This document shows, one piece after another, positions 1 to 38,956 of a stretch of 38,956 bases of DNA. Numbering within the stretch: position 1 is the stretch's first letter; each line of letters begins with the position of its first letter. Source of the stretch: a virus; the IMG/VR virus record IMGVR_UViG_3300023171_000026, positions 1 through 38,956 of that record; one strand, written 5' to 3'. The notes below the pieces were generated by a model. It was not told the DNA's origin. It ran no database searches and saw only the letters and a program-made list of their open reading frames with translations. Both the position numbers and the translations under genes were made by a program.

Positions 1-129
1 AGTCGTACCCTGCGAGGTAAACCCACGGCCACGCTCGAGACCGATTAGTTCAACCAAGATTTCTCCACTTGGATTAGAAAACTCCATTTCTGCCTGTTCA
101 GTCCACTGAAACTCGAATCGGTTCTTTGT
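1..129. repeat. Terminal overlap, left copy
   Basis: Bases 4-129 are identical to 38831-38956; with base 3 (T here, C at 38830) the match extends to 129 bases. The repeat lies inside a coding region whose reading frame runs straight across the junction, so it is best read as the k-mer overlap of a circular assembly and not a biological terminal repeat. Removing one copy gives a circle of 38,827 bp. Confidence 0.93.
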
Positions 130-1746
130 TGTAGGATAGAGACCAGTTTTAAGAACTGAAATGAAAGGCTGACCATAGTCTCCCTGAATACTTGTAGAGA
201 TTTCACTCAACCTACTGTCTCCTGTTGCTATTGCAAGCAGCTTAGGAGAGCTTGTCGTTGTCGTATATCGGAGGAATCGTTTGAAGCCTCTTGTAAATGC
301 AGTAGGAAGCCACGCTTTTCGTTCTGTGTCAAATACCATAGTTGTATTATTCGTTGTCGCCCCTACAGGAACAGAGAAGTACACCTTAGCGTCGAAGTAT
401 ACAGAACAGATACCTTGTTCCCCCATAGTTGAAATCGCTTTCACTGATGGGCGGATGTTTGCAGAGCTTTCGTCAGTCGAAAGAAGGTTCAGGAACTGAG
501 CCCTGGCGCCAAGGTTGTAGAAAGCCTGCGAGTTATAGAACATATAGTCGTTAAGAACGTTTACTACTGAACCAGGAGATGGCGTACCTCGTGAGCCAGG
601 TAATTTATAGGCGCTAGGTATGGTAACTGAGACGTCTGCGATAGTAAGAACGTCGAGCGTCATTTGTAGGACACAGCCCTGGCCGTCAGCACTTGTACAG
701 AATACTGTTGCTAGTGGCGTTCCTTTTCCGTCACGGTAGTCAATTACCTGTGTTGGGATGAACTTTCCCCCTGGCGACCAGTCTAAGTAGCCACCGTCAT
801 AGGCGCTAGAGAATGCTCCCAAAGGAGTTTGTCCAGATGTAAACCAGATACGGTAACGATTAACTGTATCGCGTACACCATACATACGTGAGCCAACGTT
901 TACTAGCTCTTTGACCTTAGGCCCTGTCGCAGTTGAGTCGGTCGGAGCAACAGTGCTTGGAACTGGGATTGCGGTTCCATCATCAATAAATACTGCTGTG
1001 GCCCCATCTACTGCTGGCACAGAGCTAAGGTAGTAGAAGTTCACGTTGTCTTCGCTGAGATATACATCCCAACGAGTCTGTGTTGGAACGGCAACGGGAG
1101 TGGTAAGCGTGACGTAGTTAGTTGTAGACCAAGCACCGCGAGACAAGTTAGAATCAACCGTTCCTGTATTAACTGGAGAGGCAACAGAGAATCCTACTGT
1201 ATTTACACGGGCAATCTTGTAGTAGTAAGGGATGCCCGAACCCGTGAGACCAGTCTCGGCAGCCGAAGGGGCCCCTGGCGTGACGAGAGTCGTGTATCGA
1301 GTAAGAACGGTCGTGCCGTTATAGAGCGTGATGTCGTCTGTACCATTTGTTAGATACAGCAGGTTGTTGTATTGGTTCATGTTCACTTCTATGCCAGAAG
1401 TCATCGTATACCCCGTACACGCGGTCCACGTCGTACCATCGTTAGTTGAGCGGTATACTGTCCCCCCCGCAACAATCACTAAATGAATCGCGCCAGCGTA
1501 GTCAAAGTATGAAAAACCATCAATTGGCTGCCCATTAGGCGCAGCTGTGCCAAAGTAGTCTACTCCAGGACGAAGTGAAGGTTGGCCATCTTCCACAAGG
1601 AAAATGTTGTCGGCCTGCTCAAGTGCATCAATTGGCAATCGAGACTTGTCAATCAAACTAATGACACCTTTCTTAAATGAGCTAAGTGTCAAGTAGTTAG
1701 GCGTTGCAAATCCCTTTGGCAAGTCGTCTTGTAGGTTCAGAGGCAT
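1..1746 (-). CDS. Tail nozzle/hub-like virion protein (N-terminal part, continues across window ends)
   Basis: An open frame starts at ATG 1746 and runs to base 1 without a stop. It continues in frame at 38827 and ends at 38564, giving one 669-aa protein. The start MPLNLQDDLPKGF follows the stop of the 299-aa adaptor gene almost directly. The sequence is beta-rich, with repeated Tyr/Thr/Gly strands and no membrane segment. Its place just after a connector-like protein is the position of the nozzle (T7 gp12-like) or hub protein in podoviruses, and large beta-propeller nozzles have this kind of composition. The function is inferred from order and composition; no catalytic motif is seen. Codon 3..1 reads ACT here but GCT in the right-hand copy. 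Confidence 0.6.
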   Translation of the reverse strand, partial: MPLNLQDDLPKGFATPNYLTLSSFKKGVISLIDKSRLPIDALEQADNIFLVEDGQPSLRPGVDYFGTAAPNGQPIDGFSYFDYAGAIHLVIVAGGTVYRSTNDGTTWTACTGYTMTSGIEVNMNQYNNLLYLTNGTDDITLYNGTTVLTRYTTLVTPGAPSAAETGLTGSGIPYYYKIARVNTVGFSVASPVNTGTVDSNLSRGAWSTTNYVTLTTPVAVPTQTRWDVYLSEDNVNFYYLSSVPAVDGATAVFIDDGTAIPVPSTVAPTDSTATGPKVKELVNVGSRMYGVRDTVNRYRIWFTSGQTPLGAFSSAYDGGYLDWSPGGKFIPTQVIDYRDGKGTPLATVFCTSADGQGCVLQMTLDVLTIADVSVTIPSAYKLPGSRGTPSPGSVVNVLNDYMFYNSQAFYNLGARAQFLNLLSTDESSANIRPSVKAISTMGEQGICSVYFDAKVYFSVPVGATTNNTTMVFDTERKAWLPTAFTRGFKRFLRYTTTTSSPKLLAIATGDSRLSEISTSIQGDYGQPFISVLKTGLYPTTKNRFEFQWTEQAEMEFSNPSGEILVELIGLERGRGFTSQGTT

Positions 1747-1748
1747 TA

Positions 1749-2648
1749 CTAGATACCCCAGGCAGTATCGCTATTATCGGTTATCGTTGGAGGATTTGCC
1801 CAAGACCCACTATTATTGTCTAGTTGCATTAACTTAATAGCATTCTCAGAGTCACGAAGAGCGCTCGAGTAGTAAGGGTTTCGAGCAGCACGGAACTGAT
1901 TCGCGAGCATACGGTGAACGATAAAGTAAGGGTTCCTCATTTCTGTCGTAGAAAGACCAGTCGTAAATAGAGTTGGAGCTTTGTAGTAATCGTACTCAAT
2001 AAACATACCCGCCAGTGCATCTTGTGGTGCAGGGTTGAGGTGAAGTTTATAGCCTCGGTAAATAATTTGATAGGTCGAAGAAGCAACCGTCTGGGTCACA
2101 CTAACCTCGAGAGTTGTGGCGTTTGTGAAAGCCGTAATTGTTGCAGACTCACCTGTATCAAACTGGAACTGCATTCCAACCATGGTCGCTGTCCAGGTTG
2201 TCCCTACACCTGTCACTGTAGTCCCCGTCTGAGAAGCAGTGCCAGCGTTATAGTAGATAGGGCTTGAGGTGAAGTATGCGTAGGTTGAGTTATCAGTTCT
2301 AAACTGAGCTTCGTGCGGCTCGATAATAGGATAGATTTGTTGGGTAGCACCAGTAGGATTTAGGACACGGATTGCCCCACCAGCCTCTTTAAAGTTAATT
2401 GGCGCATTATAAATAGACTGGCCAAGTACAATAGTCTGGTCACCAGACCCATCAGTACGGTTAGTGTCAAATAGCTCGTTCCAGTATGTGGCGTCATAGT
2501 TAGCCCAGTAATTAATAGCCTCGTTAGCAAGGCGCATGCCAACTAAATATTCGTCGTCTGTTTCTCCTGGCACATCGTAGTCTGCACGGAACTGACTGTA
2601 GTAAGCCGTGAAAATCTCTGAGTAGGTCATTGATTGTGTGTTTGCCAT
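1749..2648 (-). CDS. Head-tail connector / adaptor-like protein
   Basis: 299 aa. The N-terminal 60 residues are helical and aromatic-rich (YWANYDATYWNELF), typical of podovirus head-tail adaptors that dock on the portal. Residues about 134-195 form a beta module with the common phage pattern of a GTTW turn followed by a VGM..QF...G strand. The C-terminal part is helical again. It sits between the large internal protein and the nozzle protein, separated from the latter by two bases, matching the T7 gp11/gp12 order. The role is inferred from context and composition. The ribosome site is weak (AAGG about 12 bases upstream of ATG). Confidence 0.55.
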   Translation of the reverse strand: MANTQSMTYSEIFTAYYSQFRADYDVPGETDDEYLVGMRLANEAINYWANYDATYWNELFDTNRTDGSGDQTIVLGQSIYNAPINFKEAGGAIRVLNPTGATQQIYPIIEPHEAQFRTDNSTYAYFTSSPIYYNAGTASQTGTTVTGVGTTWTATMVGMQFQFDTGESATITAFTNATTLEVSVTQTVASSTYQIIYRGYKLHLNPAPQDALAGMFIEYDYYKAPTLFTTGLSTTEMRNPYFIVHRMLANQFRAARNPYYSSALRDSENAIKLMQLDNNSGSWANPPTITDNSDTAWGI

Positions 2649-2679
2649 GTTTGTATTTACCTTTTTCTTTAGTTTAACA

Positions 2680-5600
2680 CTATGTCAAGCTTTTCTTAAT
2701 ACTAACTTTTGGCTTACTTTTACCTTGGCTAGAGACTTTGTACTTACCAAGCTTTGCAGCAACAGCCTTGCTCTTCTGCACAGAAGGTACATCTCCTCCC
2801 GCATTGATACTGACGGCATACTTATAGGCGTCTGCGGTTGGGTTCCCGCTCTTACCACTTCCTGACTTGCTGGCTTCTTCTTCAAGAGGCTTAAGCCCGA
2901 TGGCAGCACGCTCTGAGTTAGTGAAGCCATCGCTTGACTCCCAGTATGCCAAAACATCTGGGTTTGCACGTAGGAAACGAGAGCGGTCACCTGTCCCACC
3001 TTGTAACGTATAGTAAAAGTCTAACTTAGATTGTAGCTCAGGAGTTGGTGATGGCTTCTTCGCTCCGCTGAACGTCTTAGGGTCGGTATCAGAGGCGGTG
3101 TTATCTTTCTTTATTGAGTCGTAAAAACCATTCTCTGCCTCGCGGAAGCGGTCATACCATGGTTCATCAAGGCCAAGTGAAGTAAAGAGTGAGTTGCCAT
3201 CACGGTCATAGGTCTGTTTACCAGCATTGAGCATTTTGGCTTGGCGGTAGGCAAGCACCTTCTGTAGTTGGTCGCCGTTAAGGTCAAATATAGGGTTTCC
3301 TACTTTGCCTTGTTCACGGTTCCACTGGTCAAGTTCTTTCTCTTTAGTGACAACCTCAGGGTCTGAGAGGTAGATACTTGCTTTAGTAGCGCTATCAAGG
3401 ATACCAGGCTGGTCGTTCTTCTTGTGTAGCGCATCAAAGTACTGTTTGCTCTTACTGTTTGTGAAACTAGACTTAATACTATCAAGCTTCTCGTAGTACT
3501 TAGAGGTGTCAGTCTGGCCGTAACCACCGCTCACCGTATCCTTAAAAGTTTCACCCACTGTCTTTAAAGGGTTCTGGTCTTTATTCTTAACAATCTTACC
3601 TGCTAGCCCAAACTGGCTAAGAATCTTATCGACCTGTATAGGTGAAAGATTGTTCCCTGTTAGCCCTGCAAGAAACTTAGCGGCATCGCTAGTAGACTCG
3701 TAAAACTGGTCTCTCTTAGCCTGGTCCTTCATGTCTCCCTGAATAAGGTCCTTAGGGTTAAGTGGGTCGCTCTTTGGGTCCTGCCCAACAACAATTCGCC
3801 CTGTTTCAACAAATGGGTTACTGCTTCCTCGTAGTCCGCCAGTAACAAAGTCGAAAGCATTTACAGCTACAGACCCAAGACTTGTTTGGTCCTGTGCCGC
3901 TTCCTCGTTGAGCTGGTCGTAAGTGCCGCGCCAAAGTGCCTGGTTCAGCGCTCTAAACTCAGGTGAAACTGGAACCTTGATGATGCCCGACCACTGGCCT
4001 GTTTTAGGGTCCTTAGAGGCACCAGGGAGTACGATAGTGTAGTTATTATCAAGATTGTAGGTAGACTTAGAGTCAATCTGGTCTTGGTAGTACTTCTGTC
4101 CCTCTTCGCTCATCATAGAATAAGTTGTCGCTGCTACTGCTGGGCCAACTACGCCTGCTGTAATTGTAGTGAGCGCTACACCTGGATTGCGTTTAATACC
4201 CTGCAATAGCGAGCGTGTACCTGCTATAGAGGCTGAAAAGTAAGGTAGAGCCGCGTTCATCTCCTTAGCAAGCGTCGATGCGCGGATGTAGTTAGGAAGA
4301 ACGTTATTGTACGCCCAAGCGGCTTCAGTGACAGCCTGCTCGGCAGTCTTGCCTTGTTTTAAAGCCTGTTCGTAGTAAACTGTTGCGTTCCTTTCACGTG
4401 AAACACGAGACAATAATCCACCAATCTTATCAAGTGACTCAATTGCCGTCTTAGGATGTGTAAGCCCATACCCAACCTTAGTAAATATGTTCTTTTGAGC
4501 AGCGATGGCGTCAGCAGTAAGGTTAGTCTCAATCGGAATACCTGAGAACATCGTCTGGTTTGCGCCTGCAAGGTCTAACTCGCGCCGAAGTGGATTGTCA
4601 GGGAGGAAGCCCTTTACCAAACCTTTAACGGCAGTAGGACTAAATACTGTCTTAGCTCCGTACTTTGAGTTGGCGATGCTAGGCAGGATGTCGTAAAAGA
4701 CGAACGACTTGATTGGGAAAACAACGTTTGCGAAACCCGTCCAAGCAGTCTGGAAGACACGTTGTGCAGAGATAGCCCAGTTTACTAACTGACTAGCCTT
4801 TCTTGAGTCAAGGCCCTGCATAAGCTTTGCTACATCAGGGTGAACTTCAATCTTATAAGGTTGGCCATTCTCGATGCCACTAATGACCTGCTTCCCTGTA
4901 GTAGGGTCATCTTGTAGCTGGGCGATTATGTCTTTATTGATAGTCTTAGCATCGTAAAGTTTCTGTCGTTCTGCAACTAGTTCGGCACGGCTGCGAGAGT
5001 CTTTGGTGCGTGCAATCCGTTTGTCGAGGTCAGCAATTGCAGCGTTAATCTCTTTTTGTGTACTTCTTACCTCTTTGCGGCCTTCTTTATTGCCTGCGCC
5101 AACTATTAACTTGGCGTTCTTTTCTTCACCAGATAGCACGCGCTTGGCATAAATATTTGCTGCTTCTGCCTGGTTGATTTGCTTCTCGGTTGTCTTAGCA
5201 CGATTGATAATGGCATCGAACGTATCGTCGATAGCAAGGTCACTGTTTGCTTGTAAGTCTTGTACAATACGTTGGCGTCCAATTGAGCCGAGAGAACGGC
5301 CGCTTATTTCAGGGCGTTCAAGGAACTGTGACGTAGCACGTTGAATAGAAGCGTAGTCGTCACCGTAGTACTTCTTAAGGAAGTCAGCATCTTCTTTCTT
5401 TACAATACCAGCTTTTACTGCTCTGTCAAGGTCTTTGTTAGCTTGTGCTGCAATCGTCTGACGGTTTATCACATAGTTAGGCTTCGACGCTTCTTGACTC
5501 GCCACGGCAGCTCTTAACTCGTCGTCTGAGAATTGAGGAAGGAGTTGCTTGCTTCCCTTACTGTTTTCACGAATACGTAGGTCACGACGCATAGTAAGGT

Positions 5601-6774
5601 AGTTTACAAAGTCAGAGCCACCCTTGTTGCCGCCACTCTCTTGGATAACATCGTAGACGCTTTTACCAGTTGCTTCCTTGTCTTGAAGGCGACGCACTGC
5701 TATGTTGTCTGAGTTTGCAGTCTTGTTAATTGCCTGAACTAAACTTCTGCCGTCACTTGACTTGTTGTCACTTCTTTGTGCAACACGCCACGGGTCAAAT
5801 GTGTCTGCAGCAGCATCTTTAAGCTTTACCACAGGGTTCTTTTTGTACTGCTCTCGTCCCATCTTTGCTTGTTGGCTTAATTCCGCAGAAATCTGTTTTG
5901 CGGTAACTGTAGGCCTAGAGTATGCAACCCCCCTGTCAGCTGCCTTCTCGGCACTAACTGACCCACGCTGGCTTACCGTCTTTAGTCTGCCCATGTTTAC
6001 TTCACGTACAGGCAAAGTTTTAATACCAAGTTGTCTTGCCGCCTCGTAGCGATGTTTACCATCTTCAATACCCAGGTTCCCCTTAGAGTCCCTAGCGACA
6101 ATAATTGGGTCAAGTTTCTTTCCAGACTGGATTTGCTGTTTGTACTCTTGTACTTTCAACTTATCAGGCGCACCTTTGTAAGAAGTTAATTTTGATACAG
6201 GAACACTCTTTGTGACCTGGTTCTCTGTTGCACGATATGCCGCAACGTTCTTGGCTTGCTTAACAGGACTTTGTACGAGCTTCCCCTTACCAGCTCCAAG
6301 GCCTAAGGCGCTTGTTCCCACGTCTGCAAATGCGCCTGCAATACCTAGGGCGTTCTGTGCGTTACTATTACGAAGGTCGGCTGCTGTATCTAAGCCAGTT
6401 CTCTGGCGGAGCGCGTCAGTGTTTTCATTAATTGACTTGTAAATAATATCATTGCTAACACCTTGCCTTTTTAGATTACTCTCAGCGATTGGTGCAGCGA
6501 TGGCGTTACCAATTGTAAGGGCACTACTCGCAAGCTGACCAGGGAGCGTCTTGTTGAATCGTTCCTTAGCTTGTTGTTGCCCTGCCTGAACAAGGTCTTT
6601 TCGGCCCTGTGCACCAGCAATAGCGGTGGCGCCAATATCACCTAAGTAGGCCGCAGTATTTACCCCAGTATCAACCGCACCCTTAAAAACGTTACCAACT
6701 CCCTTTGCGAACTGCCCAGCCGCCTCAGGTAAGAAGTCAAAGAAGCTCTTTTTTGGTTTAAACTGAAGAGCCAT
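2680..6774 (-). CDS. Giant internal virion / DNA ejection protein with ParB-like domain
   Basis: 1364 aa, the longest gene. Residues 188-260 look like a ParB/Srx-type domain: VPVSKLTSYKG, then DPIIVARD, then DGKHRYEAARQLG (238-250), the conserved DGxHRxxAA signature. The rest is long, helical and rich in Ala, Gln and Lys, with a hydrophobic Ala/Gly region near residue 860-900 (VALTTITAGVVGPAVAATTY). Podovirus ejection proteins (T7 gp15/gp16, P22 gp16/gp20) are similarly large, helical and encoded next to tail genes. AGGAGG lies 8 bases before ATG 6774. I infer a virion protein that enters the cell with DNA; the ParB-like fold may bind or cut DNA or hydrolyse nucleotide. Confidence 0.6.
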   Translation of the reverse strand: MALQFKPKKSFFDFLPEAAGQFAKGVGNVFKGAVDTGVNTAAYLGDIGATAIAGAQGRKDLVQAGQQQAKERFNKTLPGQLASSALTIGNAIAAPIAESNLKRQGVSNDIIYKSINENTDALRQRTGLDTAADLRNSNAQNALGIAGAFADVGTSALGLGAGKGKLVQSPVKQAKNVAAYRATENQVTKSVPVSKLTSYKGAPDKLKVQEYKQQIQSGKKLDPIIVARDSKGNLGIEDGKHRYEAARQLGIKTLPVREVNMGRLKTVSQRGSVSAEKAADRGVAYSRPTVTAKQISAELSQQAKMGREQYKKNPVVKLKDAAADTFDPWRVAQRSDNKSSDGRSLVQAINKTANSDNIAVRRLQDKEATGKSVYDVIQESGGNKGGSDFVNYLTMRRDLRIRENSKGSKQLLPQFSDDELRAAVASQEASKPNYVINRQTIAAQANKDLDRAVKAGIVKKEDADFLKKYYGDDYASIQRATSQFLERPEISGRSLGSIGRQRIVQDLQANSDLAIDDTFDAIINRAKTTEKQINQAEAANIYAKRVLSGEEKNAKLIVGAGNKEGRKEVRSTQKEINAAIADLDKRIARTKDSRSRAELVAERQKLYDAKTINKDIIAQLQDDPTTGKQVISGIENGQPYKIEVHPDVAKLMQGLDSRKASQLVNWAISAQRVFQTAWTGFANVVFPIKSFVFYDILPSIANSKYGAKTVFSPTAVKGLVKGFLPDNPLRRELDLAGANQTMFSGIPIETNLTADAIAAQKNIFTKVGYGLTHPKTAIESLDKIGGLLSRVSRERNATVYYEQALKQGKTAEQAVTEAAWAYNNVLPNYIRASTLAKEMNAALPYFSASIAGTRSLLQGIKRNPGVALTTITAGVVGPAVAATTYSMMSEEGQKYYQDQIDSKSTYNLDNNYTIVLPGASKDPKTGQWSGIIKVPVSPEFRALNQALWRGTYDQLNEEAAQDQTSLGSVAVNAFDFVTGGLRGSSNPFVETGRIVVGQDPKSDPLNPKDLIQGDMKDQAKRDQFYESTSDAAKFLAGLTGNNLSPIQVDKILSQFGLAGKIVKNKDQNPLKTVGETFKDTVSGGYGQTDTSKYYEKLDSIKSSFTNSKSKQYFDALHKKNDQPGILDSATKASIYLSDPEVVTKEKELDQWNREQGKVGNPIFDLNGDQLQKVLAYRQAKMLNAGKQTYDRDGNSLFTSLGLDEPWYDRFREAENGFYDSIKKDNTASDTDPKTFSGAKKPSPTPELQSKLDFYYTLQGGTGDRSRFLRANPDVLAYWESSDGFTNSERAAIGLKPLEEEASKSGSGKSGNPTADAYKYAVSINAGGDVPSVQKSKAVAAKLGKYKVSSQGKSKPKVSIKKSLT

Positions 6775-6786
6775 GCGGCGTACCTC

Positions 6787-7890
6787 CTAGGCTTCGTTAC
6801 GTCGGCTGTATGTAAAAATTGGTAGTTCTGATGCGAATGGCCCTGTGCCCTGTAGTTGAGCTGGTGTTTGAGCAGTGTAGCTGAAGCTTTCAGCAGGAGC
6901 CTGCCCAGCACTAAGTTGAGCGTTCGCCTTGCCACGAATGTCATCAAAGCTTGCACCCTTAATGCCCTGTACACCTTGTTGGAGTTGCCCACTGTATTTA
7001 CCAAGGACACCAAGCACCTGGTCTTTAATAGACTGTCGCTCTTGGTCGATGGCGATGCGGTCAGGAAGTGAAGCATTTGCCATCGCAGCGTCAAGTGCTG
7101 AAAGTTGGTCACGTGCGCTTGAAACGATTGAATCAACGTCTTGCTCTGTCTGAAGGCGGAACCTCTCAGGAGCTTGGGCAATATCATAGTTCAGATTGTC
7201 TTGGGTAAGAGCAATGTTTCCTTGGTTAGCAGCGTATTGGTTGCCTACTTTAGAAAGTTCGCGTTGTCCTAGTTGTGAGTACGCATTAGCAATCGCTTGT
7301 GCAGCACTAGAACTGCCTGCATTACGGTTAGCGAGTAGAGTGCCCCCTGAACGAACGCCTCGTCCAACCATGTCGTTAATGTCTCGGCTACCTTGCAACT
7401 TAGAAGCTTCATTTTCAACATTCTGACGGTCAATAGCCTGCTGTGACTGAGTAAGGTTGCGAATAGTATCGAGGACGTTCTGGTTGTAGAGTCCAGACTT
7501 AGAGTTAGCAGCATCAAGAGAACTACCATAAATGTTACTCTTTTGGTTGTTAAAACCTTGGCGAAGTGCACTTTGCTGGGCAGCAACTTGCGCCGCTTGC
7601 TGCTGGGCGAGAGTCTGCGCAGGAGCGTTTGTATTGATAGACGTCTGAGTAGAGGGATTACTCTTATCAATATTATTCATAAGGTTCTGTACTGCACTAT
7701 TATAAGCGTCGTTAGCAATCGGTGCACCAGTACTCGCACCCGTATTGAATAGACCACCTGTATTTGTTACCTGTTTTGTGCCAGTATTCGCTGTTGCACC
7801 TCCCGCAAAACCTTCAGACCAGCCCAACTCTGGTAGGTTAAGAGCGGTACCAATAGCGTCTAATGCATTTCCTATAAATCCGTTTGCCAT
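6787..7890 (-). CDS. Internal virion protein, Gln/Ala/Asn-rich coiled coil
   Basis: 367 aa. The N-terminus (MANGFIGNALDAIGTALNLP) is amphipathic. Residues 40-110 are low-complexity Asn/Thr/Gln, and from about 95 to 310 the protein is almost continuously helical with Gln-Ala heptads. No enzyme motif is visible. The composition and the place directly upstream of the giant ParB-domain protein suggest a second internal or ejection protein (T7 gp14/gp15 position). Its stop sits within the ribosome site of the next gene. AAGGA lies about 8 bases upstream of ATG 7890. Confidence 0.5.
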   Translation of the reverse strand: MANGFIGNALDAIGTALNLPELGWSEGFAGGATANTGTKQVTNTGGLFNTGASTGAPIANDAYNSAVQNLMNNIDKSNPSTQTSINTNAPAQTLAQQQAAQVAAQQSALRQGFNNQKSNIYGSSLDAANSKSGLYNQNVLDTIRNLTQSQQAIDRQNVENEASKLQGSRDINDMVGRGVRSGGTLLANRNAGSSSAAQAIANAYSQLGQRELSKVGNQYAANQGNIALTQDNLNYDIAQAPERFRLQTEQDVDSIVSSARDQLSALDAAMANASLPDRIAIDQERQSIKDQVLGVLGKYSGQLQQGVQGIKGASFDDIRGKANAQLSAGQAPAESFSYTAQTPAQLQGTGPFASELPIFTYSRRNEA

Positions 7891-7971
7891 TTTTATTTTC
7901 CTTGTGTTGTTTTTATCTACTCTATTGAAGTTATCTAATATCAGAATACCATAGATTTTACAAATACAATA

Positions 7972-8127
7972 CTAGGTAAAAAACTTGAATACTGCAGTAA
8001 AGCCCATGATAACAAGTAGCGCAATAACAGCCATTGTCAAGGCGATATTAATGAGTATGAAGACGAAGACCTTGTGTTTTGTAATCACATAGTACTTGTC
8101 AGAAGTAAACTCTTCAGGCTGCGTCAC
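7972..8127 (-). CDS. Small single-span membrane protein (51 aa)
   Basis: A GTG-started frame overlaps the end of the 170-aa gene by 14 bases (GGTGACGCAGCC is read in two frames) and ends at TAG 7972-7974. After a charged N-terminus (TQPEEFTSDKYYVITKHK) it has one long hydrophobic span, about residues 20-46, ending FKFFT. GGGAG is 9 bases before the GTG. The overlap, ribosome site and clean membrane span make it a likely real gene. Its function is unknown; a virion membrane-channel component or small holin is possible. Confidence 0.6.
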   Translation of the reverse strand: MTQPEEFTSDKYYVITKHKVFVFILINIALTMAVIALLVIMGFTAVFKFFT

Positions 8128-8626
8128 CTTTTATGACTCCCTTAACAACCGTGCCGTTGGGCGCGGCGCTATTTGTCACAGAACCAAGTAAGTTAGTCGA
8201 AAGTAAGACAAGCCCTGAGAACACCTGTTTGAAAATAACGGCTACTACTGTTTTTACATTAGGGCTTATAACTGCACCAAACGCATACTGACCAGTCTCG
8301 TCTACTGTCCTGAGCATAACCGAGTCAAGGTCAATAGCGGCGGCACGCGCTGTGCCTGTTGATGTTCTATCAGAGGTCAGATAAAACGTTGCACTACCAC
8401 TTGTCGTTGTTACACTATCAATCCACTCCAGCCGTTGAGCCGTCTTAAGTGTTCCATTAACGTATACTTTGGGAAGTTTGCCATCTACATAGGCGGTCGC
8501 TGCTTCGTAAACTGCCAGGTCCGCAGCATGCGATACCCGCATATTAGGGACTTTACTTACATCGCTTACCATAGGAAACTCGTCAGAAACTGCCGATTTT
8601 GGCAACGCATCCATATAAATAGTCAT
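8114..8626 (-). CDS. Hypothetical virion-associated protein
   Basis: 170 aa, beta-rich with Ser/Thr/Val-rich strands and no membrane segment. Its ATG overlaps the stop of the 660-aa fibre-like gene (TAATG), indicating translational coupling. The C-terminal half (residues 110-170) alternates hydrophobic residues as in a beta-sandwich. Neighbours are all structural, so it is probably a head or tail accessory protein. I do not recognise a family. Confidence 0.5.
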   Translation of the reverse strand: MTIYMDALPKSAVSDEFPMVSDVSKVPNMRVSHAADLAVYEAATAYVDGKLPKVYVNGTLKTAQRLEWIDSVTTTSGSATFYLTSDRTSTGTARAAAIDLDSVMLRTVDETGQYAFGAVISPNVKTVVAVIFKQVFSGLVLLSTNLLGSVTNSAAPNGTVVKGVIKGDAA

Positions 8627-10608
8627 TACGCATACCCCACAAAAGCGACGCTACCCGTTGCTGGGGCAACTGCGCCTGTTAAGGTTGTAGTTGCCGCGAT
8701 ACTAATCGCTGTGGAAAAACTGATTGGAACTTCAAACGAAATGTCAGCGGCTCCTCCTATCGGGAGGTAGACCGACCATAGCGGGAGAGTCGTGCCCACA
8801 GTCACTCCCGCTATGAGAGCGTTATAGAAATGTACCCACACCGCACCAACGTCAGGGTTTTGTAAGAAGTAGCTGTAGAGGCGGCCCGAAGACGCTTTCA
8901 CTGTTTGTGCTGTTGCAACCAAACTAGGAATACGTATCGTGCTTTGTCCAGTCACCGTTGCAGAAGCAGCGGTTGTAGCGTTTGCTACTGTAGCTGTAAT
9001 CGTGCCAGATACAGGTACAGTACCCTCTATGACTGTCGAGAGAGGAACGTTCCGTGATTGTGGAAGAACGTTTACGATGCTAACGGGCTGAGTGACAAAG
9101 TTATTAACCTCTATGAACCCTACCGTAAAAGTAGTGCCCGATGCTGGACTAGTTGTGCCGTTAGCTGAACGAACTTGAACATAAAGCGTTGTATCTCTGT
9201 CAGGGATATTCCTCTGGCGAGAAGCCCTTTGAGTAAGCTCGACAGTGGTGGCAGAGGCGGAGAGACTATCCATGAAGACGGCTGTCGCATTCGCGACACC
9301 GAGTGTCCCTATATGGCCAGATGTTGTGGTATTAATAGTCGCCGTAGTATCACCAGAAGCCCAGCCATTTCGTTGCGTATCGTAAGCTGCGCTTGTTGGT
9401 GTCACACCGTTATAAAGAACATGATTATAATTCCATCCAAACAGTGAGCAAGTGCCCGTACCAACCGTGAAGCCCGAAACAGTGAAAGTGACGTCGTTCC
9501 CAGATACAGCGGCTATCGGGTACCTACCTGACACCTTTGTTCCCGTGCCATTTAAGCAACCTATATACATTGACTGTCCTATATTCTGAGATGTAACTGT
9601 GCTCGACGGTATCGTTACGACTATAGTAGTTGCGGAGGTAATTGAGTATGCAAGTCCATCACCAATAACATCAACTAATTCGATAAAGAAGTTATTATTT
9701 GCAATACGCTGTGAGAGTGTAGCTGAATACCTTAAGTTAAGATTTCCGTTAAAGCCACTGTTAGACCGAATAGTAACTTCTGATGCTGCCGTAGTACCTG
9801 ATGTTATTACAAGTGAACCAGCTGTCTGAGAAACAGCATGTCCAGTTCCGACTGCACCTACAATAGTCATGTCTGCAGTATCGACACCATTCGAGGCAAC
9901 CACCTTATCGAAACCTGCCCTATAAGATACAGAAGGCAGGTTTCTTACGGGGACAAAGGTGTCGCCTTGTTCGGGCAACCCTGTACCCGTCGGAACACTC
10001 CCGCCGCCAACTGGACTGCCATCTACATTTGTAACTTTTACCGTCGTAGGTGCCTGTGGCTTTATGCGGGTTGCAGTATCAATGCTCGATAACTTCTTCA
10101 ATACTTCATCCCAGCGGTCAGGTGCCTCTGGAATTTCTACTTTTGGTATACTTTCTATAGCTTTCTTAAACTCAGCAGGTATCTTCTTCATTGCCGACTC
10201 AATGCCGCTTAAATCAACTTTACTAGATTCTACGGTGACATTGGGGGCATCTACAGAGATAGTTGGGCTTAACTCTAGTTTTGAGAGGGACTTACTGAGA
10301 GAAAGTTCTAGCTTTTTTAACTGCTCGGTAACAGGACTATAATCTGTAGGTTTCGGGTCTGCACTAAGAGTTTTAGATAGTCTCTCAATCGATTCTCTTG
10401 TATCGACAATAAGTGCACCAATCTGGCTAACACTTCTCTCTTCGTCGTCTTTCTGTTCACCAAATACCTGCAAGAAGCCTGTAAGTAGGTCAGCAACATC
10501 TTCCATTGCCTTGAGTTGGTCACGACTATTTTGCCACGCTTCAAGCTTGTCCCTCTGTTCGGAGGTAAGTTTTGTTGGGTCGAGTTGTGGTTTTTTGTTT
10601 TCGTCCAT
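8626..10608 (-). CDS. Fibre-like structural protein with coiled-coil N-terminus
   Basis: 660 aa. Residues 1-160 are charged and helical, with heptads around LSKSLSKLELS, and look like a trimeric coiled coil. A Gly/Pro linker follows at about 205 (GGGSVPTGTG). From 215 onward the protein is Thr/Ser/Gly/Val-rich beta sequence typical of fibres or head spikes. This suggests a trimeric appendage with a stalk anchored by the N-terminus. It lies between the co-chaperonin module and the internal virion proteins. The start has no clear ribosome site (AACACACATG). The receptor or surface role is inferred. Confidence 0.5.
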   Translation of the reverse strand: MDENKKPQLDPTKLTSEQRDKLEAWQNSRDQLKAMEDVADLLTGFLQVFGEQKDDEERSVSQIGALIVDTRESIERLSKTLSADPKPTDYSPVTEQLKKLELSLSKSLSKLELSPTISVDAPNVTVESSKVDLSGIESAMKKIPAEFKKAIESIPKVEIPEAPDRWDEVLKKLSSIDTATRIKPQAPTTVKVTNVDGSPVGGGSVPTGTGLPEQGDTFVPVRNLPSVSYRAGFDKVVASNGVDTADMTIVGAVGTGHAVSQTAGSLVITSGTTAASEVTIRSNSGFNGNLNLRYSATLSQRIANNNFFIELVDVIGDGLAYSITSATTIVVTIPSSTVTSQNIGQSMYIGCLNGTGTKVSGRYPIAAVSGNDVTFTVSGFTVGTGTCSLFGWNYNHVLYNGVTPTSAAYDTQRNGWASGDTTATINTTTSGHIGTLGVANATAVFMDSLSASATTVELTQRASRQRNIPDRDTTLYVQVRSANGTTSPASGTTFTVGFIEVNNFVTQPVSIVNVLPQSRNVPLSTVIEGTVPVSGTITATVANATTAASATVTGQSTIRIPSLVATAQTVKASSGRLYSYFLQNPDVGAVWVHFYNALIAGVTVGTTLPLWSVYLPIGGAADISFEVPISFSTAISIAATTTLTGAVAPATGSVAFVGYA

Positions 10609-10615
10609 GTGTGTT

Positions 10616-10870
10616 TTAAACCCAGCGTAGCGCGCGTCTTACCTGTTCTGCGTCCAGTATGACTTCGTAGTCATCGACTGTCAATTTAAAAATAAGGTCT
10701 CTCGTCGCATCATCGTTTAAGTCTTTGTAGATTTTTACTCTATGCTGTAGCGATAAGTCTCTGATGTCGTAGTGCATACTGTCTCGCTGGTCGAACGTTT
10801 TATCGTTCTCACGGGTAGTACTCATGTCCTTTTTGCTTAGTTCACCAGGGGAGTACTTAAGCTTTCTCAT
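10616..10870 (-). CDS. Hypothetical small protein (84 aa)
   Basis: The start is placed at ATG 10870 (MRKLKYSPGEL), which overlaps the 3' end of the GroES-like gene by 14 bases. A TTG two codons upstream is less likely. The protein is highly charged and helical (TRENDKTFDQRDSMHYDIRD), with no motif I recognise. Its overlap with the co-chaperonin gene means the two are co-translated, so it could be a virion or assembly factor. Confidence 0.5.
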   Translation of the reverse strand: MRKLKYSPGELSKKDMSTTRENDKTFDQRDSMHYDIRDLSLQHRVKIYKDLNDDATRDLIFKLTVDDYEVILDAEQVRRALRWV

Positions 10871-11114
10871 CGTCAAGTACTCCGTAAATATGAGACTCCT
10901 TACAGAGACGGAGATTGTCTTCTAAGATGACAGAAGAGTACCGCTCAAACTGCACACGTGTTCCAGCCTTTAGACCAACGACCTGAGGCCCTACCTCAAC
11001 AATAGTTCCTGTGGGGGGAAGTGACTTCCACTCCTCGACGACAAAGAGTGCACCTTGTTTTTCCTTTTCGTCATCTACTTCAATGAGGACGAAATCCTGT
11101 AATGGTTTTAACAT
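10857..11114 (-). CDS. groES: GroES-like co-chaperonin (gp31-like)
   Basis: 85 aa, close to the 95 aa of GroES. The N-terminus MLKPLQDFVLIEVDDE matches the GroES opening (xxxPLxDRVxV). It continues with QGALFVVEEWKSLPPTG, equivalent to the mobile loop that docks on GroEL (LFV in place of the usual IVL tripeptide). Then TGTIVEVGPQVVGLKAGTRVQF matches the GxVxAVGxG...VKxGDxVxF beta core, and ESHIYGVLDD matches ExDILAxxE at the end. Its partner is probably the phage GroEL at 19274-20755, or the host chaperonin as with T4 gp31. A possible attenuator hairpin lies just upstream. Confidence 0.75.
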   Translation of the reverse strand: MLKPLQDFVLIEVDDEKEKQGALFVVEEWKSLPPTGTIVEVGPQVVGLKAGTRVQFERYSSVILEDNLRLCKESHIYGVLDDEKA

Positions 11115-11122
11115 ACTCTCAG

Positions 11123-11158
11123 AATAACAAAGAGTCCCCTACTTTTAAATAGAGGACT
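11123..11158 (-). terminator. Possible attenuator before groES
   Basis: On the minus strand AGTCCTC (11158-11152) pairs with GGGGACT (11139-11133), a 7-bp stem with one G-U, around a 12-base AT-rich loop. A T-rich but interrupted stretch (CTTTGTTATT) follows. The hairpin sits between the 147-aa gene and groES and may reduce downstream expression. The imperfect T-tract keeps this tentative. Confidence 0.35.
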
Positions 11159-11177
11159 TACTTTGATATGTGGATAA

Positions 11178-11621
11178 CTAGCCGCGAGCGCCTTTTGCTT
11201 TCTTAGGGCCTTCTGGCTGTACATCTGCAGCTGGTTCAGAATCTTTCTGAGCAGCCTTGACTTCAGCTTCAGTAGCTTCAACGAAACCTTGTTCGTTGTT
11301 ATCAGCACCTGCAACTTGCTTGTAAGCTGCCTCTTCGATGCCTGCTGCTTGAATCTTTGGGTCGCCAGACTCGTTACCATCCTCGTCAATAGCGTCGTAA
11401 GGGCTGTTGTGAGCGCCTTCACCATTGATAAGAACTTTATTCAACTCACCATCAAGGGCGACAAGGTCGTGACCTTTTTGTACTGGGTGGTTAATGTTTG
11501 GGTAAACGGGTGCTGTTTCGTTTTCAATCGTCTTTACTGCGTCGTCAAGCTCTTCTTGAGTTGATGCCGAGACGTTAGTTACTGTTCCGTTTTTTCGTGT
11601 TACTTGCTTTGAAACTGTCAT
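11178..11621 (-). CDS. Hypothetical acidic structural/assembly protein
   Basis: 147 aa, acidic and Ala/Glu-rich, with a basic Lys/Arg tail (PKKAKGARG). The N-terminal 35 residues (TVSKQVTRKNGTVTNVSAST) look like a beta hairpin followed by a helix. GAGGAG lies 7 bases before ATG 11621. It follows the decoration-like gene and may be a head accessory protein. No family is recognised. Confidence 0.5.
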   Translation of the reverse strand: MTVSKQVTRKNGTVTNVSASTQEELDDAVKTIENETAPVYPNINHPVQKGHDLVALDGELNKVLINGEGAHNSPYDAIDEDGNESGDPKIQAAGIEEAAYKQVAGADNNEQGFVEATEAEVKAAQKDSEPAADVQPEGPKKAKGARG

Positions 11622-11640
11622 GTTGTTTCTCCTCTATTTA

Positions 11641-12216
11641 TTATAGGCCAGCGTTTGAGTCGCCGCTAATACCAGGCGCACCACCTGTTGTGGTTGTCGG
11701 TACAGCGAATGAACCAAGCGTACCTGCAGACATCGTACCACCTGTGAACGAAAAGTTCGTCAGTGTTTCTGTTGTTGCAGCTGAGCTGTTTGCGTTAGTG
11801 TCTGTTGATGCAATAACCAATGTTGTCGCAGTCTTAGCACCAGCGGTAAAGTCCTTGTTTCGGACTGTTAGCTGGCTGTAATCTGTGCCTGGAGTACCAG
11901 TACCGTTGATTGCAGACTTAATGTTGTCTAACGTGTTAGTTGCAGCAGCACCGATGAGGATTTCGTCAGCCGCACCCGTGAGAGTGGTTTTGAACGTGTA
12001 AACTCGGGTTCCGCTTGAACCTGCGATAGTCATTGTTTCGTTGTTAAGTGCCACACCTGTTGATGTAAGCGTTGTTGTTGGAGCAGTACCAGTAATAGCT
12101 GATGCTCGTTTTTCAAGGTACAAAACCTTCTGTTCGAGTTTGCTATCGTTGGAGATAGTTGATGGGTCTAAACCAACAGCTGATGCTCGTATTGCTAATT
12201 CGTTTCTTTGGACCAA
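11641..12216 (-). CDS. Probable head decoration / fibre protein
   Basis: 191 aa. The start is TTG at 12216, preceded by GAGGAT with good spacing; no ATG fits. Residues 1-40 are helical (LAIRASAVGLDPSTISNDSK then LEQKVLYLEKRA). Residues 45-125 hold a beta module (MTIAGSSGTRVYTFKTTLTG then a DNIKSAINGTGT helix) that recurs in phage head and tail surface proteins, and the C-terminus is Thr/Ser/Gly beta sequence. Directly downstream of the coat gene is the usual place for a decoration protein. A terminator and promoter lie between the two genes, so it can be expressed separately from coat. Confidence 0.5.
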   Translation of the reverse strand: MVQRNELAIRASAVGLDPSTISNDSKLEQKVLYLEKRASAITGTAPTTTLTSTGVALNNETMTIAGSSGTRVYTFKTTLTGAADEILIGAAATNTLDNIKSAINGTGTPGTDYSQLTVRNKDFTAGAKTATTLVIASTDTNANSSAATTETLTNFSFTGGTMSAGTLGSFAVPTTTTGGAPGISGDSNAGL

Positions 12217-12326
12217 GGTACTATCCTCTTTCTTTTTTTATTCCCTATTATAGGGCGATACTCAGACGCCTTTTTGGTGCTTTTCTCTCAGATTAATATT
12301 TGTGTGTTTGCTAACCTACACTCCTC

Positions 12327-12356
12327 ATTATACGCTTTTCTGTTTTTTTACAAGAA
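12327..12356 (-). promoter_or_regulatory. Possible late promoter after the coat terminator
   Basis: A perfect minus-strand -10 TATAAT (12332-12327) follows a weak -35 TTCTTG (12356-12351) with an 18-base spacer. It begins right where the coat terminator ends and reads toward the decoration-like gene. A second TATAAT lies closer to that gene (CCCTATAATAGGG, near 12247) without a good -35. Confidence 0.4.
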
Positions 12357-12378
12357 AGAACCGCCCTCTCGGACGGTT
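12350..12378 (-). terminator. Intrinsic terminator downstream of the coat gene
   Basis: On the minus strand AACCGTCC (12378-12371), loop GAGA, and GGGCGGTT (12366-12359) form an 8-bp stem with one T-G pair, followed by CTTTCTTGT. It lies 34 bases after the coat stop and would limit read-through so that coat is made in excess. Confidence 0.65.
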
Positions 12379-12411
12379 TCAATCTGTAGGTTAGCATTCT
12401 CAGTTTGTAAA

Positions 12412-13275
12412 CTAAGGTGCTGTGGTACGTGTTACCTGGACTACTGAGCTAGCGCGTTCAACGCCGACTCCCCAGATAGTGTGGAGGACAGTCTTCCAAC
12501 CGATTTGGTCCACAGAGTACTCAGCTTCAAACTTAGGTTTTTGCTGAATAGCTTTGGTGATTGCTCGTTTGTGGAAGAACAAGTTGCGACCAGTAGTTGA
12601 AGTAGGAACGTTACCAGAGTGGTAGAGGTCCATACCGTATACTGAGCCAACGAGTCCGCTTTCTGGACCACCAGATACAGCTGCACCAGTTTTACCAGTT
12701 TGGTCGTATGCACTGTACTTGTTGATACCAAGAAGGTCAATCTTTGAGTTGTGACCAATGATACCGTATCGTTCGTTCTCAGGAGCGTTTGCTGCGTCGA
12801 GGTAAGCGACAACCTGTAGGATGTCAGCGTCGTCGAGAGCGGCACCAGCGGCTACAGTGTTACCTGCAGATGCGTAAAGAGCCATAAGGCTTGTATCAAC
12901 TTGACGTGCAAGTGCTTCAGCCATACGTTCTTGGAACGCGCTCTTCAAGTCGTAGCTTGATTGAACTTTAGCGATGTCTTCGATAAGGACCGCAATGTAG
13001 TAGTGCTGGTCGATAGCGATTGTGACAGGCGTACCTTCAGGTGAGTCGTAGGTTACTGCTGTTGAGGCAGCCTTAACTCGGGCGTTTACTGAACCAGTGA
13101 ATGGAACATTGATAACGTCACCACCATCAGTAACGAGTCCTGAACGGTCTTGTACAAGCTTTGCAGCCTGGAGTTTAGCGTCAAATGGTTGCTGAATTTC
13201 GCGAGTCCATTTTTCTTGGATGTATTGCGCTGTTTGCGCAATGGAGCGGGTTACGTTTGAACCTGTTGTTGCCAT
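12412..13275 (-). CDS. Major capsid (coat) protein
   Basis: 287 aa. It lies immediately after an acidic scaffold gene and in the portal-scaffold-coat order of podoviruses and siphoviruses. The start is a helical arm (NVTRSIAQTAQYIQEKWTRE). Then comes a DVINVPFTGSVNARV strand, an EGTPVTIAIDQHYYIAVLIE segment, a long helix (FQERMAEALARQVDTSLMAL) like the HK97-fold spine helix, and a P-domain and closing strand (GVGVERASSVVQVTRTTAP). These are typical of an HK97-fold coat protein, though no family assignment was possible by eye. It is followed by a terminator, fitting strong expression. Confidence 0.8.
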   Translation of the reverse strand: MATTGSNVTRSIAQTAQYIQEKWTREIQQPFDAKLQAAKLVQDRSGLVTDGGDVINVPFTGSVNARVKAASTAVTYDSPEGTPVTIAIDQHYYIAVLIEDIAKVQSSYDLKSAFQERMAEALARQVDTSLMALYASAGNTVAAGAALDDADILQVVAYLDAANAPENERYGIIGHNSKIDLLGINKYSAYDQTGKTGAAVSGGPESGLVGSVYGMDLYHSGNVPTSTTGRNLFFHKRAITKAIQQKPKFEAEYSVDQIGWKTVLHTIWGVGVERASSVVQVTRTTAP

Positions 13276-13298
13276 TATGTTTATCTTTCTTTTTTAAT

Positions 13299-14132
13299 TT
13301 AAATGCGACGTTTTGTGGTACCGAGACCGATTGTCTTGCCGTAGGCGTCTAACTCTTCGTCAGACATCTGGCCCATTGGCTTGTTCAAATCAAGGCTCTT
13401 TGAGCTGCTACCATCTGGACGTAGACCAGTATTTGCAGCTTGGCTTGCGACATTCTTCACGGTATTAGCGTTCTTAATGTTCGCAATCTCCTCGGCTAGT
13501 TCCATCTGTGCTTCAACATACTCGGCATAGCTATAATTTGGGTTCTTTACAGTTCCCGTTCGAGGGTCAAACCCTACTTCTTTTAGATACTGTGAGTTTA
13601 ATGCGTCTGCAACTGCTGGGTGAAACTCTGGAGAGTTTTTGTCGAGTATAGGGTAGTTCTTCTCCACCGCGGGGTTTTCAAGTTTTAAAGAAGTTTCCCA
13701 TCTAATGAAGTCTGCTTGTTGCTTAGCGATTTGTGCTCCCTCTTGGAAGCGTTGTTCGCCATAGCCTTGGCGGTCTTGCTGTAGACGGTTAATAACTTCT
13801 TCGTCTGCCTCTAACTCTTGATTGTAGTCAAGTTGTTGAATAGGTTGTTGCTGTTGAGGCTGTGGCTGATAGCTACGCTCTTCAGGGTTACCATATTTCT
13901 GCAGAAGGTTCTGGATTCGCAGTTGTTCACGACGCGATGGTTGTGGCTGTTCCTCTTCGCTCTTAGCTTCCTCTTCAGGCTGCTCGGCTTCTGGTTCAGG
14001 TTGCTGCTTTTCTTCCTCTTCTGGTTGAGGTTCTTGTTCCTCTGACTCAGGGTGTTCGACTTCTTGTTCTAAGTCTCCGTTGATTGCTTCGTCAAGTTCC
14101 TCGTCGGTAAGCTTAGTTACGTCTTCATCCAT
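13299..14132 (-). CDS. Scaffold protein
   Basis: 277 aa if started at ATG 14132, which has GAGG 6 bases upstream; an in-frame ATG at 14174 (291 aa) has no ribosome site at proper distance. Residues 1-80 are very acidic (runs of EEE, PEPE), the next 60 are Gln/Pro-rich, and a long helix around residues 95-200 follows. The basic, helical C-terminus (LDAYGKTIGLGTTKRRI) is the part that binds coat in known scaffolds. Strong charge asymmetry, coiled coil and position before the coat gene support the call. A promoter lies upstream. Confidence 0.75.
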   Translation of the reverse strand: MDEDVTKLTDEELDEAINGDLEQEVEHPESEEQEPQPEEEEKQQPEPEAEQPEEEAKSEEEQPQPSRREQLRIQNLLQKYGNPEERSYQPQPQQQQPIQQLDYNQELEADEEVINRLQQDRQGYGEQRFQEGAQIAKQQADFIRWETSLKLENPAVEKNYPILDKNSPEFHPAVADALNSQYLKEVGFDPRTGTVKNPNYSYAEYVEAQMELAEEIANIKNANTVKNVASQAANTGLRPDGSSSKSLDLNKPMGQMSDEELDAYGKTIGLGTTKRRI

Positions 14133-14224
14133 ATTGTCCTCTTTCTCAGACCTCGATTGTATGCGGTCGGCCATTTGTGTGTTTGTTCATGCCTCGTATA
14201 ACTGCGGCAGGCCAGTATGTGTTC

Positions 14225-14254
14225 ATAATAGAACAGCTTGTGTTTGTATGTCAA
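14225..14254 (-). promoter_or_regulatory. Internal late promoter for scaffold and coat
   Basis: On the minus strand TTGACA (14254-14249) is followed by an 18-base spacer and TATTAT (14230-14225). The predicted start near 14218 gives an 85-base leader to the scaffold start at 14132. The -35 is perfect, the -10 has one mismatch, and it lies in a short intergenic stretch. Confidence 0.7.
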
Positions 14255-14521
14255 TTAGAGTTTTATCTTCTTGAATATCGGCATACCTTCAGTATCGGTA
14301 CCAACAAGCACTCTATCTGTTGGAATAGACTGCACAAGACGGTGCCCTTCATGTGTCTCACCAATCAACTGGTTGCCAGATAGCTGCCATTTAAAAGGCA
14401 GAACTTGCCTTAGGTTGTTCTCGATGTCAGTTTCTGTTCCGTGAGTTTCTACTTGGGGGGCAGGGGCGCCAAGCTTACGGAGAAAGTCCTCATCGGCGTG
14501 ATGATAAGTACTACTCCCCAT
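14255..14521 (-). CDS. Hypothetical small protein (88 aa)
   Basis: The start is placed at ATG 14521, which overlaps the stop of the 112-aa gene (AATGGGGAGTAG). Sequence opens MGSSTYHHADEDFLRKLG and has a C-terminal beta-like half with RVLVGTDTEGMPIFKKIKL. It is conserved in position between portal and scaffold; a minor head or assembly role is likely but no family is recognised. Confidence 0.55.
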   Translation of the reverse strand: MGSSTYHHADEDFLRKLGAPAPQVETHGTETDIENNLRQVLPFKWQLSGNQLIGETHEGHRLVQSIPTDRVLVGTDTEGMPIFKKIKL

Positions 14522-14849
14522 TTTTTTCTTCTTTCGCTGCGTCATCTGCAACGGCTTTCGCCTGGTCGTATGCGCCCATAAACTCTTTAAGGTCATTAAT
14601 GACGCGATTTGCTACACGCCAGTCCTCAACAGTTGGTGTTTTGTCAATATCTACCTCTAGGCCCCCAGGTAAGAAACGTTGATAATACTCAATCTTAGAT
14701 GTTGCCCACTCCTGTAAGCGTTGATACTCTGCAGTGTTAGTATGTGCTGCCATCTGACGTACTTCTTTTAAGTCGTCTTCTAATGGTTCTGCCACAGGTA
14801 GGTCTGTGCTATTGCTGACGTCTCCTAATAAGATGTTATTTGGTTCCAT
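14511..14849 (-). CDS. Hypothetical protein (112 aa)
   Basis: The protein is almost wholly helical and charged, with YQRLQEWATSKIEYYQRFLP and VANRVINDLKEFMGAYDQ as amphipathic helices. It starts 8 bases after the portal stop and ends overlapping the next gene. Its place between portal and scaffold suggests an assembly factor. Function unknown. Confidence 0.55.
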   Translation of the reverse strand: MEPNNILLGDVSNSTDLPVAEPLEDDLKEVRQMAAHTNTAEYQRLQEWATSKIEYYQRFLPGGLEVDIDKTPTVEDWRVANRVINDLKEFMGAYDQAKAVADDAAKEEKNGE

Positions 14850-14857
14850 GTTCCCCC

Positions 14858-16810
14858 TTACAGTGCCTTAATTTCATCAATCGCGCTTTGAATCTTGTTC
14901 CCTGTTTCTTGTATCGGAGCAAAGGTGCTAGGTGCTAAGCCAAACATCCGCTCAATCTGACGCTTAATATCTTGTGGCGTCCCGTCGTCTTCGTACATGC
15001 CCATAAGTAGTTTTTTGGTGTTATCCTCGTTTTCCTTAGAAAGACGTTCAATCTCCTGCTGCATCTGTTGAACTTGTTGCTGAGCCATCTGCTCTTGTTT
15101 CGTAGGGCCTTCTTTAACAGATACAAAGTCGCTCGCGCCTGGAATATCAGCCAGACTTGCAAAAGCCTCAGCAATCTTCTCGGGGTGGATGTTAATGTTC
15201 GGGTCATCTTTGAAGATGTTTTGGAACTTGCCCATGTTATCGACAAAGCGTTCTAGCTCTTGTAGTTGCTTTGCCTTGTTAATTTGCGCTGTAGAGTTGC
15301 GACTAATATTAAATCGGTATTCTACCCCCTTGAGCTTCTTTGGGTCAATAGTAAGAGATGCTGCAGTACCATCCTCATTTAGCTTCATCTTGCCCTTCTT
15401 TTTGAAGATGTCCATCAGGTCAGGGTGTTGTCGCATAACCTCTTTAACGTCCTCAGCAAACAGGTCTACTGGGATATTTTCTGTGCCGATATTTACAACC
15501 AAGCTAAACCAGCCATCTGTAAGCTGCTCAATAGCAGTTTCAAGGTGGCGCCGTTCTGCTCCGTCACGGGTGGCTTCGGTCGCGCTAAACATTTCGATAG
15601 CTGCTGGTGTCTTTCCCTGTTGAGGGTTCAGTGTTTCTGAGCCTGGAGCGCTTGCATTACCTGTGCCATAGAGTGTTTGCAGAGACCCTGTGAGAGCGCT
15701 CTGAGCAGCCTGGTAGGTAGAAAGACCAGCAGTGTTCGTAGGCATAGGCCGAATACTGTTAGGGATTGTCTCCATAAGTACTGGGTTTGCTTTCGTTACG
15801 TCCAGAGTGTGCTTCACAACACCGTTGGTATTCACGATAATACCAGGTGCAAGGTTCCTTTTAAGTGAAGCAAAGTAGAAGTTCGTCAAGCCATCTCGTG
15901 CGAATTGCAGTGGCTTAGCTCGTTGGAAATCACCAAGACCGTAGAAGCTGTCAAACAGTGGCTGAGAGTACTTAATAACAAATGGAATACGCCCATTCTT
16001 GTGCGGGTTCTTCACGTTACGGACTTCAACACAACCGTGGTCTGGGGTGAACGTAATCCAGCGACCTTTTGGCCCTGATTCATAGCGAGTAGCAAAGCAG
16101 ATGCCTTTTTTCGTGCCAGAAGGTTCACGCTTACGAGTTACGTAGCTGTCGTTATATTGGTCAGTCTCAGTAATGTCATCAACGTTCATCTCAATGATTT
16201 CACGTAGTGCAGCGCGGTTCCAGCCATCGTCTTCTTTTTCGTCGTCAATAATGTTCTGAATCGCTTTTTTGCTCATCCACACGAGGGCTGTAACGTAATC
16301 CATATCTTCAATGGATACCCTTCCCTGTTGTGGAACAAGGTTACGAGGGTTAAAGAGCCAACAATCAGGTCCAACGTATCCTGTATTACTCGTTGTCCAG
16401 TCGTAGAACATCGGCATGTAACCATATACAGAGCTGTAGTACTGCCATAGATTGAGCTTCTCCATGTAAGGACGTTGTGCGTTGGCGTTTGGCTGAATCC
16501 ACTTCTGGCGTAAGATGTCCATAAATAAAGACTTGCCTGTATCGGCAATACCTACTGACACTGTCTCTCCTTCAGGAAGTTTCGCAATAACTCGGTCAGC
16601 ACGGTCCCGAGCCAAGGTTGAAGCGTACGAGTCAGTAATCTTTGACTTATCAACACGCATAGAGACGGTGTCGTAGACCTCGCCAATAAGCATCGCTTCA
16701 TAGGGGTCAAAGTTAATTATGTATTGTTGATGAACATCCCAGTCAGACTCGTAGTCTTTTTGGAACTTTACTGATGCAGATGTATACTCTTTGTTTTTGT
16801 TTTCAGCCAT
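14858..16810 (-). CDS. Portal protein
   Basis: 650 aa, typical of podovirus portals. It follows the large terminase and precedes the scaffold. The N-terminal domain is mixed (YIINFDPYEAMLIGEVYDT), the middle contains the conserved stretch around LQFARDGLTNFYFASLKRN, and a long helix follows (AAIEMFSATEATRDGAERRH). The C-terminal 100 residues are Gln-rich coiled coil (EQMAQQQVQQMQQEIERLSK), like the barrel of long portals. It would form the dodecameric DNA channel at the packaging vertex. AGGAT lies 6 bases before ATG 16810. Confidence 0.8.
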   Translation of the reverse strand: MAENKNKEYTSASVKFQKDYESDWDVHQQYIINFDPYEAMLIGEVYDTVSMRVDKSKITDSYASTLARDRADRVIAKLPEGETVSVGIADTGKSLFMDILRQKWIQPNANAQRPYMEKLNLWQYYSSVYGYMPMFYDWTTSNTGYVGPDCWLFNPRNLVPQQGRVSIEDMDYVTALVWMSKKAIQNIIDDEKEDDGWNRAALREIIEMNVDDITETDQYNDSYVTRKREPSGTKKGICFATRYESGPKGRWITFTPDHGCVEVRNVKNPHKNGRIPFVIKYSQPLFDSFYGLGDFQRAKPLQFARDGLTNFYFASLKRNLAPGIIVNTNGVVKHTLDVTKANPVLMETIPNSIRPMPTNTAGLSTYQAAQSALTGSLQTLYGTGNASAPGSETLNPQQGKTPAAIEMFSATEATRDGAERRHLETAIEQLTDGWFSLVVNIGTENIPVDLFAEDVKEVMRQHPDLMDIFKKKGKMKLNEDGTAASLTIDPKKLKGVEYRFNISRNSTAQINKAKQLQELERFVDNMGKFQNIFKDDPNINIHPEKIAEAFASLADIPGASDFVSVKEGPTKQEQMAQQQVQQMQQEIERLSKENEDNTKKLLMGMYEDDGTPQDIKRQIERMFGLAPSTFAPIQETGNKIQSAIDEIKAL

Positions 16811-16844
16811 TTTTTATCCTATAACTTGATATTACTATAGTACT

Positions 16845-18212
16845 CTACAAAATCCCATAGCCGTTGGTCATCTTGTCCATTTCAAACTCTAGTTTATCAT
16901 CGTTGTTCTGGACCCCAAACTTTAAGTGCAAGAACAAGTATCGTGCAGCATCTGGGCCGTGGTCGTTAAACTTTACAGGGATTTCACTAGGGTTACGGTT
17001 CTCTTTTTCTTCTGGATATTTATAGCTCTCCATCTCGAAAGCAAAGTTTTTGCAGTTGCTACCGATGTACATTGTTGGCTTTGGTTCACCGACAAGCTGG
17101 ATTCTCGGTTTGAGTTTCTCAGTAATAAGGCCAATCCCTGTTGAGTAGCCTCGGTCATCGTTTGACTTGTTTACACCTACGACAGGGAAGTCTCTTCCCA
17201 TCACTTCGATTGCGTCCCTGTTAGCGGAGTCAGCAATAAGAAGAACAAGCCGCTTATCACCTAAAACGTTCTTAATACGAGGAATAAGTGCATCAAGCGT
17301 TTCTTCCTTCCCGTATACCTCATCAACTAAGAACCAGGTCTGGTCTTTGTCTACTCCCCATAGGAGGAAGGCGGTAGTATGCCAACCGAAGTCAATTGCA
17401 CCGTAGTACGTAAGTTCACCCTTCACAAGTTCCATTAAGTCGCTCGGCTTTTTCACGTGAATATCCCGACTAAAGTCTGGATAGACTGCACCTTGAATTG
17501 ACCTAAACTCTAGTTCGTACTCCTGCATCCAGGTTGAAAGTGTCCCACGTTTCTCGGCATCTTTACGTGAGCGCACGATAGCTTCGCTACTGATGCCAGG
17601 GTTATCCCGCCACGTTGCCTTCTGAAAGTACCAGTCGTCGTCTTCTTGTGCGTAGTTATGCAGTTCGTAAAAGTGATTGTATCCTCTCGGCGTACCCATG
17701 AAGATGGCCCATCCGTTAGTCGTGTTGAACATAGGCTCATACACGGCCGTCCAGTTATCGGGGCTCTGGTCGGCGTACTCATCGAATATCATGCCGTGGG
17801 CTTTAAAACCACGATGCGAGTCTGCTTGGTCACTTCCTAAGAATTGTAGGCTGCTTCTCGGTTGAGTCTTATCGTGGTTGAGAACGACAGTCGTGCCATC
17901 AGGTAAGGTTAGTGGAGTATTTTCAATGTACTCAAACTCAATAATGAGGTCATTCTCGTTAGTTTTGTGAATAATTTCTTTAGGAATTAGCGGCACATAC
18001 TGACGCCAGACTACATCGTGAGCTTGCTTATACGTTTTGAAGACAATGAAGTAGCGCCCCTGGTCTTTAATGGCGCTAATCCAGGCATGGTTTACAGAGA
18101 AGTACGTTTTACCAACTTGCCGCCCCCAGAACAGGACACCACGTTTAAAGCCATCACTCATGAAAGCTTTATGTGCGGCGGCCTGAACTTTCGAGGCGGC
18201 GTAGCCAGCCAT
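16845..18212 (-). CDS. terL: Terminase large subunit (TerL)
   Basis: 455 aa starting MAGYAASK at ATG 18212, which overlaps the end of the previous gene region; the longer frame would need a TTG start. Walker A is GRQVGKT at residues 30-36. Walker B is MIFDE with D144 and E145. The coupling motif region is AIFMGTPRGYN at about 169-179. The nuclease domain has AIDFGWHTT with D274, D328 in LIADSANRD, and a final acidic region NDHGPDAARY. All the elements of an active packaging ATPase and headful or cos nuclease are present. Confidence 0.93.
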   Translation of the reverse strand: MAGYAASKVQAAAHKAFMSDGFKRGVLFWGRQVGKTYFSVNHAWISAIKDQGRYFIVFKTYKQAHDVVWRQYVPLIPKEIIHKTNENDLIIEFEYIENTPLTLPDGTTVVLNHDKTQPRSSLQFLGSDQADSHRGFKAHGMIFDEYADQSPDNWTAVYEPMFNTTNGWAIFMGTPRGYNHFYELHNYAQEDDDWYFQKATWRDNPGISSEAIVRSRKDAEKRGTLSTWMQEYELEFRSIQGAVYPDFSRDIHVKKPSDLMELVKGELTYYGAIDFGWHTTAFLLWGVDKDQTWFLVDEVYGKEETLDALIPRIKNVLGDKRLVLLIADSANRDAIEVMGRDFPVVGVNKSNDDRGYSTGIGLITEKLKPRIQLVGEPKPTMYIGSNCKNFAFEMESYKYPEEKENRNPSEIPVKFNDHGPDAARYLFLHLKFGVQNNDDKLEFEMDKMTNGYGIL

Positions 18213-18213
18213 C

Positions 18214-19080
18214 TTAGAACTTGCGGTCCATTTGGTCGAATGGCATGCGTTCTGAGTTTTGGCTTGATACTTCAAAGTAAGTCACAAGTTTCCCGCCAAT
18301 GACCTCTTCTCGCCTGTTGCTCTTCTTTTCAAAAGTTTCAGGTGGGTAAAAGTTCTCAAACAACCAGTCTCGCATCTGAATGTAGCGCATCTCATCAAGG
18401 AAGTGTCGGTAGTTGTTTTCATCCACCTCTAGGCCATTCTGACGGGCGACAACGAGCGCAGACTGTGGGTCTTCAAAGAAAGTCGCACTACTAATAAGGT
18501 AGCGTCCAGCAGTTGCGTTGCCCTGAGGGTCTGTCTGCTTACGGAGTAGCTCTAGCTTAAACATTGGTTCTTTCATGTTCAGACCTTCTTTGGTCTCGTA
18601 CTGACTTGTGTTAAATTCGTAGGTCAGCTCATAGTTAATCGGGAAGGCGAATCGGGCGAGTCGCTCTTCTTCAGACAACCTTTTAGTAAAGTCAGGGTAG
18701 TAGGCTGGGTCTACGATATACTTATCGGTCACTCCTACGATACGACCACCTGATACCTGTGAAACACTCTGAGTAGGGGTGTTCTGTTGGTGACTTGGCC
18801 CTTGAGCTGAGAACATAGCCTTTAGTTCTTGCACTTGTTTAGCGAGCGCTTCATAGTCGCCTTGACTATAGAAGCGCTCTGTTGAGGTCTCAACTGGTCG
18901 GGTATCGACGGGGGTAGGTGTGTCGCCTTTTGCCACATCATCAATCTGTTCTGGGCTCAGCGGTTCCGTGCCCACTGTCGTTCCATCTTCCTTAACAGCT
19001 CGGCGTGCTGCTGCGGCTGCTTTTAATCGTGCGTCGTTCGCTAATTGTTTTTCTGTTCGTGGTCGTTTTTGATTTGGCAT
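18214..19080 (-). CDS. Hypothetical 288-aa protein before TerL
   Basis: The first 60 residues are basic and Ala-rich (KRPRTEKQLANDARLKAAAA), then a Gln-rich low-complexity linker, then a folded Tyr/Phe-rich region from about 115 (TDKYIVDPAYYPDFTKRLSE). The stop sits next to the TerL start, so the two are coupled. It could be a second packaging component, but I see no helix-turn-helix and do not recognise it. Confidence 0.6.
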   Translation of the reverse strand: MPNQKRPRTEKQLANDARLKAAAAARRAVKEDGTTVGTEPLSPEQIDDVAKGDTPTPVDTRPVETSTERFYSQGDYEALAKQVQELKAMFSAQGPSHQQNTPTQSVSQVSGGRIVGVTDKYIVDPAYYPDFTKRLSEEERLARFAFPINYELTYEFNTSQYETKEGLNMKEPMFKLELLRKQTDPQGNATAGRYLISSATFFEDPQSALVVARQNGLEVDENNYRHFLDEMRYIQMRDWLFENFYPPETFEKKSNRREEVIGGKLVTYFEVSSQNSERMPFDQMDRKF

Positions 19081-19092
19081 TTGTTGTCTCCT

Positions 19093-19263
19093 TTATTTGT
19101 TGTCTGCGTAATCAATAAATGCGGAACTAAGTGTGACAAATGTAATTCCAAAGATAACATCTATTTCATCACTGTTAATAAAATCTTCTACTTGTCTTAC
19201 CAGGTCTTCTTCCCAAGACTTTTCTGTGTTAGTATTTGCTGTTATTAGCTTTATTTTCCTCAC
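19093..19263 (-). CDS. Cse60-like small protein (56 aa)
   Basis: The start is GTG 19263, preceded by AGGAGG at 4-base spacing; a longer frame from 19296 overlaps groEL and lacks a ribosome site. The pattern EEDLVRQVEDFINSDE then VIFGITFVTLSSAFIDYAD matches the small Cse60-type fold (a helix, then two strands ending in SAxIxY). These proteins are common in phages and their role is unknown. Confidence 0.6.
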   Translation of the reverse strand: MRKIKLITANTNTEKSWEEDLVRQVEDFINSDEIDVIFGITFVTLSSAFIDYADNK

Positions 19264-19273
19264 GTTTCCTCCT

Positions 19274-20755
19274 TTACATTTTAAGTAACGCATCAATCTG
19301 TTGTTGGGTCATCTCCTTCTCATTAATTGAGTCACCGACAGTCAGGAACGTACCTGCTACCGCGAAGGCATTAATCACGACATCCTTGGTAATAATCGCC
19401 GCATCCATAATACCTTCGTCCTGTAAGAAGACTTCCCGTCCTGTCATCACGTTAATACCGTGGCCTAGATGATGGTCAAAACGGTATTTTTTAATGCCAG
19501 CATTTCTCAGTAGCTGGAAGTATGGAGCTTTTAAAGCTTTATCAACTGCTCTGTTGCCAGTCGGTATACTTGCAAGCATTGTCCCCGCACCAGGTACAAC
19601 ACCACCCTTCAAAGCCGCTCGTGCCGCACCAATCGCGTCATCTACTCTGTCTTTGCGCTCTTTGACCTGAGTTTCGTTCACCCCACCAACAATAATATGG
19701 CCTATTTTTCCTGTAAGAAGGGAGATTCTCTCAGCTTCTGTCTTTTCGTCTAACGTCGCACAATATTGCGTCGTGTCATTTCCACCTATAATGAGCGTCT
19801 CAGACTCTTTTACAATGGCTTTCTCTGCCTGACCAACGTTGTCGAGATTCGGTGCATCATTTGAAGTACGGGGGTTATATATCTGGGCGCCTGTTACTGC
19901 CTCTAAGTCCTTTAAGTAGTCAAATCCAAGTGGATTCTTCACAAAGGTTGCATTTACAGGTGACTTGGCCTTAGTGAGAAGAAGCGTATTGAGGATTTCC
20001 TGGTCTATATCATCACCTATAATGAGGATATTATTGTGGTCCGCCTCAACACACTCATTAATGAACTGAGCGTACTGCTTCAAGTTCTCAACTCGCCCAT
20101 TAACGAGGAGGATAAGCGGGTCCCTGAGTACCCCAGCTTTGTCTTTGGCATCAGTAATGAAGAGCTTAGAGGTGAATCCTCCATAAAACAGGTAGCCATC
20201 TACTAATTCAGCTGATGTTTCCACCCCAATCTGTGTCTCTACCGTAATCGCCCCCTTATAGCCTGTCCCTACGACCATTTCAGTGACCACTCTCGCAATG
20301 TCATCGTCTTTAGCACTTGTTCGTGTCACATCGTACACAGCTTCCTTGGTGTGTGCAATCTTCGTTGTATGTACGTCAATAACGTCGAGTATCTTAGGCA
20401 CGAGAGCATCTAACTCAGTTCTAAGAGCCATAGGGTTCGTAAAGAGACTCTTGAATCTCAGCCTTTTAATAAGTGAGTGTGCGAGTACGACAACAGTTGT
20501 GCTTCCATCCTCATCACCGTTCATCCCTTTCCCACCATCTCTCAGTAACTCAATACCATTTTGCACTGCCTTGTTTTCGTGCCAGGCAGCCTTGGCGACG
20601 CTAATCCCGTCGTGTGTGACGTTCACCTGTCCGTATTTATTCCTAATAAGAACATCTCGCCCTTTCGGCCCCATAGTAGAGGCAACTTTGTCATGTAAGA
20701 GTGATGCTCCCCTGTAAAGAGAGACTTGTGTGTTTATTTTACTCACTAACCCCAT
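19274..20755 (-). CDS. groEL: GroEL-like chaperonin (Cpn60)
   Basis: 493 aa, about 55 shorter than E. coli GroEL. The ATP site is present: STMGPKGRDV at 26-35 (GroEL TLGPKGRNV), HDGISVAK with D49 (GroEL D52), DGSTTVVV with D83 (D87), and RVDDAIGAARAAL with D373 (the catalytic D398). GGVVPGAG at 384-391 also matches. An apical domain lies between about 180 and 340 (LVDGYLFYGGF for EGMQFDRGYLS). The C-terminal Gly-Gly-Met tail is missing. The gene sits between the terminase genes with its own promoter, so it probably folds virion proteins. A GroES-like partner is encoded at 10857-11114. Confidence 0.92.
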   Translation of the reverse strand: MGLVSKINTQVSLYRGASLLHDKVASTMGPKGRDVLIRNKYGQVNVTHDGISVAKAAWHENKAVQNGIELLRDGGKGMNGDEDGSTTVVVLAHSLIKRLRFKSLFTNPMALRTELDALVPKILDVIDVHTTKIAHTKEAVYDVTRTSAKDDDIARVVTEMVVGTGYKGAITVETQIGVETSAELVDGYLFYGGFTSKLFITDAKDKAGVLRDPLILLVNGRVENLKQYAQFINECVEADHNNILIIGDDIDQEILNTLLLTKAKSPVNATFVKNPLGFDYLKDLEAVTGAQIYNPRTSNDAPNLDNVGQAEKAIVKESETLIIGGNDTTQYCATLDEKTEAERISLLTGKIGHIIVGGVNETQVKERKDRVDDAIGAARAALKGGVVPGAGTMLASIPTGNRAVDKALKAPYFQLLRNAGIKKYRFDHHLGHGINVMTGREVFLQDEGIMDAAIITKDVVINAFAVAGTFLTVGDSINEKEMTQQQIDALLKM

Positions 20756-20819
20756 TAAAGTATAAGTTTCCTATTTAAGATAATAAAACACTTTTTATTT
20801 TTCTCTGTTTATTATCTAG

Positions 20820-20848
20820 AGAATACGTGTACTGCTAATGTTTGTCAA
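20820..20848 (-). promoter_or_regulatory. Promoter of the groEL-terL operon
   Basis: On the minus strand TTGACA (20848-20843), a 17-base spacer and TATTCT (20825-20820) form a near-consensus sigma70 promoter. The start would be about 58 bases upstream of the groEL ATG. Confidence 0.7.
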
Positions 20849-20862
20849 GGTCAATACTATCT

Positions 20863-20995
20863 CAGCCAGCAAGGAACCTTTAACCTCCTACTTAGATATT
20901 ACACCCGTGTAGATACTCTACCCACTTCGTGTATATACCCTCTTAGTGCCATGTAGCTTGGAAGACAAGAGGTATGGGGGGTATGGTTCTGGCTG
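20863..20995. ncRNA. Structured RNA region between terS and groEL
   Basis: The terS-groEL gap (20756-21205) has no gene. CAGCCAG (20863-20869) pairs with CTGGCTG (20989-20995) to close a multibranched fold. Inside are TACACCCGTGTA (near 20899-20910) and a long arm in which ATACCCTCTT (20935-20944) pairs with AAGAGGTAT (20967-20975). The fold works on either strand; on the minus strand it would lie in a terS-groEL transcript, upstream of the groEL promoter. It may be a regulatory leader, a processing site, or a packaging-related RNA/DNA element. The right part of the gap (20996-21205) holds only an inverted repeat GTGTAC...GTACAC (21102-21142). Confidence 0.45.
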
Positions 20996-21205
20996 AAGGA
21001 ATAATCACTGGTTTATTTTTATACTCATCAACGAGAAAAAGCACAGGCTGCTGTGCGATAACATGATTAGATTGTCGTGCGGTCTGTCCCTGCTGTCTTC
21101 TTAGTGTACTACCGGCTTAACACTGTCAGTCTGCGATGTACACCACTATCATAGCACATATCTTAATGTCGTAAAATGTATGTTGGACGACGCTCTCTAC
21201 CTCTG

Positions 21206-21577
21206 TTAGCTCAGCTTAGCAGGCTGTACGTTCACTGTGCTACCACTGAGGTCAATGTTAAGCGTCACCCCATTCTTAGATTGGATGACTGTCTGTACTG
21301 CCTTGCCCATATTCCTGTCTATGATGTCTTGAGAGGCCCTGAGTGCTATCTCCTCCTTCTCACTGTCTACTAGGCCTACAATGCGCTGAGTAGCCTTAGT
21401 AACGTGTTCCTGTAAGTAGACCTGCGCCTCAGGTTTCTTGAGTAAATCGGTCATTCTACTGCTTGCTGTAGCTATTGACGCTGTTGGATGTACTTCCATG
21501 TAGGCTTTCCTTGCATTCTTAGTCTTTTGTTTAATATAGACATCTAGAATACGTTGTGAATTTACTTTTAATGTCAT
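21206..21577 (-). CDS. terS: Terminase small subunit (TerS)
   Basis: 123 aa. The N-terminal half has the terminase_2-like pattern KNARKAYMEVHPTASIATAS followed by SRMTDLLKKPEAQVYLQ, the helix-turn-helix DNA-recognition domain of TerS. The middle helix (SEKEEIALRASQDIIDRNMG) and the short C-terminal strands (VTLNIDLSGSTVNVQ) fit an oligomerisation core and a TerL-contact tail. It recognises the packaging site. Here it is separated from TerL by the chaperonin gene and two small genes, which is unusual. A candidate promoter lies at 22038-22066. Confidence 0.75.
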   Translation of the reverse strand: MTLKVNSQRILDVYIKQKTKNARKAYMEVHPTASIATASSRMTDLLKKPEAQVYLQEHVTKATQRIVGLVDSEKEEIALRASQDIIDRNMGKAVQTVIQSKNGVTLNIDLSGSTVNVQPAKLS

Positions 21578-21733
21578 TATACTGTTAATACTAACTCATG
21601 TTCACCATTTTAATCAACTGCCAATAGAGCCACCTTTCCCTAGCTATTAGTGAATCAGCAGTATTAATCGTTTAATCATCTCTTTCTAATAACTAACTAT
21701 CGTTCCCTTACAATAATCATTAGATACGCGGGA

Positions 21734-21975
21734 GATAATAACATCGCATAGACCAGGTTGCCGTTTAGGTGGCGATTAAGCAGAGCCTGGGTTTAACGTT
21801 ATCATCATCTTTCCGTGACTACCTTGGCTTCATTCTTCATCTCTTTACGAGGAGGGGTTACGGCTTGTCATCTACTTTATGAAAAAACTATTTGCAATCA
21901 TTCACCTGATATATTAAACTAATACATAGGAATAAGAAGATGTTTAGAACGACCGCAGCAATGCGGTTTTTCTTT
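21734..21975 (+). ncRNA. Candidate small RNA ending in an intrinsic terminator
   Basis: GATAATAAC (21734-21742) pairs with GTTATCATC (21798-21806, one mismatch). Inside it CCAGG (21753-21757) pairs with CCTGG (21786-21790) and TTGCC (21758-21762) with GGCGA (21771-21775). A good plus-strand terminator follows at 21952-21975 although no rightward gene precedes it. This points to a rightward untranslated RNA antisense to the terS leader. I could not place its promoter with confidence; a TACAAT at about 21711 has only a weak -35. Confidence 0.4.
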
Positions 21976-22026
21976 ACCCTTATAGATTACCCCCTACTCC
22001 ATCAACTTTGGAATAAGAAGATGTTT
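21929..22026 (+). repeat. Direct repeat of GGAATAAGAAGATGTTT
   Basis: The 17-mer occurs at 21929-21945 and at 22010-22026, 81 bases apart, on either side of the plus-strand terminator. The second copy lies next to a TATAAT (22037-22042) that also serves a minus-strand promoter. It may be a protein-binding site. Confidence 0.75.
21952..21975 (+). terminator. Intrinsic terminator (rightward)
   Basis: ACCGCA, loop GCAA, TGCGGT, then TTTTCTTT. It is a 6-bp GC-rich stem with a tetraloop. On the other strand there is no T-tract, so it acts rightward. Confidence 0.75.
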
Positions 22027-22037
22027 CAGTTAGTCTT

Positions 22038-22066
22038 ATAATACATCTTGGAGCTAGTGGTTACAA
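22038..22066 (-). promoter_or_regulatory. Candidate terS promoter
   Basis: On the minus strand TTGTAA (22066-22061), a 17-base spacer and TATTAT (22043-22038). It lies between the small orphan gene and terS and would give a long leader of about 450 bases carrying the repeats and structures described here. Confidence 0.5.
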
Positions 22067-22068
22067 CT

Positions 22069-22257
22069 CTAGAATAATGACAAATTTATGTTCTTATTAC
22101 CTTTACTCTGTGCCTTGACCTTACTCAACTCCTCTAACTCTTTACGTATCTGCTCCCTAACCTCATGAGAGGCGTTCTCTGGCACCTTCACTACCCATAC
22201 ACAGTGTCGCTTCAGACCATGAGTAACACACTGTAAGACTGGTTTAATCTGTTCCAT
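22069..22257 (-). CDS. Hypothetical small protein (62 aa)
   Basis: The start is placed at ATG 22257 (MEQIKPVLQCVTHG); an upstream ATG at 22281 would add eight residues. The C-terminal half is a charged helix (HEVREQIRKELEELSKVKAQ). Neither start has a strong ribosome site. The frame lies right behind the divergent promoter and may be the first leftward gene, possibly regulatory. No family is recognised. Confidence 0.45.
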   Translation of the reverse strand: MEQIKPVLQCVTHGLKRHCVWVVKVPENASHEVREQIRKELEELSKVKAQSKGNKNINLSLF

Positions 22258-22300
22258 ACAGGTTAGTATACATAATCTCATCTAACTTACGCTAAAAGTA

Positions 22301-22329
22301 TTGACTCTACGTTACTGGTATGCTATTAT
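22301..22329 (+). promoter_or_regulatory. Main rightward early promoter
   Basis: TTGACT (22301-22306), 17-base spacer, TGC extension and TATTAT (22324-22329). It is followed by a structured leader and the early gene block. The predicted start is near 22336. Confidence 0.8.
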
Positions 22330-22354
22330 AAGAACATCAAAGAAGCGCACACAA
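22325..22354 (-). promoter_or_regulatory. Overlapping leftward promoter
   Basis: On the minus strand TTGTGT (22354-22349), 18-base spacer and TATAAT (22330-22325). The -10 lies on top of the rightward -10 because CTATTATAAG is nearly palindromic. It would serve the 62-aa leftward gene. Confidence 0.45.
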
Positions 22355-22367
22355 CTTCCTTGACACA

Positions 22368-22475
22368 GATTAACAGATAGGACAGCAAGACACATCGAGG
22401 CGCGACACCTCAAACAAAACGCATAGTGCACCTACTGTCCTTGTTAATCAAAGTATATTACCTTAACAGATAGGA
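22368..22475 (+). promoter_or_regulatory. Leader RNA with alternative pairings around the first ribosome site
   Basis: GATTAACA (22368-22375) plus GGACAG (22380-22385) pair with CTGTCC (22435-22440) and TGTTAATC (22442-22449), forming a 14-bp interrupted stem that encloses a GAGG/CCTC hairpin. The 13-mer TTAACAGATAGGA recurs at 22370-22382 and 22463-22475, and the second copy contains the ribosome site of the first gene. The middle strand TCCTTGTTAA can pair with either copy, freeing or hiding that site. Confidence 0.55.
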
Positions 22476-22481
22476 ATATAG

Positions 22482-22583
22482 ATGTTCACACAAGAAGAAC
22501 AAGAGCTATTCGACGACGATATGCGCCAAGAAGGCCAGATTGTCGAACAAGAAAGTAGGCAAGCATATGTTCAAGAAGATTAA
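22482..22583 (+). CDS. Acidic mini-protein (33 aa), first early gene
   Basis: MFTQEEQELFDDDMRQEG..., strongly acidic and helical. AGGA lies 6 bases before the ATG, at the end of the switch-like leader. The gene overlaps the next mini-protein by 17 bases. Being first after the main early promoter, it may be an early takeover protein or act as a leader peptide. No family is recognised. Confidence 0.6.
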   Translation: MFTQEEQELFDDDMRQEGQIVEQESRQAYVQED

Positions 22584-22662
22584 GATAGCCTTATTTGGCT
22601 GTCACAAAGAGCACATGGGCTACCGCTGCTCTCACCGTCCTGGTGAATGCGGGCCATACTAG
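22567..22662 (+). CDS. Cys/His-rich mini-protein (31 aa)
   Basis: The ATG lies inside the end of the previous gene. The peptide starts with a basic hydrophobic stretch (FKKIKIALFG) and then has C12, H13, H16, C21, H23 and C28, spaced as in a small zinc-binding knuckle. This regular spacing argues it is a real product. The function is unknown. Confidence 0.5.
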   Translation: MFKKIKIALFGCHKEHMGYRCSHRPGECGPY

Positions 22663-22728
22663 TAAACAAATAATAGAAAGAGTGGGTCAAAGCCTATACA
22701 GGCTTATCCCGAAAGGTGGGTAAATATT
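22663..22728 (+). promoter_or_regulatory. Hairpin before the transglycosylase gene
   Basis: AAGCCT-ATAC-AGGCTT forms a perfect hairpin, flanked by GGG and CCC that can extend it. It ends just before the strong ribosome site AAGGTGG that precedes ATG 22729. It could tune translation of the lytic enzyme. Confidence 0.4.
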
Positions 22729-23255
22729 ATGGGTAAGAAACAAGATTTCATTAAGTCAGAGAAGCAAGCGCGTACTATCAAAGTTAAGACGATGCTTATC
22801 GGTATCACTATGTTCGTCGCCCTAGTTGGTGCGTTCGTAGGTGGCTGGTTCGTACGAAGTGACTTTGACTCTACTATCCGTCAGGAAGTAAGCTCAACAG
22901 TTCGTGACCTTAGCTCAGTAAAAACACAAGAGTAGAGCCACCGTCACCTACTTTAGAAGCAAAGACGGTAACTGTACCTGAACAAGAAGAAGTAAGCGTT
23001 ACAGAGCCTTTGAAGCGTACCAGCGAGGACGAAGCAAAGGCGTTCATCTACTTCAAGGAAAGCACCAATCGAACAGACGCAATTAATCCCGAATCAGGGG
23101 CGTGTGGATTGGGTCAAGCTTTACCTTGTAGCAAGATGGGTTGTTCGCTAAGCGATTATGCTTGCCAAGACAACTGGTTTACTGGTTACATGGAGCGTAG
23201 ATATAACACATGGTCAGAAGCAAAGGTTTTCTGGGAAAGGAATCACTGGTGGTAA
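22729..23255 (+). CDS. Membrane-anchored transglycosylase, split by a -1 frameshift
   Basis: The ATG frame from 22729 encodes 68 aa with a membrane span at about residues 22-43 and stops at 22933-22935. The -1 frame is open from 22914 and encodes a Pro/Glu/Thr-rich linker and then an SLT/Rpf-like domain: FIYFKEST with the catalytic-type Glu, GACGLGQALPCSKMGC, DYACQDNWFTGYM, and the WERNHWW ending. The only independent start in that frame is a TTG at 23010 without a ribosome site. A one-base slip at GTA-AAA-ACA (22918-22926) gives a normal 175-aa anchor-linker-enzyme. It is either a sequencing error, a mutation or a programmed frameshift. Such enzymes cut peptidoglycan glycan strands outside the membrane. 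Confidence 0.75.
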
Positions 23256-23656
23256 AGGGTTATCCAATATTCACAGAGGAAAACTTTGACAAGATGTTTA
23301 AGCAGTATGTCGCCCACAAGAGAGGCTATGGTCGCAGAATGCTAGTGCGTAAACCCAGAAACGCCGAGGACTTTGCTAATATGACAGAGGGCATGTACGG
23401 CAAGCCTCTACATATGCGTATCGCCAACACGTACCGCTATGAGGTCGAAGAAGACCATCGCGGCGACGATGGGTATGCAGAGTTTCCACTTATGAGGTTA
23501 TGGAATCTCAAGGTTGGGCAGTACGAAGGCATAAAGATTGCACTAAACACCACGTTCGGCGAACTGGGTACTGGTGGTACAGCAAGAACCGCGTACGGAA
23601 GCTACAAGTTAAACAGTCACAGAGATAAGTTACGGATTGAGAAGTTCTTTCAATAG
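23249..23656 (+). CDS. Hypothetical protein (135 aa)
   Basis: The start is placed at GTG 23249, which overlaps the stop of the transglycosylase (GTGGTAA) and has AAGGA about 10 bases upstream; an in-frame ATG at 23210 lies deep within the upstream gene. The sequence is rich in Arg, Tyr and Gly (HKRGYGRRMLVRKPRN; ALNTTFGELGTGGTARTAYG). No signal or membrane segment is seen. Function unknown; perhaps a nucleic-acid-binding protein from its basic patches. Confidence 0.55.
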   Translation: MVKGYPIFTEENFDKMFKQYVAHKRGYGRRMLVRKPRNAEDFANMTEGMYGKPLHMRIANTYRYEVEEDHRGDDGYAEFPLMRLWNLKVGQYEGIKIALNTTFGELGTGGTARTAYGSYKLNSHRDKLRIEKFFQ

Positions 23657-23659
23657 GCT

Positions 23660-24170
23660 TCTCAACCTAGACTTGTTTCTGAAAGTATAGGGACGTAATC
23701 CCTTAACAGGATAAGAAACATGAGGTTAGGCCCGCAGTTTACGGTGCGGGAGTCATACAAACCAAATCATGATAAGGTTTGTCTCAACGGTCGGACGGGA
23801 GGATGTCGCGATGCGGAGTTGATACATGAAGCACTTCCAAGATTAAACAGGTTATAGATACCAGAGGGAGCGACCTCGGAGTAGCGCGCGCAAAATGGTT
23901 CGAGGTAAGGTAGGTGCGATTCCTACGAGGACAAGTTCCTGAATGAAAGCCAGTGCTTTCCCTCCCCCTAGTGTCTGTAACCGAGTACCTTTAAACATAT
24001 AGTGTTCATGCTGCTGGGAATGAGTGGCGGAATAGGTAGACGCTAGTTAGCGCGAGCTAATAGTGTAATTTCTCTCTCTTTACGAGTCACTGATAGCACT
24101 ATGGCATGCAGGGTGAATGAAACAGGTTTGGCTACGGCTGCTGTCAAATCCCTGCCTCGTTTTCGGCATT
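23660..24170 (+). ncRNA. Large structured non-coding RNA candidate
   Basis: This 547-base gap between genes has no convincing reading frame but is packed with stems. AACCT/AGGTT with GTTTCT/AGAAAC enclose GGGACGTAATCCC (about 23665-23727). Next are CCCGCA/TGCGGG (23731-23750), ACAAACC/GGTTTGT (23757-23782) and TCAAC/GTTGA (23783-23821). AAGCACT (about 23829) pairs with AGTGCTT (about 23953) around two inner hairpins (ACCTCG/CGAGGT; GTAGG-TGCGATT-CCTAC, T-arm-like). The tRNA-like domain at 24012-24168 follows. Size and phage setting resemble the ROOL/GOLLD class of large phage RNAs, but I cannot confirm a match. Confidence 0.55.
24012..24168 (+). ncRNA. tRNA-like domain with interrupted T-loop
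   Basis: TGCTGGGAATGAG (24012-24024) pairs with CTCGTTTTCGGCA (24156-24168) over 13 bp including several G-U pairs. Right after the 5' strand comes TGGCGGAATAGGTAGACGC, the exact D-arm pattern of tRNA-Leu. Directly before the 3' strand is CCCTGC, which pairs with GCAGGG (24108-24113). The sequence GCAGGGT...TCAAATCCCTGC would be a normal T-arm (loop TTCAAAT) except that 29 bases are inserted after the first loop T. In place of an anticodon arm is a long stem capped by a GCGA tetraloop (TTAGC-GCGA-GCTAA), so it cannot read codons. Confidence 0.6.
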
Positions 24171-24203
24171 GTGGACATTATAGAAGATTGAGAGGAGTAT
24201 GGA

Positions 24204-24656
24204 GTGACCCTAGTATCCGAGAATCCAATAGAGTATAGCGCGTGGAGTCATATGAAGACACGCTGTTATAACTCTAACTATAACCAGTCAGAATACTATT
24301 CTGGTAGAGGCATTGTCGTTTGTGATAGGTGGAGGAATAGTTTTGCCAATTTTTTTGAAGATATGGGCAAGCGACCAGAAGGATTTAGCCTGGACAGAAT
24401 CGACAATGACGGGAACTATGAGCCTGGTAATTGCAGGTGGGCTGACCGTACAACCCAAGGGAGAAATAGAAGGAAATTCAAAAACAATACGTCAGGCATT
24501 ACGGGAGTTTCCTATGACGCATCGAACGGTTACTGGAAGTCACACATCGCCGTATATAAAAATAAGATACAGCTCGGTAGCTTCAAAACAAAAGAAGAGG
24601 CCATAGAATCAAGAAAAGCGGCAGAGAAACAGTATTTTAGAGTACCTAACACCTAA
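24204..24656 (+). CDS. HNH homing endonuclease with AP2-like DNA-binding domain
   Basis: 150 aa. GTG start at 24204 with GAGAGGAG 7 bases upstream. Residues 10-80 form an HNH-type nuclease: YSAWSHMKTRCYN, GRGIVVCDRW, then DMGKRPEGFSLDRIDNDGNY and PGNCRWADRTTQGRN. Residues 90-145 fit an AP2-like domain (SGITGVSYD...WKSHIAVYKNKIQLGSFKTK). This two-domain layout is typical of free-standing phage homing endonucleases. It sits directly behind the structured RNA, so it may have entered with, or target, that region. Confidence 0.85.
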   Translation: MTLVSENPIEYSAWSHMKTRCYNSNYNQSEYYSGRGIVVCDRWRNSFANFFEDMGKRPEGFSLDRIDNDGNYEPGNCRWADRTTQGRNRRKFKNNTSGITGVSYDASNGYWKSHIAVYKNKIQLGSFKTKEEAIESRKAAEKQYFRVPNT

Positions 24657-24693
24657 CTATTTACCTACAATACAGAATAATTAAGGAGAGATT

Positions 24694-24804
24694 ATGGACC
24701 TAGAACTTGCTTTATGGGACTTATACCTATACAGACTAAGACGAGTAGGACGCAAGAATATGTCCTCACAGCAGCTATGGGAAGGCTGGCTAAGAGCAGA
24801 GTAA
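24694..24804 (+). CDS. Small hypothetical protein (36 aa)
   Basis: Starts MDLELALWDLYLYRLRRVGR with AAGGAG 8 bases upstream. It is an amphipathic, Leu/Tyr/Arg-rich helical peptide. The ribosome site and placement in the operon support a real gene. Function unknown. Confidence 0.55.
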   Translation: MDLELALWDLYLYRLRRVGRKNMSSQQLWEGWLRAE

Positions 24805-24829
24805 CGTAAGTAGGGTATAAGGGATTCAG

Positions 24830-25174
24830 ATGCTATACAACAATGACTTCAGTCACGACCTTGAGATTGGCCAGATAGGAGAGAAGGCTCTCGGTAATAT
24901 CCTTGAGAACAAGAAGGTAGAAGTTAAGACCGACTTCATTGCACAGCGTACGGGTAACGTCTTTGTTGAGTACGAGTCTCGAGGCAAACCATCTGGTATC
25001 GCTAAATCTCAAGCAGATTACTGGTGTTTTGTTTTATCCAATCATCAAATCGTTCTTATCACCTCTGAAAAGCTAAAAGAGATAGCACGAAAGCACTTAG
25101 GCAAGTCGGTACTAGGCGGAGACAATAACACTAGTAAAGGTGTTCTTGTCCCTGTCAAAGAACTACTAATTTAA
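24830..25174 (+). CDS. PD-(D/E)XK-type nuclease-like protein
   Basis: 114 aa. The core has an N-terminal helix with E18 (IGQIGEKALGNILENKK), then VEVKTD, which fits the (D/E)XK active-site strand, then GNVFVEYESRGKPSGIAKSQ and ADYWCFVLSN, a pattern shared by small phage Holliday-junction/restriction-like nucleases. It would act on DNA in the cytoplasm. The last gene before the second early promoter. Confidence 0.65.
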   Translation: MLYNNDFSHDLEIGQIGEKALGNILENKKVEVKTDFIAQRTGNVFVEYESRGKPSGIAKSQADYWCFVLSNHQIVLITSEKLKEIARKHLGKSVLGGDNNTSKGVLVPVKELLI

Positions 25175-25177
25175 GCA

Positions 25178-25206
25178 TTGACATATTGATGCCAGTAACA
25201 TACAAT
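25178..25206 (+). promoter_or_regulatory. Second rightward early promoter
   Basis: TTGACA (25178-25183), exactly 17 bases, TACAAT (25201-25206), in the gap before the 75-aa gene. The transcript would begin near 25213 and carries GCGCACACA at 25223-25231, as does the first early transcript at 22345-22353. Confidence 0.88.
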
Positions 25207-25250
25207 AAGAGTATCAATTAAGGCGCACACACCTAAAAGGAGATAACACT

Positions 25251-25478
25251 ATGAGCACAACACATCAAGACGTAGATGCAACCGAAGGGCACGTAGACCC
25301 ATCTCTATGGCCAGGTGAAGTAGACTTCCCTGAGACATCAGCAGACCGCATGATGACAGCCCTAGAAGAACAATTAGCTGAAGATGCACTAGAAAAGGCT
25401 TATCACGAGACAGAGCTTGAGAAAGCCTCTAATCTAGAAGTCCTAGCTGAAGTTAAGAAGCGCGGGTTACAGATATGA
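25251..25478 (+). CDS. Acidic hypothetical protein (75 aa)
   Basis: First gene after the second early promoter, with AAGGAG 8 bases before the ATG. It is acidic, with Glu/Ala-rich helix (MMTALEEQLAEDALEKAYHE). A small acidic early protein could inhibit or mimic DNA binding, but nothing specific is seen. It overlaps the next ATG (ATGA). Confidence 0.65.
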   Translation: MSTTHQDVDATEGHVDPSLWPGEVDFPETSADRMMTALEEQLAEDALEKAYHETELEKASNLEVLAEVKKRGLQI

Positions 25479-25567
25479 AAATTAACGTAGAACAAATTGA
25501 GAGTCTTTACCCATTAGGCACCCAAGATGGGCTACGATGGGCTATCTATCCGTCGGAGAATAATTAA
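25475..25567 (+). CDS. Small hypothetical protein (30 aa)
   Basis: The ATG overlaps the previous stop (ATGA). The peptide MKINVEQIESLYPLGTQDGL ends WAIYPSENN. Coupled translation is the main support. Function unknown. Confidence 0.45.
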   Translation: MKINVEQIESLYPLGTQDGLRWAIYPSENN

Positions 25568-25568
25568 A

Positions 25569-25733
25569 ATGGCTATAGTATTCATATTTTTAGCAGTTAT
25601 CGGTGGCATGGCTACTATTGGGTTACTCATTGCAGCGGCAGTACTTAACCTCGCATGGATGATTGTCGCAGCTATAGGTGCTGGATTACTAACATGGCTG
25701 TTTGGCTACATGGTCACTCAAACGGAGCTATAA
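25569..25733 (+). CDS. Small membrane protein, two spans (54 aa)
   Basis: The start is placed at ATG 25569 (MAIVFIFLAVIGGMATIGLL), with GGAG 10 bases upstream; the longer frame runs through the previous gene. It has two hydrophobic segments with almost no loop, a helical hairpin in the membrane. It could be a superinfection-exclusion or early membrane protein. Confidence 0.55.
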   Translation: MAIVFIFLAVIGGMATIGLLIAAAVLNLAWMIVAAIGAGLLTWLFGYMVTQTEL

Positions 25734-25767
25734 TGACTACTAACGTATATACAGAAGGGAAGTGGTA

Positions 25768-25983
25768 ATGGTCAAATACAAAATATTTCCATATAAAGAT
25801 AGCTATGAAATACGACGTAAGACATCTCTATTCGGTAGCTATGAGTTAGTCGCTATATGTCGTCCAAGCTTTGATGCAATTACCCTTAGAGAAAATCGCA
25901 AGTACTTTCAAGAAATGGCTCAGCGAGCTGTATATGCCTTGAAAGACGTTAAACTCGCAGATAAGAAGGTAGGTATTAAATAA
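25768..25983 (+). CDS. Hypothetical protein (71 aa)
   Basis: Start at ATG 25768 (MVKYKIFPYKDSYEIRR) behind a GGGAAG site; a GTG two codons upstream is possible. The N-terminal 30 residues alternate as beta strands and the rest is a basic helix (FQEMAQRAVYALKDVKLADK). An 11-codon frame (25734-25769) in the small gap before it is probably not a gene. Function unknown. Confidence 0.5.
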   Translation: MVKYKIFPYKDSYEIRRKTSLFGSYELVAICRPSFDAITLRENRKYFQEMAQRAVYALKDVKLADKKVGIK

Positions 25984-26005
25984 TGGTTTATATAGAGGAG
26001 AAGGT

Positions 26006-26224
26006 ATGAGCAAGCCAACTACATCAACAACACCTTTGAACCAAGATATGTGGCACAAGTTTGCTATGGGTGAAGAAACAGGTCAAGAATGGATTGGAGC
26101 AGACACAACTATTATACCAATTCGAGGCAACTTAGCTGTTACAAAAGAAGATATTGATAATGCACCAAAAGGTCATTGGGATATAAAAGCATTAAAGGAA
26201 ACTCTAGAGAAGGAAACAAAATGA
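26006..26224 (+). CDS. Hypothetical protein (72 aa)
   Basis: AGAGGAGAAGGT precedes the ATG at good distance. Mixed composition with Trp-rich centre (QEWIGADTTIIPIRGN) and a charged C-terminal helix. It overlaps the next gene (AAAATGA). No family is recognised. Confidence 0.55.
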   Translation: MSKPTTSTTPLNQDMWHKFAMGEETGQEWIGADTTIIPIRGNLAVTKEDIDNAPKGHWDIKALKETLEKETK

Positions 26225-26967
26225 GTCTAGTAGACACAAAACTGCAGAGCGTAGTATATGACCACCTGAAGGCACTTCCACCTAAGGTTATTGACCACAT
26301 CAGTCCCTCACAGTTAGGCGGATGCATGAGGGCTCACTTCTATGCTATCAAGCACATCCCACAGACGACGCCACCTTCACCTGGAGCACTGTTGAACTTC
26401 CAGATGGGGTTCATATTCGAGGAGCTAGTCACCAAAGCTCTCGAGTCGTCAGGGATTGAGTTTCAAGACCAACAGCCAATCAAAGATGAAGAGTTAAACG
26501 TATCAGGGACACTCGATTTCATGTTGAAAGATGCTGAGACTGGTGAGTGGGAAGTTATTGATACTAAGACAGAGAGCATTCTCGCAAGTAAGTACCGAGT
26601 GAGAGAACGCAAGACCTTCTTACAAGCTCACCCTGAGTACGAGATACAGCTAGGCACATATATGCTGATGTTGAAGCGAAAAGGCCTTAAGGTGTCTCGT
26701 GGGCGCTTCCTAGTGGTAGTAAAGGACAACGGCAGTATGACAGAACACTTTGTTGTGCTCAACCCTGAACTAGAACAGAACATCCTAGGACGCATTGAGA
26801 CACTCAATGGCTACCTGAAACGTAACGAAGTGCCACCTTGTTCTTGTGAAGGGTGGAAAGTAGGCTACTGCGGCTACGGAGACGAGAAGACACAGATAGT
26901 AAACAGTACGAAGAAACTTGTAAACTCAACCTGTTGCGGAATAGATTTAATAAAGGGAGCTGTCTAG
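26221..26967 (+). CDS. Cas4/RecB-like PD-(D/E)XK exonuclease with cysteines
   Basis: 248 aa from ATG 26221 (GAAGGA upstream). The nuclease core is visible: an early helix with SPSQLGGCMRAHFY (C35), the FEELVTKAL helix (E67/E68), SGTLDF with D99, WEVIDTKTE with D114 and K116 (motif II/III of the RecB family), and EIQLGTYMLML with Q143 and Y147. Three cysteines late in the protein (C207, C209, C217) with C35 resemble the Fe-S cluster ligands of Cas4 and AddB-type enzymes. It would trim DNA ends for recombination or repair. It is the clearest DNA-metabolism enzyme here. Confidence 0.8.
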   Translation: MSLVDTKLQSVVYDHLKALPPKVIDHISPSQLGGCMRAHFYAIKHIPQTTPPSPGALLNFQMGFIFEELVTKALESSGIEFQDQQPIKDEELNVSGTLDFMLKDAETGEWEVIDTKTESILASKYRVRERKTFLQAHPEYEIQLGTYMLMLKRKGLKVSRGRFLVVVKDNGSMTEHFVVLNPELEQNILGRIETLNGYLKRNEVPPCSCEGWKVGYCGYGDEKTQIVNSTKKLVNSTCCGIDLIKGAV

Positions 26968-27158
26968 TGAAAAAGATAGTATGGTCACACCCAAAGATAA
27001 ACTTTGTTATGGAGATGCCTGATGACGTCTACGAACTATTGTCACCTCACCTAAGACGAGAACGAATTAAGACAAAGTTCGTAGACAACGTATATAAACT
27101 TCGGGGCGCAGAGATTAGTACAATAATCATAGACGAATATATTAAAGGAGATAAGTAA
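26967..27158 (+). CDS. Hypothetical protein (63 aa)
   Basis: GTG start at 26967 overlaps the nuclease stop (TAGTG), with GGGAG 8 bases upstream. VKKIVWSHPKINFVMEM then MPDDVYELLSPHLRRE suggests a beta-hairpin and helix. Ends in TAATG, coupled to the next gene. Unknown function. Confidence 0.55.
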   Translation: MKKIVWSHPKINFVMEMPDDVYELLSPHLRRERIKTKFVDNVYKLRGAEISTIIIDEYIKGDK

Positions 27159-27346
27159 TGGATGAAGAAACAAAATATAAAGTTCGACCACTACTCATCG
27201 ACTACCTAATAGCGATAGACGCCAGTACAAGACATAAGAGCCTGACCATCGGCACCAATAAAGCAGCTGACGCGTCAGACAAACTGATGGATGAAATTGA
27301 TAAAATATACGAGGAGAAGAAAAATGTTAAGAAAACTAAGAAGTAA
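27158..27346 (+). CDS. Hypothetical helical protein (62 aa)
   Basis: Charged and helical with a Lys-rich end (YEEKKNVKKTKK). The ATG overlaps the previous stop, and its own end contains the start of the next gene (27324). No family is recognised. Confidence 0.5.
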   Translation: MDEETKYKVRPLLIDYLIAIDASTRHKSLTIGTNKAADASDKLMDEIDKIYEEKKNVKKTKK

Positions 27347-27467
27347 ACTAGGTTCAGCACTGTTCAAGCTAGCAGCATTTATAGCCCCTAATAGGGTAAA
27401 AGTAGAGCGTATCAGCCCAAGAACTGGTAAACCAATGCGTAAGTACACTAAGAAAGGAACAAAATAG
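27324..27467 (+). CDS. Small basic protein (47 aa)
   Basis: GAGGAG lies 7 bases before the ATG. The product is strongly basic (MLRKLRSKLGSALFKLAAFI then RTGKPMRKYTKKGTK) with an amphipathic N-terminal helix. It ends right before the SSB-like gene, whose ATG follows the stop directly. It may bind nucleic acid or membrane. Confidence 0.55.
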   Translation: MLRKLRSKLGSALFKLAAFIAPNRVKVERISPRTGKPMRKYTKKGTK

Positions 27468-27995
27468 ATGGATAACTTTAGCCGAGTAAACGAAGTAGTC
27501 GGGCCAGCAACTAAAAAAGACGGTACAGAGATTAAAGGTCAGGGCAAAAAAGGCCCTTGGGCGATGTTCACTGTCATCTTGGAGAACGGTACCAAACTCA
27601 ACGTCTTTGGTCCAGTCAAAGAAGGAGACACTGTGTACGACTTGGAACAGAGTGAACAGTATCACACCTGGTCAGGTAAAGTGAAGGCAGCAGGAAGTAC
27701 TGTCTACCCAGCTGCACCACTAGCTAATGTTCCAGACATGGGGCAACCAACAAATGCACAGGTACTAGAGGCAGTACGTACAACCTATAAGCACATGGAT
27801 GAGCTGTTTGAGAAACTAATGAACGCTATTGCAGAGCTAGGTCTCGATAAAGAGGCTAAGAAGTTCGTAGACGCACAATCTCAAAAGCCAGAGGCTGGAA
27901 GCGGCAGTAATCGCGACTATACGCCAACAGCAGAAGAAGTAGACCAAATACTCGAAAGCGGCGAGCCTATTGACTTGTCAGAAATTCCTTTCTAA
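27468..27995 (+). CDS. ssb: SSB-like single-strand DNA-binding protein
   Basis: 175 aa. The N-terminal 75 residues are strand-rich and fit a short OB-fold (GPWAMFTVILENGTKLNVFG). A linker and helix follow, then the acidic tail ending IDLSEIPF, closely like the DDDIPF protein-docking tail of bacterial SSBs. Such phage SSBs protect ssDNA and recruit host replication and repair proteins, which suits a phage without its own polymerase. Divergent from host SSB; the assignment rests on the tail and layout. Confidence 0.6.
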   Translation: MDNFSRVNEVVGPATKKDGTEIKGQGKKGPWAMFTVILENGTKLNVFGPVKEGDTVYDLEQSEQYHTWSGKVKAAGSTVYPAAPLANVPDMGQPTNAQVLEAVRTTYKHMDELFEKLMNAIAELGLDKEAKKFVDAQSQKPEAGSGSNRDYTPTAEEVDQILESGEPIDLSEIPF

Positions 27996-28003
27996 GAGTA
28001 ACT

Positions 28004-28165
28004 ATGACAGATTTACGATTGAAATATGGCGAAGATTACTACAAAGAGCTTCGCAAGAAGCGGAAGACTAAGCCAACAGGACGTATCCAGAACCTATCAG
28101 ATGATGAAAAAAAAGCACTAAGTAAAAAAGCCCTCCAGTCTAGGTGGGGAAAGAAGGAGAAATAG
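28004..28165 (+). CDS. Small basic hypothetical protein (53 aa)
   Basis: MTDLRLKYGEDYYKELRKKR... with a Lys-rich helix throughout (SDDEKKALSKKALQSRWGKK). The ATG lies just after the SSB-like stop. Positive charge suggests nucleic-acid binding. No family recognised. Confidence 0.5.
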   Translation: MTDLRLKYGEDYYKELRKKRKTKPTGRIQNLSDDEKKALSKKALQSRWGKKEK

Positions 28166-28257
28166 TATGTCAGGGACGAAAGGTCTTTTTCAAAAGGTTC
28201 AACACTAAAGATGAAGCAATTAACTATATGAACGGAGAACAACGTGAGTGGAAATAA
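28144..28257 (+). pseudogene. Possible frameshifted small gene
   Basis: A strong ribosome site (AAGGAG) leads to ATG 28167, but that frame stops after 13 codons. The +1 frame, open from a GTG at 28144, continues with a plausible protein-like sequence KVFFKRFNTKDEAINYMNGE. One extra T in CTTTTTC (28190-28196) would explain the break. It may equally be a 37-aa gene started at the GTG without a ribosome site. Confidence 0.35.
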
Positions 28258-28591
28258 AATCGGTGGACGCAAAGCGGCAGCAAAGAACTTAGCAAACGAC
28301 CCAAACTTCTACAAACGCATTGGTCAGATTGGAGGTTCAAGGAACACAACTGGCGGGTTTAAAGACAAAGACCTCGCACGTCGCGCAGGACGCTTGGGTG
28401 GTCTCAAAAGCCGACGCGGACCAGTCAATAAGAAGGTCGTTCTTTATAAAGACAACATGGGCTGGCGTTTTAACACGGAAGCAGGCGATAGCATCACTAT
28501 GAGCAAACACTATGTACTTAAATCTCACGCTATGACTGACGCATTAGACGAAGCAACACGTCTGAAAGCAAAGTTTATCCCTTATGAGTAA
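28244..28591 (+). CDS. Gly-rich KGG/stress-like repeat protein (115 aa)
   Basis: GTG start with GGAG 7 bases upstream. It contains two copies of a basic Gly-rich pattern, DPNFYKRIGQIGGSRN and ARRAGRLGGLKSRRG, like the KGG/general-stress repeats seen in many phage early regions. The C-terminal half is a separate beta-helix unit (GWRFNTEAGDSITMSKHYVL). The repeats are disordered and basic, perhaps nucleic-acid binding. Role not known. Confidence 0.6.
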   Translation: MSGNKIGGRKAAAKNLANDPNFYKRIGQIGGSRNTTGGFKDKDLARRAGRLGGLKSRRGPVNKKVVLYKDNMGWRFNTEAGDSITMSKHYVLKSHAMTDALDEATRLKAKFIPYE

Positions 28592-28670
28592 GCTATCACG
28601 TAAAAAGTTGTACTACGAGTACGATAAAAACCTTCGTGAGATACGTAAGGTATATGGGGGCAAATCATGA
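28584..28670 (+). CDS. Small basic protein (28 aa)
   Basis: The ATG overlaps the previous stop region and the end overlaps the next start (ATGA). Sequence opens MSKLSRKKLYYEYDKNLREI. Support is the overlap on both sides. Unknown. Confidence 0.45.
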   Translation: MSKLSRKKLYYEYDKNLREIRKVYGGKS

Positions 28671-29008
28671 CCTACCTAAACGGTAACCAACGTATGAAGA
28701 AAATACTTGATGATAACCCAGAGCTTCGTCCTGCTGTAAAAGAAGCTAGAGAGCTTAGTTATTCAATGGCTCCAATATCACTTAGACAGACCATCGAAGA
28801 GACGCTATACGAGCACGTAACCTCTTTTAAGGCAGTGAACTACGAAGAGACTGTCGATGCTATCCTCGAAGCTATAGTATCTAGCCTTCCAGAGAAACGC
28901 GGAGAAAAGCATCCTGACTTCGGCGTGAACTGGGACTTTACAGCGCGTGAAAACTACAACCAAGCTCTAGATGAAGTCACATCAATTATAAAGGGGGAGA
29001 AGCGATGA
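28667..29008 (+). CDS. Hypothetical helical protein (113 aa)
   Basis: Helical throughout (AVKEARELSYSMAPISLRQT; NYEETVDAILEAIVSSLPEK), with an acidic middle. The ATG overlaps the 28-aa gene. No motif is recognised. Confidence 0.55.
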   Translation: MTYLNGNQRMKKILDDNPELRPAVKEARELSYSMAPISLRQTIEETLYEHVTSFKAVNYEETVDAILEAIVSSLPEKRGEKHPDFGVNWDFTARENYNQALDEVTSIIKGEKR

Positions 29009-29070
29009 AAGAATACGTAGGTGAGGGTATTGTACTCCCGTTTATTGAAACTAAGCCAGGGACTAAGTAA
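29005..29070 (+). CDS. Mini-protein (21 aa)
   Basis: ATGA overlap with the previous stop. The peptide is MKEYVGEGIVLPFIETKPGT plus one residue. Coding is uncertain but the overlap matches the style of the operon. Confidence 0.35.
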   Translation: MKEYVGEGIVLPFIETKPGTK

Positions 29071-29098
29071 TGACCTTATCACATAAAGAAAGTAAGCC

Positions 29099-29347
29099 AT
29101 GAGTACCTATTACGAGGAAAAGAACTTCAGGCACAATGACGATTGCCAGATGAGCGGCTGTCCTGGTCATACAATGAAGTACGAGTACCAAACAACAAGC
29201 GATAGTTTCAGCGTAAAGATTGACGGCGAGTATGCGTTTAGTGGCGATATTGCAGTATTAAAAACGTTTCTCTCACTGTTGAACTACAATTATCTAGGCT
29301 TAACAGAGGTAGAGAGTAAGACATTTAAGGAGGAAGACAATGGCTAA
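29099..29347 (+). CDS. Hypothetical protein with short Cys/His cluster (82 aa)
   Basis: Near the start is HNDDCQMSGCPGH, a possible metal site with two Cys and His. The middle is strand-rich (DSFSVKIDGEYAFSGDIAVL) followed by a helix. Overlaps the next ATG. Family unknown. Confidence 0.5.
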   Translation: MSTYYEEKNFRHNDDCQMSGCPGHTMKYEYQTTSDSFSVKIDGEYAFSGDIAVLKTFLSLLNYNYLGLTEVESKTFKEEDNG

Positions 29348-29600
29348 GAAAGCACAAAGTCTTAAAGACGTTCTAGACAGCCTCATTGTTTACGCAGGTG
29401 AGGAGGGCGACATCGAATGGACTTTATCCGAGATTCAAGAAGATGCGTCGTGGGATATAGCTCATCTGATTATTGGCTATCTGAATGGTTTGAAAGTAGA
29501 GGTTCCTAAGCCTGTCTTTGGTAGTTATGATGCTATAAAAGCTGCGACCAGGAACAATGTTATTGATGAACTAATTGAAATAATCGCGGAGGGTGAATGA
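29340..29600 (+). CDS. Acidic hypothetical protein (86 aa)
   Basis: AAGGAGG is 7-8 bases before the ATG. Acidic and helical, with WTLSEIQEDASWDIAHLIIG in the middle. No motif recognised. Coupled to the next gene. Confidence 0.55.
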   Translation: MAKKAQSLKDVLDSLIVYAGEEGDIEWTLSEIQEDASWDIAHLIIGYLNGLKVEVPKPVFGSYDAIKAATRNNVIDELIEIIAEGE

Positions 29601-29791
29601 TGCCTACAGAAAGTAACCTACACCAACTGCGAAGAGGACGCTCGCCAAAGGACGTGACTCTTAAAGATAACACCTTGACTATCAATTCGTATACTGTTCC
29701 CATCGTAAAGGACGGGAAAGTAACTTGGAGCACCTTCCTTAAAGAAAAGACCCGAGATAAGTTCTCTAAGTGGATGGGGATATTAGGATGA
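29600..29791 (+). CDS. Hypothetical protein (63 aa)
   Basis: Two adjacent ATG codons occur; the second (29600) is 6 bases from GGAGGG and is chosen. Basic N-terminus (HQLRRGRSPKDVTLK), beta strands in the middle, helix at the end. Unknown. Confidence 0.5.
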   Translation: MPTESNLHQLRRGRSPKDVTLKDNTLTINSYTVPIVKDGKVTWSTFLKEKTRDKFSKWMGILG

Positions 29792-30120
29792 GTAACCTAG
29801 ACCAAGTAGAAGACCTAAAATCAAAAGCTATTGATGAAATATTAAATGACTTTTGGAACGGTGCTATGGATTGTGCTTTAAGCGATGACTTCAAGAATGA
29901 AGACGAAAACTCGAATATAGATAAGCGTCAAGTCTATAAGAATAATCTTCGTTCACAAGCGAGAAATGCTATTAAGGCTCTCTACAACACAGAGGACAAA
30001 CAAGGCTGCACTTGCCCTGGATACATCTTTGGTGACCACTACGATGATAGAAACCTTAGCGATATATTCATCTGTGGATGTGAAGATAACTGCCCTGTGC
30101 ACATAAAGGAGAAATCATGA
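29788..30120 (+). CDS. Hypothetical protein with Cys-rich C-terminus (110 aa)
   Basis: The start is ATG 29788 overlapping the previous stop; GGGGA is 8 bases upstream. The N-terminal 65 residues are helical. The C-terminus has CTCPGYIFGDHYDD then ICGCEDNCPVH, five to six Cys and His residues in zinc-binding spacing. Possibly a small regulatory or nucleic-acid-binding protein. Confidence 0.55.
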   Translation: MSNLDQVEDLKSKAIDEILNDFWNGAMDCALSDDFKNEDENSNIDKRQVYKNNLRSQARNAIKALYNTEDKQGCTCPGYIFGDHYDDRNLSDIFICGCEDNCPVHIKEKS

Positions 30121-30464
30121 CTTTAGCAAAACTTCCTAATGGAGAGGTTGATTGGTTCGCTTATGACACATATCCAGCACCAGCAAAACCTACTACTGAA
30201 CTAGAAGAGCAACTAATACACATTTTTGGGCAGTGCACTCTGGAGCCCCACTCTTGCTGGTACGATGACAACGTGGCTGGGAAGATGCTCGAAGACTGGC
30301 AGATATTTGAGATGCAGCTACCAGCTATTCAAGCAGTAATAGATACAGAAATACGAGTCGCCATTGACGATGAACTAAAAACACTCCTATCTATCGTCCC
30401 TATGCCTGAGTTAAGCTACGGACAAGTTGAAGCTCGTATTAAAGAGTTGGAGGAACAGTCGTGA
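30117..30464 (+). CDS. Hypothetical protein (115 aa)
   Basis: GAGAAA and ATGA overlap support the start. Tyr/Pro-rich N-terminus, then helices (MLEDWQIFEMQLPAIQAVID; SYGQVEARIKELEEQS). No family recognised. Confidence 0.55.
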   Translation: MTLAKLPNGEVDWFAYDTYPAPAKPTTELEEQLIHIFGQCTLEPHSCWYDDNVAGKMLEDWQIFEMQLPAIQAVIDTEIRVAIDDELKTLLSIVPMPELSYGQVEARIKELEEQS

Positions 30465-30682
30465 CCGACCGAGAAACATTTATAGAAGAGTTAATGAACC
30501 TGGCACTGCCCGTAGACTCTGTTATGGAGTTAGTTGATAAGTACTTTGTATCAAAAGCATCAGTAAGAGAGGCTATTGGTCAGCAAGAAAACCCCTTCTT
30601 TAGAGGAGAATGGGAGGGGAGAAACGAAATGAGAAACATAATCTTAACCAGCCTAGGTTTATCAGAAGAAGGGAAGAAATAA
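30461..30682 (+). CDS. Hypothetical protein (73 aa)
   Basis: GTG start overlaps the previous stop (GTGA) with GGAGG upstream. A helical region with LPVDSVMELVDKYFVSKASV may be a small helix-turn-helix, but this is weak. Unknown. Confidence 0.5.
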   Translation: MTDRETFIEELMNLALPVDSVMELVDKYFVSKASVREAIGQQENPFFRGEWEGRNEMRNIILTSLGLSEEGKK

Positions 30683-30873
30683 TGGGACTAATAATCGATA
30701 ATATCGCCAACGATTTAGAAGATTTAGGTGGACACTTAGAGTGTACGGTATGTCATCTCGAACAACCAATTGGGAACATTGGCGTTAATCTATCTACTGG
30801 ATGGCCGAAGCACTGCGGATATACGATGACATGGGTTACGGCAAGTCAAGAAGCTTTAAGGAGTAAGACATGA
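30682..30873 (+). CDS. Small zinc-ribbon-like protein (63 aa)
   Basis: Start at ATG 30682 (TAATG coupling). The motif LECTVCHLEQP gives a CxxC, with a further Cys/His (KHCGY) 20 residues on, a possible half zinc ribbon. Unknown role. Confidence 0.5.
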   Translation: MGLIIDNIANDLEDLGGHLECTVCHLEQPIGNIGVNLSTGWPKHCGYTMTWVTASQEALRSKT

Positions 30874-31238
30874 CTCACATAATAGACACAGAAGAATCAA
30901 TAATCCAAAAGGCGTTTAATAGCCGCAACTCAGCTATGTGGTCGTCTTTCTCGAAGCCAGACGTAAGGGAGCTAGAGTTTCTGCTAAAACAGTTGAGGGG
31001 AGGGGAATATGCCACTGACCTAGATAGGGTAACGTCAAGGCTTTCTACCGAGACAAGTCTAATAAGGTTTATCCTCCAACAAGTAAAGCAAGAGACTATA
31101 AAAGCCCGCTTGGACGAACTGGCGAGCTGGCTCCCAACTACTGATAGTTGGGGCAAGAACGAAGGTGCCTGGGGAGCTAGTAACCAGTTCAAAGAACGTA
31201 TCAAGGACCTAACTAAGGAACTAAAGGAGACGGCATGA
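30870..31238 (+). CDS. Hypothetical helical protein (122 aa)
   Basis: The ATG overlaps the previous stop. Almost entirely helical and charged (EFLLKQLRGGEYATDLDRVT; ETIKARLDELASWLPTTDSW). No motif recognised. Confidence 0.5.
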   Translation: MTHIIDTEESIIQKAFNSRNSAMWSSFSKPDVRELEFLLKQLRGGEYATDLDRVTSRLSTETSLIRFILQQVKQETIKARLDELASWLPTTDSWGKNEGAWGASNQFKERIKDLTKELKETA

Positions 31239-31426
31239 GCTTCCTATGCTTTGATGGTAGAACACTTACAGACCAGAGGTACGAACTATACGAAATAAGC
31301 TTTATACAGGGAGTAAAACGACTAATGCAACCATGGAGATACTACTTACACGGAACAATGGGACGGTCGCTAATTGTACGAACTGGTATATGGGCAGTGC
31401 AAGAGGAGCAAAGCAATGAGCTTTGA
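31235..31426 (+). CDS. Hypothetical protein (63 aa)
   Basis: ATGA overlap with the previous stop and AAGGAG upstream. Aromatic and Arg-rich (GVKRLMQPWRYYLHG). Overlaps the following 21-aa frame by 11 bases. Unknown. Confidence 0.5.
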   Translation: MSFLCFDGRTLTDQRYELYEISFIQGVKRLMQPWRYYLHGTMGRSLIVRTGIWAVQEEQSNEL

Positions 31427-31481
31427 AGATGGCTTTGAATACGGATTCGATAAACTTAATGAAGACCAGGAGGAATTATGA
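31416..31481 (+). CDS. Acidic mini-protein (21 aa)
   Basis: GAGGAG 8 bases before ATG 31416. Peptide MSFEDGFEYGFDKLNEDQEE plus Leu. It ends with ATGA overlap to the HTH gene. The good ribosome site makes it likely translated. Confidence 0.45.
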   Translation: MSFEDGFEYGFDKLNEDQEEL

Positions 31482-31756
31482 GTATAACAGTCGAGAGAAA
31501 TATGGCTTACACCTTAAGACAGAGTGGCATGTCTTATAGTCAGATAGCCCAGGCAATGGGGCTGAAACACAAGAGCAACGTTCAGTACTTACTGAGGGAT
31601 TCTTACAAGCCTGCCAAGGCCCTATATCAAGTGAAGGTTCTGCTAGTGAAAGGCGAAGACGTTAAGGTAATTTCGTCTACTAAGTCGGAGAGCAAGGAAG
31701 CCGTGCTAAATACCTTACCAGTTATTTCCGAGCAGCTTATAAAGGAGGAATCATGA
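31478..31756 (+). CDS. Helix-turn-helix protein (92 aa)
   Basis: Residues 8-40 contain AYTLRQSGMSYSQIAQAMGL then KHKSNVQYLLRD, a clear HTH of the kind in small DNA-binding regulators and resolvase-like proteins. The C-terminal half is mixed. It is the only evident transcriptional regulator in the genome. AGGAGG precedes the ATG. Confidence 0.65.
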   Translation: MSITVERNMAYTLRQSGMSYSQIAQAMGLKHKSNVQYLLRDSYKPAKALYQVKVLLVKGEDVKVISSTKSESKEAVLNTLPVISEQLIKEES

Positions 31757-32016
31757 GACAAATAGTAGAGTATAAGACGCTCACGAGCAATTACTTTAAC
31801 GACCTAGACGAAGAGATTAACTCCCATATTAAAGAGGGCTGGCAACCTTTTGGAGCGTCTACCCAGAATGGAAAAGCACAGGTTATTGTCAAATACGCCC
31901 CAGAAGACACAGTTGGTATTAACATGATACCAAGTCCACACCTTAGCCTAAAAGACCAAGCCAAACTCGATAAATGGATTAAAGACCCAGTACGTAGGGA
32001 TAATAAAGGAAATTAA
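31753..32016 (+). CDS. DUF1737-like small protein (87 aa)
   Basis: The pattern VEYKTLTSNYFNDLDEEINS then HIKEGWQPFGASTQNGKAQV matches the DUF1737 fold (helix, then EGWQPxG and a strand). Function unknown. ATGA overlap with the HTH gene. Confidence 0.65.
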   Translation: MRQIVEYKTLTSNYFNDLDEEINSHIKEGWQPFGASTQNGKAQVIVKYAPEDTVGINMIPSPHLSLKDQAKLDKWIKDPVRRDNKGN

Positions 32017-32026
32017 GGAGAACTAA

Positions 32027-32422
32027 ATGACTAACGCTTCACCACTTGAAACTGTTGAACAAATTACTGTCGTACAGTGGTGCGAGTTGAACGGTCTCAA
32101 GCTGACAGCAATTCCAAACTCTACTTACACAAAGTCATGGAACCAAAAACGAAAGAACCATGCCGAAGGTGTGAGGGCGGGATTCCCTGACTTAATAGTA
32201 CTCGTTGCTCCACGACAGTCTAAAGACAAACAAGGGCATATGCTTTGCGTTGAAATGAAGCGCCAGAAAGGCGGCGTTGTCAGCGAGGTACAAAAAGAGT
32301 GGCACAAAGCACTCAATGGACTCAGCTCACCACACATAGAGGCGGTCGTTGCGAGAGGGGCCCAAGAAGCCATCGAATACATTGGAAGCTTTCTTAAGTC
32401 TACCCCTAGTAATCCGTTCTAA
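32027..32422 (+). CDS. VRR-NUC family endonuclease
   Basis: 131 aa. Motifs fit VRR-NUC: an N-terminal helix with E9 and VVQWCELNGLKLTAIPNST, then EGVRAGFPDLIVLVAP with D56, CVEMKRQKGGVVSEVQKEW with E75 and K77, and a closing QEAIEYI helix. These nucleases cut branched or single-strand DNA, as phage Holliday-junction type resolvases or restriction-like enzymes. Last gene before the small-RNA region. Confidence 0.88.
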   Translation: MTNASPLETVEQITVVQWCELNGLKLTAIPNSTYTKSWNQKRKNHAEGVRAGFPDLIVLVAPRQSKDKQGHMLCVEMKRQKGGVVSEVQKEWHKALNGLSSPHIEAVVARGAQEAIEYIGSFLKSTPSNPF

Positions 32423-32431
32423 ATATGCTAT

Positions 32432-32522
32432 ACTATATATAGTAGTGTACTGGTATGTGCCCCTAAGTTGTGCGCTTAAATAATCTCTTAGAGGTTAGGG
32501 GTGCATTCGACTACATTAGCTA
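32432..32522 (+). other. Palindrome and hairpin upstream of the small-RNA gene
   Basis: ACTATATATAGT (32432-32443) is a perfect 12-base palindrome. CCCCTAA (32460-32466) pairs with TTAGGGG (32495-32501), extendable by weaker pairs, around a 28-base loop. No T-run follows, so it is not a standard terminator; it could be an operator or an RNA end-protecting structure for the early transcript. Confidence 0.5.
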
Positions 32523-32552
32523 TTGACAGTCATCAAGCGTTAGCAGTACTGT
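32523..32552 (+). promoter_or_regulatory. Promoter of the small-RNA gene
   Basis: TTGACA (32523-32528), 18-base spacer and TACTGT (32547-32552). The start would be near 32559, just before the folded RNA. Confidence 0.65.
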
Positions 32553-32558
32553 TAGTGC

Positions 32559-32717
32559 ATAAGCGACGAGGGTTGCTTCGTACATTCCAGGGGTGAATGA
32601 ACCTCCTTACTATATTTCCAGGACACCATCGGTATATCGCTACTAAGTTCATTCTAAGTCCTGGAATGAAAAGACATCAGGTCTGCCCCACCCTTACCTG
32701 ATGTCTTTTTGTGTTAA
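32559..32717 (+). ncRNA. Small untranslated RNA (~155 nt) with own promoter and terminator
   Basis: CATTCCAGG (32583-32591) pairs with CCTGGAATG (32660-32668), and inside it GAATGAAC (32595-32602) pairs with GTTCATTC (32647-32654), leaving a 44-base terminal loop. That loop contains a second TTCCAGG which could also pair with CCTGGAA. A strong terminator ends the RNA. No reading frame with a ribosome site is present. Overall shape (long interrupted stem with large bubble) is reminiscent of 6S-type or antisense RNAs, but no homology is claimed. Confidence 0.65.
32669..32710 (+). terminator. Strong intrinsic terminator of the small RNA
   Basis: GACATCAGGT (32673-32682) pairs with ACCTGATGTC (32696-32705), extended by AAAA/TTTT, with TTTTT at the 3' end. 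Its symmetry would also allow leftward termination. Confidence 0.9.
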
Positions 32718-32744
32718 TATAGATATATAAACAAGGATTACGAA

Positions 32745-32936
32745 ATGATTAAAAGAATTTTACTCGCAGCATTAGTAGGCCTCATTACGGCAATAGGGTT
32801 CTGGTTCTTAGGTCTTATTGTTGGACTGTTCCCAGTAGTAGGAGTTATCGGAGAAGCACTGCAAAACTTCGCATGGCTGTTTGGACTTATTGCAGGTGTC
32901 TATTACTACATTGTAGGCAAGAATCCTTTCGCCTAG
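32745..32936 (+). CDS. Small membrane protein, two spans (63 aa)
   Basis: AAGG lies 8 bases upstream of the ATG. It has two hydrophobic segments (about residues 4-30 and 42-58) separated by a short loop, a helical hairpin. Last rightward gene before the bidirectional terminator. Could be a holin-like, exclusion or immunity membrane protein; not recognised. Confidence 0.6.
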   Translation: MIKRILLAALVGLITAIGFWFLGLIVGLFPVVGVIGEALQNFAWLFGLIAGVYYYIVGKNPFA

Positions 32937-32979
32937 TATAGATAAGGCGTTAAGTCGCCTAGCCGCTTGTATAAGCAGG

Positions 32980-33020
32980 GAACAAAAAGCCTCCGTATTT
33001 AGCGGAGGTTGTTCTTTTTG
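32980..33020. terminator. Bidirectional terminator between converging blocks
   Basis: CCTCCG (32990-32995) pairs with CGGAGG (33003-33008), with GAACAA/TTGTTC as an outer stem. TTTTTG follows on the plus strand and TTTTTGTTC on the minus strand. It separates the early rightward block from the leftward lysis cassette. Confidence 0.85.
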
Positions 33021-33082
33021 TCTTTGGCTAAAGGACGAAGTTCGTAACGTAGTTTTATTATACTACCAATAAGCTTTTCTTA

Positions 33083-33205
33083 CTAGTTCTCTGACAAAAT
33101 TATTGAGTCTGGTATAGCTACAATAATAGCTTCCGCTCCTAGTACCTTACGATATACGTCAGCATTCGCTATGTTCAATTCTGAGATAGGGTGGAGCAGT
33201 TCCAT
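33083..33205 (-). CDS. Small hypothetical protein (40 aa), end of lysis cassette
   Basis: The ATG overlaps the stop of the r1t-type holin (TAATG). Sequence opens MELLHPISELNIANADVYRK and has a mild hydrophobic stretch (EAIIVAIPDSIIL). Coupled translation suggests a role in lysis or simply a late-operon end gene. Unknown. Confidence 0.5.
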   Translation of the reverse strand: MELLHPISELNIANADVYRKVLGAEAIIVAIPDSIILSEN

Positions 33206-33513
33206 TACTTCAGTTCTTTAGTTTCAACAACAAGACTTGCACTGTTACTATCACCAGTTGTGGCACTAGCAATGCTCGTCAGAAGCGATATAAGGCCCGC
33301 TAAGCCGCTTACAGAAAGTAGGCTGATATAGTTCACATCTAGCAAACCAATAGCTCCCGCACCGAGCTGTGCAATCATTGCCTGAGCAATAGTCTTGATG
33401 CTGCGTTCGATGGCATCTGCCCAAAAAGTTCGTTTCGTTAATGCACTCATGATTTTGTTCTTTCTAGCCTCACGGGCTTTGTTAATTATGTTTTGAATCT
33501 TACGGTCTATCAT
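33205..33513 (-). CDS. Holin, r1t type
   Basis: 102 aa from ATG 33513 with AGGA 5 bases upstream; an internal ATG at 33450 would give 81 aa. The pattern ALTKRTFWADAIERSIKTIA then AQAMIAQLGAGAIGLL and SLLSVSGLAGLISLLTSIAS matches the r1t holin family, with two membrane spans and a polar loop. The ATG overlaps the endolysin stop (ATGA), the usual holin-lysin pairing. It makes the membrane lesion that releases or triggers the endolysin. Confidence 0.88.
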   Translation of the reverse strand: MIDRKIQNIINKAREARKNKIMSALTKRTFWADAIERSIKTIAQAMIAQLGAGAIGLLDVNYISLLSVSGLAGLISLLTSIASATTGDSNSASLVVETKELK

Positions 33514-34304
33514 GACTTCCTAAAAAGGCCAATAAGCCACTTGATAAGACGAATAATACGGTTTACCAGGTTGTTCCCAGCGTCTACAGGAGGAACTGGA
33601 ACGGGCTCTTCTGGGTCTGGAGTTGGCTCTGGGATAGGCTCAGGAGCAACGTATGTACCAATAAGGGTAATCTCAGCGGTTGGAGGGGTTGAGCCTTCAC
33701 TCGTACGCGCACGACTTTGCTCAACGCCATCAACTGTACGAATGGTATCAACCCACCAGTGTTCGCCGTTAATACCTGGTTGCTTAATAGCCGTCTCACC
33801 TAGCGCGAGTGTTGGGTCATTTTCAGTTACCTTATCGTAGCCAATAGTCTCCGTATACCGTTCGTCACGGTAGTCTTCCCAGCCAACGACTTTAACCCGA
33901 CCAACATACTCACCCCAGCCTAGGTAGGTGCAGCCTCCGTTATACTGGCCATACAGGTTAATCATATTCTGCATGTTGGGGTGGAGGTAACCCGTTCCGT
34001 GATACCCAGCCTGTGTCGATGAAGCCGTATAGCCATCGTCAAGTCGGATTGCGACGTGTCCTTGCCAAACATTTCCTAGAGAGAAGTAGACAGGTACTGT
34101 AATACCTCTCGGAGGCTCTTCGGTGTGCTTAACGGGCTGTGCGTTCCAGGCAGCAATAGCTGTTGGGTACACCCCTGAAGTTGTTGGGTTGCTAGGCGTA
34201 GGCTTCGTTGCCTGGCCCCACGCTCCTTCTACATACCCTTCACACCATCCACCGACGTAGGGTATTCGCCAGTTTGCATCGTTTAACTGAATCCACTTAC
34301 CCAT
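33510..34304 (-). CDS. Endolysin: CHAP peptidase + G5 domain + cationic helix
   Basis: 264 aa, no signal peptide. Residues 10-145 are a CHAP amidase/endopeptidase, with C21 in GGWCEGYVEGAWG and H83 in QGHVAI as the catalytic pair. Residues about 150-219 fit a G5 domain (TENDPTLALGETAIKQPG; a cell-wall-binding beta fold). A Pro/Glu linker (220-243) follows, then a short positively charged amphipathic helix NRIIRLIKWLIGLFRKS at the end. The G5 unit suggests binding to N-acetylglucosamine glycans of a Gram-positive-type wall. It lies directly before the r1t holin. Confidence 0.88.
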   Translation of the reverse strand: MGKWIQLNDANWRIPYVGGWCEGYVEGAWGQATKPTPSNPTTSGVYPTAIAAWNAQPVKHTEEPPRGITVPVYFSLGNVWQGHVAIRLDDGYTASSTQAGYHGTGYLHPNMQNMINLYGQYNGGCTYLGWGEYVGRVKVVGWEDYRDERYTETIGYDKVTENDPTLALGETAIKQPGINGEHWWVDTIRTVDGVEQSRARTSEGSTPPTAEITLIGTYVAPEPIPEPTPDPEEPVPVPPVDAGNNLVNRIIRLIKWLIGLFRKS

Positions 34305-34306
34305 GA

Positions 34307-34699
34307 TTATGAGTCCTTTCGTTTATATTCTACCACCAAAACGAGCAGCATAGGGGCGGCAATCTTTTGCATACCACTAGTGATATTTGCCAGTCCTCTT
34401 AGCCACTCAAGTTCTACGCCGTAAAACCGGAACGCCCCGTAGATAATGCTAGGGATACAGAGTATTATGGCTGCAATGACAAAGCCAAGGATAATATTAC
34501 GCAGTTCAGAGAGCCCGTCCTTTGGTTGTAGCACTTGTTCACTCTGTCTGACGAACAGATAGAGGTATAAAGACACAGCCTCAAGAGAGAGTAAAAGCCC
34601 TGACAAGATTGGGCCGAAGAAAATAGCAGCGAGGACTTCAATTATTCCTGCAGTAACGAATATCGAAAATAGTTTTTTGTGTTCTTTTATGTATTCCAT
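34307..34699 (-). CDS. Polytopic membrane protein in the lysis cassette (130 aa)
   Basis: At least three hydrophobic segments (about residues 11-30, 33-50, 68-92, with a weaker one at 113-125). Basic start MEYIKEHKKL and basic end YKRKDS. It could be a second holin, an antiholin or an exclusion protein. It ends 2 bases before the endolysin start. Confidence 0.55.
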   Translation of the reverse strand: MEYIKEHKKLFSIFVTAGIIEVLAAIFFGPILSGLLLSLEAVSLYLYLFVRQSEQVLQPKDGLSELRNIILGFVIAAIILCIPSIIYGAFRFYGVELEWLRGLANITSGMQKIAAPMLLVLVVEYKRKDS

Positions 34700-34917
34700 T
34701 TTTGTTTTCCTCTCGAGTGAGTGGCATAGTATAAGTTAAACACAATGTCCTCTTTTTTTATAGCGGTGTTTACTTTACGTACGGCAGTATCTACCTGTTT
34801 AACAGCTTTAGAAGTAGACTTATTAATCTCAGCAAGTTTCTTTTCTACCTCTTTCTCCTTAGCAAGAATAACGGTATCGTCGATACTGTCTTGTGTCCGT
34901 TTACGGAAAGGAAACAT
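34687..34917 (-). CDS. Hypothetical coiled-coil protein (76 aa)
   Basis: The start is placed at ATG 34917 (MFPFRKRTQDSIDDT) with GGGAG 6 bases upstream; the longer frame overlaps the previous gene. A Lys-rich helical heptad region (KEKEVEKKLAEINKSTSKAV) suggests coiled coil. Overlaps the start of the next membrane gene. Role unknown. Confidence 0.55.
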   Translation of the reverse strand: MFPFRKRTQDSIDDTVILAKEKEVEKKLAEINKSTSKAVKQVDTAVRKVNTAIKKEDIVFNLYYATHSRGKQKWNT

Positions 34918-34918
34918 G

Positions 34919-35236
34919 CTACGCTCCCTGTCTATTGTTGCTGATGATTGACTGGTCATATATCTTCTGCTGTTGTTCCGCTATTGATTTTAGTGTCCCT
35001 GCAACCTCGTCTCGATGTCTCTCTGCATCAAGTACGCGCTTGTCCTGTAGTTCCTCTAACTTAGAGAGCAACAGGTCTTCACGTGCTTGTGACGCTTTAC
35101 GCTCGTCACGCCCTGTCTTATACAAGTATATTGCAGCAGCCAAGAATATCAAGGCAGCTGCGCCAGCTATACCTTGACCTAGGAAGCTTGACTCAACACC
35201 ACTAGAGATTGCTTCTGCTAGGTAGTGATAATTCAT
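34919..35236 (-). CDS. Membrane protein with coiled coil (105 aa)
   Basis: One membrane span at about residues 20-40 (GIAGAAALIFLAAAIYLY), then a long charged helix (ERKASQAREDLLLSKLEELQ). The ATG overlaps the previous stop (ATGA). Layout is like a spanin or a type II membrane accessory of lysis; not recognised as a family. Confidence 0.5.
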   Translation of the reverse strand: MNYHYLAEAISSGVESSFLGQGIAGAAALIFLAAAIYLYKTGRDERKASQAREDLLLSKLEELQDKRVLDAERHRDEVAGTLKSIAEQQQKIYDQSIISNNRQGA

Positions 35237-35697
35237 GGCTGTAGGTCAATTATAGGAACTAGGAACCACACCGTCGTACCAACAGGCCTCTGATAGAAGT
35301 TACCCTGCTCGTCTCTCGCCATCTCAATGTCTCGACCATTTGCTCCAGCCTTTCCTGTCTTACCAGTAGGGCCAGCAGGCCCAGGAATAGCGGTCTCTGT
35401 CTTAATGACAGTTGTCACCTCAGTATGAGTAGAGAGTGAGTCTTGTCCAGCATCTCCCTTTTCACCCTTGTCGCCTCTCTCGCCTGCAATAGTTGTGTAA
35501 ATAGGTTGGAGTTGCTTCTCAATTATCTTTACCTCAGTAGTCGGCCGATTAGCAAGCTCAACTTGTCTGTTCTCAATCTGAGCAATTTTGACGGTTCCCC
35601 AAGATATTAACGCAATCGCGGCAATGAGACCCAGAAACCAAGATATAAGAATGATTCTTATGAGCCTTTTGTTCTGTTCTTCTTGGGGTGTCTTCAC
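35233..35697 (-). CDS. Membrane-anchored collagen-like protein (154 aa)
   Basis: GTG start overlapping the previous stop (TAGTG). One membrane span at about residues 11-33, then a helical stretch, then two Gly-X-Y collagen-like runs (GERGDKGEKGDAG and GPAGPTGKTGKAGANG) separated by a linker, then a small C-terminal domain. A collagen-like trimer displayed outside the membrane could help in adhesion, exclusion or lysis. It is encoded between the fibre genes and the lysis genes. Confidence 0.6.
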   Translation of the reverse strand: MKTPQEEQNKRLIRIILISWFLGLIAAIALISWGTVKIAQIENRQVELANRPTTEVKIIEKQLQPIYTTIAGERGDKGEKGDAGQDSLSTHTEVTTVIKTETAIPGPAGPTGKTGKAGANGRDIEMARDEQGNFYQRPVGTTVWFLVPIIDLQP

Positions 35698-36077
35698 TAA
35701 TACTTCCTTGCTACGAAGTAAATGTTGTACGCCGAGCTAGCCTGGCTAAGGTTAAGCTTGTACCCAGTAGCACTTACAGAGGCAACAGTACCGACAATCA
35801 CCGACACAATACCTGAGCCGTTATCTTCTAAGTGGTTAAGGACTTTCGTGTCATCACTAATACTTGTTGAGCTTGTCCCATTACTAAATGTGGAATCAAC
35901 ATGCTGAGGGATGGTTGCTCCAGCGAGGTACTTACCTTGAGAGAAGTGGCACTCTGTATCACCACCGCTGAATAGGCCACTTACATAGAAGTCAATCTCG
36001 TCTGGTTGGAAACCACAAGTAATAGTTGCTGTAAGTCCTGTTGAGCCAAATGCTACTGTTCCGTCTTTGATTAACAT
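35697..36077 (-). CDS. Hypothetical fibre-adjacent structural protein (126 aa)
   Basis: All-beta with Gly/Ser/Thr turns, no membrane span. AAGGAG is 6-7 bases before the ATG. Adjacent to the LamG-type fibre, so it may cap or accompany it. Not recognised. Confidence 0.5.
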   Translation of the reverse strand: MLIKDGTVAFGSTGLTATITCGFQPDEIDFYVSGLFSGGDTECHFSQGKYLAGATIPQHVDSTFSNGTSSTSISDDTKVLNHLEDNGSGIVSVIVGTVASVSATGYKLNLSQASSAYNIYFVARKY

Positions 36078-36088
36078 AGTTTTCTCCT

Positions 36089-37945
36089 TTATAAATATGC
36101 GTTTTCTGCAAATATCTCGTTTGGTGCTACTGACCCATCTGTACCTGCAGCTGTAGTGGCGCCAAGAGTGTACATGACAAATGCTGCCTGGGCGGTCAGG
36201 GTATAGTCGCTGGTTACGTAAGATGTTAAGTCCATTTCTACTGCGGCCGATGACTTAATGCGGGAAACTAGACTTGTAACTGCAAAACCAGCAGTCGCAG
36301 ATAGTCCTGACAAAGAAGTAGGTGACACGGCAAAGTAAACGTTGGTAGTAGAGGCGTTATAAATACTTCCACACTGCCAGCCAACTCTCCATCCACCAAT
36401 TGGGACGGTCAGCAAGAAGCTACTAGACAAGAAGGTGCCATAGGTTGCATTGCTTGAGGTGGCACCCCCGGGGTGCTTTGTAGATATTAACCACTTAGTT
36501 TTATTAGATGGGAAGCCATACGGAGCTTTGGCACTTGAGTACCTAGTCGCAGTCACGCCGCCACTAGTAGGAATTGTGTTGCCTTCTGGTACCTGGACCG
36601 TAACTGTAGTATTGGTAGCAAACGTAGCTGCCTGAACAATACCGTAGTCGAGTGTCGAGCTAACCAAACCGCTTGCTTGAAGGCCAAATGGCGAGTCGGC
36701 GTTTGTTGCTACGGCAGACCCATTAGCTGTGAGGTTATTTGCGTTGGTCGTATTAAGGTCATTGATTGAGTTATCGAATGAATAGGCCGAAACAATGCTG
36801 TGTGTAGAAATCAGAGACGCAGTGAGACCTTGAGAGATGAGCGTACGGACGTTTGATTGGGTAATTTTGGCGCTAGCCACAAAAGCCTGAGAAATCTTCC
36901 CTGCGAATGGCACAGTGCCCCCGTTTTGTGAGCCAACCTCTAAGTTCCCTGCTTGGATTAGGGCTGTCGGGTTAGTTCCTGAGCGTAGAGCCTGAGCTGG
37001 AATATCCACGCCATCTAGCATGATATAGCTAGTAGTAGGTGTTGCCGTAAAGGCTGACATGTCAAGCTGAGCAGCAATATGAACCCACCTATTGAGAGGA
37101 ACAGACTGATAGCTCGTCACGTTACTTTGGTTGGCATTACTGGCGTTATAGCCGCGGAACACTATTTGTCCTGTTGAAATAATGTCTAGTATCCAGCCAC
37201 TAGTCCCATTGTATCGAGACATTATTGTACCGTTGGCGTAGCTGGTCAATTTTACCCAGGCTCCAGCAGCAAAGTCGTCGGTAAATGTCATGCCAGCTGG
37301 AGAGGTCTTGTTAAAATACTGAGTCGTGCCGTTGAGCGATGTACATTGTGTCGGGGCTGCTACTGTGCGAGTAGTGCTAAAGCGAGTACCTGGGTTAAGA
37401 GACCCTGTAAGGTCTGTGCCGTTAAATACAAGGTCGTAAGAATGATTCCCGTTGTAGGTGACTGTGTTTGGGGCGGTAGAAGCTGTCCAGTCGGCAGAAG
37501 GAGTTTGTGAGCCCACGGTGAGAGTTGTAACTGTCAGGGCTGTTATTGTTCCAGTCGGAGCAGTGACAGAATCGGCCGTGATAGCGCTGTGAGTACCGTC
37601 TAGCTTGTGTTGGACGCGTATACCTTTACTCATCATAGAGATGTGGGTAGCAGTAGCATAGTCTACAACTGTTGCACCAAGAGCGTGAGTCTGATTTGTT
37701 CCAGCTGTCCAAACAACACTAGTAACCTGGACGCCAGAGGTATCAATGATGCCTGTAAACGTTTGTTTCTTCGTTGCGTCGGTTGGGTCGATAACGAATA
37801 CGGCAGGCTCACCGTTAGTGTACCCAGATACAGAAGCGAGCTGTACGGTAGTTGCTCCAGATGCTACAGAACCAGCAGTCGTTGTAGTAAAACCATTTTG
37901 GGCTCTTGGAAAGTGATTTGTGACGCTTCCGACGTTCGTTGCCAT
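36089..37945 (-). CDS. Tail fibre / receptor-binding protein with LamG-like domain
   Basis: 618 aa. The N-terminal 130 residues (HFPRAQNGFTTTTAGSVASG; TNQTHALGATVVDYATATH then MMSKGIRVQHKLDGTHS) match a tail-attachment module I know from CPR-like phage fibres. Residues about 190-380 fit a concanavalin/LamG fold (NGTTQYFNKTSPAGMTFTDD, FAAGAWVKLTSY, RWVHIAAQLDM, DIPAQALRSG). The C-terminus is a beta-rich knob. A LamG unit commonly binds glycans or surface proteins. It would sit at the tail tip and select the host. Confidence 0.65.
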   Translation of the reverse strand: MATNVGSVTNHFPRAQNGFTTTTAGSVASGATTVQLASVSGYTNGEPAVFVIDPTDATKKQTFTGIIDTSGVQVTSVVWTAGTNQTHALGATVVDYATATHISMMSKGIRVQHKLDGTHSAITADSVTAPTGTITALTVTTLTVGSQTPSADWTASTAPNTVTYNGNHSYDLVFNGTDLTGSLNPGTRFSTTRTVAAPTQCTSLNGTTQYFNKTSPAGMTFTDDFAAGAWVKLTSYANGTIMSRYNGTSGWILDIISTGQIVFRGYNASNANQSNVTSYQSVPLNRWVHIAAQLDMSAFTATPTTSYIMLDGVDIPAQALRSGTNPTALIQAGNLEVGSQNGGTVPFAGKISQAFVASAKITQSNVRTLISQGLTASLISTHSIVSAYSFDNSINDLNTTNANNLTANGSAVATNADSPFGLQASGLVSSTLDYGIVQAATFATNTTVTVQVPEGNTIPTSGGVTATRYSSAKAPYGFPSNKTKWLISTKHPGGATSSNATYGTFLSSSFLLTVPIGGWRVGWQCGSIYNASTTNVYFAVSPTSLSGLSATAGFAVTSLVSRIKSSAAVEMDLTSYVTSDYTLTAQAAFVMYTLGATTAAGTDGSVAPNEIFAENAYL

Positions 37946-37987
37946 TGTTTTTGTTTTCCTGTTCTTTTAGTTTAATAATACCACAAA

Positions 37988-38591
37988 TTATGACCTGTCA
38001 AGACGCCAAATTCTGAAATCTATAATCAATGTTTCTCTGTAAGGGTCTACCTTTAGAGTTAAGTCCTCTCGCGTGATATTCCAGTGTCCTTTGTTTGTCT
38101 CTACGACTTGTTGCTGCTTTTGCACACGCTCGACAGCTTCGCCTGTTTTTCCCGACGATAGTATTCTCCTTCGTAAACTCATGCCCATTCTTGCAGTGAG
38201 TCTTTTTAAGGTTCTCGGCACTAACTCCTACTCCTCGTGCATTGTTTACCCATTGAGTAACAGGCTCCAGATGGTCAGGGTTGATACAAGCCCTATTCCT
38301 ACACAAATGGTCTACTACTAACTCAGACGATATTACGCCTCTATACAGTTGATAGTACAAACGATGAGCCGTTAAGGTGTGACCTGCGAATTTAACTTTT
38401 CCGTAGCCACCGACATTTAGACTTAAATTCCATACCCAACACCCTGTTGGCGAAACTGTATAGTTACTGTCCATCCTGTGCCTTAGTTTTAATATCTTTG
38501 CCTGTGGGTAGTTTTTTAATTCAAATCTCATATATTGAATATACCACATAACTTCCACATACTCTAGGACCTATCGAGCCTCCAAATTCTG
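37988..38591 (-). mobile_element. HNH element flanked by duplicated, recoded gene end
   Basis: CCAAATTCTG occurs at 38006-38015 and 38582-38591. Both copies continue (minus strand) into codons for RIWRLDRS and a stop, but with different synonymous codons: AGG/CGT, CTC/CTT, GAT/GAC, TCC/TCA, TAG/TAA. The copy at 37988 is probably the old gene end; the copy at 38564 restores the nozzle reading frame. Confidence 0.8.
37998..38558 (-). CDS. HNH homing endonuclease inserted at the nozzle gene's 3' end
   Basis: 186 aa from GTG 38558; starts at ATG 38531 or 38474 (with AGG upstream) are also possible. Core HNH motif: GCWVWNLSLNVGGYGKVKFA, AHRLYYQLYRG, VVDHLCRNRACINPDHLEPV. A C-terminal zinc finger follows (CKNGHEFTKENT, SCRACAKA). 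It fills nearly all of the 576 bases between two copies of the nozzle C-terminal codons and its own stop lies inside the downstream copy. It is a free-standing mobile gene; no room remains for a group I intron core. Confidence 0.88.
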   Translation of the reverse strand: MEVMWYIQYMRFELKNYPQAKILKLRHRMDSNYTVSPTGCWVWNLSLNVGGYGKVKFAGHTLTAHRLYYQLYRGVISSELVVDHLCRNRACINPDHLEPVTQWVNNARGVGVSAENLKKTHCKNGHEFTKENTIVGKNRRSCRACAKAATSRRDKQRTLEYHARGLNSKGRPLQRNIDYRFQNLAS

Positions 38592-38956
38592 GGCATTCCG
38601 CCGTTGGTACTTGTCCCCCAACTCTGAAGTGTCCTTAGTACATAGCCAGCGTCAATTGAACTGGTAGTAATGACCCACTGGATTGCGTTTAACTCACGAC
38701 CGAGGCGGAAGTATCGCTTTACCGACGACTCAGAGAAAGTGTCGATTGCTGTTGAAGTATCATCCCAGAGAGTTGTATCCCACAAGAAAGTGTCCCAACC
38801 AGTGTCGGTAAGTTGCGAGGTGACAGTAGCCGTACCCTGCGAGGTAAACCCACGGCCACGCTCGAGACCGATTAGTTCAACCAAGATTTCTCCACTTGGA
38901 TTAGAAAACTCCATTTCTGCCTGTTCAGTCCACTGAAACTCGAATCGGTTCTTTGT
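38564..38956 (-). CDS. Tail nozzle/hub-like protein (C-terminal part)
   Basis: This is the end of the 669-aa gene that begins at 1746. It is open to the right edge of the window, in the same frame as the left-edge part (2010 bases in all). The C-terminus is Trp/Thr-rich (DTFLWDTTLWDD; NAIQWVITTSSI) and ends GGMPRIWRLDRS, where the last eight codons duplicate those at 37988. Bases 38828-38956 repeat 1-129. Confidence 0.6.
   Translation of the reverse strand, partial: TKNRFEFQWTEQAEMEFSNPSGEILVELIGLERGRGFTSQGTATVTSQLTDTGWDTFLWDTTLWDDTSTAIDTFSESSVKRYFRLGRELNAIQWVITTSSIDAGYVLRTLQSWGTSTNGGMPRIWRLDRS
38828..38956. repeat. Terminal overlap, right copy
   Basis: Same sequence as bases 1-129 (base 38830 C versus T at 3). 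The mismatch changes one nozzle codon (GCT Ala here, ACT Thr at the left edge). Confidence 0.93.

Follow-up and report, generated by a model that had tools for sequence, protein, structure and literature searches.

An HNH gene between two spellings of a phage gene's last eight codons: a probable case of gene-end replacement

Entry without breaking a gene and escape from the element's own cut are two demands on a free-standing homing endonuclease gene in a compact phage genome, and introns, inteins or insertion between genes are the usual answers. The nearest precedent for the locus described here is found in mobile ORFs of fungal mitochondria that carry foreign C-termini, known from atp6 of Allomyces macrogynus and from atp6, atp9, cox2 and nad3 of Glomus sp. 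(PMC3630166), with further examples in Phlebia atp6 and cox2 (PMC4019555). Common to these ORFs and the phage case are an endonuclease near the 3' end of a gene, a diverged tail on the host gene, and a native tail that is stranded downstream and groups with close relatives. The fungal ORFs are mitochondrial and encode LAGLIDADG or GIY-YIG enzymes, whereas the phage cases involve HNH enzymes and one LAGLIDADG enzyme, have short tails of 8–17 codons, and include a mirror-image form at gene starts. Among phages, the ShiLan-type hidden insertion is likewise an HNH gene in a phage gene, a methylase, but it is in-frame and internal and lacks a restored gene end; the opening 11 residues of its frame look like the 11 that lie past the insertion, and uninvaded genes are closer to the insertion end than invaded genes are. 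The authors weighed intron and intein signatures, and the accessible part of their report makes no proposal of restoration via a recoded copy (PMC11855218). The free-standing phage homing endonucleases, T4 Seg and Mob (PMC2988022) and F-CphI (PMC6083498), likewise spread by cutting near their own site and co-convert the flanks, and their carrier must escape; the available portions of those two sources describe a duplicated gene end for none of them. The F-CphI carrier is spared by an intron, unlike the phage case here, and the free-standing T4 enzymes have a cut site apart from the insertion site. Our literature search found no phage precedent stated as a restored gene end, an absence that is weak evidence as subscription papers fell mostly outside the scope of the search. 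The logic is therefore known from fungal mitochondria, and the bacteriophage version with its start-side mirror is a variant of it.

The DNA analysed is the whole of IMG/VR virus record IMGVR_UViG_3300023171_000026 (38,956 nt; hereafter the window). The record is circularly closed by a 129-bp end repeat, positions 1–129 matching 38828–38956 with one mismatch, and the host gene (minus strand) spans the circular join as one unbroken frame of some 668 codons. The name nozzle, which the initial annotation gave to this gene, found no confirmation, there being no helpful match in Pfam, PHROG or PDB sequences. DNA and protein searches of phage records returned no match to it, the PDB sequence search with the host protein gave nothing meaningful, and a fold model built from the protein of one relative (L004) was unusable, with a mean pLDDT of 36.5. 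Relatives of the host gene are present in loci L003–L007 and L143–L149. Elsewhere in the window, a Cpn60/GroEL-type chaperonin gene lies at 19274–20755 (minus strand; PF00118, E 1e-31) and a small GroES-like gene, assigned by eye alone, at 10857–11114 (minus strand); a full chaperonin pair is unusual for a phage as small as 39 kb.

The initial annotation had reported that RIWRLDRS and a stop codon are encoded twice, with a start-to-start spacing of 576 and an HNH gene between them, and that the two copies share ten identical bases, CAGAATTTGG, after which 6 of 18 bases differ, all of them silently. Both statements were confirmed, from the sequence and by comparing the copies. The copy that now ends the host gene (copy B) reads AGA ATT TGG AGG CTC GAT AGG TCC TAG, and the copy beyond the HNH gene (copy A) reads AGA ATT TGG CGT CTT GAC AGG TCA TAA (Table 1). 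In the whole 38,956-base record, this is the sole same-strand peptide 9-mer repeat with at least 8/9 identity at a spacing of 300–1600 bp, and the chance that six random substitutions between the copies would cause zero amino-acid changes is 8e-5. Both copies carry ATT (Ile) where the relatives have other residues, and the exact left breakpoint is therefore ambiguous within the shared CAGAATTTGG. Another motif, TGTGGTAT, is present three times in the record, once no more than 16 bases past each of the two tails and once elsewhere. Judged by this motif after both stops, a pattern spotted post hoc, the acquired piece or duplication may reach beyond the stop codon.

Table 1. Positions of the duplicated gene end, the HNH gene and their neighbours in the window
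Feature	Position	Strand	Remarks
Host gene, 3' part	38564..38956	-	5' part at 1-1746 beyond the join; frame intact over the end repeat
Copy B, recoded RIWRLDRS-stop now ending the host gene	38564..38590	-	From sequence; rarer codons; unlike all HNH-less WRL relatives
TGTGGTAT, possible extended -10 promoter element	38541..38548	-	Shortly past the copy B stop; function inferred
HNH homing endonuclease gene	37998..38531	-	177 aa from ATG at 38531; longer GTG start at 38558 possible
HNH stop codon TGA	37998..38000	-	Inside copy A, in a different frame; read from sequence
Inserted 576-bp element	38015..38590	-	Recoded tail, intergenic piece and HNH gene without its own stop; ends ambiguous in CAGAATTTGG
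Copy A, the host gene's native end, now stranded	37988..38014	-	Like HNH-less relatives (TGG CGT ... GAC); the phage's common codons
TGTGGTAT, possible extended -10 of the next gene	37978..37985	-	2 bases past the copy A stop; function inferred
Next gene, laminin-G-like	36089..37945	-	PF13385, E 4e-13

The HNH gene matches HNH_3 (PF13392, E 1.5e-9) and phrog_826 (E 2.1e-43), and the catalytic domain and the zinc motif of the HNH_3 class are both present, with conserved DHLCRNRACINPDHLE and THCKNGHEF motifs. Its stop codon lies within copy A in another frame, and the HNH gene therefore overlaps the stranded tail. The inserted element was defined by the repeat spacing and by its absence in relatives. 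Its presence is sporadic, as the HNH insertion is missing at the gene end in all host-gene relatives (L003–L007, L143–L149 and L233), and in L003–L007 a gene with the same start as the laminin-G-like gene lies directly 3' of the host gene. One HNH protein searched against genome contigs gave a single match, in Sphingobium, which was a self hit. A second HNH gene of the window (24204–24656, plus strand; phrog_374) has surroundings without a gene-end duplication.

To decide which copy is native, we used an HNH-less comparison set of seven IMG/VR loci that include the host gene's end and an eighth obtained with L146 as the query. It had been predicted from the window that such relatives would run from the host gene straight into the codons of copy A, and they do: they continue into copy A-like codons (TGG CGN), never into copy B-like ones. 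The Arg of WRL is CGT or CGC in five of five distinct lineages (L143/L144, L145, L147, L148 and L149) and AGG in none, and the Asp is GAC in the two nearest of these lineages, the same as in copy A. The distinguishing codons of copy A are common in the phage (CGT 0.32, CTT 0.34, GAC 0.64, TCA 0.23), and those of copy B are less so (AGG 0.10, CTC 0.19, GAT 0.36, TCC 0.02). From the relatives' spelling and the codon usage, copy B is therefore the newcomer and copy A the native end. As in Allomyces and Glomus, the host gene of the window thus carries a non-native tail, and the native tail, which goes with the relatives, lies downstream. A search for the donor of copy B via L146 and L233 found none; AGG-CTC is present in L146, where its context differs, and absent from L233.

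We then surveyed 114 loci with related nucleases, comparing each upstream gene tail with the region around the nuclease stop, and took 2,257 mismatched cross-locus pairings as the null (maximum score 39). Four loci scored above every null pairing, L085 (81), L086 (50), the window (48) and L032 (46). Matches at L012 and L078 were marginal (39 and 34) and were left uncounted. The tail pattern has a frequency of about 3% of the surveyed loci, which suggests that most such nucleases either have no need of a restored tail or fail to keep one. At L085, an HNH gene lies within a Holliday-junction-resolvase gene (phrog_2002). The host gene is near-identical to that of L151 as far as TGACTGG and then switches sharply to foreign sequence. 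Compared with the 33 nearest HNH-less relatives, the downstream copy matches at 49–55 of 57 positions and the upstream copy at 38–41, while the upstream copy reaches 45–48 of 57 against members of a clade of this gene that is less closely related, which hints at a donor lineage for the inserted tail. Differences as exclusively silent as those at L085 arose in 0 of 200,000 random trials. At L032, the enzyme is of the LAGLIDADG family (PF00961) and sits in a gp25-like baseplate gene; the native tail is fused in frame to the enzyme and overlaps the start of the following gene, and the silent-only differences have P = 0.0017 under random substitution. Relatives match the downstream copy of L032, which marks that copy as native and the upstream one as new. 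Judged from relatives, which were compared for the window, L085 and L032, the polarity at the latter two is the same as in the window, with the downstream copy native and the upstream copy new. The relatives and this common polarity lend good support to the earlier proposal of an element that came in close to the shared bases, put an altered copy in place of the gene end and left the protein whole.

A mirror form was found at gene starts, in which the nuclease is fused to the start of a gene and the downstream gene restarts in a second spelling (L051 and L008). The head score of L051 is 50 against a null maximum of 38; a head match at L034 was discarded as a self-overlap. Among twenty HNH loci of cultured phages, a clear head duplication was present in Gordonia phage Malisha only (score 75), whose HNH is the best match to the window HNH in the phage collection. 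Malisha is 100% identical to the HNH-less phage Spooky over 2,464 bp, ending at base 83 of lysin B, and the HNH sequence follows. The Malisha HNH gene accordingly opens with 83 bases identical to the start of Spooky lysin B, and Malisha lysin B now begins with MTRVYKLRGAGEPLDGRNMLSSIPGHEV, a second spelling. In this new head, 13 of 18 same-residue codons differ synonymously from Spooky, compared with 52 of 154 over the remainder of lysin B (P = 0.002). The synonymous excess also holds over five near relatives (P = 0.0003–0.0035), and a comparable excess was seen in 0 of 28 relative–relative pairs among eight relatives. The downstream lysin B is only 84% identical to that of Spooky, which fits co-conversion of flanking donor DNA with the insertion.

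Taken together, we consider it very probable that a free-standing HNH gene was inserted some eight codons ahead of the stop of the host tail gene, with a diverged tail copy restoring the protein and the native tail left stranded and supplying the HNH stop. In such an event, the endonuclease would have made its break where the duplicated segment begins or close by, and one break end would have copied the donor tail and the HNH gene before joining or recombining with the other end. The stranded native end is reused, as a stop codon in the window, an in-frame tail in L032 and a start codon in Malisha. The differing spelling would block the enzyme from cutting its own carrier and would also lower the direct-repeat recombination that deletes the element. 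Self-sparing by a recoded tail, as the initial annotation had it, is plausible; transplant of a diverged homologous tail, as suggested by L085, is no less likely than respelling. The tail probably came from a diverged homologous gene and was possibly sharpened by selection against cutting.

A serious contender, which we rate at somewhat under even, is that the homologous segment was acquired without any self-sparing role, the HNH gene having arrived together with its flanks from a diverged phage, and the differences being ordinary lineage divergence. This would account for the inserted tail of L085 having its closest match in a less closely related clade of that gene, for the promoter-like motif apparently co-carried in the window, and for the purifying selection between the copies, which implies that both tails were functional at the time of divergence. 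However, the synonymous excess of Malisha is confined to the duplicated segment and absent from all relative pairs, and a filter against identity is to be expected, as identical segments would restore the target. The limitation of the Malisha excess to the duplicated segment is compatible with selected recoding. The spelling may have been acquired in some cases and selected in others, with L085 favouring acquisition. A simple tandem duplication in place with later drift, or an assembly chimera of two strains, is very improbable. The window, L032, L085 and L086 are indeed single metagenomic contigs, Malisha alone being an isolate genome; but drift in a useless copy would not be silent-only, as the differences in the window, L032 and L085 are at the probabilities given above, and the same architecture occurs in the Malisha isolate and with two enzyme families. 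Least probable of all is a self-splicing intron, of group I or another type, with copy A as the 3' exon, a reading that we dropped: although phage group I introns often carry HNH genes and the accessible text on ShiLan-type insertions describes a similar end resemblance (PMC11855218), Rfam gave no match on either strand at E ≤ 10, the HNH frame fills about 530 of the 576 bases and leaves no room for a catalytic core outside it, and the unspliced gene is already complete with tail and stop.

The insertion of a free-standing gene with a replacement end suggests a further route besides those named at the outset, in which the element severs the end of a gene and brings its replacement. In each case the insertion point, and so probably the target, can be read from the native piece left stranded, and this allows targets to be predicted and cleavage to be tested directly. 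Malisha and Spooky offer a cultured pair for this purpose, identical up to the insertion point and differing in the presence of the element at lysin B. More tentatively, and with the odds in our view leaning against it, phage homing endonucleases may commonly invade coding sequence as well as the gaps between genes, carrying a selectively recoded replacement of whichever end is severed and taking their own start or stop signals from the stranded piece, in which case many "intergenic" HNH genes would be eroded remnants of old insertions of this type.

Two further repetitions were noted at other loci. L009 has a tandem pair of similar HNH genes 1010 bp apart (2125–3700), and in L115 three small genes beside an HNH gene (1884, 2197 and 4012) have the short tail AIE..L.EKN in common.
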